Both the position numbers and the translations under genes were made by a program. 64,000 nucleotides of DNA from Qipengyuania sp. YIM B01966 (lineage in GTDB: Bacteria; Pseudomonadota; Alphaproteobacteria; Sphingomonadales; Sphingomonadaceae), in contig NZ_JADMNM010000001.1 of the NCBI RefSeq assembly GCF_016461955.1, forward strand, positions 367,598 through 431,597, read 5' to 3'. A model generated the notes under the pieces. The model was given only the letters and a program-made list of their open reading frames with translations, searched no databases and was not told the DNA's origin. Positions 1-64,000 of the stretch are shown here, piece after piece. Position 1 is the first letter of the stretch. Each line of letters opens with the position of its first letter.

Positions 1-632
1 GCCTGCTCGCCTCCGCGACGGCGCTCTCGCTTGGTCTCGCCCTCACTGCCTGTGGCGGGATGGCCGACAATCGCAGCCTCTACTCGATCCACCAGCCGGT
101 GATTGAACGCAGCAATTACGCGTTCGACATCAATGCCGGGTATGGCGGGCTAGATACTGCCGAACAGATGCGACTGGCCGGCTGGTTCGAAGCGATCGGC
201 CTGCGCTATGGCGACCGCGTCGCGATTGACGATCCGGCGATGAGCGGCGCGACCCGCGATGCGGTGGCGAATATCGCCAAGCGCTATGGCATCCTCCTCG
301 CAGACAGCGCGCCGGTGACCGAAGGGCAGCTCGCCCCGGGGCAGGCGCGTGTGGTCGTGACCCGCAGCAGCGCCGCGGTGCCCGGCTGCCCCGACTGGGC
401 AGCGCAATCGGATACCAACCTCAACAACGCGACCTATTCGAACTACGGCTGCGCCGTGAACGCCAACATGGCGGCGATGGTCGCCAATCCGGAAGATCTG
501 GTCAACGGCCAGCGCGGCACCGGGCAGACGACGGTGATGAGCGCGTCGAAGGCGATCTCGACCTACCGCGAAGCGGAACCGACCGGCAAGGCTGGCCTCA
601 GCCAGACCAGCAGCACCGAAGGGGGTAACTGA
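1..632 (+). CDS. cpaD: CpaD-like pilus lipoprotein (5' end outside window)
   Basis: This is the 3' part of a Tad/Cpa pilus biogenesis lipoprotein. The reading frame is already open at the window edge. The first visible residues form a hydrophobic signal peptide ending in a lipobox (L-T-A-C, Cys at 51-53), so the true start lies just upstream and the ATG at 60 is internal. About 190 residues follow, without further membrane segments. CpaD proteins are periplasm-facing outer-membrane lipoproteins thought to help secretin assembly. Identity rests on this architecture plus position 3 nt upstream of cpaE and next to tadB/tadC. The C-terminal Ser/Thr/Gly-rich tail looks disordered. Confidence 0.8.
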   Translation, partial: LLASATALSLGLALTACGGMADNRSLYSIHQPVIERSNYAFDINAGYGGLDTAEQMRLAGWFEAIGLRYGDRVAIDDPAMSGATRDAVANIAKRYGILLADSAPVTEGQLAPGQARVVVTRSSAAVPGCPDWAAQSDTNLNNATYSNYGCAVNANMAAMVANPEDLVNGQRGTGQTTVMSASKAISTYREAEPTGKAGLSQTSSTEGGN

Positions 633-635
633 GCC

Positions 636-1949
636 ATGAACGCGCCCTGGAAATCTTCCATGCCCGGCAATCGCGACCCGTTTGCCGCCTTCGTCTGCGA
701 CGATGCCGCGCTCGACGTGCTGCGCCCGGTAGTGGTTGAAATGGGCTGGCAGCCGGAAAAATGCGCTCGCGGCGGCCTCCGCAATGCGGTCCAGTCGCTA
801 TCGGTGGCTGCGAGCCCCAATATCCTGCTGGTCGATCTGTCGGAAAGCGGCGATCCGCTGAACGACATCAATGCGCTGGCCGAGGTGTGCGAGCCGGGCA
901 CGGTGGTGATCGCCACCGGGCAGGTCAACGATGTGCGGCTCTACCGCGACCTGCTCGCCAGCGGGATCCATGATTATCTGCTCAAGCCGCTATCGGTGGC
1001 GCAACTGCGCGAGGCGCTGACCAACGCCCAGGCGGTGTTCGCCGCCCCGCGCGCCGGCCATGCTGAAGCGGTCAGGCGCCATATCACGACCGCCGTTGTG
1101 GGCACGCGCGGGGGGGTCGGTGCGTCGATGCTGGCGACCTCGCTCGCCTGGCTGTTCTCGACCGAGCACAAACAGCCGACGGCGCTGCTCGATCTCGACA
1201 TCCATTTCGGCACTGGCGCGCTGGCGCTCGACCTCGAACCGGGGCGCGGGCTGACCGATGCGATCGAAAACCCGAGCCGGATCGACGGCCTCTTCATCGA
1301 ACGCGCAATGATCCGCGCGAACGAGAACCTTGCCATTCTGTCGGCCGAGGCGCCGATCAACGCACCGCTGCTGACCGACGGGTCCGCCTTCGTCCAGCTC
1401 GAGGAGGAGTTTCGCAACGCCTTCGAGATGACGGTGATCGATCTGCCACGCAACATGCTGATCAACTTCCCGCACCTCCTCGCCGATGTGAACGTGATCG
1501 TGCTGGCGACCGAGCTGACGCTGGCATCGGCGCGCGACACGATCCGCATCCTGTCTTGGCTCAAGGCTAATGCGCCCAATGCCCGGCCGGTGATCGTCTC
1601 CAACAAGATGCAGGCCGGCACCGCCGAGATCAGCAAGGCCGATTTCGAAGCCTCGATCGAACACAAGATCGACCTTGTCATCCCCTATGACATCAAGGCG
1701 GCAAGCAATGCGGCCAAGCTGGGGCAGACCTTTGCCGAAGCCAATCACGCGACCAAATCCGGCGCCGCGCTGCGGCAACTGGCGGAAATGGTGCTGGGTG
1801 CCAGCGAAGACGATGCCGACGCCGCTCCAACCGGCGTACCGGGCAAGAAATCGCTGCTCGCCGGGCTCGACCTCAAGTCGCTGCTCGCCGGCAAGGGCAA
1901 AGGCGGCGCCAAGAGCGGCGCCAAAGCCGAAGCCGCGCCGGCCGCCTGA
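636..1949 (+). CDS. cpaE: Pilus assembly protein CpaE/TadZ (MinD-like ATPase)
   Basis: A 437-residue Tad pilus localisation ATPase. The N-terminal ~130 residues resemble a receiver-like domain (ILLVDL, then DYLLKPLS near residue 120). A ParA/MinD-type domain follows, with a deviant Walker A GTRGGVGAS near residue 150 in which the usual P-loop lysine is absent, and the DLDIHFG and DLPRN motifs. The C-terminus is a Gly/Ala/Lys-rich tail. CpaE/TadZ proteins act at the inner face of the membrane to place the pilus machine at the pole. It starts 3 nt after cpaD and is followed after 46 nt by tadB; the cpaF secretion ATPase that usually sits between them is absent. Confidence 0.9.
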   Translation: MNAPWKSSMPGNRDPFAAFVCDDAALDVLRPVVVEMGWQPEKCARGGLRNAVQSLSVAASPNILLVDLSESGDPLNDINALAEVCEPGTVVIATGQVNDVRLYRDLLASGIHDYLLKPLSVAQLREALTNAQAVFAAPRAGHAEAVRRHITTAVVGTRGGVGASMLATSLAWLFSTEHKQPTALLDLDIHFGTGALALDLEPGRGLTDAIENPSRIDGLFIERAMIRANENLAILSAEAPINAPLLTDGSAFVQLEEEFRNAFEMTVIDLPRNMLINFPHLLADVNVIVLATELTLASARDTIRILSWLKANAPNARPVIVSNKMQAGTAEISKADFEASIEHKIDLVIPYDIKAASNAAKLGQTFAEANHATKSGAALRQLAEMVLGASEDDADAAPTGVPGKKSLLAGLDLKSLLAGKGKGGAKSGAKAEAAPAA

Positions 1950-1995
1950 TGGCCGGTGGCACCACCCCCGTGATGGATGAAGGCGGGCCCATGCG

Positions 1996-2967
1996 ATGAC
2001 AATGTTCCAGATCCTGCTGGTGGCTGCCGGGCTGATGGCGCTGATGGTGGTTGGCTACACCCTGCTGGCCGGGCCGTCGGCGGCCAAGGAAAGCCAGCGC
2101 CGGCTGCAAGCCGTCCGCTTCCGCCATTCTGACAGCGCTTCGGCCAAGATGGAATCGCAGCTCAAGAAGGCGATCGCGGCGCGCAAGCCCAAGATGCACG
2201 CGGTCGCCGGCTCGAACTCGCGGATCGAGGCGTTGCAGGTGCGGCTCAACCGCTCGGGCAAGGGCTGGACGCTGACCCAGTATTTTTACGCTACGCTGGG
2301 CATTGCGCTCGCGGTGGCGCTGCTGATTTTTTTCCGCTCCGGTGCGGTGCTGATGTCGCTGCTGATCGGGCTGGTCGTCGGCGCCGGCTTCCCGCACTTG
2401 GCACTTAACCGGGCGATCAACAAGCGGACCGCCAATTTCAACGCCAAGTTTCCCGATGCGATCGAATTGCTGGTGCGCGGCCTGCGGTCGGGCCTGCCGG
2501 TCACCGAAACGCTGGCCGTGGTCGCGCAGGAGGTGCCTGGCGCGGTGGGCGAGGAATTCAAGGCCATCGTCGAACGCATCCGCATCGGCCGCACGATGGA
2601 AGAAGCGTTGCAGGAAACCGCCGACCGGCTGGGCATCCCCGAATTCAACTTCTTCTGCATCACGCTTGCCATCCAGCGCGAAACCGGCGGCAACCTCGCT
2701 GAAACGTTGTCGAACCTGGCCGACGTGCTGCGCAAGCGCGCGCAGATGAAGCTCAAGATCAAGGCAATGAGCTCGGAATCGAAGGCCTCGGCCTACATCA
2801 TCGGCGCGCTGCCGTTCATGGTGTTCGCGGTGATCTGGTTCATCAACCCGGAATATATGGAAGGGTTTTTCACCGATGACCGCCTCATCATCGCCGGCAT
2901 GGGCGGGATGGTGTGGATGAGCATCGGCGCCTTCATCATGTCCAAGATGATCAGTTTCGAAATCTGA
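1996..2967 (+). CDS. tadB: Tad pilus inner-membrane platform protein TadB/CpaG
   Basis: A 323-residue T2SSF-domain protein that forms the inner-membrane platform of the Tad/Flp pilus together with TadC. Visible features are an N-terminal transmembrane segment (residues 1-25), a central membrane pair (about 95-140), a cytoplasmic T2SSF helical region beginning around KFPDAIELLVRGLRSG (about residue 153), and two C-terminal membrane helices after residue 265. The ETGGN motif near residue 235 is typical of TadB. The next gene, tadC, begins 17 nt after its stop, so the two are almost certainly co-transcribed. Confidence 0.92.
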   Translation: MTMFQILLVAAGLMALMVVGYTLLAGPSAAKESQRRLQAVRFRHSDSASAKMESQLKKAIAARKPKMHAVAGSNSRIEALQVRLNRSGKGWTLTQYFYATLGIALAVALLIFFRSGAVLMSLLIGLVVGAGFPHLALNRAINKRTANFNAKFPDAIELLVRGLRSGLPVTETLAVVAQEVPGAVGEEFKAIVERIRIGRTMEEALQETADRLGIPEFNFFCITLAIQRETGGNLAETLSNLADVLRKRAQMKLKIKAMSSESKASAYIIGALPFMVFAVIWFINPEYMEGFFTDDRLIIAGMGGMVWMSIGAFIMSKMISFEI

Positions 2968-2984
2968 CGGGGAGCATACGGAAA

Positions 2985-4010
2985 ATGACCAACCAGCCCC
3001 CCGGTCCGACCCTGCTCGGTGTCGACATGATCTTTGTCGGCACGATCCTGGCCGGCGTCGCCGCGCTGGCGGTGATGTTCGCGGTCTATGCCGCGATTAC
3101 CGTGCGCGACCCGATGACCAAGCGGGTCAAGGCGCTCAATGCGCGGCGCGAGGAGCTGAAGGCGGGGATCCAGAAATCGACCGCCAAGAAGCGCCAGAGC
3201 CTGGTGCGCAAGACCGACCAGACCGAAAAGGTCAAGGATACGCTCTCGGGCCTCAAGGTGCTCGAACAGAGCCAGCTCGAGACAATCCAGCAGAAACTCG
3301 CCTGGGCGGGTTATCGCAACAAGGAACTGGCAGTCTATGTCGTGTTCGCGCGGATGATCCTGCCGATCGTGCTGGGCCTGATCGGGCTTTATCTGTTCTA
3401 CATTTCCGACATGTTCCCCGACTGGGGCAGCTTCAAGCGGCTGGGCGCCTTCGCAGCGATGCTGGCGATCGGCTACAAGGGGCCGGAAACCTACCTCAAG
3501 AACAAGGCGACCAAGCGTACGGGCGAAATCCGCAAAGGGCTGCCCGACGCGCTCGATCTGCTGGTCATCTGCGCCGAGGCGGGGCTGACCGTCGATGCGG
3601 CATTCAACCGCGTGGCGCGCGAACTGGGCCGGGCCTATCCCGAACTGGGCGACGAATTCGCGCTGACCGCGATCGAATTGTCATTCCTCACCGAACGGCG
3701 GATGGCGTTCGAGAACCTTGCTTACCGGGTCAACCTCGATTCGGTGCGCGGGGTGGTGACGACGATGATCCAGACTGAACGCTACGGCACTCCGCTCGCT
3801 TCGGCGCTGCGCGTCCTGTCGGCAGAATTCCGCAACGAGCGGATGATGCGCGCCGAAGAAAAGGCCGCGCGCTTGCCGGCAATCATGACCGTTCCGCTGA
3901 TCATGTTCATCCTGCCGGTGCTGTTCATCGTCATTCTGGGCCCGGCTGCCTGTTCGATGACCGACGCCTTCAGCGATGGCGGCGCGGCCGGCGGCGGCGG
4001 GGGCGACTGA
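2985..4010 (+). CDS. tadC: Tad pilus inner-membrane platform protein TadC/CpaH
   Basis: A 341-residue second T2SSF protein of the Tad pilus platform. I chose the ATG at 2985 (MTNQPPGPTL) because upstream in-frame codons lie inside tadB and a GGGGAG lies upstream of it. A membrane segment spans about residues 15-40, a basic cytoplasmic linker follows, then a membrane pair (about 115-165), the T2SSF core beginning at KGLPDALDLLVICAEAGLT, and a C-terminal membrane helix. The C-terminus ends in a Gly-rich run. It is the last pilus gene visible; the following gene is convergent, so the operon ends here. Confidence 0.92.
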   Translation: MTNQPPGPTLLGVDMIFVGTILAGVAALAVMFAVYAAITVRDPMTKRVKALNARREELKAGIQKSTAKKRQSLVRKTDQTEKVKDTLSGLKVLEQSQLETIQQKLAWAGYRNKELAVYVVFARMILPIVLGLIGLYLFYISDMFPDWGSFKRLGAFAAMLAIGYKGPETYLKNKATKRTGEIRKGLPDALDLLVICAEAGLTVDAAFNRVARELGRAYPELGDEFALTAIELSFLTERRMAFENLAYRVNLDSVRGVVTTMIQTERYGTPLASALRVLSAEFRNERMMRAEEKAARLPAIMTVPLIMFILPVLFIVILGPAACSMTDAFSDGGAAGGGGGD

Positions 4011-4019
4011 CCGCCCGCT

Positions 4020-4493
4020 CTAGTCCCCGATGCCGCCATAATCGGCATCGGGGCCGAGCGCATCAGCCTGCTCGCGCACGCGGGCCAGCAGATCGCGAAG
4101 GCTCGTCTGCTCCTCGGCCGTCAACACCGCGAACAGGCGGCGTTCGATCGCCTGCGCGTGCGGCATGATCCGCGCGTGGATCGCCGCCCCTTCGGCTGTC
4201 AGCGCCAGATGGTGCGAGCGCCCGTCGGCCGGGTTGGGCGCCCGCGTCAGCAGCCCGCGCGCGGCCATCGCCTTGCAGGCGCGGTTGACCGCCACCTTAT
4301 CCATCATCGTCGCGCGCGCAATGTCGCGCTGCGTACGCGCGCCGCCATCGCCGAGCACCGCCATCACCCGCCATTCGGTGACCTTGAGCCCGAAGGTGTC
4401 GCGATAGCTTTCGGCAATTCGCGCGCTCACTGCATTTGTCACGAGCGACAACTGATAGGGCAGGAAATCATCAAGACGCGGTGTTCTGGCCAT
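4020..4493 (-). CDS. MarR-family transcriptional regulator
   Basis: A 157-residue winged-helix regulator. The HTH runs through RTQRDIARATMMDKVAVNRA (about residues 54-73), and the wing carries the MarR signature NPADGRSHHLALTAEG (about 87-102). Dimerisation helices flank it at both ends. It lies 8 nt downstream of the methylthioadenosine phosphorylase gene and is the last gene of a five-gene minus-strand run (thiolase, SDR, crotonase, phosphorylase, MarR). It is therefore a candidate regulator of that run, perhaps responding to an acyl-CoA or aromatic ligand; this is inference from context. Its 3' end contains a perfect inverted repeat. Confidence 0.85.
   Translation of the reverse strand: MARTPRLDDFLPYQLSLVTNAVSARIAESYRDTFGLKVTEWRVMAVLGDGGARTQRDIARATMMDKVAVNRACKAMAARGLLTRAPNPADGRSHHLALTAEGAAIHARIMPHAQAIERRLFAVLTAEEQTSLRDLLARVREQADALGPDADYGGIGD
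4025..4053. terminator. Perfect 11-bp inverted repeat at the tadC/marR convergence
   Basis: The arms CCCCGATGCCG and CGGCATCGGGG pair perfectly around a 7-nt loop. The repeat lies inside the last codons of marR, 15 nt after the tadC stop. It has no T-run on either strand, so a classical intrinsic terminator is not proven, but a stem at a convergent junction fits a bidirectional transcription stop or an mRNA 3' stabiliser. Confidence 0.45.
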
Positions 4494-4501
4494 GCCCTGC
4501 C

Positions 4502-5419
4502 CTAGCCGCTTGCCGAAAGCGCGCCCACCCCCGCCCCGTTCATTACTCGCCCAGCGACGGCATTGAGCCGCGCCAGCAGCGCCGGATCGCGCGCTGCCGG
4601 TGCGGTCATCAATGCGTGCTCGAGTGCCGTATCGGCTGGCACCGGCGCACGCGCGGCCGGCAGGTTGGCGACCAGCGCCTTCAGCGTGCGCTGCGCCAGC
4701 GCGGCATTGGCGGCGACCTGCGCCAACACTGTGGCGGCATCAACTGGCGGGCGGCCCGCATCCCAGCCATCATAATCGGTGACCAGTGCGAGCAGCGCGT
4801 AAGGCAGCTCCGCCTCGCGGCACAGCGTCGCCTCGGGCATCGCGGTCATGCCGATCACGTCGGCGCCCCAGCGGCGATAGAGCGCGCTTTCCGCGCGGGT
4901 GGAAAAGCGTGGCCCATCGATTGCGATATAGGTCGCCGGGCGATGCACCGTGCCACCAGCCTGCTTAGCTGCTGCCCCGACGAGCCGCGACAGGCGCGGG
5001 CAGACCGGCTCGGCAAAGCCGACATGGGCGACGCAGCCCGGCCCGAAGAAGCTGGCGGCGCGGCCGCTGGTACGGTCGATGAACTGGTCGACCAGCACCA
5101 GATCGCCCGGCGCCATCGCCTCGCGCAATGATCCGACCGCCGAAATCGCCAGCACATCGCTCACCCCGCAGCGTTTGAGCACGTCGATATTGGCCCGGTA
5201 ATTGACCGCGGCGGGCGGCAGATGATGGCCTGCTCCGTGCCGGGCGAGAAACGTCACCCTGACCCCGCCGAGCCGCCCGGTCACCACCGGGCCGGAGGGC
5301 GCGCCGAAACTGGATGCAACTGCGATCTCCTGCGCATCTTCCAGCCCGTCAATCGCGGCGAGGCCCGAACCGCCGATAATCCCGAGATGCCAGGCTTCGC
5401 GCGGCGGGGCGATGCTCAT
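4502..5419 (-). CDS. mtnP: 5'-methylthioadenosine phosphorylase (PNP family)
   Basis: A 305-residue purine nucleoside phosphorylase of the MTAP branch, expected to split 5'-methylthioadenosine into adenine and methylthioribose-1-phosphate. Visible motifs are GIIGGSGL near the N-terminus, RHG followed by VNYRANI, the VDQFIDRT segment, the DGPRFSTRAES block and GMTAMPEATL, all matching MTAP order. A longer reading to 5440 is possible, but ATG at 5419 overlaps the crotonase stop as ATGA and gives a normal N-terminus. The C-terminal extension (about residues 230-305) is alanine-rich. A methylthioinosine phosphorylase is the main alternative. Its placement among beta-oxidation-type genes is unusual. 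Confidence 0.85.
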   Translation of the reverse strand: MSIAPPREAWHLGIIGGSGLAAIDGLEDAQEIAVASSFGAPSGPVVTGRLGGVRVTFLARHGAGHHLPPAAVNYRANIDVLKRCGVSDVLAISAVGSLREAMAPGDLVLVDQFIDRTSGRAASFFGPGCVAHVGFAEPVCPRLSRLVGAAAKQAGGTVHRPATYIAIDGPRFSTRAESALYRRWGADVIGMTAMPEATLCREAELPYALLALVTDYDGWDAGRPPVDAATVLAQVAANAALAQRTLKALVANLPAARAPVPADTALEHALMTAPAARDPALLARLNAVAGRVMNGAGVGALSASG

Positions 5420-6288
5420 GAAAAGCCCGGCTCGTCCCACCAGGGATAGAAATCGGGCATCGCGCTGCTCACCCGGTCGGGGAAGGCTGGCGGGCGCTTT
5501 TCAAGGAAGCTTGCGATCCCTTCCCGCGCATCACCGCTGCGGCTGAGGCGGTAGATGGCGCGGCTGTCGATCCTGTGCGCGTCCATCGGATGCGGCAGGG
5601 CTGACAGGCGCCACAGCATCGCCCGGGTCATCGCAACCGACACCGCGGAGGTGTTGTCGGCAATCTCGCGGGCGATCGCGCGGGCCGCGTCCATCAGTTC
5701 GCCTTGCGGGTGGAGCGAGCGGACCAGGCCCCCTGCCAGCGCCTCCTCCGCCCCGAAGATGCGCCCCGTCATGCACCATTCGAGCGCGGTCGGCAGGCCA
5801 ACCAGCCGTGGCAGGAACCAGCTCGAGGCGGCTTCGGGCGTGATCCCGCGACGGGCAAAGACGAAGCCGAACCGCGCATTGTCGGCCGCGAGGCGGATAT
5901 CAAACGGCAATTGCATCGTTGCGCCCACGCCCACCGCGACCCCGTTGCACGCGCCGATCAGCGGCTTCTGCGAATTGAACAGCCGCAGCGTCAGCCGCCC
6001 GCCGCCATCGCGCACCCGCTCGTCCGACAGATCGTCCACCTGCGTCGGGTCGGAGAAGACGTGCCCCCCGCCCTCAGGCGTCAGGTCGGCGCCCGCACAG
6101 AAGGCGCGCTCGCCATGCCCCGTCACGATCACCGCGCGCACGCTGTCATCGGCATCGGTGCGGTCGATCGCGTCGATGATCTCGGCCATCATGGTGCGCG
6201 TGAAGGCGTTCATCTTGTCGGGCCGGTAGAGCGTCAGCGTGGCGATGCCCTCGGCAATATCCAGCCTGATCTGCGTATACTTACTCAC
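5416..6288 (-). CDS. Enoyl-CoA hydratase/isomerase (crotonase) family protein
   Basis: A 290-residue crotonase-fold protein. The start is GTG at 6288 (reading MSKYTQIRL), preceded by GGGAGAG at good spacing; the longer ATG start has no such support. Crotonase hallmarks are RPDKMNAFTR near residue 23, the oxyanion segment AFCAGADL, the second oxyanion block GACNGVAVGVG, and RRGITPEAASS, which carries the expected glutamate. It likely hydrates or isomerises a 2-enoyl-CoA; substrate unknown. It overlaps mtnP by 4 nt (ATGA) and follows an SDR dehydrogenase and a thiolase, so together they make a near-complete beta-oxidation-type set without an acyl-CoA dehydrogenase. Confidence 0.88.
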   Translation of the reverse strand: MSKYTQIRLDIAEGIATLTLYRPDKMNAFTRTMMAEIIDAIDRTDADDSVRAVIVTGHGERAFCAGADLTPEGGGHVFSDPTQVDDLSDERVRDGGGRLTLRLFNSQKPLIGACNGVAVGVGATMQLPFDIRLAADNARFGFVFARRGITPEAASSWFLPRLVGLPTALEWCMTGRIFGAEEALAGGLVRSLHPQGELMDAARAIAREIADNTSAVSVAMTRAMLWRLSALPHPMDAHRIDSRAIYRLSRSGDAREGIASFLEKRPPAFPDRVSSAMPDFYPWWDEPGFS

Positions 6289-6310
6289 CCGCACTCTCCC
6301 GGTGAAGGTC

Positions 6311-6339
6311 GCGGGGCGCCGCAATCGGCAGCGCCCCGC
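6311..6339 (-). repeat. Intercistronic hairpin between SDR and crotonase genes
   Basis: GCGGGGC pairs with GCCCCGC, with an inner GCCG/CGGC stem, a 3-nt bulge and a 4-nt loop. No T-run follows, so it more likely stabilises or processes the operon mRNA than terminates it. Confidence 0.4.
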
Positions 6340-6349
6340 TGCTTATCGC

Positions 6350-7132
<783 letters not shown>

Positions 7133-7164
7133 AAGTCAGCTTCCTTGTTCGTTGAAAGGGTTGG

Positions 7165-8337
7165 TCAGAGCGCCTCGACGATCGTGACATTGGCTACGCC
7201 GCCGCCTTCGCACATCGTCTGCAGGCCGTATTTCTTGCCGCGCGCCTTCAGCGCATGGACCAGCGTCGCCATCAGCTTGGTCCCGCTGGCGCCGAGCGGA
7301 TGGCCGAGCGCGATTGCCCCGCCATTGACGTTGAGCCGCGCCGGATCGGCGCCGGTATGCTTGAGCCAGGCGAGCGGCAATGACGCAAACGCCTCGTTCA
7401 CCTCATAGAGGTCGATATCGTCGATGCTGAGCCCCGCGCGGGCGAGCGCCTTGTCGGTGGCGAAGAGCGGTTCCTCGAGCATGATCACCGGGTCGCCCGC
7501 CGTCACCGTCAGCGTGTGAATGCGGGCCAGCGGGGTCAGGCCGTGCGCCTTCAATGCCGCTTCCGACACGATCAGCGCGGCCGACGAGCCGTCGCAGATC
7601 TGACTGGCAGTCGCTGCCGACAACGCGCCGCCCTCGCTCAGCAGCTTGACCCCGGCAATCCCCTCCATCGTCGCATCGAAGCGGATGCCTTCATCAACGG
7701 TGTGCACGGCCGGGCCATCGGGCGTCTCGATCTCCACCGGCACGATCTCGGCGGCGAACGCCCCGCTTTCCGTCGCAGCCTTGGCCTTCTGGTGGCTGGC
7801 GAGGGCAAAGGCGTCGAGTTGTTCCTTGGTGAAGCCGTGCTTCTTCACGATCATCTCCGCGCCCATGAACTGCGACCATTGGACGCCGGGATATTTCTCC
7901 TCGAGGCCAGGCGATTTGTAGTGCCCCAGCCCTTCCTTCATGTGGAACATGGCGTTCGAGCCCATCGGAACCCGGCTCATGCTTTCAACGCCGCTGGCGA
8001 TGACCACGTCCTGCACGCCCGACATCACCGCCTGCGCGGCAAACTGGACCGCCTGCTGCGAGGAACCGCATTGCCGGTCGATCGTCACCGCCGGGGTCGA
8101 TTGCGGCAGCAGCTTGCTGGCCAGCACCGCATTGCGCCCGACCTGCATCGCCTGCTCTCCTGCCTGGGTGACGCAGCCCATGATGACATCGTCGACTGCG
8201 GCCGGATCGATTCCGCTGCGCGAGACGATCGCGTCGAGCGAGGTTGCGGCAAGGTCAACCGGGTGGACACCGGCCAGCCGCCCCCCGCGGCGCCCCCCGG
8301 CGGTGCGGACGGCATCGACGATATAGGCTGCGGGCAT
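7165..8337 (-). CDS. Acetyl-CoA C-acyltransferase (thiolase)
   Basis: A 390-residue thiolase, first gene of the minus-strand degradative operon. The ATG at 8337 (MPAAYIVDAVRTAGG) is chosen over a longer frame because it has GGGAGAG upstream and gives the family's normal N-terminus. The nucleophilic cysteine is in DRQCGSS (about residue 90), the His motif is GGAIALGHPLGASG (about 342-355), and the second active cysteine is in TMCEGGG near the C-terminus. It should cleave 3-ketoacyl-CoA with CoA or run the reverse condensation. Context with an SDR and a crotonase favours degradation. Confidence 0.93.
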   Translation of the reverse strand: MPAAYIVDAVRTAGGRRGGRLAGVHPVDLAATSLDAIVSRSGIDPAAVDDVIMGCVTQAGEQAMQVGRNAVLASKLLPQSTPAVTIDRQCGSSQQAVQFAAQAVMSGVQDVVIASGVESMSRVPMGSNAMFHMKEGLGHYKSPGLEEKYPGVQWSQFMGAEMIVKKHGFTKEQLDAFALASHQKAKAATESGAFAAEIVPVEIETPDGPAVHTVDEGIRFDATMEGIAGVKLLSEGGALSAATASQICDGSSAALIVSEAALKAHGLTPLARIHTLTVTAGDPVIMLEEPLFATDKALARAGLSIDDIDLYEVNEAFASLPLAWLKHTGADPARLNVNGGAIALGHPLGASGTKLMATLVHALKARGKKYGLQTMCEGGGVANVTIVEAL

Positions 8338-8374
8338 GTGCGCTCTCCCGGTGTTCGCGTTGCGATTTGCCACC

Positions 8375-8403
8375 GGCCTAGAAACCGGCGCGGGGGCGGT
8401 CAA
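8375..8403 (-). promoter_or_regulatory. Possible promoter of the thiolase operon
   Basis: On the minus strand TTGACC and TAGGCC are separated by 17 nt, about 40 nt upstream of the thiolase start. The -35 is good but the -10 is weak, so this is a tentative call in a 264-nt divergent intergenic region shared with the TonB-dependent receptor. Confidence 0.3.
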
Positions 8404-8601
8404 GCGGGATGGGCGCTTTGCAGTCTGTGGCGCGGGTGACACAGGTGTTTTCATATCGGTTTGACCGTCCACGGCGCGGCGTTGCCATTTTCACACGATT
8501 GTCGCATGGGGGCGCCTTGCTGGTCCATCCTGCCTGGGTTTGCGGAGGGGTGCGGCAACAGAAAATGGCCCTCGATGGGCCGCTCTAGGGGATCAATCCT
8601 G

Positions 8602-11600
8602 ATGAAAAAGTCTACCATGCTGAAGGTCAGCGCTGCGCCGCTGGCTCTTGGTCTGGCGCTTGCGGGCTCACCCGCCTTTGCGCAGACGACCGAAGAGGAC
8701 GTCGGCGTCGGCCCGGTTGAATCGGTCGATACGCCGACCGCCGAACAGGGCGATGTGATCATCGTCACCGGCACGCGCATCCTGCAGCCCAACCTGGAAT
8801 CGGCCAGCCCGGTGACTGTGGTTGGGGCGGCTGAAATCACCCAGACGGGTACGACCCGCGTGGAAGACCTCATCAACTCGCTGCCGCAGGTGTTCGCTGG
8901 GCAGGGTTCGACCGTGTCGAACGGCTCGACCGGTACCGCGACCGTCAACCTGCGTGGCCTCGGTTCGGAGCGTAACCTGGTGCTGGTCAACGGCCGCCGC
9001 TTGGTCCCGGGCGACCCGAGCTCGGCTGCTGCCGACCTTAACGTCATTCCGGCTGCGATCATCAAGCGCGTTGACGTGCTGACCGGCGGTGCGTCGGCGG
9101 TATACGGTGCGGACGCCGTATCGGGCGTCGTCAACTTCGTGATGGATACCGAGTTCGAAGGCTTCAAGCTCGACGCTCAGTATTCGCTCTACAATCACGA
9201 CAACCGCGGTGATGCGGCCTATGTCGATGCGCTCAACGCGCGTCGCTTCGCCTACCCGACCGGCATGGTCGCCGATGGCGGCGCGATCGATGCGACGCTC
9301 GCTTTCGGCACCAGCTTCGACGATGGCCGCGGCCATGCGACCGCCTATGTCGGCTATCGCAAGATCAACGCCGTGCTCCAGCGCGACCGCGACTATTCGG
9401 CCTGTTCGCTGTCACCTCGCAGTGTCGCCAATGCAACCCTCCGCCCTTATGACTGCGGCGGTTCTGGTACGTCGCCTACGGGAACGGTGTATGCGTTCGA
9501 TTCCGGCGGTGATCCGGCAGACTTCACCTCGGTGACGCTGCAGTTTGGCCCCAACCGCACGCTGCTTCCCGGCCGTACGCTCTACAACTTCGCGCCGCTG
9601 AACTATTATCAGCGTCCGGACGAGCGCTACACGGCTGGCGTCTTCGCCGATTATGAAATCTCCGAAGCGCTGCACCCCTACATGGAGTTCATGTTCATGG
9701 ACGACCGCACGGTCGCCCAGATCGCTCCGTCGGGGAACTTCGGCAACACGCTGTCGATCAACTGCGACAACCCGCTGTTGTCGGCCCAGCAGCGCGCGAT
9801 CCTGTGCGATGCCGAAAACCTGCTCGTCAGCCCCAACCCCGACAATGCGTTCGATGTAGTCGGCAACACCGGCGATCCGGCGTTCAACTTCATCGATGCC
9901 GCGACCGGGCGCACCTACAATCGCGGGTTTGCCCAGATCCTGCGCCGCAACGTCGAAGGTGGCGGGCGTCAGGACGATCTGCAGCACACCAGCTACCGGG
10001 CGGTCATCGGTACGCGCGGGCAGTTGAGCCCGGTGTGGACGTACGATGCCTATTATCAGTACGGCCGGACCAATTTCGCGCAAACCTATCGCAACGACTT
10101 CTCGGTCACGCGTCTGGCCCGGGCGATCGACATCGTGCGCGATGCGAGCGGCAACATCGTCTGCCGCTCGGCGACCGATGGGACCGATCCGAACTGCGTG
10201 CCGTGGGACATCTTCTCGCCCGGCACGGTTACGCCTTCGGCGGCTTCGGTGAACTATCTTGCCACTCCGGGCTTCAGCCGCGGGATCGTGACGCAGCAGG
10301 TCGCTTCGGCCTATGTGTCGGGTCTGCTGGGCGATTACGGCATCAAGTCGCCGTGGTCGGCTGATGGCGTCGGGCTGGTGCTCGGTGCGGAATATCGCAA
10401 GGAAAACCTTGAATTCAACGCCGACACCGCATTCCAGACCGGCGATCTTGCCGGCCAGGGTGCGCCGACGCTGCCGGTTGCCGGCTCGTACGACGTCAAG
10501 GAACTGTACACCGAAGTCAGCCTGCCGCTGGTGCGCGATTCGTTCATCGACGATTTCACCATCACCGCCGGCTACCGCTATTCGGACTACAGCCTCGGCT
10601 TCAGCACCGACACCTGGAAGATTCAGGGCGAACTGTCGCCGACGCGCGATCTGCGTATCCGCGGTGGCTTTAACCGCGCGGTGCGTGCGCCGACGGTGCA
10701 GGATCTGTTCGCGCCGCAGCGGGTTGCGCTCGATGGCTCGACCGATCCGTGCTCGGGCGCTCCGATCGCGGCAACCGATGTCGGCTGTCTGGCCACCGGC
10801 CTCCGCGTTGGTCAGGTCGTGGCGCCGAACCCGGCTGACCAGTATAACGGTCTGATCGGCGGTAACCCTCAACTCGGTCCGGAAACGGCCGACACCTGGA
10901 CGGTCGGTGCGGTCCTGACGCCGCGCTTCCTGCCCGGTTTCAGCGCCAGCATCGATTACTTCGACATTGTTGTTGAAGGCGCCATTCAGGGTATCGGTGC
11001 TGATACGATCCTTGAGCAGTGCAGCCGCACTGTCGCGGATCCGTTCTTCTGCGGCCTGGTGCAGCGTGATGGGTCGGGTTCGCTGTGGCGCTCGTCGAAC
11101 GGTTACGTGACCGATCTGTCGCAGAACATCGGGAAGCTGGCCACCTCGGGTATCGACGTTCAGGCTGGCTACAACCGCGAGATCGGCGATCTCGGCCGGT
11201 TGAGCCTGAGCTTCGTCGGTACCTGGCTCGAAGAGCTGGTGTCGAACCCGGGCGTTCCGGGCGTGGCGGATACTGACTGCGTCGGTCGTTACGGTCCGAT
11301 CTGCGGTACGCCGAACCCCGAATGGCGCCACCAGATGCGGGTCGGCTTCGACTTCGCTGACGGCTTTGGTGCCTCGGTCCGCTGGCGGCACTTCGGCTCG
11401 GTAGACGTCGACGGGTTGAGCCCGACGACTGCCCCTGCGGTCCGCACGTTTGACGCGCAGAACTACTTCGATCTCGCGCTGACCTGGGAAGTGGGCGACC
11501 ACTACAACTTCCGCCTGGGTGCCAACAACATCCTGGACAAGGAACCGCCGCTTACGGGTGGTTCGGCTTGCCCAGCCGGCAGCTGTAACGGCAATACCTT

Positions 11601-11661
11601 CAGCCAGGTGTACGACGCGCTCGGCCGGTACATCTATGCCGGTGTCACGCTCGACTTCTAA
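8602..11661 (+). CDS. TonB-dependent outer-membrane receptor
   Basis: A 1019-residue TonB-dependent receptor. The ATG at 8602 begins a clear Sec signal peptide (MKKSTMLKV to SPAFAQ); upstream in-frame starts would spoil it. GDVIIVTGTRI is a TonB-box-like segment, followed by a plug domain (about residues 65-180, with NLRGLGSERNLVLVNGRRL and GASAVYGADAVSGVVN) and a long beta-barrel that ends in a terminal Phe (GVTLDF). It imports an unknown substrate; the large size and plug type are like peptide or glycan receptors common in sphingomonads rather than small siderophore receptors. A strong terminator follows at 11685, before TPR-oxygenase and TPR-sulfotransferase genes. Confidence 0.93.
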   Translation: MKKSTMLKVSAAPLALGLALAGSPAFAQTTEEDVGVGPVESVDTPTAEQGDVIIVTGTRILQPNLESASPVTVVGAAEITQTGTTRVEDLINSLPQVFAGQGSTVSNGSTGTATVNLRGLGSERNLVLVNGRRLVPGDPSSAAADLNVIPAAIIKRVDVLTGGASAVYGADAVSGVVNFVMDTEFEGFKLDAQYSLYNHDNRGDAAYVDALNARRFAYPTGMVADGGAIDATLAFGTSFDDGRGHATAYVGYRKINAVLQRDRDYSACSLSPRSVANATLRPYDCGGSGTSPTGTVYAFDSGGDPADFTSVTLQFGPNRTLLPGRTLYNFAPLNYYQRPDERYTAGVFADYEISEALHPYMEFMFMDDRTVAQIAPSGNFGNTLSINCDNPLLSAQQRAILCDAENLLVSPNPDNAFDVVGNTGDPAFNFIDAATGRTYNRGFAQILRRNVEGGGRQDDLQHTSYRAVIGTRGQLSPVWTYDAYYQYGRTNFAQTYRNDFSVTRLARAIDIVRDASGNIVCRSATDGTDPNCVPWDIFSPGTVTPSAASVNYLATPGFSRGIVTQQVASAYVSGLLGDYGIKSPWSADGVGLVLGAEYRKENLEFNADTAFQTGDLAGQGAPTLPVAGSYDVKELYTEVSLPLVRDSFIDDFTITAGYRYSDYSLGFSTDTWKIQGELSPTRDLRIRGGFNRAVRAPTVQDLFAPQRVALDGSTDPCSGAPIAATDVGCLATGLRVGQVVAPNPADQYNGLIGGNPQLGPETADTWTVGAVLTPRFLPGFSASIDYFDIVVEGAIQGIGADTILEQCSRTVADPFFCGLVQRDGSGSLWRSSNGYVTDLSQNIGKLATSGIDVQAGYNREIGDLGRLSLSFVGTWLEELVSNPGVPGVADTDCVGRYGPICGTPNPEWRHQMRVGFDFADGFGASVRWRHFGSVDVDGLSPTTAPAVRTFDAQNYFDLALTWEVGDHYNFRLGANNILDKEPPLTGGSACPAGSCNGNTFSQVYDALGRYIYAGVTLDF

Positions 11662-11684
11662 GAGCGTCACCAGCTGACACGAAG

Positions 11685-11716
11685 ATGGCGGGCCGCAAGG
11701 TCCGCCATTTTCTTTT
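11685..11716 (+). terminator. Intrinsic terminator after the TonB-dependent receptor
   Basis: ATGGCGGGCC pairs with GGTCCGCCAT (one G-U pair) around a GCAA tetraloop and is followed by TTTCTTTT. The next gene starts only 27 nt later on the same strand, so downstream expression must rely on readthrough or a promoter hidden in this short gap. Confidence 0.82.
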
Positions 11717-11742
11717 CCGGCGCACGCGTTACCGCATCAGCG

Positions 11743-13275
11743 ATGGGGCAGACGACGATCTCCGAGCGGGATGCAATGGCGGCGATCGGCAGGCTTGGCG
11801 CACTGCCCGCGCGCGATGCCTATCACCTTGGATTACGGCTGTGGCAGGCTGGGTATGCCGAACGCCTACTGCCTGCCCTGCGCCATCTCGCGCAACAGCA
11901 TCCGGCCGCCGCGCAGCTTCATCAACTGCACGGCCTTGCTGCGCGCGACGCGATGGAACTGGGCGAGGCGACCGCCGCGTTTGCGCGGGCAGCGGCTCTT
12001 GCTCCCGCTGATGTTCTCATCGCCCATTCACACGCCCGCGCCGCGCTCGAAGCCGGTTCTCCTGCACTCGCACTGTTCGACCGGGCCTTTCGCGCAAACC
12101 CGTCGGACGGCGACGTCCTGCTTGGCTATGTCGCCGCACAACTCGGCGAACAGGGCGCGCAGGCGGCGATGACCACGCTCGGCCAGGCGATAAACGGCAA
12201 TCCACTCTGGACCGACGGCCTCGCTGCGCTTGCCCGGCTACGCGCACAGCTCGGGCTCGACCCGATCGAGCCGATTGCTGCCGCGCTGGCCCGGTTTCCC
12301 AACGAACCCGCCTTGCATCGGCTCGTCATCACGACGTGTCTCGAAGCGCACGAACCCTCCCGCGCCGCGCCTTACGCTCAAGCTGCCTGTGCGCAATTCA
12401 CCGACCCATGGTTCACCTTCACCGCGGCCCATATCGCCAGCGAAACCGGCGACAGCCCCCAGGCCGAACGGCTGTTCGCCGCTGCCGGCGCCAGTGATGC
12501 GCCATCGGCCCTGTCGCTGCGCGCGCGGCATCTGTTGCGGTTCGGGCGGGCAGACGAGGCTGCAACGCTGCTTGAGCCGCATATTGCCCGCGATCATCGG
12601 CATCTGCTGTGGCCGTATCTGTCGCTCGCCTGGCGGAGCATCGGCGATCCCCGCGGGCATTGGCTGGAGGGAACGCCCGAACTGGTCGGAGTGTATGATC
12701 TGGGCGCACGGATTACCGCCATTCCCGGCTTGGTGGACCATCTGCGCAGCCTGCATTTCGCGACTGCCCAGCCGCTCGACCAATCAGTCCGCGGGGGCAC
12801 ACAGACCGATGGCAACCTGCTGCTGCGCGATGACCCGCCGATCCGGGCACTGCGCGCGGTGCTGCTCGAAACGGTGGCCAGCCACATTGCCAGTTTGCCG
12901 GCCGCTGTGCCGGATCATCCGACCCTGCTGCCCCGCCGCCAGCCACTGCGGATCGCCGGCTCATGGTCGGTGCGGCTGACGGATGGCGGCTATCATACCG
13001 ATCACATTCATGGCCGGGGCTGGTTCAGTTCTGCCCTGTATCTCGTCGTGCCCGACCTTGAAGCGGCCGGACAGGACACTCACGCAGGTTGGCTGTCGCT
13101 GGGCGAAAGCCGCGACCTCGTGCCCGCGCTCGCGCCCGTGCGGCTGGTCGAACCGCGCCTAGGACGGCTGGTCCTGTTCCCGTCGACGATGTGGCACGGC
13201 ACCCGGCCATTCGCAGCCGGCGAACGAATGACGGTGGCGTTCGACATCGCTCGGCCGCTACAGGGCACGACATGA
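11743..13275 (+). CDS. TPR protein with C-terminal 2OG-Fe(II) oxygenase-like domain
   Basis: A 510-residue protein without signal peptide. The first ~300 residues are alanine-rich helical repeats of TPR type (for example DVLIAHSHARAALEAG). The C-terminal ~180 residues resemble the putative 2OG-Fe(II) oxygenase family: GGYHTDHIHGRGWFSSALYL (about residues 413-432) gives candidate iron-binding histidines, FPSTMWHGTRPF (about 476-487) gives the distal His, and GERMTVAFDI carries the Arg expected to bind 2-oxoglutarate. Such a fusion suggests hydroxylation of a protein or peptide. It overlaps the sulfotransferase gene by 4 nt (ATGA), so the two products are made together. The ribosome-binding site is weak. 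Confidence 0.75.
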   Translation: MGQTTISERDAMAAIGRLGALPARDAYHLGLRLWQAGYAERLLPALRHLAQQHPAAAQLHQLHGLAARDAMELGEATAAFARAAALAPADVLIAHSHARAALEAGSPALALFDRAFRANPSDGDVLLGYVAAQLGEQGAQAAMTTLGQAINGNPLWTDGLAALARLRAQLGLDPIEPIAAALARFPNEPALHRLVITTCLEAHEPSRAAPYAQAACAQFTDPWFTFTAAHIASETGDSPQAERLFAAAGASDAPSALSLRARHLLRFGRADEAATLLEPHIARDHRHLLWPYLSLAWRSIGDPRGHWLEGTPELVGVYDLGARITAIPGLVDHLRSLHFATAQPLDQSVRGGTQTDGNLLLRDDPPIRALRAVLLETVASHIASLPAAVPDHPTLLPRRQPLRIAGSWSVRLTDGGYHTDHIHGRGWFSSALYLVVPDLEAAGQDTHAGWLSLGESRDLVPALAPVRLVEPRLGRLVLFPSTMWHGTRPFAAGERMTVAFDIARPLQGTT

Positions 13276-15167
13276 CCGATCCATCATCTTCGCGTACCCC
13301 GCCACCGCAGTTGCTTGCCGCAATGGAGCGTCTGCGCCGCGCCGACCCGGCGGGTGCGCTGAGCGTGCTCGAAAGTGCACTGGCTGACCGTGTGGGCGAA
13401 CGCACGCCCTTCCTGGCGCTGGCCGGCCTCGCCGCCTTGCGCGCGGGCTTGCCCGAACGGGCTATCGCCCCCTTGGAGGAATTGCTCAAGACACATCCCG
13501 CCGACCGGGCTTCGCGGCTCAACCTGGCAAACGCCTATATCGAAACCGGCCGGTTCGACGATGCCATGCAAGTCGCCGCCTCGTCCGAAGAGCCGGCCAT
13601 GCTGCGCATCCGCGGCTATGTTCACCAGCACAGTGGACAGTATGATCAGGCGGCAACGCTGTACCGGCAGGCAGTTGCAGCCGAACCGGGCGACGTGGCG
13701 AGCTGGAACAATCTCGGCAGCAGCCTCGCAGCTCTCGACCGTCACGAAGAGGCGATCTCGCCGTTCGAGCACGCGATTACCCTCGCCCCCCGCGAACCCG
13801 GTGCGTACCTCAATCTTGCAGAGAGCCTGCGGCTGCTGGGTCGGCACGAGGCGCAGCGCAAGGTTCTAACGGACGCCGCGGCAATTGCGCCAGACGATGT
13901 GCGGGTGCTGACCGAACTTGGCCTTGCGCAAACCGCGCTTGAGGAACTGGGCGAGGCTGAGCAGACTCTCTTGCGCGCGATCGCGCTGGGCGCCCCGTTC
14001 GGTGCGGCGCAGGTCGAGTTGGCGAGCATCTACGAGGCGGAAAGTCGGCTCGCCGATCTGCGTGCGCTGGCGGACCGCTATGCTGCTGAAAACGCCCCGG
14101 AGGCGGCCTATATCCGTGCCTGGCTGGCGCTACGCGAAGGCCGGATGGATGACGCCGACACTTTCGCTCGGGCCATACCCACGACCGTGGCCCCTGCACG
14201 TGCAGCCCATTTGCGTGGCTTGATTGTGGATCGGCTGGGCGACGCCGACCGCGCCTTCGCGGCGTTCAGCGCCATGAACCGGGCCATTGCTGCCGACGCC
14301 CCCGCGCCGGCAGGCGAGACCTTTCGCGAGCAGGTGGAACGACGGACGACCCTGCTCGCCCACATTACGCCGTTGGCTATGCCGGCATCCAGGGCAATCG
14401 ACGAACACGCGGACCCGGTGTTTCTCGTTGGCTTCCCCCGATCGGGCACCACGCTGATCGACACCATGCTGATGGGGCAGCCGGGCCTCCAGATCCTCGA
14501 AGAGCGGCCGATGATGGCCCGCCTGACGACCGTATTGGGCGAACAGACGGGCTCGCCGTGGGCTATTGCCGACGATCAGCTGCCCGCCTTGCGCGAGCAA
14601 TATTTCGGCCACGCGCGCGAGTTTGGATGGGACGGGACGCGCCAGCTGGTCGACAAGCACCCGCTGAACATGACCCGGGCCGCCTTGATCCGCCGGTTGT
14701 TCCCGCAAGCAAAGCTGCTGTTCGTCCAGCGCCACCCCTATGACGTGGTGCTGAGCTGCTACATCGCCAATTTCGCACCGAATTTTGCCATGCGCAGCTT
14801 CCTCGACCTGACCGAGGCCGCGCGCACTTATGATGCGGTGCTGTCTTGCTGGGCCGAGGCGACCGAGCGGCTGGCGATCCCCTACCACACGGCGTGCTAC
14901 GAGACGCTGGTCACCGATCCGGAAGGGGAGTTACGACAGGTGATCGACTGGCTTGGCCTGAGCTGGAATGAGCGGATGCTCGATCATACTTCAACCGCCC
15001 GGGAGCGCGGCCGGGTCAGGACAGCCAGCTACGCCCAGATTCACGAACCGATCTACCAGCGCGCGAGCGGCCGGTGGCTGCGCTATCGCCATCATCTCGA
15101 CCAGGTGGCGCAATGGCTCGACCCTTGGGTGGACAGGCTGGGTTATGCCCCGGTGCGGCCGTCCTGA
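13272..15167 (+). CDS. TPR-repeat sulfotransferase
   Basis: A 631-residue TPR-sulfotransferase fusion. The start ATG at 13272 overlaps the stop of the oxygenase gene as ATGA. Residues 1 to about 370 contain several TPRs (such as DVASWNNLGSSLAALDRHEE). The C-terminal domain has the PAPS 5'-phosphosulfate loop VGFPRSGTTLID (about 384-395) and the 3'-phosphate-binding VQRHPYDVVLSCY (about 484-496). It should transfer sulfate from PAPS to an unknown acceptor; the architecture resembles tyrosylprotein-sulfotransferase-like enzymes. Coupling with a TPR-oxygenase and adjacency to a TonB-dependent receptor suggest a shared peptide or protein target, but this is inference. Confidence 0.86.
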   Translation: MTDPSSSRTPPPQLLAAMERLRRADPAGALSVLESALADRVGERTPFLALAGLAALRAGLPERAIAPLEELLKTHPADRASRLNLANAYIETGRFDDAMQVAASSEEPAMLRIRGYVHQHSGQYDQAATLYRQAVAAEPGDVASWNNLGSSLAALDRHEEAISPFEHAITLAPREPGAYLNLAESLRLLGRHEAQRKVLTDAAAIAPDDVRVLTELGLAQTALEELGEAEQTLLRAIALGAPFGAAQVELASIYEAESRLADLRALADRYAAENAPEAAYIRAWLALREGRMDDADTFARAIPTTVAPARAAHLRGLIVDRLGDADRAFAAFSAMNRAIAADAPAPAGETFREQVERRTTLLAHITPLAMPASRAIDEHADPVFLVGFPRSGTTLIDTMLMGQPGLQILEERPMMARLTTVLGEQTGSPWAIADDQLPALREQYFGHAREFGWDGTRQLVDKHPLNMTRAALIRRLFPQAKLLFVQRHPYDVVLSCYIANFAPNFAMRSFLDLTEAARTYDAVLSCWAEATERLAIPYHTACYETLVTDPEGELRQVIDWLGLSWNERMLDHTSTARERGRVRTASYAQIHEPIYQRASGRWLRYRHHLDQVAQWLDPWVDRLGYAPVRPS

Positions 15168-15231
15168 GAAACGGGTGGCACCGGCCGCCGAGTTTGTGGC
15201 ATCATGTTGGCATGGATGGAGAGGTTATTTC

Positions 15232-15780
15232 ATGATCGGACGATATGTGGGCCTCGCGGCCCTAGCCACAGCATTCTTGCCGGTCGCGGCGTCCGCTCAG
15301 GACCGTGATAATGAATCCGGCGCATCTACCCATGTCGCGGCTTTGCGGGATTGCCGCGCAATCGCCGACCCGACCGCACGGCTAGCCTGCTACGATACCC
15401 AGGTACCGCAATTCGTGGCCGCGGCCGACGCCGGCAATGTGCGGGTGATCGACCGGGCGACGATCCGAGAGACGCGGCGCCGCCTGTTCGGTCTGGCTCT
15501 GCCGAAAATCAACATTTTCGGCGGTGGCGACGGCGACAACGACGCGGACGAGGAAGAGATCACCACCCTCGCGACGACGCTGACTTCGGCCCGTCCTGGC
15601 CCGGGCGGAACGATGATCCTGCGCACGGAAGACGGCATGGTCTGGCAGCTCGATCAGATTCCCAGCCGCCTGATGACCCCACGCGCGGGTCAACCGGTCG
15701 AATTCCGCCGGGCCTCCCTCGGCAGCTATTTCGTGTCGATCAACGGACAGCCGGGCGTGCGTGGCCGCCGGGTGGAATAG
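15232..15780 (+). CDS. Small exported protein with C-x(n)-RLACYD motif, unknown function
   Basis: A 182-residue predicted periplasmic protein. The ATG at 15232 has GGAGAGG at good spacing and opens a signal peptide ending in ASAQ. The mature part starts with DCRAIADPTARLACYD, a two-cysteine motif seen in several proteobacterial envelope proteins of unknown role; the cysteines are probably disulfide-bonded. An acidic Gly/Asp stretch (about residues 96-105) follows and the C-terminal ~80 residues look beta-rich (TMILRTEDGMVWQLDQI). It lies 64 nt after the sulfotransferase gene on the same strand. I cannot assign a function. Confidence 0.8.
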   Translation: MIGRYVGLAALATAFLPVAASAQDRDNESGASTHVAALRDCRAIADPTARLACYDTQVPQFVAAADAGNVRVIDRATIRETRRRLFGLALPKINIFGGGDGDNDADEEEITTLATTLTSARPGPGGTMILRTEDGMVWQLDQIPSRLMTPRAGQPVEFRRASLGSYFVSINGQPGVRGRRVE

Positions 15781-15956
15781 GTTACGACGCAAATTGAAGC
15801 GCAGCGCCCGCGCTTGTCCGCAGAGGGCCTGCACCAACTCGGCTCGAGGCAAGCCTCCTTGAGCACCGTCATGGCAGCCGACAGCCAGTCAGAGTTTGCG
15901 CGACATCGGGCGCAGCGCCCGCCGAAGCGGCGCCGGCCAAAGCAAGCGAGAGACAA

Positions 15957-15997
15957 AGAAAGGGCCGCCCGGCGAACCGGACGGCCCTTTTTCTTTG
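15957..15997. terminator. Bidirectional intrinsic terminator
   Basis: AGGGCCGCCCGG and CCGGACGGCCCT pair (one mismatch) around CGAA. An A-rich tract precedes and TTTTTCTTT follows, so it works on both strands between the convergent small exported gene and the second receptor. The remainder of 15781-16009 shows nothing else I can name. Confidence 0.82.
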
Positions 15998-16009
15998 CCT
16001 GATCGCCGA

Positions 16010-19009
16010 TCAGAAGCCGGCGTTGAGGCCCAGGAAGAACGAACGACCCACGACGTCGAACCCGCTATACAGCGGCGCGTTGCCAATCAGGTTCGTGTAG
16101 TCTGCCGAGATCCGCGGGGGCTTCTTGTCGAAGATGTTGCGGACGCCCACGGTCATGCCGAACTGTTCCGTCACATCGAACGACACCGATGCGGTGTGCA
16201 GGAAGTAGTCCTTCGTGCGCAGCAGATACTCGTTGGGGTCATAGCCGAACGGTTCGGCATAATCCTGCGAGTCGGTCGCGCCGATCCACTCGACCTGATA
16301 GCGCAGCGACACGTCTTCCATGCCGAAGGTGGCATCGAACTGGCCGGTCCATTCAGGGTTGCTGATCAGCCCGACCACATCGAGGATGTCCTGCGTCGGG
16401 AAGGTCCGCGAGTAACGCTCGAGGAACTGCGTCACCGCCGCGTTGAGGCGCAGCTGGCCGCTGCCGAGCGGAGCCGTGAAGCGGGCGTTGTAGTCGATCC
16501 CGCGGACCCGCGCATCCGAGATGTTCACATAGCTGCTGACCACGGTCAGGGCATTGTTGGCATCACGGCTGATAAGCTCCGGACGGCACGTCGTGCGTTC
16601 CGGGTTGTTGTAGCACTGGCTGAGCACGTTGGCTGCAGTCAGGCGGGCAACACCGTTATCGACTTTGATATCGAAGTAATCGGCCGACAGCGACAGGCCG
16701 AACCGGCCCAGCGAAGGCTGCAGGACGATCCCGCCGGTCAGCGCGGTCGAGGTTTCGGCCGCCAGGCCTGCCTCGGCACCGCCAACACCGATCGAGGTGA
16801 CGCTGCTGCGCTGGATGAAGTCGGCCGGCAGGCCGTCCGCAAGGCAGCGTTCGCGCACGAGCGGATTGGTCACCGCCGCAAGATCGGCACACGGGTCTGT
16901 CGTAGAACCAAGGAACCCGCTGGTCCGGCCCAGGAACTGTTCGAACAGCAGCGGAGCGCGGAACGAGGTGCCGTAGCTACCACGGAAGCTGATCGCCCGG
17001 ATAGGCGAGAACAGCGCGCCGACCTTGTAGGTCCAGTCGCCGCCATAGGAATCATATTCCGTGTAACGGCCCGAGGCGTTGATCGTGAGATCATGGATGA
17101 ACGATTCGCGCACCAGCGGCAGTTCGATTTCGCCGAACACTTCCCACACCGAATCGGTGCCCCGGGTCGGGGTCGAGGAGGTGAAGCCGTAAAGGTTGTT
17201 GCGCTGGCTATCCGGACCCGGCGTGTCATCGATACGCGCCTTGCGATATTCCGCACCGAGCGCAAGCTGGACTTCACCACCCGGCAGGCGGAACAGCGGA
17301 CCGTCGATGTTCGCGGCAAAGGTGCTTTCCGTGTACTTGGTCGTGCCCGTCACCGGATCGGTAACGAAGTCGAACCATGCAGCCGGGAACTGCCCGCCAA
17401 CCACCGCCGGTGTCAGCACGGGAGCGGCGACACAGCCGGAAATATTGATCCGGCAACGGAAGGTGCCATCAGGGTTCGCCACGACGTCAAAGCTCTGCGC
17501 CAGACGATCGGTCAGGATCAGATCCGTCGTGTATTCGGCATCCGACCAGCTCTTGCCGGCGAACAGGTCGTAACGCCAGTTGTAGGGCAGATCGCCGCGG
17601 ATACCGCCGTTGACGCGGGTATAGTCGACCTCCTGACGGTTATTGTAGATGCCGTAATCGGCAAACACGCGAATACCGATCGGCGCGCCGTTTGTGGTCG
17701 GCGTTGCGGCGCCAACCGCACCGGGGAACCGCAGCCCCACGGGGATCAGCGGGCTGCCCAGCGGATAGTCCAGCGTGAACTGACGCTGACCGTCCTGGTT
17801 AGATTTGCGGCGGTTGAACAGGAATTCGGTGTAGATTTCGGCATTGCCGAGAATGTCGAGATCGTAACGGATTTGACCGAACGCGCCAAAGGTTTCGACC
17901 GGCGAGAGCAGGTCTTCCTTCAACAACGCCGGCGAGAACGTGTCGCGAATGTTGGTGCTGAGCGCACCGCCGCCGACGCATTCATAGCCCGGGACAGCGC
18001 CGCCGGCACCAGGCAGCGGGCGGAAGCGGTTGCAAACGCCGGTGTAACCAGCCGGGACGCCCGGGGCGCGAACGACCGTTCCGCCGGCAAGGTTCGGCGT
18101 GCCGATCGTGTTGACCGTGACACCGCCATTTTCGAGCGGGAAGCACTTCACCTGGCCGGTGCGCGGATCGATGTAGTCGCCCGCCCCGAAATCGGAGCCG
18201 TTGGTGCCGTACAGGCCGGTTGGGCAGCTGGCCCATTCGCGATCACCGAACTCGATCGCACTGCGGCGGAAATATTCCAGCGAGCCGAGGACATGCAGCC
18301 GGTCGGTATTGAAGCCGCCGAGCAGCGCCACGCGCTGCGAAATGCCGTCGCCTTCACCCGGAACGCTGACCGATGCGTCGAATTCGACGCCGTTGAGGTC
18401 GCGGCGGGTCACCATGTTGATGACGCCGGCGATTGCGTCCGACCCGTAGATCGACGACGCACCGGTGTTCAGCACTTCGATCCGTTCGAGCACTGCGTTC
18501 GGCAGCACGTTGAGATCGGCAACGCCGACCGCGCCGCGCGAACCAGCCGGCGACACGCGGCGGCCGTTCAGCAGAACTAGCGTGCGCGAGGTGCCCAGGC
18601 CGCGCAGCGACACGGTGTTCACACCGGGGCCGCCGTCGACCACGAACCCGCCATACAGGTTGTTGATCTGCGAGGTGCCGCCAGTGACCTTGGTGGACTG
18701 AAGAACGTCGGTGGTGTTGGTAAACCCGGCCTGCGTGGTTTCGTTGCGGGTGATCACCTGGATCGGATCGGCCGTGTTGAACTGGTCCCGACGCAGGCGC
18801 GAACCGGTAACGACGATCTCACCGTTGTTCTGCGATCCATCAGCCGAAGCAATATCGGTATCGCAAACGCCGTCATTATTATCGTCGACACAGCCAGGGG
18901 CAGCCGGGTTTTCCGGCGCAGCCTGAGCCACTGCCATCTGCGGCGTGAGCGCCAGACCGGCGACGAACGCCGCACCGAATAGCAAGCGGTGCTTGTAAGA
19001 GGTGATCAT
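16010..19009 (-). CDS. TonB-dependent outer-membrane receptor
   Basis: A 999-residue TonB-dependent receptor. The ATG at 19009 has GGGAG 7 nt upstream and begins a signal peptide (MITSYKHRL to QMAVAQ). The mature N-terminus has an odd acidic, cysteine-flanked stretch (GCVDDNNDGVCDTD, about residues 37-50) like a calcium-binding thrombospondin type 3 unit. The TonB-box-like EIVVTGSRL follows, then the plug (VSLRGLGTSRTLVLLNGRRV, and GASSIYGSDAIAGVINMVTRR) and a long barrel ending in Phe (GLNAGF). It is convergent with the preceding plus-strand cluster. Substrate unknown. Confidence 0.93.
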   Translation of the reverse strand: MITSYKHRLLFGAAFVAGLALTPQMAVAQAAPENPAAPGCVDDNNDGVCDTDIASADGSQNNGEIVVTGSRLRRDQFNTADPIQVITRNETTQAGFTNTTDVLQSTKVTGGTSQINNLYGGFVVDGGPGVNTVSLRGLGTSRTLVLLNGRRVSPAGSRGAVGVADLNVLPNAVLERIEVLNTGASSIYGSDAIAGVINMVTRRDLNGVEFDASVSVPGEGDGISQRVALLGGFNTDRLHVLGSLEYFRRSAIEFGDREWASCPTGLYGTNGSDFGAGDYIDPRTGQVKCFPLENGGVTVNTIGTPNLAGGTVVRAPGVPAGYTGVCNRFRPLPGAGGAVPGYECVGGGALSTNIRDTFSPALLKEDLLSPVETFGAFGQIRYDLDILGNAEIYTEFLFNRRKSNQDGQRQFTLDYPLGSPLIPVGLRFPGAVGAATPTTNGAPIGIRVFADYGIYNNRQEVDYTRVNGGIRGDLPYNWRYDLFAGKSWSDAEYTTDLILTDRLAQSFDVVANPDGTFRCRINISGCVAAPVLTPAVVGGQFPAAWFDFVTDPVTGTTKYTESTFAANIDGPLFRLPGGEVQLALGAEYRKARIDDTPGPDSQRNNLYGFTSSTPTRGTDSVWEVFGEIELPLVRESFIHDLTINASGRYTEYDSYGGDWTYKVGALFSPIRAISFRGSYGTSFRAPLLFEQFLGRTSGFLGSTTDPCADLAAVTNPLVRERCLADGLPADFIQRSSVTSIGVGGAEAGLAAETSTALTGGIVLQPSLGRFGLSLSADYFDIKVDNGVARLTAANVLSQCYNNPERTTCRPELISRDANNALTVVSSYVNISDARVRGIDYNARFTAPLGSGQLRLNAAVTQFLERYSRTFPTQDILDVVGLISNPEWTGQFDATFGMEDVSLRYQVEWIGATDSQDYAEPFGYDPNEYLLRTKDYFLHTASVSFDVTEQFGMTVGVRNIFDKKPPRISADYTNLIGNAPLYSGFDVVGRSFFLGLNAGF

Positions 19010-19155
19010 TGAAAACTCCCAGACCCTGGACAAAATACGCCGCCCTTGTGGCAAACGCCGTTCATCGGCGCGACAGAAAATGCCCCTCTCTCGGGGGTGT
19101 AGCGTTATTTGTCTCCTCGCTGTCACCAATTTGCAACAGCGGCTGACTAGGCGCG

Positions 19156-21735
<2,580 letters not shown>

Positions 21736-21763
21736 GGCTGGATGGTTCTCCTGTCAGCCGCCG

Positions 21764-21791
21764 AGATAGTGTTGCTGTTTGGCAACACAAG
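21764..21791 (-). promoter_or_regulatory. Candidate RpoH (heat-shock) promoter of clpB
   Basis: On the minus strand CTTG, a 17-nt spacer and ACTATCT match the alphaproteobacterial RpoH consensus CTTG-N17/18-CYTATNT with one mismatch, 29 nt upstream of the clpB ATG. The spacer overlaps a perfect 7-bp inverted repeat (GTGTTGC/GCAACAC, 21769-21788), which could be an operator or the end of the upstream aminopeptidase transcript. Confidence 0.55.
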
Positions 21792-21804
21792 GTGGTGCGA
21801 ACGA

Positions 21805-23364
21805 TTATTCGCCGGGCCGCCATTGGCGCGCGAGGCTGTCGAGCAGGCGCACGCCGAAGCCCGATGCGCCCGCCGGGGTCAACGGCGCGCTGCTTTCGCG
21901 CCAATCCACCCCGGCAATGTCGAGATGCGCCCAGGGGAGCGTTTCGGGCACGAAATGCGCGATGAAATGGGCCCCCGCGCTGGCCCCCGGCGCGCCGCTG
22001 GCATCGGAGTTCTTGATATCGGCAATGTCCGATTTGATCGCCTTGGCGTAGGTCGGATGCAGCGGCAGCCGCCACAGCGCCTCGCCGCTGGTTTCGGCGG
22101 CAGCTGCAAGACGGTTGGCGGTGGTGTCATCGCGCGCGAACATCCCGGCATATTCGCTACCCAGCGCCGCCCCGACCGATCCGGTCAGCGTGGCGATATC
22201 CACCAATGCAAACGGCTGCCGGCGGTCGATCGTGTACTGGATCGCGTCAGCCAGAACCAGCCGCCCTTCGGCATCGGTGCTGCGGATCTCGATTGTTTGC
22301 CCACCGAACGTGCGGACCACATCGCCCGGGCGCTGGGCATTGTCGCCGGGCATATTCTCGGCCAGTGCAGCCACTGCGACAACGTGGACGGGTGCGCGGC
22401 TCTTGGCGAGCGACAGAGCGGTGGCGACAACCGCTGCCGCGCCCGACATATCCGCCTTCATCGCCCACATCCCGGCATTTGGTTTGAGCGAGATGCCGCC
22501 GCTGTCGAAGGTGATCCCCTTGCCGACCAGCGCCAGCGGCGGGCCTTCTGCGCCGCGATAGGTGACCAGCATCAGCCGCGAGCCACGTGGGCTCCCCTGC
22601 CCGACGCCGACCAGCGCGCCCATATTGAGCCGCCGCATTGCTGCCTCGTCGAGCACTTCGATGGTCACGCCCGGCACTCGGGCAAAGGCGGCGCGGGTAC
22701 GCTCAACGAAGCTTGCGGGATAGATGACGCTGGCCGGCTCGCTCTGCAGATCGCGCGTGAACCGGACCGCTTCGGCCAGATGCGTCTGCCGGCCCGTCCA
22801 TTCAGCGCGGGCCGCATCGGCGCCTGCACCGACGATCGTGACCGGTGCGGCCGGACGATCTTCGCGACCCGATTTGTACCGGTCGAAACGGTATTGGCCC
22901 AGCGTGTAGCCCAGCGCCATTTGTGCCATCGCCGTACTGTCAGGCGCGCCGGCCACCGCCACCGGGGCGTTGGTTGATGACAGTTCCTGCGCGGCGGTGC
23001 CGGCAGCCGTCGCCCAATCGGGCCGGGCGGCATCCGTGCCGATCAGCAGCACCGAGGGTCGCCCGCCGAACCCGCGCAGCAACAGCTTGTCGCCTGCCTC
23101 GCCGGTAAATTTCTCGGCCGCAATCGCCGCTTCAAGCGCCGTGCGCGTGCTGGCATCCACCGGCAAGTCGCCGGGCAGCGCGGCGCCGGTCATGACGATT
23201 GCCAGCGCCGCATCGGCCGGCGCGCTGGCAGCGAACAGGATCGGCCGCTCGGCGCTGTTCTGCGCATTTGTGGCCGCAACGCCTGACCCGACGGTCTGCG
23301 CGGTCACGGGGGCTGGCGTGAGGGCAATGCCGGCCAGCAGCGCGGCGATCAAAGCTGTCTTCAT
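21805..23364 (-). CDS. Exported M17-family leucyl aminopeptidase
   Basis: A 519-residue M17 metallo-aminopeptidase that removes N-terminal residues from peptides. The ATG at 23364 has GGAGAGAG upstream and opens a signal peptide (MKTALIAALL to PVTAQT), so the enzyme is probably periplasmic, unlike the usual cytosolic PepA. The catalytic C-terminal domain has KGITFDSGGISLKPNAGM (metal-binding Lys and Asp) and STDAEGRLVLADA (Asp and Glu ligands plus the catalytic Arg). The N-terminal domain is less conserved. It is divergent from a penicillin-acylase-type gene with 88 nt between them. Confidence 0.9.
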   Translation of the reverse strand: MKTALIAALLAGIALTPAPVTAQTVGSGVAATNAQNSAERPILFAASAPADAALAIVMTGAALPGDLPVDASTRTALEAAIAAEKFTGEAGDKLLLRGFGGRPSVLLIGTDAARPDWATAAGTAAQELSSTNAPVAVAGAPDSTAMAQMALGYTLGQYRFDRYKSGREDRPAAPVTIVGAGADAARAEWTGRQTHLAEAVRFTRDLQSEPASVIYPASFVERTRAAFARVPGVTIEVLDEAAMRRLNMGALVGVGQGSPRGSRLMLVTYRGAEGPPLALVGKGITFDSGGISLKPNAGMWAMKADMSGAAAVVATALSLAKSRAPVHVVAVAALAENMPGDNAQRPGDVVRTFGGQTIEIRSTDAEGRLVLADAIQYTIDRRQPFALVDIATLTGSVGAALGSEYAGMFARDDTTANRLAAAAETSGEALWRLPLHPTYAKAIKSDIADIKNSDASGAPGASAGAHFIAHFVPETLPWAHLDIAGVDWRESSAPLTPAGASGFGVRLLDSLARQWRPGE

Positions 23365-23452
23365 GTCTCTCTCCGCAAACGGTTTTGTCGCCGGCTGTGT
23401 TGACGCCCCTCGGCCGCAGGCGCAAGCACGCAGCCGGTCGAAGGGGTGAGGG

Positions 23453-25675
23453 ATGTCGACGATGGTCAAGCAAAGCCGCGCCGGCAAGGTGCTGACATGG
23501 CTCGGCGGCGGGCTGGCGGCGCTTCTGTTCGCGGGTTTTGTTGCGCTCGCGACATGGGAGCCATTTGCCGCTGCGCCATCCGCCCCGCCGCCCGCACGCG
23601 CCTATTCCGCAGAGATCATCCGCGACGAATTCGGCGTGCCGCATATCAGCGGGCGCACCGATGCCGACGCCGCCTTCGGCATCGCCATTGCCCATGCCGA
23701 GGATGATTTCTTCACCCTGCAGGACGTGCTGGCGATGGCCCGCGGCCGCTATGGCGCGATTGCCGGAGAAAAAGGCGCGCAGGTCGATTACGCGTATCAC
23801 CTGCTCGACGCGCGCGGCACGGCAGAGCGCGAATACCCAAGGCTGCCGGCCGATACCCGCGCGCTGTTCGATGCCTATGCCGCCGGGCTCAATCGCTATG
23901 CCGCAGCGCATCCGCGCGAGGTCAAACTGGGGCGGCTGTTTCCGATCAGCGGGGTCGATGTCGCGGCAGGATTCGCCCTGCGCCAGCCCTTCTTCTTCGG
24001 GCTCGACCAAGTGATCGGGCCGCTGGTGGCGGGCGAGCCCTTGCGGCCCGAAAGCGCGCTGCCAATCCCGGGCCTCACGCCTGCACGCCAGACCGCGCTC
24101 GCTTTGCCGCTGCCGGGCGGCGAGGATGGCGCGCTCGCCGGATCGAACGCCTTTGCCATCGCGCCGAAGAAATCGGGCGACGGGGTGACGCGGCTGGTCT
24201 CCAACGCGCATCAGCCGTGGCGCGGCGGGGTGGCGTGGTACGAATTGCGCGTCGAAAGCGGCCAAGGCTGGCATTTCGCCGGGGCGAGCTTTCCGGGCAG
24301 CCCCTATCCGTTCCTGGGGCATAACGAGCACCTTGGCTGGACCAACACGGTCAACCGCCCCGACCTGATCGACATCTACCGGTTGGTACTGAACAAGGCG
24401 GGCACGCATTACCGGCTTGACGGCCGCTGGCTGCCGCTTGCCAGCCGGACGATCACCCTGCCGGTCAAGGTCGGCCCGCTGACCTTGCCGATCCGCCGGA
24501 CGATCTATCGCAGCGTCCACGGCCCGGTGATCAGGAACAGCAAGGGCGCCTTTGCCATCCGCTATGCCGGGATGGGGAGCCTTGCCCAGCTCGATGCGTA
24601 TTACCGGCTCAACAAGGCGCGTTCGCTGGCCGAGTGGGAGGCGGTGCTGGCGCGCATGGCAATCCCCTCGACCAATTTCCTCTATGCCGATGCCGCGGGC
24701 AACGTCGCCTATGTCTATAACGCCGCCCTGCCCGACCGGCCGCGCGGCTTTGACTGGCGCGGCATCCTGCCGGGCGATATCAGCGCGGCGATCTGGCGCG
24801 GGCCGGTGCGCTATGAGGCGCTCCCGCGCTATGTGAACCCCGCCTCGGGCTGGCTGTTCAACGCCAACAACGCGCCCTTTTCCGCTGCCGGGCCGGGCAG
24901 CGATCTGGCGCAATCCGCTTTCGACCCGGTGCTGGGGATCGAAGCAAAATCCACCAACCGCGCGCGCCGCGCCGCGCGGCTGATGGCCGAAGCAGATGTG
25001 ATCGACCGCCCCACGCTGGAGCGCATCAAATACGATACTGGCTACGAACGCAGCGGTTATGTCGGCCGCGCGCTGGACGAGATCGCCGCGCTCGACCCGC
25101 GCGGGGATCGGCGACTGGCAGCCGCGCAGGCGCTGCTGGCAAGGTGGGATCTCACCGCTGACAATATCGGCCGAGCCGACGCGCTGGCGCTGCTCGTGCT
25201 GAAGGATTTCATGTCGGCCGAATATCAGAACAAGCCATGGCCCGATGCGCGCGAAGAACTGGCCGAAGCAGCCGCCCACCTCATGCGCCATTTCGGCCGG
25301 ATCGATCCCCCGATGAGCGAGGTGCTCCGCCTGCGCCAGAAGCCGGGTCCGCACGCGGTCGACTTGCCGCTGGATGGCGGGAGCGACACCTTGCGCGCGT
25401 CCACCACCTGGGACGTCGAGCCTGACGGGCGATTGGCTGTGCGCCACGGCGACAGCTTCGTGATGTTCGCCGAATGGGCGCCGGGGCAAAAGGTGCGCTC
25501 GCAGTCGATCCAGCCGTTCGGCGCGGCGACTACCCGGCCCGGCTCAATGCATTTCACCGACCAGTCAACGCTGTTCGTCCAGCACCGCTTGAAGCCGGTG
25601 CATTTCTGGCGCGCGGATATTCTGGCCAATACTGTGTCGCGCAAGCGGGTTACAAATGCTCCTGCGCGCCGCTGA
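23453..25675 (+). CDS. Penicillin acylase family (S45, Ntn-hydrolase) protein
   Basis: A 740-residue precursor of an N-terminal-nucleophile amidohydrolase. A membrane/signal segment spans residues 13-35. The alpha-chain region follows (IIRDEFGVPHISG near residue 55, a family hallmark). Autocleavage should occur before Ser231 in LAG-SNAFAIAP, exposing the catalytic serine of the beta chain; NRPDLIDIY and later conserved Asn/Arg residues support the fold. The family hydrolyses amides such as beta-lactam side chains or acyl-homoserine lactones in the periplasm; the substrate cannot be read from the sequence. It precedes an M16 peptidase gene by 22 nt. Confidence 0.9.
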   Translation: MSTMVKQSRAGKVLTWLGGGLAALLFAGFVALATWEPFAAAPSAPPPARAYSAEIIRDEFGVPHISGRTDADAAFGIAIAHAEDDFFTLQDVLAMARGRYGAIAGEKGAQVDYAYHLLDARGTAEREYPRLPADTRALFDAYAAGLNRYAAAHPREVKLGRLFPISGVDVAAGFALRQPFFFGLDQVIGPLVAGEPLRPESALPIPGLTPARQTALALPLPGGEDGALAGSNAFAIAPKKSGDGVTRLVSNAHQPWRGGVAWYELRVESGQGWHFAGASFPGSPYPFLGHNEHLGWTNTVNRPDLIDIYRLVLNKAGTHYRLDGRWLPLASRTITLPVKVGPLTLPIRRTIYRSVHGPVIRNSKGAFAIRYAGMGSLAQLDAYYRLNKARSLAEWEAVLARMAIPSTNFLYADAAGNVAYVYNAALPDRPRGFDWRGILPGDISAAIWRGPVRYEALPRYVNPASGWLFNANNAPFSAAGPGSDLAQSAFDPVLGIEAKSTNRARRAARLMAEADVIDRPTLERIKYDTGYERSGYVGRALDEIAALDPRGDRRLAAAQALLARWDLTADNIGRADALALLVLKDFMSAEYQNKPWPDAREELAEAAAHLMRHFGRIDPPMSEVLRLRQKPGPHAVDLPLDGGSDTLRASTTWDVEPDGRLAVRHGDSFVMFAEWAPGQKVRSQSIQPFGAATTRPGSMHFTDQSTLFVQHRLKPVHFWRADILANTVSRKRVTNAPARR

Positions 25676-25697
25676 ATATCATCAATCGGGGACCAAG

Positions 25698-28607
25698 ATG
25701 CGCCTTCACCACCTCGCCGCTACCAGCCTTCTCGCGCTTGCGCTGGGCGCCTGTGCCACAGTACCGGCCGCCCCGGTTGCGAGCGCCCCGCCCGCGCCCG
25801 AAGCCAACGCCCTCGCCGCCGCCCCGGTGAGCGAGCTGGTCGAGCGGGTGTCGATTCCCTACCAGCAGTTCAAGCTGGCCAACGGCCTCACCGTACTGGT
25901 GCACGAGGATCGCAAGGCGCCCGTCGTTGCAGTGTCGATGTGGTATGGCGTCGGCTCGAAGCACGAGCCGCGCGGCAAGACCGGCTTTGCCCACCTGTTC
26001 GAGCATCTGATGTTCAATGGCAGCGAAAATTCGCCCGGCGATTTCTTCGAGCCGCTGCAGGAAGTGGGGGCGACCGATTTCAACGGTACCACCTGGTTCG
26101 ACCGGACCAATTATTTCCAGACCGTGCCGACCGGCGCGCTCGACCGCACGCTGATGCTCGAATCCGACCGTATGGGCCATCTGCTCGGCGCGGTGACGCA
26201 GGAGAAGCTCGATAACCAGATCGGCGTCGTCCAGAACGAGAAGCGCCAAGGCGATAACCAACCTTATGGTCTTATCGAATACGAGCAGCTCGAGAACCTC
26301 TACCCCTCGGGTCACCCCTATCACCATTCGACCATTGGCTCGATGGACGATCTGTCGGGCGCGACGCTGGATGATGTGAAGCAGTGGTTCCGCGACAATT
26401 ACGGCCCCAATAATGCGATCCTGGTGCTGGCCGGCGATATCGACGCGGCCACCGCGCGGGCCAAGGTCGAACGCTGGTTCGGTGACATTCCGGCCGGCCC
26501 CGCCGTGCCGCAGGTGGCTGCGCCTGTGCCGACGCTTTCCGCGCCGCTCGCCAAAACGATCTATGACCAGGTGGCGACGCCGCGCATCTACCGGATGTGG
26601 GCGGTCCCCGGGCTCGACAATCCCGACTATCTGCCGCTGGTCATGGGGGCCAGCGTGCTCGGCGGTCTTGCCAGTTCGCGGCTCGATAACGCGCTGGTGC
26701 GCGGGCAGGAACTGGCCGTGCGCGTCACTGGCAGCGCCGACGTCTATGCGCAGGCCGGCCAGCTCGTGTTTTCGGCCGATGCCAAGCCTGGCATTGACCA
26801 GCAGCGTCTCGGCGCCGCGCTTGATGCCGAATTGGCGCGGTTCATCGCGCAGGGGCCGACCGCGGACGAATTGCAGCGCGCCGCGACGGTCTTTGCCGCC
26901 GAGCAAATTCGCGGCCTCGAACGAGTCGGCGGCTTTTCGGGCAAGGCGCCGACCTTGGCCGAAGGGCTGCTTTATTCAGGCAATCCGGCCGAATACCGCG
27001 TGATGCTCGAACGCGCCGCCCGGTTGACGCCCGAGGAGGTCCGCAGCGTGTTCGCCCGCTGGGCCTCGCGGCCCGTATTCGCCCTGACGGTTGAGCCTGG
27101 CACGCGCCGCGAGGGCGGCGAGAACCGTGGCGGCTTCATCGTAGCCCCCGAAGGGCTGGGTGCACGGCCCGCCTTCTACGCCGACCCGGTGCTTGGCACG
27201 CAGGGCGCGGCAGGCGCCGTCAGCGCCGCCGACCGTTCGACCCTGCCGCCGGTTGGCGAGTTGCGCCCGCTCGAATTCCCGGCGGTCGAACGCGCCACCC
27301 TGTCGAACGGGATGGAAGTGTATTTCGCCCGCCGCAGCGGGGTCCCGGTGGTCTCCACCCGGATCACCTTCAATGCCGGGCATTCGGCCGACCGCGCCGA
27401 CCGGCTGGGGATCCAGTCGATGATGCTGGCGGCGATGGACGAAGGCACCACCGCGCTCGACCCGCAAGAACTGGCCATCGCCAGGGAACGGCTGGGCGCC
27501 AATATCAGCGCATCGGCCAATGCCGACACGACCAATTTCTCGCTCGATGCGCTGTCGCCTAACCTCGGCGCCAGCTTCGCCCTGCTGGCTGATTACATCC
27601 GCCACCCGGCCTTCGCCCCCGCAGCTGTGGAGCGGGTGCGGACGCAGCAGGTCACCCGCATCCGCAACGAACTCAACGATCCCAACGCACTAGCGCAGCG
27701 GGCACTGATGGCGACGCTCTACGGCCAGCACCCTTACGCTGTGCCGCCGAGCGGGACGGGTAATGCCGAAGTCGCGCAAAGCGCCAGCGCGGACGAGTTG
27801 CGCGCCTTCCACCAGCAATGGATTCGCCCTGACAATGCGCGCATCTTCGTAGTCGGCGACACATCGCTGGGCGAAGTCACGCGCTTGCTCGAAGCGAGCT
27901 TCGGCGATTGGCGGGCCCCGGCGACGCCTCTCCCGGCGAAGGCCTTTGGCGCGGCCATCCCCACGCAATCTTCGCGCATCGTGCTGATTGACCGGCCCTC
28001 GTCGCCGCAGAGCGTGATTATGGCCGGCCGCGTCCTGGACGGCAAAGGCACCGATGACATGGTGCCGCTCGATTCGGCAAACTACGTCTATGGCGGCAAC
28101 TTCCTCAGCCGGATCAACATGAACCTGCGCGAGACGAAAGGCTGGTCCTATGGCGTGCGCAGCAGCGTCACCCAGCCGCTCGATCGCAACGCCTTCATCA
28201 TCTCGGCCCCGGTGCAGGCTGACCGGACGGGCGAATCGATCACCGAATTGCGCCGCGAGCTGGCAGATTACACCAGCGCTCGTGGCGTAACCGAGCAGGA
28301 ACTGGGCCGGCTGGTCAACAGCCAGGTACGCGCATTACCGGGCCGGTACGAGACCAATGCCAGCGTGCTGAGCGGCATCGCCTACACGGTCAATTACGGT
28401 CTGCCGGATGATTACTGGACCACCCTGCCCGCGCGCTATCGCGGGCTGACCAGCTCGCAGCTTGGCCAGGTCGCCAGCGGGGCGATGCGGGGCGATGATC
28501 TGGTCTATGTCGTGGTCGGTGATGCCAGCGTGGTGCGGCCGCAGCTTGAACGGCTCGGCCTGCCGGTGGAAGTGCGCCCCGCCGCCGGAGCGCAGGGCGG
28601 GAACTGA
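25698..28607 (+). CDS. Lipoprotein M16-family zinc peptidase (two-domain)
   Basis: A 969-residue pitrilysin-type peptidase. The ATG at 25698 follows GGGGACC and starts a lipoprotein signal (LLALALGAC), so it is anchored in the envelope. The N-terminal M16 half has the inverted zinc motif HLFEH at residues 99-103 and downstream glutamates (VQNEKRQGDNQPYGLIEYE). The C-terminal half (about 520-969) is a second M16 fold without a HxxEH motif, giving the usual active/inactive clam shell in one chain. It likely degrades peptides or misfolded fragments in the periplasm, alongside the neighbouring acylase and aminopeptidase. Confidence 0.93.
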   Translation: MRLHHLAATSLLALALGACATVPAAPVASAPPAPEANALAAAPVSELVERVSIPYQQFKLANGLTVLVHEDRKAPVVAVSMWYGVGSKHEPRGKTGFAHLFEHLMFNGSENSPGDFFEPLQEVGATDFNGTTWFDRTNYFQTVPTGALDRTLMLESDRMGHLLGAVTQEKLDNQIGVVQNEKRQGDNQPYGLIEYEQLENLYPSGHPYHHSTIGSMDDLSGATLDDVKQWFRDNYGPNNAILVLAGDIDAATARAKVERWFGDIPAGPAVPQVAAPVPTLSAPLAKTIYDQVATPRIYRMWAVPGLDNPDYLPLVMGASVLGGLASSRLDNALVRGQELAVRVTGSADVYAQAGQLVFSADAKPGIDQQRLGAALDAELARFIAQGPTADELQRAATVFAAEQIRGLERVGGFSGKAPTLAEGLLYSGNPAEYRVMLERAARLTPEEVRSVFARWASRPVFALTVEPGTRREGGENRGGFIVAPEGLGARPAFYADPVLGTQGAAGAVSAADRSTLPPVGELRPLEFPAVERATLSNGMEVYFARRSGVPVVSTRITFNAGHSADRADRLGIQSMMLAAMDEGTTALDPQELAIARERLGANISASANADTTNFSLDALSPNLGASFALLADYIRHPAFAPAAVERVRTQQVTRIRNELNDPNALAQRALMATLYGQHPYAVPPSGTGNAEVAQSASADELRAFHQQWIRPDNARIFVVGDTSLGEVTRLLEASFGDWRAPATPLPAKAFGAAIPTQSSRIVLIDRPSSPQSVIMAGRVLDGKGTDDMVPLDSANYVYGGNFLSRINMNLRETKGWSYGVRSSVTQPLDRNAFIISAPVQADRTGESITELRRELADYTSARGVTEQELGRLVNSQVRALPGRYETNASVLSGIAYTVNYGLPDDYWTTLPARYRGLTSSQLGQVASGAMRGDDLVYVVVGDASVVRPQLERLGLPVEVRPAAGAQGGN

Positions 28608-28614
28608 CCGGCGC

Positions 28615-28645
28615 GCCCCCTGTTGACAGGGTTGTCAGCAGGGGC
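28615..28645 (+). repeat. Hairpin between the M16 gene and the small beta-rich gene
   Basis: GCCCCCTGTTGACA pairs with TGTCAGCAGGGGC (one bulge, one G-U) around GGGT. No T-run follows. The left arm contains a consensus -35 TTGACA, so the site may be a promoter/operator for the next gene rather than a terminator; the -10 region is unconvincing. Confidence 0.4.
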
Positions 28646-28694
28646 AATGCACGCCTGCGCACGATCAACCGATGCAGCCAAAGATGGAGAGTGA

Positions 28695-29012
28695 ATGATG
28701 TCCGTTTCCGGTACCTATGATTGCGTCACCAAGACCCCGATGGGTGACCAGAAGAGCGTCTTCACTATCGAAGACAATGGCGACGGTACTTTCACCGGCA
28801 ACAATGCCGGCCAGATGGGTTCGATGCAGGTCGAAGATGGCAAGGTCGATGGCAACAACCTCACCTGGAAGATGAACATGACCGTGCCGATGCCGATGAC
28901 GCTCGAAGGCAGCGCCACGGTTGACGGCGACACGCTGACCGGTTCGGTCAATGCTGGCGCGTTCGGTTCGATGGCGATGACCGGCACCCGTTCGGACGCT
29001 GCCAAGGCCTGA
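28695..29012 (+). CDS. Small beta-rich protein of unknown function
   Basis: A 105-residue protein (start at 28695; the second ATG at 28698 sits 7 nt after GGAGA and is equally possible). It has no signal peptide or membrane segment. The sequence alternates Gly, Thr and hydrophobic residues like a small beta-barrel or lipocalin-like fold, with one Cys and many Met. Two similar segments (TFTGNNAGQMGSMQVEDG and TLTGSVNAGAFGSMAMTG) suggest an internal duplication. A strong terminator follows directly. I recognise no family with certainty. Confidence 0.8.
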   Translation: MMSVSGTYDCVTKTPMGDQKSVFTIEDNGDGTFTGNNAGQMGSMQVEDGKVDGNNLTWKMNMTVPMPMTLEGSATVDGDTLTGSVNAGAFGSMAMTGTRSDAAKA

Positions 29013-29036
29013 GCAATCGCCTCGGGATCAGGAAGG

Positions 29037-29064
29037 GGCCGGCGGGCGATCCGCCGGCCTTTTT
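29037..29064 (+). terminator. Intrinsic terminator after the small beta-rich gene
   Basis: GGCCGGCGG pairs perfectly with CCGCCGGCC around a 5-nt loop and is followed by TTTTT. It closes the plus-strand acylase/M16/small-protein run at its convergence with the M48 operon. Confidence 0.88.
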
Positions 29065-29068
29065 CGTG

Positions 29069-29689
29069 TCAGCGGCGGAACTGCGCCCCGTCCATCATCT
29101 GCCGCACTTCGCCGATCGAGGCATCGAAATAGTGTATCCTGGGCGCGTCGAAATTGATCAGATAGAGCTTCTTGTCGATGATCGCCGCGCGCACCTCGCC
29201 CCGCCGGTCAACATTGTCGCCGCCGGTATAGGTATAAGCGAAATGGACGCCGGGATATCCGGCAAGATGCGCCGGGCGCACTTCGGTCACCGTGAACAGC
29301 GACCCGCCGAGCACCACCTGCGCGCTGTTCTCGAAGAATTCGGCAATGTCGGTCGGCAGGAAATCGGCGTCGAATTTTGGCAGCGGATCGCGCCGGCGAT
29401 TGCGCTCACGGAACAGCGGCTTGCCCTCTTTCAGCGCGACGATGAAGTCGAGTTCATTCAGGGCCATGCCGTCCTGCGTCCACGCCTCACTGTAGCGGGT
29501 CGGGCGGTTGGTGGAGCGGTTCCAGTCGCTGACCGGGGTCACCAGCAATTCGCTATTGCCGACCTCGCGCGGCTGGCCGGCGGCGACGATCCGCCACTGG
29601 CTGAGGAATTGCGCATCGGCTGGCGTGGTCTGCACCGCCAGCAAGGCGGCCAGCGCCAGCAGCATGGTGCGGATCGCGGTCAGCTTCAT
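29069..29689 (-). CDS. Periplasmic protein of unknown function, M48-operon partner
   Basis: A 206-residue exported protein: signal peptide MKLTAIRTMLLALAALLAVQ to ADAQ, then a soluble mixed alpha/beta region with no membrane segment or cysteines. It is the third gene of a minus-strand operon and overlaps the M48 peptidase gene by 4 nt (ATGA), which argues that it works with the peptidase, perhaps as adaptor, inhibitor or substrate. The segment YPGVHFAYTYTGGDN and the AAIIDKKLYLINFDAP strand look like a compact beta domain. No family recognised; function not assigned. Confidence 0.82.
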   Translation of the reverse strand: MKLTAIRTMLLALAALLAVQTTPADAQFLSQWRIVAAGQPREVGNSELLVTPVSDWNRSTNRPTRYSEAWTQDGMALNELDFIVALKEGKPLFRERNRRRDPLPKFDADFLPTDIAEFFENSAQVVLGGSLFTVTEVRPAHLAGYPGVHFAYTYTGGDNVDRRGEVRAAIIDKKLYLINFDAPRIHYFDASIGEVRQMMDGAQFRR

Positions 29690-30900
29690 GTCACAGGCTC
29701 CGCCGCCATGGCGCCAAGCATCGCGGCATCGTGCGCTTGCGGTTTCAGTTGGAGGTAGGTTCTGAGCGCAGCGCGCCCTTCGGCCGCATGACCTTGCCGC
29801 AATAGCGCGAGGCCGTAGCCGCGCCAGCTTTCCTCCGGCCCGCCGCCCTGATCGATCGCCTGGCGATAGAAGGTCGCGGCCGACGCGAAATCCCCCTCGC
29901 GCCCGCGATCACGGTAAAGCTCTCCGCGCGCGTACAGGAGGTCGGCGGTCCAGCCATCCGGTTCCGGCCCGGCCAGCGTGGAGAGCAGATATTCGGTCCC
30001 GCCGAAATCCGCGAGCCGAACCTGGTCGTCGATCAGTTGCGGCCACCAGGCGTGAAGGTTGCTGCGATATTCGGCCGCCCGCCTCTCGGCAGCGCCGGCG
30101 CTGGCTGCGGCCTGCGTAGCCAAGGCTGCCAGCGTTTCCATCCGCTCGGTCGTGCGCGGATGGGTGGCGAACAGGCCGCCATTGCTGTTGCGGCGGCTGC
30201 GGTGGCGCCGCTCGGCCGCGGTGGCGTCCATCTCGTCACCCAATTGCTGCCAGATGGTGCTCGCCGCTGTCGGGTCGTAACCGGCGCGGGCCAGCTCGGC
30301 GATCGAGCCGGCATCGGCCTCGCGCTCCATCTCGCGGTTGAAGCCGAATACCGACGACAGAATCGCGATCTGCCCGACCATGCCGGCAGCGTAGGGAATG
30401 GGCGCGAGGCTGAAGATCGACAGGATGTCGGTCTTGGTCCGCATGTTGCGGAACAGGCGCAGCGAGTGCTGCTGTTCGAAATGGGTGAATTCGTGGCCCA
30501 GCACCGCTGCCAGCTGCGCCTCATCGCGCATCCGCAACAACAGCCCGGTATTGACGATCATCGCCCCGTTGGGCGCCATGCTGGCGTTGAAGAACGGCGT
30601 GCGCACGAGATAGAGCCGCGTCGCCGCGCACCGCTCTGCCCCCACCGTGCGGCACAGCACACCGCGGACATAGGCATTGAGCGCCGGGTCATCGACGAGG
30701 AAATGCGACTGGCGCAGCAGGCGCTCCTGCTCGGCCATTTCGTACCACAGCCCGCGCTCAAGCTCGTCCTGCGGCTGGTAGCCGTGCGCCGAAGGGAGCG
30801 GGGTGGCGGTCGTTGCCGGCGCGGGCGCGGCATCTTGCGCCGCCAGCGGCAGCGGCGCCAGCATTGCGGCCGCGGCAAGCAGCGCAGCGCGGCGGATCAT
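29686..30900 (-). CDS. Periplasmic M48 metallopeptidase with TPR region (BepA-like)
   Basis: A 404-residue exported zinc peptidase. A signal peptide covers residues 1-22 (PLAAQD). The catalytic motif HEFTH lies at 136-140, with the third ligand in the EREADAGS helix near residue 195. The C-terminal ~100 residues are TPR-like (GPEESWRGYGLALLRQGHA). This order, M48 then TPR, matches BepA/YfgC-type proteins that police outer-membrane protein assembly. The gene is coupled on both sides by 4-nt overlaps with two genes of unknown function. A role in OMP quality control is inferred from the family. Confidence 0.9.
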   Translation of the reverse strand: MIRRAALLAAAAMLAPLPLAAQDAAPAPATTATPLPSAHGYQPQDELERGLWYEMAEQERLLRQSHFLVDDPALNAYVRGVLCRTVGAERCAATRLYLVRTPFFNASMAPNGAMIVNTGLLLRMRDEAQLAAVLGHEFTHFEQQHSLRLFRNMRTKTDILSIFSLAPIPYAAGMVGQIAILSSVFGFNREMEREADAGSIAELARAGYDPTAASTIWQQLGDEMDATAAERRHRSRRNSNGGLFATHPRTTERMETLAALATQAAASAGAAERRAAEYRSNLHAWWPQLIDDQVRLADFGGTEYLLSTLAGPEPDGWTADLLYARGELYRDRGREGDFASAATFYRQAIDQGGGPEESWRGYGLALLRQGHAAEGRAALRTYLQLKPQAHDAAMLGAMAAEPVT

Positions 30901-31691
30901 GGCTTCGGCTCCGCCGGGGTTTCCCCTGTCACGGTGACCTCGCGCGCGCGCTCTGGCGCAGGCTGGCCGGTCGCGCGCAGCGGAAATTCTTCCAGCAATT
31001 GCGCCACCCGCTTCTGCGCGCCTTCGGCGGTGCGGACATCGCCGCCCATCTGCAGATCGCCATTGAGCCAGACGAGGTGCCCGGTGCGCAGATCGACCAG
31101 CCCGGCATAGCCCATGTGGACGCCTGACGGCACCAGCCCGACGCCGGCCACGGCGCCGAGCACCTGCAACACCTTGCGCCCGGTCGAGCCGTAACTGTCA
31201 TTGGTGACGAGGAAGAGTCCGTAATCGCCGCCAAGCGCGCGCAATTGCTCAGTTTCGGCGCCCAGCGTCCAGTCGAAGTCGTGCCGCTTGCTCGGCAGGC
31301 GGTTGCCGGGAAACAGCTTGTGCTGGAATGCTTCGCCGGCGACGGTCTGGAACAAAGCGGTATAATCAGCGACCAGTTCGCCCTGTTCGCCGTCCAGTTC
31401 CGGGACGATCACCAGCGAGGTCCCGCGCGCGGCCTGTTCGGCCTCGAGCGCGGCCATGATGTTGCCCTTGGCCGTTTCGGTCCATTCAGCGTTCGGTTCG
31501 TGCATCCCGCCCATGGTCTGCGCGCCGACGCGGATTTCCGGGCGAAAAACAAGAATCCGCACCTCGCCCTGCGGCAGCACGAAATCTTCGCGCACCGCGC
31601 TCGCCTCGCCCGCCCCGAACTGCGCGTGCGCCGGCGCTGCCATGCCCAGCGCCAGCATCGCGGCCATGGCGGCGGTCATCCATCGTTTCAT
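30897..31691 (-). CDS. Exported protein of unknown function, first gene of M48 operon
   Basis: A 264-residue secreted protein. The ATG at 31691 has GGGGAG upstream and begins a signal peptide (MKRWMTAAM to PAHAQF). The mature domain includes VLPQGEVRILVFRPEIRVG, a long helix around residues 75-90 and a Gly-rich hydrophobic segment (VLQVLGAVAGVGLVPSG) that could dip into a membrane, then LVDLRTGHLVWLNGD. The overall pattern resembles exported proteins that gather near outer-membrane assembly factors, but I recognise no named family. It overlaps the M48 peptidase gene by 4 nt (ATGA). Confidence 0.8.
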   Translation of the reverse strand: MKRWMTAAMAAMLALGMAAPAHAQFGAGEASAVREDFVLPQGEVRILVFRPEIRVGAQTMGGMHEPNAEWTETAKGNIMAALEAEQAARGTSLVIVPELDGEQGELVADYTALFQTVAGEAFQHKLFPGNRLPSKRHDFDWTLGAETEQLRALGGDYGLFLVTNDSYGSTGRKVLQVLGAVAGVGLVPSGVHMGYAGLVDLRTGHLVWLNGDLQMGGDVRTAEGAQKRVAQLLEEFPLRATGQPAPERAREVTVTGETPAEPKP

Positions 31692-31779
31692 CGCCTGCTC
31701 CCCGCGGACGCGCGCGATCACGCGCCAGAAAGCGGCAGGCTACAGCAGCAAGCGGCTGAATGCCTAGTGAAAAACCTGT

Positions 31780-33282
31780 TCAGCCAAGCTTCTGGCGGAG
31801 CACCTGGTTGACCAGTTGCGGATTGCCCTTGCCCTGCATCGCCTTCATCGTCTGGCCGACAAAGAAACCGAACAGCGCCTCTTTGCCGGCCTTGAACTCG
31901 GCCACCTTGTCGGCATTGGCGGCCAGCACCTGATCCACCGCTGCCTCGATCGCGCTGGTATCGCTGGTCTGCATCAGCCCCTCGCGCTCGACTATGGCCT
32001 CGGCACCGTCACCGCTCGCCAGCATCTTTTCGAGCACCTGCTTGGCGATCGAGCCCGAGATCGTGCCCTTGGCGACCAGCGCCAGCAATTCGGCCCCGGC
32101 GGCGGGCGTGACAGGCGAATCGGCCAGCGCGGTGCCGGTTTTGTTCAGTGCGCCGAACAGTTCGGACAACAGCCAGTTGGCGGCCGGCTTGGCCAGCTCG
32201 GCTTCGGGTTTGCCGGCCTTGGCGGCGCTGGCGGCGAGCAGTTCCTCGAACCAGCCCGCCGTTTCGACCTCGGCGGTCAGCACGCCGGCATTATAGGCCG
32301 ACAGCCCCAGCTCGCCTTCATACCGCCGGCGCTTGGCATCGGGCAGTTCGGGCAGGCTGGCGCGGCATTCGGCGATGAACGCCTCGTCCAGTTCCAGCGG
32401 CAGCAGGTCGGGATCGGGGAAATAGCGGTAATCGTGTGCGTCTTCCTTGCTGCGCATGGCGCGGGTGGTGCCGGTTCCGGGATCGAACAGGCGGGTTTCC
32501 TGCACCACCGTGCCGCCATCTTCGATCAGATCGACCTGGCGGCGCGCTTCGTGCTCGATCGCCTGCATCACGAAGCGGACCGAATTGACGTTCTTGGTTT
32601 CGGTGCGGGTGCCGAATTCTTCGCCCGGGCGGCGCACGCTGACATTGACGTCAGCCCGCATCGAGCCTTCTTCCATATTGCCGTCGCAACTGCCGACATA
32701 ACGCAGGATCGCGCGCAGCTTGCGCACATAAGCACCCGCCTCGGCCGGGCTGCGCATATCGGGGCGGCTGACGATTTCCATCAGCGCGACGCCGCTGCGA
32801 TTGAGATCGACATAGCTCATCGTCGGATGCTGGTCATGCATCAGCTTGCCGGCATCCTGCTCAACATGGATGCGTTCGATGCCGATTACCTTGTCCGCCG
32901 GAATGCCGGCCTTCTCGTCCGCATCGATGGTCAGCGACCCTTCACCGACCAGCGGGTGATAGAGCTGGCTGATCTGGTAGCCCTGCGGCAGATCGGCGTA
33001 GAAATAATTCTTGCGGTCGAACCGGCTCCAGCGGTTGATCGCGGCGTCAATCGCGAGGCCCGTGCGGACCGCCTGGCGGATGCATTCGGCATTGGGCACC
33101 GGCAACATTCCCGGCATCGCCGCGTCAACCAGGCTGACCTGCGTATTCGGCTCCGCCCCAAACGCCGTCGCCGCGCCCGAAAACAGCTTGGCCTGAGTGG
33201 TGATCTGGGCGTGAACCTCGAGGCCGATGACGACCTCCCATTCACCCGTGGCGCCCTGGATGCGGTACGAACTCACCACCAT
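31780..33282 (-). CDS. gatB: Asp-tRNA(Asn)/Glu-tRNA(Gln) amidotransferase subunit B
   Basis: A 500-residue GatB, the kinase-like subunit that activates misacylated Glu-tRNA(Gln) or Asp-tRNA(Asn) for amidation. [12 protein letters not shown] and [10 protein letters not shown] near the N-terminus and [19 protein letters not shown] are family signatures; the C-terminal YqeY-like tail (about 350-500) contacts tRNA. The frame can begin at ATG 33282, but GTG at 33276 gives the more usual [14 protein letters not shown] start, lies 8 nt after GGAG and overlaps the gatA stop as GTGA. Order gatC-gatA-gatB with overlapping ends indicates one operon. Confidence 0.97.
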
Positions 33283-34784
33283 GTCTCCGGCTTGGCGTTG
33301 AACCCCGCGCGCTGCTCGATGGCCAGGCCGGCATTGAGGACGCTCTGTTCGTCAAAGGCGCGGCCGATCAGCTGGAGGCCCAGCGGCAGCCCTTCGCGGT
33401 TCAATCCGGCGGGCACGCTCATTGCGGGCAGGCCCGCAAGGCTGGCGGGGACGGCGAACACATCGTTCAGATACATCGCCAGCGGATCGGCGCTTTTTTC
33501 GCCGAGGCCGAAGGCGGCGGTCGGGCAGGTCGGGGCGAGGATCACGTCACAGCGTTCGAAGGCGCGTTCAAAATCGCGTGCGATCAGCGCGCGGACCTTC
33601 TGCGCCTGGGTGTAATAGGCGTCGTAGAACCCGGCGGAGAGCACATAGGTGCCGATCAGGATACGGCGCTTGACCTCGTCGCCGAAGCCGGCGGCGCGGG
33701 TGGCGGCGTACATGTCCTGCAAGCCAGCGCCGCTTGTCCCGGACCCCGATCCGGGTTCAGGCAGCTCGCGCAGACCGTAGCGCACCCCGTCATAGCGGGC
33801 GAGGTTGGACGAGGCTTCCGCGGGCGCAATGATGTAATAAGCCGGCAGCGCATGATGCGTGTGCGGCAGGCTGATATCGATCACCTCGGCGCCCGCATCC
33901 TTCAGCCAGGCGATCCCCTGGTCCCAGCTCGCCGCGACATCGGCATCCATCCCGTCCATCCGGTATTCACGCGGAATGCCGACTTTCACCCCGCGCAAAT
34001 CGGCATTGAGCGCGCCCGCCCAGTCGGGCACCGGCAGGTCGAGGCTGGTCGCATCCTTGGGGTCGAACCCGGCCATCGCCCCCAGCATGATCGCGCAATC
34101 GGTGACATCGCGCGCCATCGGCCCGGCCTGGTCAAGGCTAGAGGCAAACGCCACCACGCCCCAGCGCGAGCAGCGGCCATAAGTCGGCTTGATCCCGGTA
34201 ATTCCGGTAAAGGCCGCCGGCTGGCGGATCGAGCCGCCCGTATCGGTGCCGGTTGCTGCCGCCGCGATCCGCGCCGCGACCGCCGCCGAACTGCCCCCGG
34301 ACGAACCGCCCGGCGCGAGCGGGGCATTGCCGCCATCGGCCCGCCGCCAGGGCGAAATCACATTGCCGAAATAGCTGGTCTCGTTCGACGAGCCCATCGC
34401 AAACTGGTCGAGATTGAGCTTGCCCAGCATCCCCGCGCCGGCATCCCACAGCTTCTGAGACACAGTGCTTTCATAGGGCGGGACGAAGCCTTCAAGGATA
34501 TGGCTCGCCGCGGTGGTCTGCACGCCCTTGGTGGCGAACAGATCCTTCATCCCGATCGGCACGCCGGCCATCGCGCCGAGCGTCTCGCCAGCAGACCGCT
34601 GCGCATCGACGCGCCGCGCCGCATCCAGCGCGTGGTCGGGGGTGGTGACGATGAAGGCGTTGAGCGCCGGATTGGCCGCGGCGACGGCGGCGTTGAACGC
34701 CTCGGCCACTTCAACCGCGGTGAAGCTGCCACCCACCACCCCGTCGCGGATGGCCTTGATCCCGAGATCGGTCAGCTCGGTCAT
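33273..34784 (-). CDS. gatA: Asp-tRNA(Asn)/Glu-tRNA(Gln) amidotransferase subunit A
   Basis: A 503-residue amidase-signature enzyme that releases ammonia from glutamine for GatB. The Ser-cisSer-Lys triad is visible: PIGMKDLF (Lys), [12 protein letters not shown] and [11 protein letters not shown]. The ATG at 34784 overlaps the gatC stop by one base (TAATG). Around residues 342-351 a Pro/Gly/Ser-rich stretch ([11 protein letters not shown]) breaks an otherwise conserved region between YGVRYGLR-type and [10 protein letters not shown] segments; it is encoded by a palindromic repeat (33736-33759) and looks like an in-frame insertion in a surface loop. Confidence 0.97.
33736..33759. repeat. Palindromic repeat element inside gatA
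   Basis: The core CCCGGA-CCCCGA-TCCGGG (33738-33755) is an inverted repeat whose form resembles short palindromic elements dispersed in alphaproteobacterial genomes. It encodes a low-complexity P-E-P-G-S-G-S-G stretch in frame. I see no second copy in this window, so its repeat nature is inferred from its form. Confidence 0.5.
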
Positions 34785-35086
34785 TATTCGATCACCTTGG
34801 GCACGCCGAAGAAGCCGTGTTCGGGTGCCGGGGCGTTGGCCAGCACCGCATCGCGCACCCCGCCGCCGGTCAGCGGATCGGCGTTGACTACATCGTCGCG
34901 CAGCCGCAGCGTGTTTGGGATGACCGCTGTCATCGGTTCGACCCCGCTGCAATCGACCTCGCCCAGCTGTTCTACCCAGGCGAGGATGTTGTTGAGTTCG
35001 GGGACCATGCGGTCAAGCGCCGCATCATCCATCCGGATGCGCGCAAGATTGGCGATCCGGGCCACGGTTTCCTTGTCGACAGACAT
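34784..35086 (-). CDS. gatC: Asp-tRNA(Asn)/Glu-tRNA(Gln) amidotransferase subunit C
   Basis: A 100-residue GatC that clamps GatA to GatB. The ATG at 35086 ([17 protein letters not shown]) matches the family N-terminus; a longer frame adds an implausible Pro/Arg-rich lead. The motifs [11 protein letters not shown] and VEPMTAV, and a C-terminal [10 protein letters not shown], are typical. Its TAA stop shares one base with the gatA ATG. It leads the gatCAB operon. Confidence 0.96.
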
Positions 35087-35128
35087 GGCGCGCGCCCTAG
35101 CCGGGCAGGGCTGCGGCTTCAAGCGCGC

Positions 35129-36829
35129 TTACCGCGCTTCGGGCAGTTCCCGGCCATCGACGAAGAAGCGCGTAACTGTCTGCGTACGTTGTTCGACCCG
35201 CCCGTCCAGCGCGCGCGGATCGAGAATTTCAGGCGAGGCGGGCTGCGGCGGCGGCGCGACCGGTCGCCCCTCTCGATCGAAGCGCGCGCGGTGGACCATG
35301 TTGGCAGTAACGAAGGCGACCTCGTGTCCGCGCGGCGCCTGCCCCATATCGAACACCAGACAGGCCGGCTGGCAGAACCAGGGATTGGCGGCAAGGTGAT
35401 CCAGCGCCCAGCGCCGTAATTGCGGGTCGTCAAAGCGGAAACGGGCCTTGGCCGCCATGTCGTCGCGCTGTTCGGCGCTGGGGGCCTGAAATATCGGCCG
35501 CTGCGTGCGTTCGGCAGCCTCTCTGGCGAGCCGCGCGACACTGGCATCGGGCGAACGCTGCAACCTGGCCAGCACCCGCCGCCCGCCATCTCCGAAATCC
35601 CAGCGCAGTGCGTCGAAATCGAATTTGCCCGGCGCTACCTTGCCGCTGGTGAGGCGCGCGGCCTGACTGCGCGCCGCGATGCTGCCGAAATCGAGGATCG
35701 GCAGCGCCAGGAACAGCGCAATCGCACTGACCACCAGCGCCAGATGCATGTTCGCTTCGCGCAGCCGGGCGGTCCAGCCCGTGCGCCGGCCGCGGATAAC
35801 CGCCAGCCAGTAGGCTGCGCCCCACAGAACCGCGACGGCGATCGCGACAATCCCCCACAGCCGCTCGGGACTGAGGCCATATTGCGCGATCCGCGTGCCG
35901 AGCGAGATGGCGGCAAAGAAGGTCAGCGGCAAAATCGCCAGCGCCAGCACGAGGCCCGCCAGCCGCACCAGCCGGTTGCCTGTGATATCGACATCGTCGT
36001 CGCGGATGACGGCATTGGCGAGCAGGAATGCGCCCGCGGCGCAGGCCAGCAGCACGGGTGTGGCGCTGCGCGTTGCCTCCCACAACACTTGCGGGCCAGA
36101 CACGATCATCGCACCCAGGAACACCACCAGCCCCACTGCCAGCGGCACCGCCAACAGGCTCAGCACCAGCGCGACAATGCCCTGCAATGTGCCAAGCGTC
36201 GCCAGCTGGTTGCGCAACCGCCCAAGCGCGGCGCCGAAGGCCAGACCCGAATAAGTCGGCCCAAACCAGTCCTGGTTCATCAGTTCGCTGAGGACGTTGA
36301 TCTTGAGCAGCTGGAACAGCGCCGAGAGCAGCGCCAGTGCCGCCCAGGCGAGGCCGGTGAACACCAGTGCCCCTGCGCCGCTGATCGCGTCGGTCCAGGC
36401 GAAATAATGCAGGTCGCGATAGGGCGTTGCCCAGCGGGTGCGGTGGAAACCCGCCTGAAACAGCGGGATCGTAATCAACGCCGCGACGACGCCAGCAGCA
36501 AACGCAAATTCGCCCGCCGCGACGTGCCCTTCCGACCGGACCACATGCCAGGCAAGGCCTGCCAGCACCGCGCCGGCCAGCGCCGAAAACAGCGCGCTTT
36601 CCTGCCAGCGACGCGGCTCCAGCGTCAGCCCGGCGGTCAGCGGCGCGGCAACCACGAAGGTCGCCAGCGCCATCCGCCAGGGCACGTTCTCCGGCCCCTT
36701 GACCAGGAAATAGAACGCCAGCCCGGCGGCCGCGCCCAGCAGCGCCAGCAGCCATTCGCGCATCGGCCAATCGGCGCCGTAGCCATGCGGCGGCTCAAGC
36801 GCGCTGAGGCGGCCGGGCGTCTCGTTCAT
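35129..36829 (-). CDS. DUF4153 multi-spanning membrane protein
   Basis: A 566-residue inner-membrane protein. About ten to twelve hydrophobic helices occupy residues 20-385, beginning with EWLLALLGAAAGLAFYFLV, with a mid region GNRLVRLAGLVLALAILPLTFFAAISLG. The last ~180 residues are a soluble, Arg-rich tail with cytoplasmic or periplasmic location unclear. The layout matches the DUF4153 family, whose function is not known. It lies 13 nt downstream of the FKBP gene and 42 nt upstream of gatC on the same strand, so it may belong to a longer rpsU-FKBP-DUF4153-gat transcript broken by the terminator after rpsU. Confidence 0.8.
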   Translation of the reverse strand: MNETPGRLSALEPPHGYGADWPMREWLLALLGAAAGLAFYFLVKGPENVPWRMALATFVVAAPLTAGLTLEPRRWQESALFSALAGAVLAGLAWHVVRSEGHVAAGEFAFAAGVVAALITIPLFQAGFHRTRWATPYRDLHYFAWTDAISGAGALVFTGLAWAALALLSALFQLLKINVLSELMNQDWFGPTYSGLAFGAALGRLRNQLATLGTLQGIVALVLSLLAVPLAVGLVVFLGAMIVSGPQVLWEATRSATPVLLACAAGAFLLANAVIRDDDVDITGNRLVRLAGLVLALAILPLTFFAAISLGTRIAQYGLSPERLWGIVAIAVAVLWGAAYWLAVIRGRRTGWTARLREANMHLALVVSAIALFLALPILDFGSIAARSQAARLTSGKVAPGKFDFDALRWDFGDGGRRVLARLQRSPDASVARLAREAAERTQRPIFQAPSAEQRDDMAAKARFRFDDPQLRRWALDHLAANPWFCQPACLVFDMGQAPRGHEVAFVTANMVHRARFDREGRPVAPPPQPASPEILDPRALDGRVEQRTQTVTRFFVDGRELPEAR

Positions 36830-36843
36830 CGGCTCAGCGCTCC

Positions 36844-37407
36844 TTAGCGCGGGGGCGCGCCCGGCGCCGGCGCGCCTCCGCCTCCGCCACCGCCGCCGCT
36901 CTGCTGCTGCTGCTGCTGCATCATCTGCTGCATCGCCTGCATCCGCTGCTCGAAGGCAGCGGCAGGCATGAAGTCGATCAGGTCGACCTCGAAAGTGAGG
37001 TCGCTATTGGCCGGGATGACAACCTGATTGGTCATCGGATTGCGCTTCTCCTCGGCGCCGTAAGCCTTGTCGGCCGGGATCACCATGCGGTACTTGCCGC
37101 CCTTCTGCATCTTGAGCGCGCCTTCGGTGAAACCGGGGATCATACCCTGCAGGGGCAGCGGGACCCCCTGCCCCTGATCGAACACTGTGCCATCGGCGAG
37201 CATCCCCTTGTAATTGACCAGGATGACATCTTCGGCCGTGGGATTGGCCCCGGTGCCGGCGGTCATTTCCGTCAGTTCGACGCCCTTAGGCGCCGCCGCC
37301 CAGGCAATCCCCGCGCCCAGCAGCACCGCGGCAATCACGCCCAGCCACAATTTCGTCAGCGATCCGCGCGCGATCGGTTGCAGCGGAACTCGGGTAATCT
37401 CGGTCAT
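36844..37407 (-). CDS. Membrane-anchored FKBP-type peptidyl-prolyl isomerase
   Basis: A 187-residue FKBP-type proline isomerase. The ATG at 37407 follows GAGG. A single N-terminal membrane anchor (about residues 17-38, LWLGVIAAVLLGAGIAWA) places the FKBP domain (about 45-150: VNYKGMLADGTVFDQ, FTEGALKMQKGGKYRMVIPADKAYG, LTFEVDLIDF) in the periplasm. The C-terminal ~35 residues are low-complexity: Met/Gln-rich then a Gly run then Ala/Pro. The domain is complete, so isomerase activity is expected. It follows rpsU, from which a terminator separates it. Confidence 0.9.
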   Translation of the reverse strand: MTEITRVPLQPIARGSLTKLWLGVIAAVLLGAGIAWAAAPKGVELTEMTAGTGANPTAEDVILVNYKGMLADGTVFDQGQGVPLPLQGMIPGFTEGALKMQKGGKYRMVIPADKAYGAEEKRNPMTNQVVIPANSDLTFEVDLIDFMPAAAFEQRMQAMQQMMQQQQQQSGGGGGGGGAPAPGAPPR

Positions 37408-37435
37408 GCAAAATCCTCGACTGGGCGGGCGCGCA

Positions 37436-37466
37436 AGCAAAAGGGCGCGGAGGTGATCCGCGCCCT
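37436..37466 (-). terminator. Intrinsic terminator of rpsU
   Basis: On the minus strand AGGGCGCGGA pairs perfectly with TCCGCGCCCT around a 5-nt loop and is followed by TTTTGCTT. It lies 58 nt past the rpsU stop and before the FKBP gene, whose expression would need readthrough or its own promoter. Confidence 0.8.
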
Positions 37467-37523
37467 GATGGCTTATGCTCGCTGTGGGTTCAAGCGGGGA
37501 TCGTGCCCGCCTGGTCGCATCGC

Positions 37524-37730
37524 TTACTTGGCGCCGTCGCGCTCGGCGCGCTTGCGCTCCATCTTGCGGGCGCGGCGGACGGCGGCGGCCTTTTCGCGAG
37601 CGCGCTTCTCGCTCGGCTTCTCGAAGTGGCGGCGCAGCTTCATCTCGCGATAGACACCTTCCCGCTGCAGCTTCTTCTTGAGCGCACGCAGGGCCTGCTC
37701 GACATTGTTATCGCGAACGATGATTTGCAT
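37524..37730 (-). CDS. rpsU: 30S ribosomal protein S21
   Basis: A 68-residue S21 ([20 protein letters not shown], then [19 protein letters not shown]). The ATG at 37730 gives the universal family start; the longer frame adds residues encoded by the structured leader. S21 sits near the 3' end of 16S rRNA and affects initiation. The protein is strongly basic, as expected. The gene is monocistronic or nearly so, with a hairpin in its leader (37754-37787) and a strong terminator behind it. Confidence 0.97.
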
Positions 37731-37753
37731 AAATTCCAACACCTCACAGCAAA

Positions 37754-37787
37754 GGTGCAAAAGCCCGCTTGCGTGCGGGGATGCACC
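37754..37787 (-). promoter_or_regulatory. Structured 5' leader hairpin of rpsU
   Basis: GGTGCA/TGCACC form an outer 6-bp stem and CCCGC/GCGGG an inner 5-bp stem, 24-57 nt upstream of the rpsU ATG. On the minus strand the inner stem is followed by CTTTT, an attenuator-like arrangement. A regulatory role is inference. Confidence 0.4.
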
Positions 37788-37802
37788 CACGATCTATCAA
37801 AG

Positions 37803-37819
37803 GGATTCGCGCCGAATCC
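37803..37819. promoter_or_regulatory. Palindromic operator-like site between rpsU and crcB
   Basis: GGATTCG-CGC-CGAATCC is a perfect 7+3+7 palindrome in the 225-nt divergent region. It could bind a dimeric regulator of rpsU or crcB. No fluoride riboswitch could be made out here. Confidence 0.4.
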
Positions 37820-37955
37820 GTCCCGGATCGGCTCAATCGGAGCGGCGCTTAGCTATGGGCGGGGTAAAAGGCAAGCCTTGACGCGCCGCAACCGCGCACC
37901 GGCTTTTGTAGCAGCGGGGCTTTCGCGCGCGGAATGGCGGGGCTAAGGCCCGGCG

Positions 37956-38360
37956 ATGCACGCCGCGCACCCTCTTGCCGCCAGCCTCCAGGTCGCGCTC
38001 GGCGGCGCTCTCGGGGCGGTGCTGCGCTATCAGACGGGCGGCGCGGTTGCCCGTTGGCTGGGGCCATCGGCTGCGGCGGCGTTCCCCTGGGCGACGCTGG
38101 CGGTCAATGTCACGGGCAGCTTTGCCATGGGGTTGCTCGCCGGCTGGCTTGCACGGCATGATGGCGCGGAAGGATGGTGGCTTCTGCTGGGTGTCGGCCT
38201 GCTCGGCGGCTTCACCACCTTTTCGGCTTTCAGCCTCGAATTGCTGAGCCTGATCGAGCGCGGCGCGCCGGGCCTCGCACTGGCCTATGCGCTGGTGTCG
38301 GTCGCGGCCGGCCTCGCCGGGCTGTGGCTGGGCGTTTCCGCGATGCGGGGGCTGGCATGA
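37956..38360 (+). CDS. crcB: Fluoride channel CrcB/Fluc
   Basis: A 134-residue four-helix membrane protein of the Fluc family, which exports fluoride as a dual-topology dimer. Signatures are GGALGAVLRY (residues 16-25), the pore-lining VNVTGSFAMG (about 50-59), and GGFTTFSAFSLE (about 83-94), which carries the fluoride-lining Phe residues and the central sodium site. It is first in a tightly packed plus-strand chain and overlaps the pseudouridine synthase gene by 4 nt (ATGA). Confidence 0.95.
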   Translation: MHAAHPLAASLQVALGGALGAVLRYQTGGAVARWLGPSAAAAFPWATLAVNVTGSFAMGLLAGWLARHDGAEGWWLLLGVGLLGGFTTFSAFSLELLSLIERGAPGLALAYALVSVAAGLAGLWLGVSAMRGLA

Positions 38361-39595
38361 GCGATCCGGAACTCAATGTCCGGCAGTTCACGGTCGGCCC
38401 CGATGATGACGGCGTCCGCCTCGACCGCTGGTTCAAGCGTAACCTGCCGCAAATCGGCTTTGCCACGATCAGCCGCTGGGCGCGCACCGGCCAGCTCAGG
38501 GTCGATGGCAAGCGCGCCAAGCCCGAGGATCGCCTCGTCACCGGGCAGAGCCTGCGCGTACCGCCGGGCGGGGCAGAGCCTGCCAGCGGCAAGACCGCCC
38601 GCCCCCGCCGCATCCCGACGCCCGAGGAACTGGCCCAAGCCGAAGCGATGGTGATCGAGCAGGACCGCGCGGCGATCGTCCTCAACAAGCCGCCGGGCCT
38701 CGCCACGCAGGGCGGCAGCGGCACGACCCGCCATGTTGACGGGCTGCTCGATGCGTTCGCCGGCGAGACGGGCCCGCGCCCGCGGCTGGTCCACCGGCTC
38801 GACAAGGATACCAGCGGGGTGCTGCTGATCGCCCGCACGCCGGGCAGCGCGGCGTTCTTTTCCAAGCGTTTTTCGGGCCGCTCGGCGCGCAAGATCTATT
38901 GGGCACTAGTGGTCGGCGTGCCCGATGTCGATGCCGGCACGATCGACGCCCCGCTGGCCAAGCAGCCCGGCACCGGCGGCGAGAAGATGCATATCGACGA
39001 AGCCGACGGCCAGCGGGCGGTGACGCGCTACCGCGTGGTCGAGCGCGCCGGCAACCGCGCGGCCTGGCTCGAACTGGAGCCGCTGACTGGCCGCACCCAC
39101 CAGTTGCGCGTCCATTGCGCGGCGATCGGCCATCCGATCGTTGGCGATGGCAAATATGGTGGGCAGGCGGCGTTCCTCACCGGGTCGATCAGCCGCAAGA
39201 TGCACCTTCATGCCCGGCGCCTCATTATCGACCATCCCGATGGCGACCGGATCGACGCGATGGCCGACCTGCCGGACCATTTCGCCGCCAGCATGGAACA
39301 ACTGGGTTTCGACCAGAGCCTCAGCGATGCGTCCCCTGCCGAAGGCCCGCCCGAAGCGCCGCGCGCGGTGAAAAAGCAGCAGGCCCGCCGCCATGCCAAG
39401 CAGGTGCGCAAGGAACGCCGGGGGGAGCGCCGCTCGCGCGGCCCGGAGAGCGCCGGACCGGCCAAGCGCCCCGCCAGGCCGGGCGCCAAGGGTGCTGTCA
39501 AGGCGGCCGGCAAACCCGCGCGGCCAGCGCGCGGCAAGGCGCCGGTTGGCCGGCCGCCCGCGCGCCCGACAGGCAAGCCACGCGGCCGGGGCTGA
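38357..39595 (+). CDS. RluA-family pseudouridine synthase with basic tail
   Basis: A 412-residue rRNA pseudouridine synthase. Start ATG 38357 overlaps the crcB stop. An S4 RNA-binding domain covers about residues 15-75 (DRWFKRNLPQIGFATISRW), and the catalytic domain has LVHRLDKDTSGVLLIAR (about 144-160), including the uridine-attacking Asp, and TGRTHQLRVH. After residue 320 comes a ~90-residue Arg/Lys/Ala/Pro-rich tail (QARRHAKQVRKERRGERR and repeated PARP/KPA-like units) that probably binds RNA nonspecifically. The target uridine is most likely in 23S rRNA (RluC/RluD type), which cannot be decided from sequence alone. Confidence 0.93.
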   Translation: MSDPELNVRQFTVGPDDDGVRLDRWFKRNLPQIGFATISRWARTGQLRVDGKRAKPEDRLVTGQSLRVPPGGAEPASGKTARPRRIPTPEELAQAEAMVIEQDRAAIVLNKPPGLATQGGSGTTRHVDGLLDAFAGETGPRPRLVHRLDKDTSGVLLIARTPGSAAFFSKRFSGRSARKIYWALVVGVPDVDAGTIDAPLAKQPGTGGEKMHIDEADGQRAVTRYRVVERAGNRAAWLELEPLTGRTHQLRVHCAAIGHPIVGDGKYGGQAAFLTGSISRKMHLHARRLIIDHPDGDRIDAMADLPDHFAASMEQLGFDQSLSDASPAEGPPEAPRAVKKQQARRHAKQVRKERRGERRSRGPESAGPAKRPARPGAKGAVKAAGKPARPARGKAPVGRPPARPTGKPRGRG

Positions 39596-39601
39596 AGCGG
39601 G

Positions 39602-40213
39602 GTGCACCCCAACCCGCTGTTCCGCTGCGATGCTGACGCGCTGGCAGCGCGCCTGCTGGACGGAGCAGGGTTCGGCATGGTCTTTGCCGAGACGCCAGCA
39701 GGCCCGCGCGTGGCCCATGCCGCGTTGCTCCCAGCAGGGGCGCAGCGCATCCAGTTCCACCTCGCCCGCCGCAACGATCTCGCGCCGCATCTGGCGAACA
39801 GCCGCGCGTTGATCGTGGTCAATGGCCCGCACGGCTATGTCAGCCCGCGTTGGTACGCCGACCGGGCGACCGTGCCCACCTGGGATTATGTCGCGCTCGA
39901 GCTGGAAGGGGTCGTCCGCGCGCTCGATCAGGCGGAGCTTGAGACGCATCTGAGGGCGCTCGGCCAGCAGGCGGAGGCCGCGATCGCCGATGGCGAGGCG
40001 TGGTCGCCGGGCGAGATCGATGGGGGCAGCTGGGCGCGGATGCGCGCGGCGCTCGCGGGGTTCGAGATGATCGTGGACGCCGCTCGGCCGACGGTGAAGC
40101 TGTCGCAGAACAAGCCAGCGGCCGTGCGCGAAACCATAGCCGTCGCGCACGGGCTTACCGGCAATGCCGAACTTGCCAGCTGGCTGCGGGACGTGTCGGG
40201 AGCACCCGCATGA
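39602..40213 (+). CDS. PaiB-like FMN-binding protein
   Basis: A 203-residue protein starting at GTG 39602, 6 nt after the synthase gene. It resembles FMN-binding negative regulators of the PaiB family: an N-terminal NPLF/FRCD segment, HLARRNDLAPHL, the NGPHGYVSPRWYADRATVPTWDY-type block that holds the flavin site (about residues 74-97), and a C-terminal KLSQNKPAAVRETI segment. PaiB proteins have a split-barrel flavin fold; the regulatory label comes from Bacillus and may not hold here. It overlaps the HAD gene by 4 nt. Confidence 0.82.
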   Translation: MHPNPLFRCDADALAARLLDGAGFGMVFAETPAGPRVAHAALLPAGAQRIQFHLARRNDLAPHLANSRALIVVNGPHGYVSPRWYADRATVPTWDYVALELEGVVRALDQAELETHLRALGQQAEAAIADGEAWSPGEIDGGSWARMRAALAGFEMIVDAARPTVKLSQNKPAAVRETIAVAHGLTGNAELASWLRDVSGAPA

Positions 40214-40863
40214 TCCGCCTCGCCGTTTTCGATTGCGACGGCACGCTGGTCGATGGACAGGCAGCGATCTGCGCTGCGATGGAAGCGGGGTTCGCCGCCG
40301 CCGGCCTTGCCCCGCCTGCGCGCCACGCGATCCGCCGGATCGTCGGCCTGTCGCTGCCGCAAGCCGTGCGTCTGCTGGCGCCCGATGCCAGCGAAGAGCA
40401 GTGCGAGGTGGTGGTCGCGGCGTACAAGGCGACCTTCCGCACCACGCGCGAAGCCGGCGCGCTGGAAGAGCCGCTGTTTCCCGGCATAACCGAACTGCTC
40501 CACGCGCTCGCCGGGAATGGCTGGTCGCTGGCGGTGGCGACAGGGAAATCCGATCGCGGGCTCGCCCATTGCCTCGCCGCGCATGGCATTGCCGGCCTGT
40601 TCGTCTCGCTCCAGACGGCGGACCGCCACCCATCCAAACCCCACCCCGCGATGCTCGAAGCGGCCATGACGGAGGCGGGGGCAACCCCGGAAACAACCGT
40701 GATGATCGGCGACACCGGCTTCGACATGGCGATGGCGCGGGCTGCCGGGGTCCGCCCGCTCGGGGTTGATTGGGGCTATCACAGCGTGGCCGAACTGCTG
40801 GCGGATGGCGCCGAGGCGGTGGCGGCAACTCCGGCCGAACTGGCGGAGTTGCTGGAGCGATGA
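40210..40863 (+). CDS. HAD-family phosphatase (phosphoglycolate-phosphatase type)
   Basis: A 217-residue HAD hydrolase. Motif I is FDCDGTLVD (residues 7-15; first Asp is the nucleophile), motif II ATGKS (about 115), motif III the Lys of HPSKPHP (about 142), motif IV GDTGFDM (about 163). The helical cap between motifs I and II is of the phosphoglycolate phosphatase type. It dephosphorylates a small molecule, not identifiable from sequence. Start ATG overlaps the PaiB-like stop and its own stop overlaps the next start, both as ATGA. Confidence 0.9.
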   Translation: MIRLAVFDCDGTLVDGQAAICAAMEAGFAAAGLAPPARHAIRRIVGLSLPQAVRLLAPDASEEQCEVVVAAYKATFRTTREAGALEEPLFPGITELLHALAGNGWSLAVATGKSDRGLAHCLAAHGIAGLFVSLQTADRHPSKPHPAMLEAAMTEAGATPETTVMIGDTGFDMAMARAAGVRPLGVDWGYHSVAELLADGAEAVAATPAELAELLER

Positions 40864-41087
40864 ACGAGAACCCTACCCCTGCCGCCGATCCCGCCCGTGG
40901 GCGGTTCTGGCTGATCCAGCTCACCCGGCTGTCGGGCATCGTGTTCATGCTGGCGGGGCTGGCGGTGCTGACCGGCAAGGTCGAACTGCCGCGCGCTGCT
41001 GGCGTGGTGCTTCTGCTGGTCGGCGTGGCCGAGGCATTCATCGCCCCCATCCTGCTCGCCCGCCAATGGCAGAGCCCACGGCAATGA
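40860..41087 (+). CDS. Small two-helix membrane protein
   Basis: A 75-residue protein with two hydrophobic helices (about residues 20-40 and 46-64) joined by a short KVELPRAA loop. It is real by context: its ATG overlaps the HAD stop and its stop overlaps the ATP12 start, each by ATGA, so it is translated within the chain. No family or function recognised beyond a small inner-membrane protein. Confidence 0.82.
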   Translation: MNENPTPAADPARGRFWLIQLTRLSGIVFMLAGLAVLTGKVELPRAAGVVLLLVGVAEAFIAPILLARQWQSPRQ

Positions 41088-41782
41088 AGCGGTTTTACCA
41101 GGCGGTGACCGTGGCCGAAGTGGCCGGCGGCTGGCAGGTCATGCTTGACGGGCGCGGCATCCGCACGGCCGGCGGCGCGCCGCAGATCGTGCCGCAACGC
41201 GCTCTGGCCGAATTGCTGGCGGCGGAATGGGCGGCGCAGGGCGCTGTGATCGACCCGCGCGCCTTTGCCATGCGCGATCTGGCCGATTACGCGATCGACA
41301 TCGTCGCGCCCGATCCGGCCGCCGCTATCGCCAAGCTCATCCGGTTCGCGGAGACCGATACGCTATGTTACCGCGCCGATCCCGAAGACGCGCTGTATCG
41401 CCACCAGCAGGCGGTGTGGGAGCCGCTACTGGCAGCGCTCGAAGCGCGCGAGGGCGTGGTGATGCACCGCGTAAGCGGGGTTGGCTACCGCGCCCAGCCC
41501 GAGGCTACGCTCGCCGCCTTGCGGGCGCGGCTCGGTAAATTCGATCCGTTCTCGCTGGCTGCCGTGCAGACGCTCGCATCGCTGGCGGCATCATTGACGA
41601 TCGCAATGGCCGTGGCCGAACCGAGGGCCGATGTGCCGATGCTGTGGGAGGCGGCAACCCTCGAGGAGGAATGGCAGGCGGACCTGTGGGGCCGGGATGA
41701 CGAGGCGGAGGAGCGCCGCGCGGCCAAGCGTGCCGAGTTCCTCGCCGCGGCGCGCTTCCTGGCCGCCGCGCGCGCCAGCTGA
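41084..41782 (+). CDS. ATP12-family F1-ATPase assembly chaperone
   Basis: A 232-residue homologue of mitochondrial Atp12, which guards the alpha subunit of F1-ATPase before assembly. Family marks are the N-terminal KRFYQAVTVAEVAGGWQVMLDGR segment (first 23 residues), the LLAAEWAAQGAVIDPRAF region, DTLCYRADP, and the C-terminal EEEWQADLWGRDDEAEERR. This chaperone is typical of alphaproteobacteria and mitochondria. Start ATG 41084 overlaps the upstream stop. It ends the plus-strand chain, with a convergent gene 6 nt beyond. Confidence 0.9.
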   Translation: MKRFYQAVTVAEVAGGWQVMLDGRGIRTAGGAPQIVPQRALAELLAAEWAAQGAVIDPRAFAMRDLADYAIDIVAPDPAAAIAKLIRFAETDTLCYRADPEDALYRHQQAVWEPLLAALEAREGVVMHRVSGVGYRAQPEATLAALRARLGKFDPFSLAAVQTLASLAASLTIAMAVAEPRADVPMLWEAATLEEEWQADLWGRDDEAEERRAAKRAEFLAAARFLAAARAS

Positions 41783-41788
41783 GCGCGC

Positions 41789-42391
41789 TTATTGCACCCA
41801 GTCGGCGACTTGCCGGGCGACGTCATTGGCCGCCTGGTTGAGCGCTGCCCCCACGGGTGCTGCTTCAGGGGCCACGCCGGGAATTACCGACTCGAACCGC
41901 CGGGTCGTGGCCGTGCCGCCCTGTTCGCGGATTGCATCATAGCGCACCACCACCGACGACGTCTGCGCGTCGTAGCCGAAATCGCGCAGCGCGCCGCGCA
42001 ATTGTATTTCGGGGGCAACACCGGTGTCGTCATTGTCGAGCACCATGCGCCCGGTGCGGCTGCGAATCGTTTCCGCCAGCAGGTTGCGGAACAGACGCGC
42101 CGGGCGTTCGACCCACACCGCCTCCTTGAGATAGGCGACATTGGCCGCATTGACCTGCACCGGCACCCGCGTCACAGCGAGGCGCTGGGCGGCGAACGGT
42201 TCGATCACCGCGATCGTGCGTCCTGCGGAACTGGCGGTATTGCCGGCGGGCACCGCGGCATCGGGCGTCAGCGTCAGCAGCGTATCAGGCACCTTGCCGC
42301 CGAGGCTGACGCAGCCGGCGAGCGACACGGCCAAAGCGGAGAGCGCGGCGCCGCGCAGGGTGCGGGTAAATGTCGGCATCATCGCCCTCAT
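41789..42391 (-). CDS. Mla-type ABC transporter auxiliary lipoprotein
   Basis: A 200-residue lipoprotein (signal ending SLAGC) of the ABC-type transport auxiliary component family (PqiC-like). The mature domain (about 50-200) has the FAAQRLAV and VWVERPARLFRNLLAETI segments seen in these proteins. It is the last gene of the mlaE-mlaF-mlaD operon and overlaps mlaD by 4 nt (ATGA), supporting start 42391. It likely sits at the outer membrane and receives or donates lipid with the MCE protein MlaD. Confidence 0.86.
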   Translation of the reverse strand: MRAMMPTFTRTLRGAALSALAVSLAGCVSLGGKVPDTLLTLTPDAAVPAGNTASSAGRTIAVIEPFAAQRLAVTRVPVQVNAANVAYLKEAVWVERPARLFRNLLAETIRSRTGRMVLDNDDTGVAPEIQLRGALRDFGYDAQTSSVVVRYDAIREQGGTATTRRFESVIPGVAPEAAPVGAALNQAANDVARQVADWVQ

Positions 42392-43368
42392 GGTTCGTAA
42401 TCGGGAAGTTTCTGGCCGCCGATCAGGCCGCCGGCGCCCTGGGCCTCGATCTTCTCGGTCAGTTGGCGCAGTGCGCGGCTGGTCGCCTGGACGTCGCGGA
42501 TCGCCGCCTGCGCGCTTTCGATCGTCGCCTCGGCCGCCGGCAGCGTCTGCGTGTTGAGGCGCTCGGCCGCCGGGCGCGCAGCCTGCAGCGTACCCTCGAG
42601 CGCATTGGCCGCACCGCTCGCTTCCGACAGGGTCCGGCGCAGTTCGGCCGCCAGCGCGCCCCCTTCCTGATTCAGCAGGCGGTCGGTGGACTGGGTGACC
42701 TGTTCAAAGGAATCGAGCGCCTGCGACGCTTCGCGCAAGGTGACCTGCAACTCGGCCAGCGTGCGTTCGGTCTGCGGCGCGGTCTGCGCGAGGGCGGCGG
42801 TCATCTCGTTGGTATTGGCAAGGATGCCCGAAATCTCGCCCTGATTGCGGTCGGACAGCAGCATCGTCAGCCGTTCGGTCAGCGTCGCCAGCCGTTCGAG
42901 CAGCAGCGGCGCATTAGACAGCAATTCGCCCAATCCTCCGGGCTTGGTCGGGATCACCGGCACGCCTTCGGGGCAGGCGGTCGTACCTTCGCCTTCGCCG
43001 CAGGTCAGCGGCGGAGCGCCGCGGCGCGCCCCATCGAGCATGATGGTCGATACGCCGGTGAAAGACCCCTGAATGGTGGCGGTGGTGCCGACCAAAATCG
43101 GCACATCGCCTTCCACCTTGATCCGCACACGCTTGAATTGCGGGTCTTTCTGCCACAGCTCGATATCGGCCACCTGGCCCACCGGCACGCCCGCGTAATC
43201 GACCTGCGACCCCTTGGCGAGGCCGGAGACCGACTGCTTGAAGAAGATGTCGTATTCGTTGAGGTTGCTCTGCCCCAGCCGCGCAATCCACACGATCGCC
43301 AGCGCCAGCCCCGCGAGCAGCGCCAGCGTGACAATCCCGACCCAGAGGTGATTGGCGCGTGTTTCCAT
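42388..43368 (-). CDS. MlaD-family MCE-domain protein
   Basis: A 326-residue MCE protein. One N-terminal transmembrane helix (about 8-28) anchors it; the MCE domain follows (about 35-115, with VDYAGVPVGQVADIEL and FTGVSTIMLDG). A loop with two cysteines (about 125-135) may form a disulfide. The C-terminal ~180 residues are helical and coiled-coil-like, with regularly spaced Leu/Ala heptads, and would extend the periplasmic tunnel or needle. It should hold phospholipid between the ABC transporter and the outer-membrane lipoprotein. Confidence 0.92.
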   Translation of the reverse strand: METRANHLWVGIVTLALLAGLALAIVWIARLGQSNLNEYDIFFKQSVSGLAKGSQVDYAGVPVGQVADIELWQKDPQFKRVRIKVEGDVPILVGTTATIQGSFTGVSTIMLDGARRGAPPLTCGEGEGTTACPEGVPVIPTKPGGLGELLSNAPLLLERLATLTERLTMLLSDRNQGEISGILANTNEMTAALAQTAPQTERTLAELQVTLREASQALDSFEQVTQSTDRLLNQEGGALAAELRRTLSEASGAANALEGTLQAARPAAERLNTQTLPAAEATIESAQAAIRDVQATSRALRQLTEKIEAQGAGGLIGGQKLPDYEP

Positions 43369-43381
43369 AACCGTTTCGATC

Positions 43382-44326
43382 CTATGCCCCGCTGGCCGGC
43401 GCTTTGTCCATCGCCGTTGACGCGGCAGATGCGGCGGCGGCGTCGAGACGTTCCTTGGTGCCGAGCGCCGCGCGCCCGCGCGGGCCGTTGAAATATTCCT
43501 CGATCCACGGATGGCCGGTGGCGATCAGCTCGGGGATCGTCCCCACCGCAATCACTCGCTTGTCGGCCAGCACGGCCACGCGGTCGCAGATTTCGTAGAG
43601 CGTATCGAGATCGTGCGTGATCAGGAACACCGTCAGTCCGAGCGTGGCCTGCAGATCCTTGGTCAGCTGGTCGAACGCGGCGGCGCCAATCGGGTCGAGC
43701 CCGGCGGTCGGCTCGTCGAGGAACAGCAGTTCTGGGTCAATCGCGAGCGCCCGCGCGAGGCCCGCGCGCTTTTTCATCCCGCCCGACAATTCGCTCGGGA
43801 ACTTGTTGATCGCATCGGCCGGCAGGCCCGACATCAGCACCTTGAAGCGGGCAATCTCGTGCAAGATATCGGGCTCGATATCGGGATAGAACTGCCGGAT
43901 CGGCACCTCGACATTCTCGCCCACCGTCAGGGTCGAAAACAGTGCCCCGCCCTGGAACAGCACGCCCCAGCGATTGCGCACGCCGATCGCCTCGTCGGGT
44001 TCGGCCTCGGTAATCGAGCGGCCGAACACCTCGATATTGCCCGCCGTCGGCTGCTGCAGCCCGATGATCGAGCGCATCAGCACCGATTTGCCGGTGCCCG
44101 ACCCGCCGACCACGCCGAGGATTTCGCCGCGATTGACCTTGAGCGAAAGGTTGTCGTGGATCACCTGCTCGCCGAAGCGGTTTTCCAGCCCGCTGATGAC
44201 AATCGGATGCGCGCCGTGGAATTTCTCGAACCGGCCGGGCGCTTCGCCCCGCTCGATCGCGGCGGCGAGATCCTCGTGCTCCTCATCCTCGGGCAGCGGG
44301 GTTTCCGGGGGCAGGTCGCCGGTCAT
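43382..44326 (-). CDS. MlaF-like ABC transporter ATP-binding protein
   Basis: A 314-residue ATPase of the lipid transporter. ATG 44326 overlaps the permease stop by ATGA; an upstream in-frame region is non-native to the family. Walker A is GGSGTGKS (about residue 75), Q-loop FQGGALFSTLT, signature LSGGMKKRAGLARALA, Walker B ELLFLDEPTAGLD and H-loop ITHD. A ~40-residue acidic N-terminal extension precedes the ABC domain, and a Ala/Ser/Asp tail ends it. Confidence 0.93.
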   Translation of the reverse strand: MTGDLPPETPLPEDEEHEDLAAAIERGEAPGRFEKFHGAHPIVISGLENRFGEQVIHDNLSLKVNRGEILGVVGGSGTGKSVLMRSIIGLQQPTAGNIEVFGRSITEAEPDEAIGVRNRWGVLFQGGALFSTLTVGENVEVPIRQFYPDIEPDILHEIARFKVLMSGLPADAINKFPSELSGGMKKRAGLARALAIDPELLFLDEPTAGLDPIGAAAFDQLTKDLQATLGLTVFLITHDLDTLYEICDRVAVLADKRVIAVGTIPELIATGHPWIEEYFNGPRGRAALGTKERLDAAAASAASTAMDKAPASGA

Positions 44327-45435
44327 GCCCAGCCCACTTTGGTAAAGAACACCGCGAAGAACGCATCGAGCACGATCACCGCAAAGATCGCATAGACCAC
44401 CGCATTGGTGGTCCTGAGGCCGACTTCTTCCGAATTGCCTTCGACGCGCATTCCCTGATAGCAGCCGGCCAGCGCGACGATCAGGCCGAATATCGGCGCT
44501 TTGATCAATCCGACCCACAGGTCATAGGTCGGCACCACTTCCTGAATGCGCGCGAGGAACGTCGCGAACGGAATGCCGAGCGAAAGCTCGCTGATCGTCG
44601 CCCCGCCGATGATCGCCATCAGCGAAGCGTAAAAGCCCAGGAGCGGCATCATCAGTACCGCGGCAAGGATGCGCGGCAGCACCAGCGCCTCCATCGGCGA
44701 AATGCCGATGGTGCGCATCGCATCGACCTCTTCGGTCAGCTTCATGGTGCCGATCTGCGCCGCAAACGCGCTGCCCGAGCGGCCAGCGACCATGATCGCG
44801 GTCATCAGCACGCCCAGTTCGCGCAAGGTAATCCGGCCGACGAGGTTCACGGTCAAGGTCTCGGCCCCGAACTGCGCCAGCTGCACCGCGCCCTGCTGGG
44901 CGATGACGATGCCGATCAGGAAGCTCATCAATCCGACAATCGGCAGCGCCGACACGCCGACCAGCTCCATCTGGCGGACCAGCGCATTGGTGCGGAAGCG
45001 GCGCGGATGGCGGATGACGCTCGCCGCCGCGAGTACCATCTGGCCGATGAAGCCAACCACGGCGACGATCGCTGCGCGCGCGTTATAGAGCTTCTCCCCC
45101 ACCGCCACCGGCACGCGGGTGGTCAGCGGCAGGCGCGGCGCGGCGACTTCGGCCGGGGCATCGCCGACCGATACCGCCTTCAGCAGCCGTTCGGCGTTCT
45201 CGTCCTTGCCGATGATCTTCGCCTGGTGGCGCGTGGCGATATGGCAGGCAAGCCACGCGCCGACCGTGTCGAGCTCGGTCGTCTGCGACAGGTCCACCTC
45301 GGCAATTGGGCCGGGCAGATCGCGCAGGTCCTGATCGATCACCCCGATGGTGGAAACGAGATAGGGCCCGGTCAGCACCAGTCGCACGGCGCCGCCCTGT
45401 TCCCCCTCGATTGTATAGCCCGCGCCTTCTGGCAT
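44323..45435 (-). CDS. MlaE-like permease with N-terminal STAS-like domain
   Basis: A 370-residue permease. The first ~95 residues are a soluble STAS-like domain ([18 protein letters not shown]), which plays the role of MlaB in cis. Membrane helices follow from about residue 118, with the MlaE hallmarks [38 protein letters not shown] and [13 protein letters not shown]. It forms the inner-membrane core of the phospholipid transporter. First gene of the operon, divergent from valS with 82 nt between. Confidence 0.93.
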
Positions 45436-45517
45436 AGCGGCGGGCTATGCGGCGATTTTGCGCGCGCGACAAGCCGCGATTGCACCGGCGGGGCGCGGCT
45501 GGCATGGGCGCGGGGCG

Positions 45518-48421
45518 ATGAAAAGAGAGCTTGAAAAGACATTCGACCCCGCCGCGATCGAGGCGAAGTGGTATCCCTATTGGGAAGATAACGGCCTGTT
45601 CCGTCCGCACCGGCCGGACGCGGAGCCCTTCACCATCGTCAACCCGCCGCCCAATGTGACCGGCAGCCTGCATATCGGCCACGCGCTCGACAACACGTTG
45701 CAGGACGTGGTGATCCGGTACGAGCGGCTGCGCGGCAAGGATGCGCTCTGGGTGGTCGGCACCGATCACGCCGGCATCGCCACGCAAATGGTGGTCGAGC
45801 GGCAGATGGAAGAGCGGCAGGACAAGCGCACCAATTATTCGCGCGAAGAGTTCGTCGACAAGGTGTGGGAATGGAAGCACGAAAGCGGCGGCACGATCAC
45901 CCGCCAGCTCCGCCGCCTCGGCTGCTCGATGGACTGGAGCCGCGAACAGTTCACCATGGACCCGCATTTCAGCGCGGCGGTGACCAGGGTCTTCGTCGAC
46001 CTCTACAACCGCGGCCTGATCTATCGCGCCAAGCGGCTGGTAAACTGGGACCCGGCGCTCAAGACCGCGATTTCCGACCTCGAGGTCGAGAACCGCGAGG
46101 TGCCGGGCCACATGTGGCACTTCAAATACCCGCTCGCGGGCGGGGAGACCTACACCTACGTCGAGCGAGACACGGATGGCAACGTGACGCTGGAGGAAGA
46201 GCGCGACTACATCTCGATCGCCACCACCCGTCCCGAGACCATGCTGGGCGACGGTGCGGTGGCGGTGCATCCCTCGGACGCGCGTTACGCCGCAATCGTG
46301 GGCAAGTTCTGCGAGATCCCGGTGGGGCCCAAGGAACACCGCCGCCTGATCCCGATCATCACCGACGACTATCCTGATCCCGATTTCGGCAGCGGCGCGG
46401 TGAAGATCACCGGCGCGCATGACGAGAACGATTACGGCGTCGCTAGCCGCAACGGCATCCCGATGTATCGCCTCATGGACGAGGTCGCTTCAATGCGCGC
46501 CGACGGCGCCCCCTACGCAGAAGCCAGCGCACAGGCGATGCGGATCGCGCGGGGAGAGGTTGCGCCCGACGCCAATGCGGTCGACGCACTCAATCTCGTC
46601 CCCGACGAATATCGCGGGCTCGACCGCTACGAGGCGAGGAAGCGCGTCGTGGCCGATATCGACGCCGAAGGCCTGATGGTCATGGTCGAAGACAAGCCGA
46701 TCATGCAGCCCTTCGGCGACCGCGGCGGCGTGGTGATCGAGCCGATGCTGACCGACCAGTGGTACGTCGATGCCGAGAAGATGGCCGTGAAGCCACTCGA
46801 CGCCGTCCGCTCGGGCGCGGTCGAGATCGTGCCGAAAAGCTGGGAGAAGACCTTCTTCAACTGGATGGAGAACATCCAGCCATGGTGCGTTTCGCGGCAG
46901 CTATGGTGGGGGCACCGGATTCCGGCGTGGTTTGGTCCTGACGGGAAAATCTTCGTTGCCGAAAACGAAGCAAGCGCGGGTGAACTAGCGCTAGATCATT
47001 ACCAGAGCGAGGCCGGACGCAAGTTGAGAGTTGAGTTCATCGATGCCAAATCGGTGTCAGTTGCTTTTCGCGAAATCGGTTGGGTTGGGAGCGTCTGCGA
47101 CGTCGGAGCGCAGCCAGTAGATCAGGACACGGTCACCCTGCGTCGCGACGAGGACGTCCTCGACACCTGGTTCTCCTCCGCGCTGTGGCCTTTCGCCACG
47201 CTCGGCTGGCCGGAGCAGACCGAGCTCCTCGCCCGCCACTACCCCAACGACCTCCTCATCTCCGGCTTCGACATCCTGTTCTTCTGGGATGCGCGGATGA
47301 TGATGATGGGACAGGCGATGACGGGCGAGAACCCGTGGAAGCGGCTCTATCTCCACGGGCTCGTGCGCGCGGCGGACGGGGCCAAGATGAGCAAGTCCAA
47401 GGGCAACGTCGTCGATCCGCTGGGCCTGATCGACAAGTACGGCGCCGACGCGCTGCGCTTCTTCATGGCGGCGATGGAAAGCCAGGGCCGCGACGTGAAG
47501 ATGGATGAGCGGCGCGTCGAAGGCTATCGCAACTTCGCCACCAAGATGTGGAACGCGGCGCGGTTCTGCCAGAGTAATGGGATTGGCGCGAGCCAGACAC
47601 TGGCAGCGCCTGCGGCCAGCAGCGCGGTCAACAGGTGGATCATCGGCGAAGTGGTCGAAACCCTCGCCGAACTCGACAAGGCGATGGCCGACCTGCGCTT
47701 TGACGCGGCGGCGAACGCGATCTACCACTTCGTCTGGGACCAGTTCTGCGATTGGTATATCGAGCTTGTGAAGGGTTCGTTCGACGAAGAAACCCGCACC
47801 GTTGCCGGATGGGTGCTCGATCAGATCCTCGTCATGCTGCACCCGTTCATGCCGTTCGTCACCGAAGAACTGTGGTCGAAGATGGGCGCGCGGGCGGATT
47901 ATCCGCTGATTACCGCCGAATGGCCGCAACCCGCCGCCACCGTCGATCCGGCGGCCAAGCGCGAGGTCGAATGGCTGATCGGTTTGGTCGGCAATGTGCG
48001 CGCGGCGAAGAACGAGCTGGGCATCGCGCCCGGCGCGCGGCTCGAGGCCTATCTGCCCGATCCGTCGCCGGCGACCCGCGCAATTATCGAGCGCAACGGC
48101 CCGGCGATCGAGCGGTTGGCGCGGCTTGGCGGCATTCGCTTCGAGCCGGCCCCGGAGGGCGCGGCAATGCAGATCGGCGCAGGGGATGCCAATATCATCG
48201 TCCCGCTCGAAGGGGTGATCGACATCGCCGCCGAACGGGCGCGCCTCGCCAAGGCGCTAGAGGCGGCGCAGAAGGAAGCGAAGTCGCTTGCCGGAAGGCT
48301 GGGCAATCCGGCGTTCGTCGAAAAGGCCAAGCCCGAAGCGATTGAGAAGGCGCGCGCCGATCACGCCCATCACACCGCCGAAGCGGAGCGGCTCGCGGCG
48401 GCGCTGGCGCGGCTGGGGTGA
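45518..48421 (+). CDS. valS: Valyl-tRNA synthetase
   Basis: A 967-residue class I synthetase. ATG 45518 gives the normal N-terminus ([19 protein letters not shown]). HIGH is at residues 52-55 ([10 protein letters not shown]), KMSKS about 624-628, the editing domain with [10 protein letters not shown] near 243, and a C-terminal coiled coil (about 900-967, [20 protein letters not shown]). Between [12 protein letters not shown] and DVLDTWFSS there is a ~60-residue linker (46930-47140) whose codon use (CTA, AGA, GTT) differs from the rest of the gene. Otherwise intact. Confidence 0.97.
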
Positions 48422-48500
48422 GCCTTTCCAGCAACCCACGGCCGGGTGACACGGTGTCAACTTTGTCACCCGGCGAGGCGTCTCGAGGTGCCGCCCTGCG

Positions 48501-49256
48501 ATGCTGACGCTTGCTACCCAGGCCGAGGGAGAGCCGGGAAGCGGAGCTCTGGCGGAGCCAGAAATTTTCGCCTCGCTCCAGGGCGAAGGGCCGAGCGCGG
48601 GATACCCTTGTGCGTTCATCCGGCTCAGCCGTTGCAACCTCGCCTGCCACTGGTGCGACACGGCCTATACCTGGCACTTTACCGGCGATAACCGCCCCCA
48701 CCGTGACGGGCTGGTGTTTGAGCGGCGCGCCAACCAGCTGGTGCTCAGCGAAGAGGAGGCGGCCGCCCGCATCCTCGCGCTGGGGCAGAACCGCCTCGTC
48801 ATCACCGGTGGCGAGCCGCTGTTGCAGGGCGCGGCGCTGGCCCGGCTGGCGGCGCTGCTGCCCGATATGCGGATCGAGATCGAGACCAACGGCACCGTCG
48901 CCCCGCACCCGGCGCTCGACGGCCAGGTAGCCCAGTACAACATCAGCCCCAAGCTCGCCCATTCGGGCAACCCGGCCGATCTCGCGCTGCCCCCCGAACG
49001 GCTGACCGCCTGGGCCGCCGAGCCGCGTGCGACCTTCAAATTCGTCATCGCCACCCCTGACGATCTGGCCGAGGTGCTGGCGCTGGCCGAGAATTACGCC
49101 ATCCCGCGCGAACGGATCATGCTGATGCCCGAAGGCACCGACAGTGCGACCTTGCGCGAGCGCGAGTGCTGGCTGGCCCCGCTGGCGCTGGAGCACGGCC
49201 TGCGCCTGTCCGACCGGCTGCACATCCATCTCTACGGCGATACGCGCGCGACATGA
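48501..49256 (+). CDS. queE: 7-carboxy-7-deazaguanine synthase (radical SAM)
   Basis: A 251-residue radical SAM enzyme that contracts 6-carboxytetrahydropterin to 7-carboxy-7-deazaguanine in queuosine synthesis. EIFASLQGEGPSAGYPCAFI is the QueE substrate-binding lead; the iron-sulfur motif is C45-x3-C49-x2-C52 (CNLACHWC), then DTAYTW. GGEPLLQ and the IEIETNG segment follow. The C-terminal region has no second cluster. It is coupled to the MATE gene by a 4-nt overlap (ATGA). No other queuosine genes lie in the window. Confidence 0.93.
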   Translation: MLTLATQAEGEPGSGALAEPEIFASLQGEGPSAGYPCAFIRLSRCNLACHWCDTAYTWHFTGDNRPHRDGLVFERRANQLVLSEEEAAARILALGQNRLVITGGEPLLQGAALARLAALLPDMRIEIETNGTVAPHPALDGQVAQYNISPKLAHSGNPADLALPPERLTAWAAEPRATFKFVIATPDDLAEVLALAENYAIPRERIMLMPEGTDSATLRERECWLAPLALEHGLRLSDRLHIHLYGDTRAT

Positions 49257-50653
49257 GAGCCGCCGGCCCGCGCCGTCGCGGCGATCTGACACAAGGGCCG
49301 ATCGCGCGCACGCTGCTCGTGTTCGCGCTGCCGCAGATTGCCGGCAATGTGATGCAGACGCTGAACGGTTCGATCAACGCGATCTGGGTCGGCCGGCTGC
49401 TGGGCGAACGCGCGCTGGCCGCCACCGCCAATGCCAACCTAGTCATGTTCCTGTTGTTCGCGCTCTCCTTTGGCCTCGGCATGGCGGCGACGGTGCGGAT
49501 CGGGCAGGCGTTTGGGGCGCAGGACATTGCAGCCGCGCGGCGCACGCTGGGGACAGCACTGGGGGTGACCGGCGGGCTGGCGCTGCTGCTGGCGGCGACC
49601 GGCTGGCTGGCCGCGCCTGCCCTGCTCGACCTCCTCGGAACGCCCGGCGAGGCGCGCGGCGAGGCGCTGACCTATTTGCGGATCATCTTCCTCGGGACGC
49701 CGGGGATCATGCTGACGGCGATGATCGCGATGGGCCTGCGGGGCATTGGCGATGCGACCTCACCGCTGATCTTCATGGTGCTGACGGCGGTACTCGACAT
49801 TGCGCTTAACCCGCTCCTCATCCTTGGTATCGGGCCGCTGCCGGCATTGGGCATTGCCGGGTCTGCCTGGGCCAGTGTGATCGCCACGAGCGTCGGTTTG
49901 GTCGGGATCGTTTTCTGGCTTTACTGGCGCGACCTTCCGCTGCGCCTGCGCGGCGCGGAACTGGTCCTGCTGCGGCCACGCGCTGACGAGACGCGCTTTC
50001 TCCTGACCAAGGGCTTGCCGATGGGGGCACAGATGCTGGTCATCGCCGGCGCCGGGCTGGTAATGATTGCGCTGGTCAATCGCGAGGGCTTGATGACGGC
50101 TGCGGCCTATGGCGCGCTGTTGCAATTGTTCAATTACGTCCAGATGCCCGCGCTGGCGATCGGCGCGGCGGTAACCGCGATGATGAGCCAGCATATCGGC
50201 GCGGGGCTGGATGCGCGGGTGCACACGATCAGCCGCAGCGGCGCGATCATCAACACAGCGATGACCGCAATGCTGGTCGCTGCCCTGTTCGCGTTCGGAC
50301 GGCTCGCCCTCGGACTGTTTCTCGGGCCGGATAGCCCGGCGGTGGACATCGCGCTGCACATCCAGTCGATCATGCTGTGGAGCTATCTGCCGTTCGGCAT
50401 CACCATCGTCCTGTTCGGCACGCTGCGCGCCTATGGCGTGGTCTGGGTGCAGCTGATCACGCTGTTCGTATCGATGTATATCCTGCGGCTCGGTGCCTAC
50501 TATGCGCTCTATCCGGTGATGAATTCGGATGCGCTATGGGTGTCGCAGTTGGTCAGCTCGATCGCGTCGCTGGTGATCATCCTGTGGGTCTATCGCCGAG
50601 GCCGCTGGCGGCGCGTGCCGGCACAGCGAGGTGGCGGGGCAGGCCGTGTCTGA
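49253..50653 (+). CDS. MATE-family efflux transporter
   Basis: A 466-residue membrane protein with about twelve helices in two halves, starting at TLLVFALPQIAGNVMQTLNGSINAIWVGRLLG, a MATE signature. The second half begins near LLTKGLPMGAQMLVIAGAG. MATE transporters expel organic cations by sodium or proton antiport; substrate unknown. It starts inside the end of queE (ATGA). The C-terminal tail is basic and overlaps the chromate transporter start. Confidence 0.92.
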   Translation: MRAAGPRRRGDLTQGPIARTLLVFALPQIAGNVMQTLNGSINAIWVGRLLGERALAATANANLVMFLLFALSFGLGMAATVRIGQAFGAQDIAAARRTLGTALGVTGGLALLLAATGWLAAPALLDLLGTPGEARGEALTYLRIIFLGTPGIMLTAMIAMGLRGIGDATSPLIFMVLTAVLDIALNPLLILGIGPLPALGIAGSAWASVIATSVGLVGIVFWLYWRDLPLRLRGAELVLLRPRADETRFLLTKGLPMGAQMLVIAGAGLVMIALVNREGLMTAAAYGALLQLFNYVQMPALAIGAAVTAMMSQHIGAGLDARVHTISRSGAIINTAMTAMLVAALFAFGRLALGLFLGPDSPAVDIALHIQSIMLWSYLPFGITIVLFGTLRAYGVVWVQLITLFVSMYILRLGAYYALYPVMNSDALWVSQLVSSIASLVIILWVYRRGRWRRVPAQRGGGAGRV

Positions 50654-51974
50654 ACCGGTATCGCCAACGCTGCGACAGCTTGTCGCGGTGAGCGCAAGGA
50701 TCGGCTGCCTCAGCTTTGGCGGACCGGCCGGACAGATCGCTCTGCTGCACCGCGAGTTGGTCGACCGTACCGGGTGGATCGCCGAGCGCGAGTTTCTCCA
50801 TGCGCTGAACCTGTGCCATCTCCTGCCTGGCCCCGAGGCGCAGCAACTGGCCACCTGGGCCGGCTGGCGCCTCCATGGCTGGCGCGGCGGGATGGTCGCG
50901 GGCGGGCTGTTCGTGCTGCCCGGGGCGCTGGTGATGCTTGGCCTGTCGATACTCTACGCGTACGCCGCCGGATTGAGCTGGTTTGCCGCCCTTTTCCTGG
51001 GGATCAAGGCGGCCGTGCTGGCGATCATTGCGCAGGCGCTGCTGCGGATCGCCCGCCGCGCGCTGGTTACACCGTTGCAGGGCGCGCTGGCGGCGGGCGG
51101 ATTTGCCGCTCTATTCCTGCTGGGCGCACCGTTTCCGCTGGTGGTCGTCGCGGCGTTGGCTATGGGCAGCGTGGTCGGCATAATGGCCCCGGCAAGGCTG
51201 GCACTGGCCCCGCCACTCGACACAACCGCTCCTCCCGCTGCCCCGCCTTGGCGTACCAGCGTGATCGCGGTGACGGTGTTCGGGGCGCTTTGGCTGGTGC
51301 CGCTGGCGCTGGTGATCGCCTTTCTTGGCTCCGACCATGTGCTGGCCGATATCGGCCGCCTTTTCGCCCGGCTCGCCCTGGTCTCATTCGGCGGAGCCTA
51401 CGCCGTCCTGGCCTACCTCGCACAAGACGCAGTGGCGGGTTTTGGCTGGCTCGCCGCGCCCGAAATGGCCGACGGGCTGGGCCTTGCCGAAACCACCCCG
51501 GGGCCGCTGATCCTGGTGACGCAATTCGTCGGCTTCCTGGCGGCGTTCCGCGCGCCCGAACCCTTCAGCCCGCTCATCGCCGGCATATTGGGGGCCGGGA
51601 TGACGCTGTGGGTGACTTTTATCCCGTGTTTCCTGTGGATTTTCGCCCTTGCGCCGTGGCTCGACAAGATCGAACGTGCGCCGGCGCTGCGCGGCGGGTT
51701 GGCGGCGGTCACCGCAGTGATCGTCGGCGTCATCGCGCAACTTGGCCTGTGGTTCGCGCTCCACGTCCTGTTCACCGCGTTGCAGCCCGTGAGCGCCGGG
51801 CCGCTCCGGTTCGACTGGCCGGTCTGGGCGAGTTTCGACTGGCGAGCAGGGGTAATCGCAATGCTCGGGGCGGTGTTGATCTTCGCCTTCAACCGCGGGG
51901 TCGCGCTGACGCTGGCGGTCTGCGCTCTTGCCGGGCTGATCCTAGGCGTCGCGATTCCCGCAGTCACCGCCTGA
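50646..51974 (+). CDS. chrA: ChrA-type chromate transporter
   Basis: A ChrA-family transporter of about 442 residues, with two homologous halves. I chose GTG 50646 (MSEPVSPTLRQL) because GGGG lies 6 nt upstream; GTG 50631 is an alternative adding five residues. Each half starts with the family pattern: ARIGCLSFGGPAGQIALLHRELV and ARLALVSFGGAYAVLAYLAQDAV, and both carry a conserved Pro-Gly segment (LPGPEAQQLA, TTPGPLILVTQFVGF). The gene overlaps the MATE gene by 8 nt. Family members extrude chromate, though many are of untested substrate. Confidence 0.9.
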   Translation: MSEPVSPTLRQLVAVSARIGCLSFGGPAGQIALLHRELVDRTGWIAEREFLHALNLCHLLPGPEAQQLATWAGWRLHGWRGGMVAGGLFVLPGALVMLGLSILYAYAAGLSWFAALFLGIKAAVLAIIAQALLRIARRALVTPLQGALAAGGFAALFLLGAPFPLVVVAALAMGSVVGIMAPARLALAPPLDTTAPPAAPPWRTSVIAVTVFGALWLVPLALVIAFLGSDHVLADIGRLFARLALVSFGGAYAVLAYLAQDAVAGFGWLAAPEMADGLGLAETTPGPLILVTQFVGFLAAFRAPEPFSPLIAGILGAGMTLWVTFIPCFLWIFALAPWLDKIERAPALRGGLAAVTAVIVGVIAQLGLWFALHVLFTALQPVSAGPLRFDWPVWASFDWRAGVIAMLGAVLIFAFNRGVALTLAVCALAGLILGVAIPAVTA

Positions 51975-51977
51975 CGC

Positions 51978-53681
51978 TCAGCCCTGCGCGCGCCAGCGGT
52001 GGACGATGCGCTTGACCGTCTCTTCCTCGCCGCCGCTGCCTTGCCAGAGCTCTACGAAGCTCGGATCTTCGGAGGCCGGGCGCTTTACCTCTTCCAGCGC
52101 GTCGAAACCGACGCGGATCGGGATCGCCACGCCTTCGCCGCAGATGATGCATTCGCGGTTGCGCAGCGCCGGGATGCTGTCGAGGAAGCCGCGCGCGCCT
52201 TCGGGCATGGCTGCCTTGACGAAGGCCTGGTCGCGATCGTTGTTGAGCCGCATCGAGATGATCGTGCCGCACTGGCTCAGCACGCCTTCGGCCAAATCGC
52301 TCGGTCGCTGGGTGATCAGGCCGAGGCTGATGCCGTATTTGCGCCCTTCCTTGGCGATCCGGCTGAGAATCCGCCCGACCGAGCTGCCATCGGCATTCTT
52401 CTCGTTCGGGACGTAGCGATGCGCCTCCTCGCACACCAGCAGGATCGGGCGCGGCTTTTCCTCGCGGCCCCAGATCGCGAAATCGAAGGTCAACCGGCTG
52501 AGCACCGCCACCACCGTCGCGGTGATGTCGCTCGGCACGCCGGACACGTCGATGATCGCGATCGGCTTGCCATCGCCCGGCATCCGGAAGATCTTGCCCA
52601 GGAAGTCGACCATCGTATCGCCGACCAGCATCCCGGAAAACATGAACTGGTAACGCGGGTCGCCCTTCAACTCGTCCAACTTGGTCTTGATCCGCATATA
52701 GGGCGCAGTCGAGGTCGCCTTGTCGAGCTTGCCCATCTCGTCCTGCAACGTGTTCGACAGGTCGGACAGGAGGTAGGGGATCGGGCTGTCGACGGTAATC
52801 TTGCCGAACTGCTCGGCGAGCCGGCTCTTGCTGCGGGACTTGAGCAGGCACTTGGCGAGGATGTCGGCATCGCATTGCCGATCATTGCCGGTGCTGGTGA
52901 GTAGCACCTCGCAATGTTCTTCGAAATTCATCAGCCAGTACGGCATCTGCAGGTTCGAAGCGTCGAGGATGATCCCCGTATTACGGAATGCGGCGGCATA
53001 TTCCCCGTGCGGGTCGATCATCACGATATGGCCGTTGGGCGCGGCCTCGCAAATCCGATGAAGGATCAGCGCCGCACTGGTCGACTTGCCTGTGCCGGTC
53101 GAACCGAGCAGTGCGAAATGCTTGCCCAGCATGGCATCGACATAGAGGCCGGCGCGGATATCCTTGGTCGGATAGACGGTGCCGATCTGGATATTGGCCC
53201 GCCCGTCACTGGCATAAACCTGGCGCAGATCGGCGGTGCTGGCGGGATAGACATAGGCGCCCGGTACGGGAAACCGCGTCACCCCGCGCCGGAATCCGTG
53301 CAGGCGGCCGGTTAGCCGTTCTTCCTGCCCTTCACCGAGGAAATCGATATCGGCGAGGATGCCGCCGTTGGCGCGCCGGTCCTGCTTCTGGTTGCGGACA
53401 TTGGCGATCAGCCAGGCATCGCCCACCCGCACCTTGACCTGGCTCCCCACCTGCCCGGCCAGCGCAATCGAAGGGTCGGCATCGGCGATGCAATCGGTGA
53501 GCCGCTGGAGATCGAGCGCGATCTGCGAGCCGGCGCCCGACACTTCGAGCACCACGCCGATCGGCTGGTCGACGTTATCGCTCTTCGCCGCCGCGACCGG
53601 CTGCGTTGCCGGACCGCGCCCGGACTGGTCGCCGCCGCTTGTTCCCTGCCGCGCAAATTCCTGCTGCCCCAGATCCGTCAT
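51978..53681 (-). CDS. HerA-like (DUF87) hexameric ATPase
   Basis: A 567-residue ATPase. The first ~35 residues are Gln/Gly/Ala-rich and likely disordered; a small beta-barrel (HAS-barrel-like) region follows (about 40-165), then the RecA-like core with Walker A GSTGTGKS (about residue 192), MIDPHGEYAAAF, Walker B PILLVCEEAHRYVP and the QRPSDLAEGVLSQC sensor. It resembles HerA translocases that pump DNA or remodel ends. No NurA nuclease, SIR2 or other defence partner lies beside it; it follows the TauE/TIGR02186 genes by 70 nt. Confidence 0.88.
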   Translation of the reverse strand: MTDLGQQEFARQGTSGGDQSGRGPATQPVAAAKSDNVDQPIGVVLEVSGAGSQIALDLQRLTDCIADADPSIALAGQVGSQVKVRVGDAWLIANVRNQKQDRRANGGILADIDFLGEGQEERLTGRLHGFRRGVTRFPVPGAYVYPASTADLRQVYASDGRANIQIGTVYPTKDIRAGLYVDAMLGKHFALLGSTGTGKSTSAALILHRICEAAPNGHIVMIDPHGEYAAAFRNTGIILDASNLQMPYWLMNFEEHCEVLLTSTGNDRQCDADILAKCLLKSRSKSRLAEQFGKITVDSPIPYLLSDLSNTLQDEMGKLDKATSTAPYMRIKTKLDELKGDPRYQFMFSGMLVGDTMVDFLGKIFRMPGDGKPIAIIDVSGVPSDITATVVAVLSRLTFDFAIWGREEKPRPILLVCEEAHRYVPNEKNADGSSVGRILSRIAKEGRKYGISLGLITQRPSDLAEGVLSQCGTIISMRLNNDRDQAFVKAAMPEGARGFLDSIPALRNRECIICGEGVAIPIRVGFDALEEVKRPASEDPSFVELWQGSGGEEETVKRIVHRWRAQG

Positions 53682-53751
53682 TTGCCAGCCCCGTTATGCT
53701 TTTATGCGGCGGTGCTAGGGAGGCAGTGGTTAAGATGCGGTCAATCGGCCG

Positions 53752-54507
53752 TCAGATCAGCGCAAAGACCCGCCCGGCGAGCCAGCCCATGAACACCGAC
53801 AGACTGACCGCGAACAGCCCGTACCAGAATGCCTGCCGGCGGGAGAACTGTTCGACGAAGCGTTCGAAGCCGACCTTCTTCACCTCGACCTCGGCAATCG
53901 CCGAGGCAATCACCCGGCCGTTCGAGATGGCAAAGGTTTCCGCCGTGTAGGTGCCGGTGGTGACGTTGGAGGGGAGATAGAACCGCGCCTGATACAGCAC
54001 GCCCTCGCTGATCGTCACGCCGCCCTGCCGTTCGCCGAAGAGGCCCGAGCGCGACTGAAGGTCCACCAGCCCGGCTGAAAAGCGGGCCTGCTCGGCCGGG
54101 TCGATCGCGCCGCTGGGCGAAAGCTGGATGAACTCGGTGCCGAGCTCGTAGATCGCCGCGGTGCGTTCATCGACGATGTCGGCCACCGGGCGCGACGAGG
54201 CGAGCGCGAAATAGCTGGGCGCCGAACGGAAGGTGGCGCTCTGGCTGTTGACCCAGATGCCGCCGACCTTGGCCTTCTCGCGCACGCGGATCGGCGCGGT
54301 CGGCCCTTTCAACACCACCGCGACGTCGTATTCGGCCGGCGCGCGGGTGCCGGCAGGATCGAGGATCGCGCCGAAAAACAACAGCTCCGTCCCGGTAAAG
54401 CCCTGCCGCACGCGAACCTCGTGCTGCGACACTTCGGGCACCAGGATCGGGTCACGCTGCCCGCTCAGCGCGAGGAAAGCCAGCAACAGCAGCGCGATCC
54501 GCCTCAC
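53752..54507 (-). CDS. TIGR02186-family membrane-anchored protein
   Basis: A 251-residue protein. I chose GTG 54507 because it overlaps the TauE stop as GTGA and begins directly with a signal segment (MRRIALLLLAFLALSG). The periplasmic part (about 20-215) is beta-rich, with a GTELLFFGAILD strand and VVLKGPTAPIRVREK; a single C-terminal membrane helix (about 225-245) anchors it. Matches the alphaproteobacterial TIGR02186 family, always found near TauE/SafE genes. Its role is unknown; it may assist the transporter in the periplasm. Confidence 0.85.
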   Translation of the reverse strand: MRRIALLLLAFLALSGQRDPILVPEVSQHEVRVRQGFTGTELLFFGAILDPAGTRAPAEYDVAVVLKGPTAPIRVREKAKVGGIWVNSQSATFRSAPSYFALASSRPVADIVDERTAAIYELGTEFIQLSPSGAIDPAEQARFSAGLVDLQSRSGLFGERQGGVTISEGVLYQARFYLPSNVTTGTYTAETFAISNGRVIASAIAEVEVKKVGFERFVEQFSRRQAFWYGLFAVSLSVFMGWLAGRVFALI

Positions 54508-55418
54508 AGCAGCGTCACCGTGTAGATCTCGTCCGGGCGGACGCCCAAACCCCACAGCATCCTCAGCGCGACCACCAGCACCAGGCTGGCCAGAACCAGG
54601 CGGAGCAGGTCGGGCTTGACCTTGGCGGCGAGCTGCGTCCCGATCTGCGCGCCCGATACCGAGCCGAGCAGGAGCAGCGCGGCGAGCACCAGGTCGACCG
54701 CATGGGTCGTCAGCGCGTGCATCATGGTGGTCACCATGGTAACGAACAAGATGTTGAACAGACTGGTGCCCACCACCACGCCGGCGCTCATCCCGAGGAT
54801 GTAGAGCATTGCCGGAACCAGGATGAACCCGCCGCCGACTCCCATCAGCATGGTCAGCGCGCCGGTCACCATGCCAAGCAACAGCGGCGCCAGCGGCGAA
54901 ATGTAGAGGCCCGAGCGATAGAACCGCCAGCGCATCGGCAACGCGGCGATCAGCGGGTGGTGGCGCCGCTTGCGCGCCGGTGGCGGCGCCCCGCCCTTGC
55001 GCGCGCGCATTGCGCCCAGCGCCTCGCGAAACATCAGCGAGCCGATCGTCCCGAGCAGCAAGACGTACAGCACGTTGATTACCGTATCGATCTGGCCGAC
55101 CGACTGGAGGAACTTGAACAGCACCGCGCCGATCAGCGAGCCCACCGCGCCGCCCGCGACCATCACCCCGCCCATCCGGTAATCGACCCCGCCGCGGCGG
55201 CGATGCGCGAACACGCCCGAAACGCTCGCCCCCGTCACCTGCGTCGAGGCGGAAGCTGCGGCGACGGTCGGCGGGATACCGTAAAAGATCAGCAGCGGCG
55301 TGGTCAGGAACCCGCCGCCCACGCCGAACAAGCCCGACAATATCCCCGTCAGCGCGCCCAACGCGACGATCACCAGACCATTCACTGAAAGGTTGGCTAT
55401 GGGAAGATAGACGTCCAT
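54504..55418 (-). CDS. TauE/SafE (TSUP) sulfite-exporter family protein
   Basis: A 304-residue membrane protein with about eight helices in two repeats, each starting with the TSUP signature (GILSGLFGVGGGFLTTPLLI and MLMGVGGGFILVPAML). GGGGAGG lies 2 nt upstream of the ATG. Family members carry sulfite, sulfoacetate or other organosulfur anions; here the link to TIGR02186 suggests a conserved sulfur-related function. The two genes overlap by 4 nt and are followed by a HerA-like ATPase gene. Confidence 0.9.
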   Translation of the reverse strand: MDVYLPIANLSVNGLVIVALGALTGILSGLFGVGGGFLTTPLLIFYGIPPTVAAASASTQVTGASVSGVFAHRRRGGVDYRMGGVMVAGGAVGSLIGAVLFKFLQSVGQIDTVINVLYVLLLGTIGSLMFREALGAMRARKGGAPPPARKRRHHPLIAALPMRWRFYRSGLYISPLAPLLLGMVTGALTMLMGVGGGFILVPAMLYILGMSAGVVVGTSLFNILFVTMVTTMMHALTTHAVDLVLAALLLLGSVSGAQIGTQLAAKVKPDLLRLVLASLVLVVALRMLWGLGVRPDEIYTVTLL

Positions 55419-55480
55419 CGCCTCCCCCGCCTAGCCCAGCCGGGCCGCGCGGGAAAGGCGGCCGGGCGCAGTGTCCCCGC

Positions 55481-56545
55481 CTAGAAACCGTGGGTCAGCG
55501 TAACGACCGGCCCCGATCCCGGTTGGGCGTTGCCGGCAATGCGCTTACGGTAGTCCAGTCGCAAACGCATCGTTTGGCCGCCGATGCCCCCTGCAATGCC
55601 GAGCGAAGGGCCCAAATCGAGCCGGTTGGCCCCGTCTTGCGCCGACCCCCATGCGCCGACGCCCGCCTCGATACGCGCTGCCCCTAACCGAACCATGTCC
55701 CGCATCGCCTGCGCCTGCGCATCGACAAACGCTGTCCCGTCGCGCCCGCCGACATAGCCGGCCTGTACATAGAAATCTCCGGTCGTTCCGGCCGGCAGCC
55801 GGACTGGCGGCAGTTCGCTGGTGATGAACGCCGCTGGCCGCACGCGCATTCCGCCGCCGTCCGCCACGGCGCGCGCTTCGCCATGGAAGCGCACGGGCAA
55901 GGTCGCGACGGGCCGCACTGACAGTCCCGCGGCAAGCTCCTGCTGGCGGAATTGCAGCGCCCCGCTGGCTCGGAGATAAGCCGCAGGGTGGTGCCCGTCT
56001 GCCGCGCCCAGCCGATAGCGTAGTGCCACGCCTGCCTGGCTACCTCCGAGCAACCCCGGCCCGGCGATCCCGAACTCGGCCTTGCCAGGCCGGTAGAGCA
56101 ACCAGCTCTCGGCCAACCAACGGCGTGGAACCAAGGGCAAAGTGGGCGGACCCACAATCGCTCTCTGCTCCGCTAGCACAGACCTGCGGGGTGATGGGGC
56201 AGCGCCAGAATCGGCGCTGTGCGATAAAGCTGCAACGGCCCACGCGGCGGCGACGGGACGCTCGCTGCGCAGGTCTTCTACTTTCGAACCTTTGTCGCTC
56301 CGATGACGGGCCGCACTGGGTCCGTCAGGCCCGCCTGCTCCGTGAAGCGGCGTTGATGTGTTTGCACCGACCGAGGCCAATGTCGCTGACGGTGCCGACA
56401 CCATCGGCGGTTGGTCTTGCGGCGCCGTCACTAGGTTTGTGGGCGATGTTTCCAGCACCGCGAAGGGCGAGGTCCATAGGGTTACCCGCGCCGCTGTCCA
56501 GGCGGCCATGACCAGCACGAAAGCAATCAGTGGGCGGCCGTTCAT
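55481..56545 (-). CDS. NfrA-C-like outer-membrane barrel protein
   Basis: A 354-residue protein. Start ATG 56545 overlaps the glycosyltransferase stop as ATGA. N-terminal signal anchor (residues 3-22), then ~110 residues of Ala/Pro/Ser-rich linker, then a beta-rich C-terminal domain of ~210 residues ending in Phe (VTLTHGF). The pattern W-L-A-E-S-W-L-L-Y-R-P-G, GGSQAGVALRY, ELAAGLSVRP and RLDLGPSLGI resembles the C-terminal barrel of NfrA (phage N4 receptor). It lacks the long TPR part of NfrA. Likely exports a polysaccharide made by its coupled partner; family assignment is by my reading of the pattern. Confidence 0.65.
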   Translation of the reverse strand: MNGRPLIAFVLVMAAWTAARVTLWTSPFAVLETSPTNLVTAPQDQPPMVSAPSATLASVGANTSTPLHGAGGPDGPSAARHRSDKGSKVEDLRSERPVAAAWAVAALSHSADSGAAPSPRRSVLAEQRAIVGPPTLPLVPRRWLAESWLLYRPGKAEFGIAGPGLLGGSQAGVALRYRLGAADGHHPAAYLRASGALQFRQQELAAGLSVRPVATLPVRFHGEARAVADGGGMRVRPAAFITSELPPVRLPAGTTGDFYVQAGYVGGRDGTAFVDAQAQAMRDMVRLGAARIEAGVGAWGSAQDGANRLDLGPSLGIAGGIGGQTMRLRLDYRKRIAGNAQPGSGPVVTLTHGF

Positions 56546-57921
56546 GGCGCGGCAAGCGCCGGGTGATCGAGATGCTCGGTCTTGTCCCACCGTGCAGGCC
56601 GGCCGGCGAGCGCCGCCAGATAGGCGTTCAGCGCGCGGCGTCCGGCCATGATCGCGATGATATTAGACACCGGGATGCGCAGCACCGCGCGCACGCCCTC
56701 GTTCCAGCCATGTTCGCGCGCGGTGAAGGCGGCGCGGTTGGCCGCGCGCCACAGCAGACTGGCGAGATTGACCCCAAGCAGCAGCTTTATCGTCGGGTCC
56801 AGCGGTACGCTCACCCCGCCCCCGGCGAGCCGTGCCAGCCAGCTCGCCGCTGCCAGCACCAGCAGCAGATAGGCGGCGCTGAGGGTCAAGGCCGTCAGCG
56901 GCCCGCGCCGGTCGCGCAGCCGCCACCAGATTTCCGCCGGGCGCCGATGCCAGCCGAGCCTGTCCCATCCCTGGAAGGCAATCCCGTGCATCCAGCGCGT
57001 CTTCTGCCGCACGGCGGCGCCAAGGCTGGCCGGGAAGCACGCCCGCGTCGCCACCAGCAGGCCGTCGGCGCCGCGCTGGCGAACGAAGCGGCTGCGGGCA
57101 CCCATCGCCGCCAGTCGCAGGCCAAGCTCGTAATCCTCGGTCAGGCTGGTGGGCGTAAACGGATCGCCTGACGACGCGCTCGCCGCCAGCCGGTCGAGCC
57201 ACTCGCGGCCGATCGCGCACCCCACCCCGGCCGAGGGCAACGCCACCCCCAGCGCATCGCGCACTACCATCGCCTTGGCATGGCTTTCGCAGAACTCGTC
57301 GATATAGTGCCCCGCAATCCAGCGGGAGCGAGTGACCGGCATCGGCAGTACGGGAAGCTGTACCATGTCGGCGCCCGCATCGCGCGCCTGCCCGATCACC
57401 GTCAGCGCACGGTGATCGACCATGTCCTCGGCATCATGGACCAGCACGTAATCGACCGGACACTCGCTGCGTTCGGCTGCGACCAGCGCGTGATAGAGGT
57501 GGTTGAGGCAATCGGCCTTGGTATTCGGGCCATCATGCGGCAGGACCACATGGCGGATTTGCGGATTGGCGTACGCCGCTTCAGCCGCAATGGCTGCGGT
57601 TGCGCGGTCGTTCGGATAGGTGCCGACCCACAGCTGAACGTCAGCTTCGCGCCAGGCCGCGAGCATGTGGCGCAGCGTCGTCGCCAGCACGTCGCTTTCT
57701 TCCCACGCCGGGATGAACACCGCCATCCGGCGGGCGCTTGGTACGATGGCGTCAGCGAAGGGTCGCGAGCCAGCGCGCCGCGTCAAGCGCAGCCATAGCC
57801 AGGTCAGATCGACCGCCAGCTCGTCGAGCGTCCCCAGCAGGAAAAAGATGCCAGCGAACAGGAGCAGTTCGCGCTCGGCGAGCGCCAGCCATTGCCAGGC
57901 GTTTAAGTCCATGAAATGCAA
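56542..57921 (-). CDS. NfrB-like membrane glycosyltransferase (GT2)
   Basis: A 459-residue inner-membrane GT2 enzyme. The start is TTG 57921 (6 nt after GAGGG) or ATG 57912. One N-terminal helix (about 14-36), catalytic domain with FIPAWEESDV, the DxD-like VHDAEDMV (about 160), TEDYELGLRL (acceptor ED) and QKTRWMHGIAFQGWDRLGW (the QxxRW motif), then about three to four C-terminal helices. It resembles the glycosyltransferase half of NfrB but has no C-terminal MshEN (c-di-GMP) domain. Coupled by ATGA to an outer-membrane barrel gene. Confidence 0.85.
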   Translation of the reverse strand: MHFMDLNAWQWLALAERELLLFAGIFFLLGTLDELAVDLTWLWLRLTRRAGSRPFADAIVPSARRMAVFIPAWEESDVLATTLRHMLAAWREADVQLWVGTYPNDRATAAIAAEAAYANPQIRHVVLPHDGPNTKADCLNHLYHALVAAERSECPVDYVLVHDAEDMVDHRALTVIGQARDAGADMVQLPVLPMPVTRSRWIAGHYIDEFCESHAKAMVVRDALGVALPSAGVGCAIGREWLDRLAASASSGDPFTPTSLTEDYELGLRLAAMGARSRFVRQRGADGLLVATRACFPASLGAAVRQKTRWMHGIAFQGWDRLGWHRRPAEIWWRLRDRRGPLTALTLSAAYLLLVLAAASWLARLAGGGVSVPLDPTIKLLLGVNLASLLWRAANRAAFTAREHGWNEGVRAVLRIPVSNIIAIMAGRRALNAYLAALAGRPARWDKTEHLDHPALAAP

Positions 57922-57998
57922 GTGCGACCCTCACGCGCGGCGGTACCAGATGGCAGTAAGGGTTGCAAGCTTGCCGCCATTGGCCGAAAGCGCGGCGC

Positions 57999-59285
57999 AT
58001 GGACGCTCCCCAACTCACCCGCGATCCGCGCCCGGGCGGCCTCGGCGCGCTGTTCGCACCGGTGCGCGCACTGTTTATCCGGGATTCGGCTGCGGGCATC
58101 CTGCTGATCGCCGTGGCCTTTGCGGCCATGGTTGTCGCCAACTCCCCGTTGGCAAATGCCTATCACGATTTGTTTCACCAGCCGCTCTGGGCGGCCAGTA
58201 CGTTCAAGCTGAATACGCTGCACCTGTGGATCAACGATGCGCTGATGGCGGCGTTTTTCTTCCTCGTCGGGCTCGAGGTCAAACGCGAGCTGGTGGCTGG
58301 GCAACTGGCTGATCCGGCCCAGCGCCGGCTGCCCCTGATCGCAGCGGTGGCGGGCATGGCGATGCCGGCGCTTGTCTATTTTGCTATCGCCGGCGACAAT
58401 CCAACCCTGCGGGCCGGGTGGGCGATCCCGGCGGCGACCGACATCGCCTTTGCAATGGGTGTGCTGGGGCTGCTCGGTAACCGCGTCCCAGCCTCGCTCC
58501 GCCTGTTCCTGCTAACGGTGGCCATCGTCGATGATATTGGCGCCGTGATGGTCATCGCCCTGTTCTATACTACCGGGCTGAAACTGCTCTGGCTGGCAGC
58601 GGCGGCGGTGGTTTTCGCAGCGATGGTGGCGCTCAACCGGCGCGGGGGTTCGACCCTGTGGCACTATCTCGCGCTCGCCATAATCTTGTGGTTCTGCGTG
58701 CTCAATTCGGGCGTGCACGCAACTATCGCCGGCGTGCTCGCCGCCCTGACCATCCCGATGTACCGCCGGACGGGCGAGGATATGCTCGAAAGCGTCGAGC
58801 ACGGCCTCGCGCCGTGGAGTGCCTACTTTATCGTGCCGATCTTCGGCTTCGCCAATGCGGGGGTCGAACTCGCCGGTATCGGGATCGACGGAGTGTTTGC
58901 CGAATTGCCGCTGGCGATCGCCGCGGGCCTGGTAATCGGCAAGCAGGTCGGCATCCTCGCGGCGGTATGGCTGGCCGACCGCTCGGGCTTCGCACTCAAG
59001 CCCGAAGGGGCGAGTTGGCCCGAAGTGTGGGGCGTGGCCATCCTGTGCGGCATCGGCTTCACCATGTCGCTGTTCATCGGCGAACTGGCATTCCCCGGAA
59101 ACCGCGAACTGCTCGACGAAGCCAAGATCGGCATCCTCGGCGGCTCGCTGATTTCCGCGCTGATGGGCTACACGGTGCTGCGCCTGACCAAGGTTCATCC
59201 CGAAGACGAGGATGCCGAGGCCTTGTCCTACGCGGCCAATCTCGCCGAAGACGAGCAGCGCGTCGCCCGGCTGAAGGGCGACTAG
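57999..59285 (+). CDS. nhaA: Na+/H+ antiporter NhaA
   Basis: A 428-residue NhaA. ATG 57999 is preferred over an upstream TTG in the same frame. About twelve helices; catalytic Asp148 in AATDIAFAMGV and the pair Asp178-Asp179 in VAIVDDIGAVMVIALFY correspond to the ion-binding site. LWINDALMAAFFFLVGLEVKREL near residues 76-98 is also diagnostic. It exports sodium for protons and helps pH and salt homeostasis. The C-terminal ~40 residues are acidic and cytoplasmic. Divergent from the glycosyltransferase gene. Confidence 0.96.
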   Translation: MDAPQLTRDPRPGGLGALFAPVRALFIRDSAAGILLIAVAFAAMVVANSPLANAYHDLFHQPLWAASTFKLNTLHLWINDALMAAFFFLVGLEVKRELVAGQLADPAQRRLPLIAAVAGMAMPALVYFAIAGDNPTLRAGWAIPAATDIAFAMGVLGLLGNRVPASLRLFLLTVAIVDDIGAVMVIALFYTTGLKLLWLAAAAVVFAAMVALNRRGGSTLWHYLALAIILWFCVLNSGVHATIAGVLAALTIPMYRRTGEDMLESVEHGLAPWSAYFIVPIFGFANAGVELAGIGIDGVFAELPLAIAAGLVIGKQVGILAAVWLADRSGFALKPEGASWPEVWGVAILCGIGFTMSLFIGELAFPGNRELLDEAKIGILGGSLISALMGYTVLRLTKVHPEDEDAEALSYAANLAEDEQRVARLKGD

Positions 59286-59289
59286 GGGC

Positions 59290-59727
59290 CTACCAGCTGC
59301 CGCTATTGGCCATGCTGGCCCACGGTTCGCGCGAGTCCAGCCGTCCGTTCTGCAGCAATTCCACCGAGATGCCGTCGGGCGATTTGACGAACGCCATATG
59401 CCCATCGCGCGGGGGGCGGTGAATCGTGTGGCCCGCCGCCATCAGCCGCTCGCAGGTGTCGTAGATATCCGCCACCTCGAAGGCGAGGTGCCCGAAATTG
59501 CGGCCGCCAGTGTACTGTTCCGGCGCTGAACCGTCGGCGGGCGGCCAGTTATGGGTCAGCTCGATTTCGGCCAGCCCCGCCTGGCCCGGGGCCGCGAGGA
59601 AAACCAGCGTGAAACGGCCCTGTTCGCTATCGAAGCGGCGCACTTCCTCGAGCCCGATCAGCTCGAAGAAGCGCACCGTTGCGGCAATGTCGGTGACCCG
59701 GATCATGGTGTGCAGAAACCGTGTCAT
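59290..59727 (-). CDS. gloA: Lactoylglutathione lyase (glyoxalase I, VOC family)
   Basis: A 145-residue VOC protein. It has the four metal ligands expected of glyoxalase I: His6 in FLHTMIRV, Glu near 55 in AEIELTHNW, His near 80 in NFGHLAFEV and Glu near 124 in ISVELLQ. The LTHNWP and GRNFGHLAFEV strings are highly typical. It would isomerise the methylglyoxal-glutathione hemithioacetal to lactoylglutathione. The C-terminal tail is short. It lies 14 nt downstream of the porin-like gene's... upstream partner on the same strand, and is convergent with nhaA. Confidence 0.9.
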   Translation of the reverse strand: MTRFLHTMIRVTDIAATVRFFELIGLEEVRRFDSEQGRFTLVFLAAPGQAGLAEIELTHNWPPADGSAPEQYTGGRNFGHLAFEVADIYDTCERLMAAGHTIHRPPRDGHMAFVKSPDGISVELLQNGRLDSREPWASMANSGSW

Positions 59728-59741
59728 CGCGCCTGTCCCTG

Positions 59742-60512
59742 TCAGAAGCTGAAGCCGATCGAGCCGACGATGGTGTCGTCGGTCAACCCGTTCACCGCCT
59801 GCCCCTCGGTGCCCACATAGGCCAGCCCGAACTCGATCCCGTGGAGGACCGAGGTTGCACCAAGCGACCAGTCGAGCCCGGTGCGGTCGGCGGTGCCCGC
59901 GAGGAACGCCGGGGCCAGCGGCCCGTCAGTATAGCCCAAATGCGCCTTCAACGTCAGCGGCGTCGCCGGGATGCCTGCGGCAAGGTCGGTCGAGAGATAG
60001 AGGTTGCTGCGCCCACCCAGCTCGTCCTGCTTGGGCGCCCATGCCGCGCCCAACCGCGCCTCGACCGGGCCGAGCGTGGTCGACAGCGCCGCGTAAGGCT
60101 CCCAATAATCGACGTTGCCGCCCGGCGCGCCATCGGGATAGGCGTAATAGAGCACGCCGATATCGGCGTTCAGACCCTCTCTCAGCGGCCCGCTCCATCC
60201 GGCATAGAGGTCAAGCTCGACATCGCCATAAGCCGCGCCGGCGTCGAGGTTCGATGCCCAGGCGCCAGCATAGAAGCCGCTGGCATGGCTGGCCTTGATG
60301 CCCCCCTGGAGCGCTGGGTCGCCGGCGGACAGGGACACGCCGCGGAAGCGGTAATCGCTGACGACGGCGACATTGCCCGACAGGTCGATGGCTGGCGGCC
60401 CGACCGCCGCATCCCCCGCATCCTGCGCCTGCGCTGGCAGAGGGATAGCGAGCACGGCAAAAGCCGATAGGGTCAGGACACGGCCAAGGCCGACAATGCG
60501 TGATGTGATCAT
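59742..60512 (-). CDS. TorF-family putative porin
   Basis: A 256-residue outer-membrane protein. GGGAGA lies upstream of ATG 60512. Signal peptide residues 1-29 (PAQAQD), then VAVVSDYRFRGVSLS, the hallmark of the TorF (Gcw_chp) family, and alternating beta strands rich in Tyr/Gly/Asp up to the terminal Phe (GSIGFSF), as in barrels recognised by the BAM complex. The transported substrate is unknown. The glyoxalase gene begins 14 nt downstream. Confidence 0.88.
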   Translation of the reverse strand: MITSRIVGLGRVLTLSAFAVLAIPLPAQAQDAGDAAVGPPAIDLSGNVAVVSDYRFRGVSLSAGDPALQGGIKASHASGFYAGAWASNLDAGAAYGDVELDLYAGWSGPLREGLNADIGVLYYAYPDGAPGGNVDYWEPYAALSTTLGPVEARLGAAWAPKQDELGGRSNLYLSTDLAAGIPATPLTLKAHLGYTDGPLAPAFLAGTADRTGLDWSLGATSVLHGIEFGLAYVGTEGQAVNGLTDDTIVGSIGFSF

Positions 60513-60616
60513 GACGAAATCTCCCGCTCGAAGGTCGCTTCGTCCCGCCTACCCGGCACGGCGCGGCTTTGCGCGCTGCCTTGCCGGATTTGGCAGGGAT
60601 GCCATGTCTTGCTGCA

Positions 60617-60638
60617 CTGCACAAGCGGGCTTGTGCAG
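60617..60638. promoter_or_regulatory. Perfect 10-bp palindrome upstream of the phosphatase-ugd genes
   Basis: CTGCACAAGC-GG-GCTTGTGCAG is a perfect inverted repeat. TTGACT, a fair -35 element, follows 4 nt later at 60643, but I see no clear -10. The site fits an operator for a dimeric regulator in the 217-nt divergent region between the porin and the metallophosphoesterase. Confidence 0.55.
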
Positions 60639-60729
60639 ATGCTTGACTACGGGAACCGGCGCGGTGTGCATACATTGCGCAGAAAGGCCCGCTGGCCTAT
60701 GCGCCCCGCTCCCCATCAACAATCAGCCG

Positions 60730-61533
60730 ATGACGATGTTCGCTCCCTTGCGCCAGATGTTCCGTGCCCGACCCGAAGCCGCCAGGCCGACAGTGCCGGC
60801 GGGCGAGCGCTATTACGTCATCGGGGACATTCATGGACGGCTCGACCTGCTGACACCGCTTGCCGAGGCGATCGAAGCCGATGCCTCCACCAGCAGCGCC
60901 CGCAGCACGGTGATCCTGTTGGGCGACCTGGTCGATCGCGGGGCCGACAGCGCCGGGGTCATCGCCTATGCGCGCGCCTGGCAGCAGCGGCGCCCGGTGC
61001 GGATTCTCGCCGGCAATCACGAACAGATGTTCCTCGAAAGCTTTGGCTCGACCGAGGTGCTGCGCGAATTCCTCAAGCATGGTGGGCGTGAAACGGTGCT
61101 GAGCTACGGGATCGATCCCGATATCTACCGCGATGCCACCCTGCCCGAGGTCCAGGCGCTCATGGCGGACCACATCCCGGCCGCGGATATCGCCTTTGTC
61201 GAGGGGTTTGAAAGCTACGTCGAAGCTGGCGACTACCTGTTCGTTCATGCCGGCATCCAGCCGGGCGTGCCGCTCGATGAGCAGCAGCGCAGCGACATGC
61301 TGTGGATCCGCCGCCGCTTCATCGAGCACGATGCGCCGCACAGCCATTACGTGATCCACGGCCATACGATCAGCGAGACGATTGACCAGCAGCATAACCG
61401 CATGGGGATCGATACGGGCGCCTATCGCACGGGCCGGTTGACGGCGCTGGCGCTCGAAGGCACTGCTCGCCGATTGATTCAGGCGGTCGAAACCGATGGG
61501 CGGATCGCCATCGAAACAGGGGATCGGACATGA
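60730..61533 (+). CDS. Metallophosphoesterase (PP1/2A-type phosphatase)
   Basis: A 267-residue calcineurin-like phosphoesterase. Metal-binding motifs in order: GDIHGR (about residue 35), GDLVDRGADS (about 68), GNHE (about 98), VHAGIQPG (about 177) and GHT near 217. This matches small bacterial Ser/Thr-protein phosphatases (PrpA-like) or diadenosine tetraphosphatases. ATG 60730 is the likely start (ATG 60736 is possible); the ribosome-binding site is poor. The stop overlaps the ugd start as ATGA, so the two are co-translated, hinting that it may control Ugd or polysaccharide synthesis. Confidence 0.88.
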   Translation: MTMFAPLRQMFRARPEAARPTVPAGERYYVIGDIHGRLDLLTPLAEAIEADASTSSARSTVILLGDLVDRGADSAGVIAYARAWQQRRPVRILAGNHEQMFLESFGSTEVLREFLKHGGRETVLSYGIDPDIYRDATLPEVQALMADHIPAADIAFVEGFESYVEAGDYLFVHAGIQPGVPLDEQQRSDMLWIRRRFIEHDAPHSHYVIHGHTISETIDQQHNRMGIDTGAYRTGRLTALALEGTARRLIQAVETDGRIAIETGDRT

Positions 61534-62882
61534 AAATTGCGATGGTAGGCTCGGGCTATGTCGGCCTGGTATCCGGTGCCTGCTTTGCCGATTTCGGCCA
61601 TGACGTGGTCTGCATCGACAAGGATCAGGCCAAGATCGACGCACTGCATCGCGGGGTGATGCCGATCTACGAACCCGGGCTCGACGCGCTGGTCGATACC
61701 AACGTCAAGGCCGGGCGGCTGACCTTCAGCACCGACCTGCCCAGCGCGATTGCCGGCGCACTGGCGATCTTCATCGCGGTCGGCACGCCCAGCCGGCGCG
61801 GCGACGGACATGCCGATCTTACCTTCGTGCACGCCGTCGCGCGCGAGGTGGGCGAGGCGCTGGCAGGCGACGCGGTGGTGGTCACCAAATCGACCGTGCC
61901 GGTGGGCACCGGCGACGAGGTCGAGCGGATCATTGCCGATAGCGGCGCAGCCGCGCGCGGCCACCGCTTCAGCGTGGTCTCCAACCCCGAATTCCTGCGC
62001 GAGGGGGCGGCGATTGGTGATTTCAAGCGCCCCGACCGCATCGTCATCGGCGCCGAGGATGAGTTCGGCCGCGAAATCATGCGCGAGGTCTATCGCCCGC
62101 TATTCCTCAACCAGGCGCCGATCCTGTTCACCAATCGCCGCACCAGCGAGCTGATCAAATACGCTGCCAACGCGTTCCTCGCGACCAAGATCACTTTCAT
62201 CAACGAGATGGCCGATCTGTGCGAGAAGGTCGGCGCCGATGTGCAGGATGTCGCCCGCGGCATCGGGATGGACAACCGCATCGGGCCGAAATTCCTCCAT
62301 GCCGGACCAGGCTATGGCGGTAGCTGCTTTCCCAAGGATACGCTGGCTCTGCTCAAGACCAGCGAGGATTATGACAGCCCGACGCGGATCGTCGAGGCGG
62401 TGGTCAAGGCCAATGACACGCGCAAGCGCGCGATGGGTCGCAAGGTGATCGACGCTCTGGGGGGGCTGGAGCAGGCGCGCGGCAAGAAGGTCGCGCTGCT
62501 CGGCCTGACGTTCAAGCCCAACACCGACGATATGCGCGATTCGCCCGCCATTGCGGTTGCCCAGACACTGACCGATGCCGGAGTCGCGGTGACCGCCTAC
62601 GATCCAGAAGGGATGGAGCAGGCACGGCCGCTGCTGCCTCAAGTGACCATGGCGGACGATCCCTATGCCGCGATCGACGGCGCCGATGCGGTAGCGATCG
62701 TGACCGAATGGGACGCCTTCCGCGCGCTCGACCTCGACCGGGTCAAGGCGATCGCCAAGGCGCCGGTGCTGGTCGACCTGCGCAATATCTACAATCCCGC
62801 CGATATGCGCGCCAAGGGCTTTGCCTATTCGAGCATCGGCCGGGGCTCGCCGGCGGCGAACGGAATGTCAGGGGGCCTGTAA
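61530..62882 (+). CDS. ugd: UDP-glucose 6-dehydrogenase
   Basis: A 450-residue UDP-glucose/GDP-mannose dehydrogenase. NAD-binding MVGSGYVGLVSG at residues 5-16, SRRGDGHADL, TKSTVPVGTG, the FLATKITFINEMADLC helix, and the catalytic cysteine in GGSCFPKD (about 268). LGLTFKPNTDDMRDSPA precedes the C-terminal domain. It makes UDP-glucuronate for exopolysaccharide. The last five codons and the TAA lie within the 3' end of the antisense rnpB gene, in the P1 helix strand. Confidence 0.95.
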   Translation: MKIAMVGSGYVGLVSGACFADFGHDVVCIDKDQAKIDALHRGVMPIYEPGLDALVDTNVKAGRLTFSTDLPSAIAGALAIFIAVGTPSRRGDGHADLTFVHAVAREVGEALAGDAVVVTKSTVPVGTGDEVERIIADSGAAARGHRFSVVSNPEFLREGAAIGDFKRPDRIVIGAEDEFGREIMREVYRPLFLNQAPILFTNRRTSELIKYAANAFLATKITFINEMADLCEKVGADVQDVARGIGMDNRIGPKFLHAGPGYGGSCFPKDTLALLKTSEDYDSPTRIVEAVVKANDTRKRAMGRKVIDALGGLEQARGKKVALLGLTFKPNTDDMRDSPAIAVAQTLTDAGVAVTAYDPEGMEQARPLLPQVTMADDPYAAIDGADAVAIVTEWDAFRALDLDRVKAIAKAPVLVDLRNIYNPADMRAKGFAYSSIGRGSPAANGMSGGL

Positions 62883-63285
62883 GCCGGGTTCTGTCCCGCC
62901 GACTTTATCCGCGAGCGCGGAAAGTATCGCCGGGGGCAGCCATTCATCTGGGCGACGGATCGCTCCGCCGCTCTAGCAGCCAACCCGGGTGCCTCGGGAC
63001 GAAACCTCCCTGCCCGGGGCACCTTGCGGCGGCGCGGGCGCGGCACCCCTATTTGGCCTTGCTCCGGGTGGGGTTTGCCATGCGAGGGCTGTTACCAGCC
63101 CTCCGGTGCGCTCTTACCGCACCCTTTCACCCTGACCTGCCGGACGCATCCGGCGGGCGGTCTGCTCTCTGTGGCACTTTCCCTGTGCTTGCGCACGGCG
63201 GGCGTTACCCGCCACCCTCGCTTCGTGGAGCCCGGACTTTCCTCGCGGCACAGAACCGTGCCACGCGGCTGCCCGGCCCCCTGAC
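62867..63285 (-). ncRNA. rnpB: RNase P RNA (bacterial type A)
   Basis: The ~419-nt catalytic RNA that matures tRNA 5' ends. On the minus strand the 5' region has GAGGAAAGTCCGGGCTCC, then AGAGCAGACCGCC, GGTGAAAGGGTGCGGTAAG, AGATGAATGGCTGCC and ACAGAACCCGGCTTACA, all conserved RNase P positions in order. The ends are set by the P1 helix: GTCAGGGGGCC (63275-63285) pairs perfectly with GGCCCCCTGAC (62867-62877). The exact mature ends may differ by a few nucleotides. The 3' end overlaps the ugd stop codon. Confidence 0.95.
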
Positions 63286-63291
63286 GGTGCG

Positions 63292-63320
63292 GATATAGGC
63301 GCGATCAGGGGCCGGCGCAA
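63292..63320 (-). promoter_or_regulatory. Promoter of rnpB
   Basis: On the minus strand TTGCGC (63315-63320) and TATATC (63292-63297) are separated by 17 nt. The predicted P1 5' end lies 6 nt beyond the -10, which fits a transcription start at the mature end. Confidence 0.7.
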
Positions 63321-63331
63321 TTATTCTGCGG

Positions 63332-64000
63332 CTAGGCGTGGGTGTCGGTCCTGTCCGCCCCGTCACCGCCGAGGTTAGCGAGCGATTCCTCAGGCGCGAG
63401 GAAGCGCCAGATCAGCGCACCGATCGCGGCGCCCGCCAGCGGCGCGAGTCAGAACAGCCAAAGCTGCGCCACTGCGCCCGTTTCCGCATAGAATGCCACG
63501 CTGGTCGAGCGCGCCGGATTGACCGAGGTGTTGGTCACCGGGATCGAGATCAGATGGATCAGCGTCAGCGCGAGGCCGATGGCGATCGGTGCGAACCCGC
63601 CGGGCACCTTGCGCGAGGTGGCGCCGAGGATGACAATCAGGAACCCGGCGGTGAGGATCATCTCGATCACCAGCGCCGCCCCCATGCTGTAACCGCCCGG
63701 CGACAGCGCGCCGAACTCGTTTGAGGCAAACCCGCCCGGCTCCCACCCGGCCTTGCCCGAAGCGATCACGAACAATGCACCGGCCGCGATGAATGCGCCG
63801 ATCACCTGCGCGACCCTATAAGGAATGAGCTCGGCCCACGAAAACCTTCCGGCCACGGCGAGCCCCAGCGACACGGCCGGATTGAAATGCCCGCCCGAAA
63901 TTCCGCCGACCGCATAGGCCATGGTCAGCACCGTCAGGCCGAAGGCGAGAGAGATGCCGGCAAAGCCGACCCCAATTCCGGAAACGCCGCCGCCAGCACC
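63332..64000 (-). pseudogene. aqpZ: Aquaporin Z-like gene with in-frame TGA (5' end outside window)
   Basis: A water-channel gene running in from beyond the right edge. [11 protein letters not shown] and [10 protein letters not shown] are the two NPA boxes; the selectivity-filter His ([11 protein letters not shown]) and Arg (NPARS) are present. Translation hits TGA at 63449-63451, where aquaporins have a Trp (QLWLF-stop-LAPLAGAAIG), and the frame then stays open for 38 codons to TAG at 63332. One base (TGG to TGA) restores the expected C-terminus, so this is a nonsense mutation, a sequence error or a readthrough site. The stop cuts the sixth transmembrane helix, so the short form is probably inactive. 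Confidence 0.85.

Follow-up and report, generated by a model that had tools for sequence, protein, structure and literature searches.

Putative TPR-guided oxygenase and sulfotransferase encoded beside a TonB-dependent receptor in Qipengyuania and linked to such receptors across proteobacteria

Introduction

The sulfotransferases TPST1 and TPST2 are located in the Golgi, while human AspH, in which TPRs are combined with a 2OG-dependent Asp/Asn β-hydroxylase, acts on peptide segments. In O-GlcNAc transferase and SPINDLY, a TPR superhelix is joined to a transferase. Loci that combine receptors with halogenases are known elsewhere, and no paper on them was found in the open-access literature searched. 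Outer-membrane receptors, to our knowledge, are generally treated as unmodified except for disulfides and processing; we also know of no TPRs in RaxST. In Xanthomonas, RaxX/RaxST links a bacterial sulfotransferase to peptide tyrosine sulfation (PMC4216712 and PMC6637879, in the portions available).

The present analysis concerns a 64,000-nucleotide stretch from Qipengyuania sp. YIM B01966 (the window), in which a receptor gene is followed by a TPR-oxygenase (OX) and a TPR-sulfotransferase (ST), a module for which no description was found in the available portions of the open-access literature searched. We lean, tentatively, toward OX and ST being cytosolic TPR-guided protein-modifying enzymes, with the unfolded precursor of the adjoining TonB-dependent receptor as their most likely client.

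Gene content of the window

The features assigned in the window are as follows.

T1, 8602-11661, + strand: TonB-dependent receptor, 1019 aa (Pfam Plug and barrel; signal peptide by eye).
Hairpin, 11681-11716, + strand: terminator- or attenuator-like element between T1 and OX, a 14-bp hairpin followed by TTTT (RNA fold z −4.39).
OX, 11743-13275, + strand: TPR repeat and 2OG-FeII_Oxy_5 oxygenase (PF13759), 510 aa (profile match, conserved residues, model).
ST, 13272-15167, + strand: TPR repeat and PAPS sulfotransferase (PF13469), 631 aa (profile match, TPST2 match, model).
SM, 15232-15780, + strand: small exported protein with the Cys motif CRAIADPTARLACYD (Pfam scan, neighbourhood comparison).
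T2, 16010-19129, − strand: second TonB-dependent receptor, of a different subfamily from T1 (longest ORF).

Pfam scanning and the ORFs bore out the order of receptor, TPR-oxygenase and TPR-sulfotransferase proposed in the initial annotation. The ATGA junction that it described was seen at 13272-13275, where the OX stop TGA (13273-13275) overlaps the ST start ATG (13272-13274), and the small Cys-motif exported protein that it placed on the same strand corresponds to SM. The T1 ORF begins with ATG at 8602 and its stop ends at 11661. With Plug (E=2e-23, 83 bits; Pfam cut-off 23.9) and barrel (E=4e-27, 97 bits; cut-off 27) both above threshold, T1 is by domain content a TonB-dependent receptor. 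Near relatives keep 14 Cys of T1, and 12 of the 14 are conserved Cys positions common to the wider set. SM, for which the Pfam scan began at 15238, two residues short of the start at 15232, recurs near T1 both with and without the enzymes and is probably not a core part of the module. T2, absent from the initial annotation, adjoins SM again in some relatives; its true start probably lies further in than that of the longest ORF, and its association with the module is uncertain.

The oxygenase and sulfotransferase compared with described enzymes

OX matches PF13759 (E=8e-19, 68.3 bits; cut-off 27), with every TPR match under the Pfam cut-off. Its AlphaFold model (mean pLDDT 93.4) shows consecutive helices spanning residues 8 to ∼309 and then a beta-rich domain, and the catalytic domain resembles 3bvc/2rg4 in a structure search. 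On its score above cut-off and the conserved Arg after the last His, OX is classified by sequence as a member of the 2OG-Fe(II) oxygenase family PF13759. The initial annotation had staked its proposal on conserved metal and PAPS residues; those of OX, H421-x-H423...H485 for the metal and R495 at H485+10 as the 2-oxoglutarate Arg, are each present in 77/77 sequences. A canonical HxD/E...H facial triad was rejected, the site being of the HxH...H type in all 77, and HIH is found likewise in 2rg4 and 3bvc aligned to OX. This triad had gone unmentioned in the initial annotation.

Like AspH, which accounts for the top ten Foldseek matches of OX, OX has its TPR array on the N-terminal side of a 2OG-type oxygenase domain, but it belongs to PF13759 rather than PF05118 and the TM is low (∼0.3). 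Assignment of OX as a PF05118 Asp/Asn β-hydroxylase was rejected, as no OX match was obtained at E≤0.01; PF05118 had no match in the genome of the window, and TPR-PF05118 proteins adjoin related receptors in other genomes.

ST matches PF13469 (E=1e-29, 104.7 bits; cut-off 27) together with several TPR families above the Pfam cut-off, and its predicted model has a pLDDT of 91.1. R390 is conserved in 16/16 sequences and G392, T394, E411, K462, R487, and S495 in 15/16 each, thus bearing out PAPS-residue conservation as well; R390, E411, K462, R487, and S495 are invariant in a 25-sequence set. We take the conserved positions to be those of the phosphosulfate-binding motif, and E411 and K462 to be the catalytic Glu and Lys by TPST2 numbering. 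Judged by its score and these retained residues, ST is a PF13469 PAPS sulfotransferase; the window genome also encodes an APS kinase domain, which would supply PAPS. The best PDB sequence matches of the catalytic half are seven entries named protein-tyrosine sulfotransferase, followed by 4gox and CurM, the sulfotransferase domains of polyketide synthesis; the match to TPST2 has E=5e-14. Among solved sequences, this half is by alignment closest to TPST, with the catalytic Glu and Lys kept and tyrosine as the putative acceptor. ST shares with TPST1/TPST2 (PDB 9wwe, 3ap1, 5wri) the sulfotransferase domain, the PRSGTT loop, a Glu at Arg+21, and the conserved Lys, but differs in its fused TPR array, the lack of a membrane anchor by eye, its bacterial cytosolic setting, and a tyrosine specificity that is putative. 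No signal peptide was seen by eye in either OX or ST.

The whole-model Foldseek lists were filled by TPR matches, so the missing TPST among fold matches of ST is uninformative. The TPR part of ST matched that of O-GlcNAc transferase (TMt 0.77); ST is reminiscent of this enzyme and SPINDLY in joining a TPR superhelix to a transferase, although ST would transfer sulfate and they transfer sugar. TPR-guided protein modification, as the initial annotation suggested, is consistent with the architecture of TPRs plus catalytic domains. Compared with RaxX/RaxST, the partner here is an outer-membrane receptor, and neither a RaxX-type precursor peptide nor an exporter gene was noticed among the listed window ORFs, including 15140-16020.

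The matches to 4gox and CurM, together with the versatility of 2OG oxygenases, would fit sulfation by ST and hydroxylation by OX of a small molecule or surface glycan, the receptor linkage then reflecting shared regulation or nutrient use. We consider this quite improbable given the long TPR arrays on OX, ST, and the Pfam-scanned AspH (L042) and given that the nearest solved ST relatives are protein sulfotransferases; glycan genes were not noticed beside the window set.

Linkage of the enzymes to receptors

The neighbourhood survey suggested in the initial annotation came out in favor of receptor linkage: a receptor lay within 1.5 kb at 55/76 OX loci (15/76 had none in the stretch fetched) and was adjacent at 15/20 loci centered on the best-scoring sulfotransferases. 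When T1 relatives were taken as the center, 38/77 loci, from alpha-, beta-, and gammaproteobacteria, contained OX, ST, or AspH within 6 kb. The other 39/77 had none of the three, indicating that the receptor does not need the enzymes. As background, PF13469 had 117 matches in 39 genomes and the 2.44-Mb window genome holds 19 receptors. Sphingomonad T1 loci occupy a few recurrent chromosomal spots, as might be expected if the linkage were chance or hitch-hiking at a variable spot among conserved genes (ClpB, XseA, thiolase), but this explanation is highly improbable: observed rates are far above the ∼6% linkage estimated from receptor density, and the same enzymes adjoin receptors of several subfamilies, in other places and other classes. 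The link between receptors and these enzymes is real and broad. A possible stop/start overlap was present in 18/36 same-strand modifier pairs. Receptor and enzyme distances were correlated (Mantel 0.67-0.77), as is also expected from common descent.

The enzyme set varied between loci. Sphingorhabdus soli (L130) carries the set, and Novosphingobium sp. MD-1 has T1-ST-AspH-OX (L135). ST occurs with T1 but without OX (L112, L113, L138, L196), and OX without ST (e.g., L048, L192), so a fixed pair that hydroxylates and sulfates one target, as envisaged in the initial annotation, is unsupported. The place of OX/ST is taken elsewhere by AspH or a second 2OG oxygenase and, in another receptor family, by a Trp halogenase. 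In the latter loci (L054, L056, L073), an OX relative and a receptor-type protein accompany a halogenase-family protein where the window set has ST; PF04820 was matched in the L054 halogenase copy and the receptor domains in the L073 copy. We rejected the idea that AspH partners receptors just as closely, since a receptor was found in only 5 of the 12 AspH regions surveyed, which represent 13/26 AspH matches and include three low-scoring proteins (34, 98, and 106 bits) that are possibly not of the TPR type.

It is possible, if somewhat doubtful, that proteobacteria widely share a system for modifying TonB-dependent receptors before export, its enzymes being cytosolic and guided by TPRs: sulfotransferases, aspartyl hydroxylases, and 2OG oxygenases whose metal site has an unusual set of three His. 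The enzyme set would be swapped between lineages, re-tuning surface loops, and tyrosine sulfation and hydroxylation would be routine in the outer membrane.

Candidate clients

If the receptor precursor is the client, the TPR superhelix would hold an unfolded stretch of it ahead of Sec export; ST, through its TPST-like active site, would pass sulfate from PAPS to one or more receptor tyrosines, and OX would hydroxylate a different side chain. With its surface loops altered, the receptor could bind ligands differently or be recognized differently by phages and toxins.

The initial annotation had named the receptor, its cargo, or a secreted peptide as examples of a target, and no comparison singled out any of these as the substrate. 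In a first comparison of receptors labelled ST-linked (13), OX-only (11), neither (3), or distant (16), Y218, in a loop read as extracellular, and the pair C990/C995 seemed ST-specific, under imperfect labels: four “OX-only” loci (L041, L044, L051, L079) had a sulfotransferase within 6 kb, and L128 (genome G115), whose contig ends before any ST, was “ST-linked” by assumption. In the wider set, Y218 was present in 26/44 receptors with ST versus 11/102 without. Non-Tyr columns scored equally high, and the first ST-specific signal is thus attributed to ancestry. Y218 was rejected as the ST target, as its YP motif occurs in gammaproteobacterial receptors both with and without ST. No receptor Tyr convincingly tracked ST in 14 independent pairs, the best showing 6 gains versus 1 loss among many columns. 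The content of Tyr, acidic-flanked Tyr, Asp, Asn, Pro, and Cys in receptors did not differ by ST presence.

Alternatively, the enzymes might act on a peptide or peptide-like ligand (e.g., a peptide metallophore or RiPP) that leaves the cell and is brought back in by the receptor. Peptidases adjoin T1-like receptors at L117 (M20) and L118 (M24), and at L097 OX and another receptor are accompanied by an M14 carboxypeptidase, as expected if the cargo were peptides. PF13471, the lasso B2 protein family, occurs less than 2 kb from two sulfotransferase matches (G014, G023), and sphingomonad clusters list sulfotransferases and an Asp β-hydroxylase whose numbers adjoin those of lasso-peptide B2 and PqqD, numbering that we infer to be gene order (PMC10040529, in the portion available). 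Lasso-peptide tailoring, prompted by those clusters, was rejected for the window genome, as PF13471 is absent from it at E≤0.001. Further, no precursor-like ORF was evident by eye among ORFs of at least 20 aa in 15140-16020, and no exporter or peptide synthetase was noticed among the listed window ORFs. We consider a peptide ligand rather unlikely.

Still less probable as client is one of the small, exported proteins with two Cys that are encoded next to the receptor, either SM or a member of the F32 family (∼80-120 aa). Both are more frequent near T1 in enzyme-positive than enzyme-negative loci (SM, 15/38 versus 6/39; F32, 8/38 versus 0/39), but SM also adjoins T1 in loci lacking the enzymes, sphingomonads make up 6/8 F32 loci, and inspection of F32 sequences by eye showed no conserved Tyr. 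In addition, neither SM nor F32 was found within 8 kb at the ST and OX loci L132, L173, L180, and L182.

Sulfation or hydroxylation of receptor loops would mean rethinking how these receptors select ligands and are recognized by phages and toxins, as well as the structures obtained from heterologous E. coli; bacteria would also be a source of new protein sulfotransferases and hydroxylases programmable through their TPRs.

A hairpin separating T1 from the enzyme genes

The hairpin and T-run at 11681-11716, not part of the initial annotation and not among the results of a consensus scan, ends 26 nt before the OX ATG, and its position between T1 and OX indicates that receptor and enzymes do not form one plain operon. 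Of 104 T1 genes that lack an enzyme on the same strand, 79 are likewise followed by a hairpin; the element may therefore be no more than the terminator of T1 itself. A comparable hairpin separates the receptor from the first enzyme in 39/41 loci where a modifier gene follows the receptor on the same strand, suggesting that expression of OX and ST probably depends on read-through; such an attenuated transcript would yield few enzyme molecules per receptor.

Receptor-linked gene set

The genes of interest, with the hairpin (a terminator- or attenuator-like element), are arranged as follows:

8602-11661, plus strand: T1, TonB-dependent receptor with plug and barrel domains
11681-11716: hairpin between T1 and OX
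11743-13275, plus strand: OX, weakly scoring TPR half and 2OG-Fe(II) oxygenase domain (PF13759)
13272-15167, plus strand: ST, strong TPRs and PAPS sulfotransferase domain (PF13469)
15232-15780, plus strand: SM, small exported protein
16010-19129, minus strand: T2, second receptor, after SM

The first four genes lie where the initial annotation placed them, and the coupling of OX to ST that it proposed is matched by a stop/start overlap, the letters ATGA being common to both. Relatives of T2 adjoin SM and T1 at loci of other genomes such as L038, L077, and L081. The genome (2.44 Mb, 43 contigs) holds one PF13759, three PF13469, and 19 PF00593 matches; for its two further PF13469 matches, the closest receptor match on the contig is at least ∼25 kb away.

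Linkage of modifying enzymes to receptors

To survey neighborhoods, as the initial annotation had proposed, loci were collected around each gene. OX relatives (E ≤ 1e-3) were present in 88 of 149 same-family genomes, including the window genome, and E ≤ 7e-16 was reached at 85 places, 76 of which were fetched (apart from the window itself, the excluded places numbered eight, most of them on short contigs; two of the eight, from genome G115, were added later). OX proved mostly receptor linked: a receptor ORF, detected with a home-made profile, lay within 1.5 kb in 55/76 and within 5 kb in 61/76, and was absent from the stretch in 15/76. Chance expectation is ∼6%, estimated from the 19 receptors in 2.44 Mb of the window genome; since receptor density may be higher in relatives and the loci are related, no p-value is given.

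A PF13469 scan of 39 genomes gave 117 matches (3 per genome). Among 18 of the 21 best-scoring places (two second hits in chosen genomes and one at a contig end were omitted), a receptor with Pfam barrel and/or plug overlapped or lay within 300 bp of the longest ST ORF in 15, each receptor being of a subfamily other than T1. All 18 ST ORFs were at least 522 aa, a length that leaves room for TPRs. Neither of two extra places, one lower scoring and the other holding the window genome's second ST, had an adjacent receptor. The best-scoring PF13469 sulfotransferases thus adjoin receptors, a result drawn from the 20 of 117 matches that were inspected.

Scanning a T1 alignment against one genome per species gave 80 loci, 77 of which were counted (receptor ORF at least 850 aa, not identical to earlier ones). 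Home-made profiles (at least 50 bits, within 6 kb) detected OX, ST, or AspH, an oxygenase of the 2OG Asp/Asn beta-hydroxylase type (PF05118), in 38/77 (ST 27, OX 20, AspH 17) and none of these in 39/77, some on contigs ending near the receptor. Enzyme-bearing loci came from Sphingomonadaceae, Caulobacteraceae, Parvularculaceae, and the gammaproteobacteria Pseudidiomarina, Thalassotalea, Pseudoalteromonas, and Rheinheimera, and AspH stood beside T1 relatives in Paucibacter and Inhella. Enzyme sets varied across all 147 loci: ST alone, 7; OX and ST, 17; all three, 9; ST and AspH, 5; AspH alone, 5; OX together with another 2OG oxygenase and a methyltransferase, 15; no listed enzyme, 51. Five of 12 regions around AspH contained a receptor.

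By eye, neighbor family F26 (L045:6004-7074) resembles a second sulfotransferase-like family, and the copy scanned had no Pfam match at E ≤ 0.001. F26 recurs with AspH at L230, L231, L234, L236, and L237, four of which also have a receptor.

Catalytic sites and predicted folds

The initial annotation had made conservation of metal and PAPS residues a test of its reading, and both sets are retained. Across 77 aligned OX sequences, H421, H423, H485, and R495 are invariant, the metal motif being HxH...H with HxH (window 13003-13011, H421-H423) in place of HxD; 2-oxoglutarate is usually contacted by an Arg at His+10, here R495. The nearest solved proteins by sequence, the uncharacterized 2rg4 (E = 3.5e-4) and 3bvc (E = 0.049), also align with HIH, suggesting that HxH is a trait of the family. 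The OX model is confident (mean pLDDT 93.4, 22 sequences): a helical repeat extends to approximately residue 309, and the remainder forms a beta-rich domain. Its catalytic part superposes in VIA-align on 3bvc (Z 17.2, rmsd 3.6, 179 residues) and 2rg4 (Z 16.6, rmsd 3.9, 180 residues). AspH, with the same layout of TPR and 2OG oxygenase, filled the first ten Foldseek ranks, although at a TM of only ∼0.3.

In ST, R390 was conserved in 16/16 and E411, K462, R487, and S495 each in 15/16 sequences of a first alignment, and all five were invariant in a second (n = 25). Among PDB sequences, the seven closest to the ST domain are named protein-tyrosine sulfotransferase, followed by 4gox (polyketide synthase) and the CurM sulfotransferase; in the protein-tyrosine sulfotransferase TPST2 the aligned Glu lies 21 residues past the Arg, the same spacing as in ST. 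The repeat of the ST model, also a confident one (mean pLDDT 91.1, 25 sequences), resembles the O-GlcNAc transferase TPR (6eou, TMt 0.77). Layouts of both kinds are known for protein-modifying enzymes.

Gene order and the receptor-proximal hairpin

In 18/36 same-strand neighbor pairs of OX, ST, and AspH, a possible start of the second gene (ATG, GTG, or TTG) shared 4 or 1 nt with the stop of the first, one genome, Sphingorhabdus soli, being counted twice among the other 18. The receptor-to-first-enzyme junction is the opposite: a hairpin and T-run directly followed the receptor stop in 39/41 loci, reaching into the start of the enzyme's longest ORF in four of the 39 (L132, L149, L157, and L185). 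With a nearly identical detector, hairpins followed 79/104 T1 genes that had no same-strand enzyme downstream, compared with 31/149 last enzymes, 1/33 enzyme-to-enzyme junctions, and 7/60 stretches inside T1. The hairpin therefore usually accompanies the receptor gene, whether or not the locus bears enzymes. Because just 26 nt separate the T-run from the OX ATG in the window, OX transcription probably either leaks through the hairpin or begins at a promoter preceding it. A consensus scan did not list the window hairpin, a miss that probably reflects pairing of the T-run within its A-U pairs. Fewer enzyme than receptor molecules would suit a catalyst and its client, though also other readings.

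Candidate substrates

PAPS is cytosolic, an APS kinase domain is present in the genome, and no signal peptide was seen by eye in OX or ST, consistent with modification of a cytosolic client. Most economically, OX and ST would modify an unfolded client gripped in the TPR groove, the best candidate being the precursor of the receptor encoded next door; the varying enzyme set would suit surface-loop diversification. Comparison across the T1 tree (44 rows with ST and 75 without; 27 of 146 omitted for contigs ending within 3 kb) revealed no acceptor residue in the receptor. ST presence switches 14 times on this tree, and over these 14 independent pairs no Tyr column tracked ST convincingly; Tyr content likewise showed no difference. 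Mantel correlations between T1 and enzyme distances (r = 0.67 for 42 ST pairs, 0.72 for 69 OX, and 0.77 for 24 AspH) are what co-inheritance of the genes would give, and r includes any contribution from organism distance.

An early acceptor candidate, Y218 of T1, failed in a wider set. Conserved Cys residues are spread along T1; in a first comparison, C990/C995 occurred in 12/13 receptors labeled ST-linked and 0/30 others, four of which also have ST nearby, and the pattern may be ancestry.

A serious rival to the receptor precursor is a peptide cargo, given that peptidases adjoin some related receptors and that a sphingomonad paper lists sulfotransferases and an Asp hydroxylase beside lasso-peptide genes (PMC10040529); however, the window genome has no lasso B2 match. 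Small exported neighbors were more frequent at enzyme-bearing than at enzyme-free T1 genes (SM near 15/38 and 6/39, family F32 near 8/38 and 0/39), but both were absent from four loci with ST and OX.

F32 proteins, mostly 80 to 120 aa and exported-looking, have a conserved C...GSRL..K.VC.T..EW motif and recur beside enzyme genes (L036, L037, L038, L039, L042, L044, L051, L130, L131, L135, L137, L139, L142, and others); the L037 copy, the one scanned, had no Pfam match.

Every domain of the set belongs to an already known family. No prior description of the receptor-linked set of TPR modifiers was found among the open-access papers searched.

Related sets

At L054, L056, and L073, OX relatives (457–535 aa) adjoin genes for a receptor-type protein and a protein of the Trp halogenase family, a parallel receptor and modifier set; receptor domains were confirmed in the L073 copy and PF04820 in the L054 copy. 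At L097, L099, L100, L105, and L106, OX relatives accompany a ∼890–940 aa protein, a receptor of another subfamily, and a smaller protein, F24; the L097 copy of the ∼890–940 aa protein contains an M14 carboxypeptidase domain, and this set suggests peptide use.
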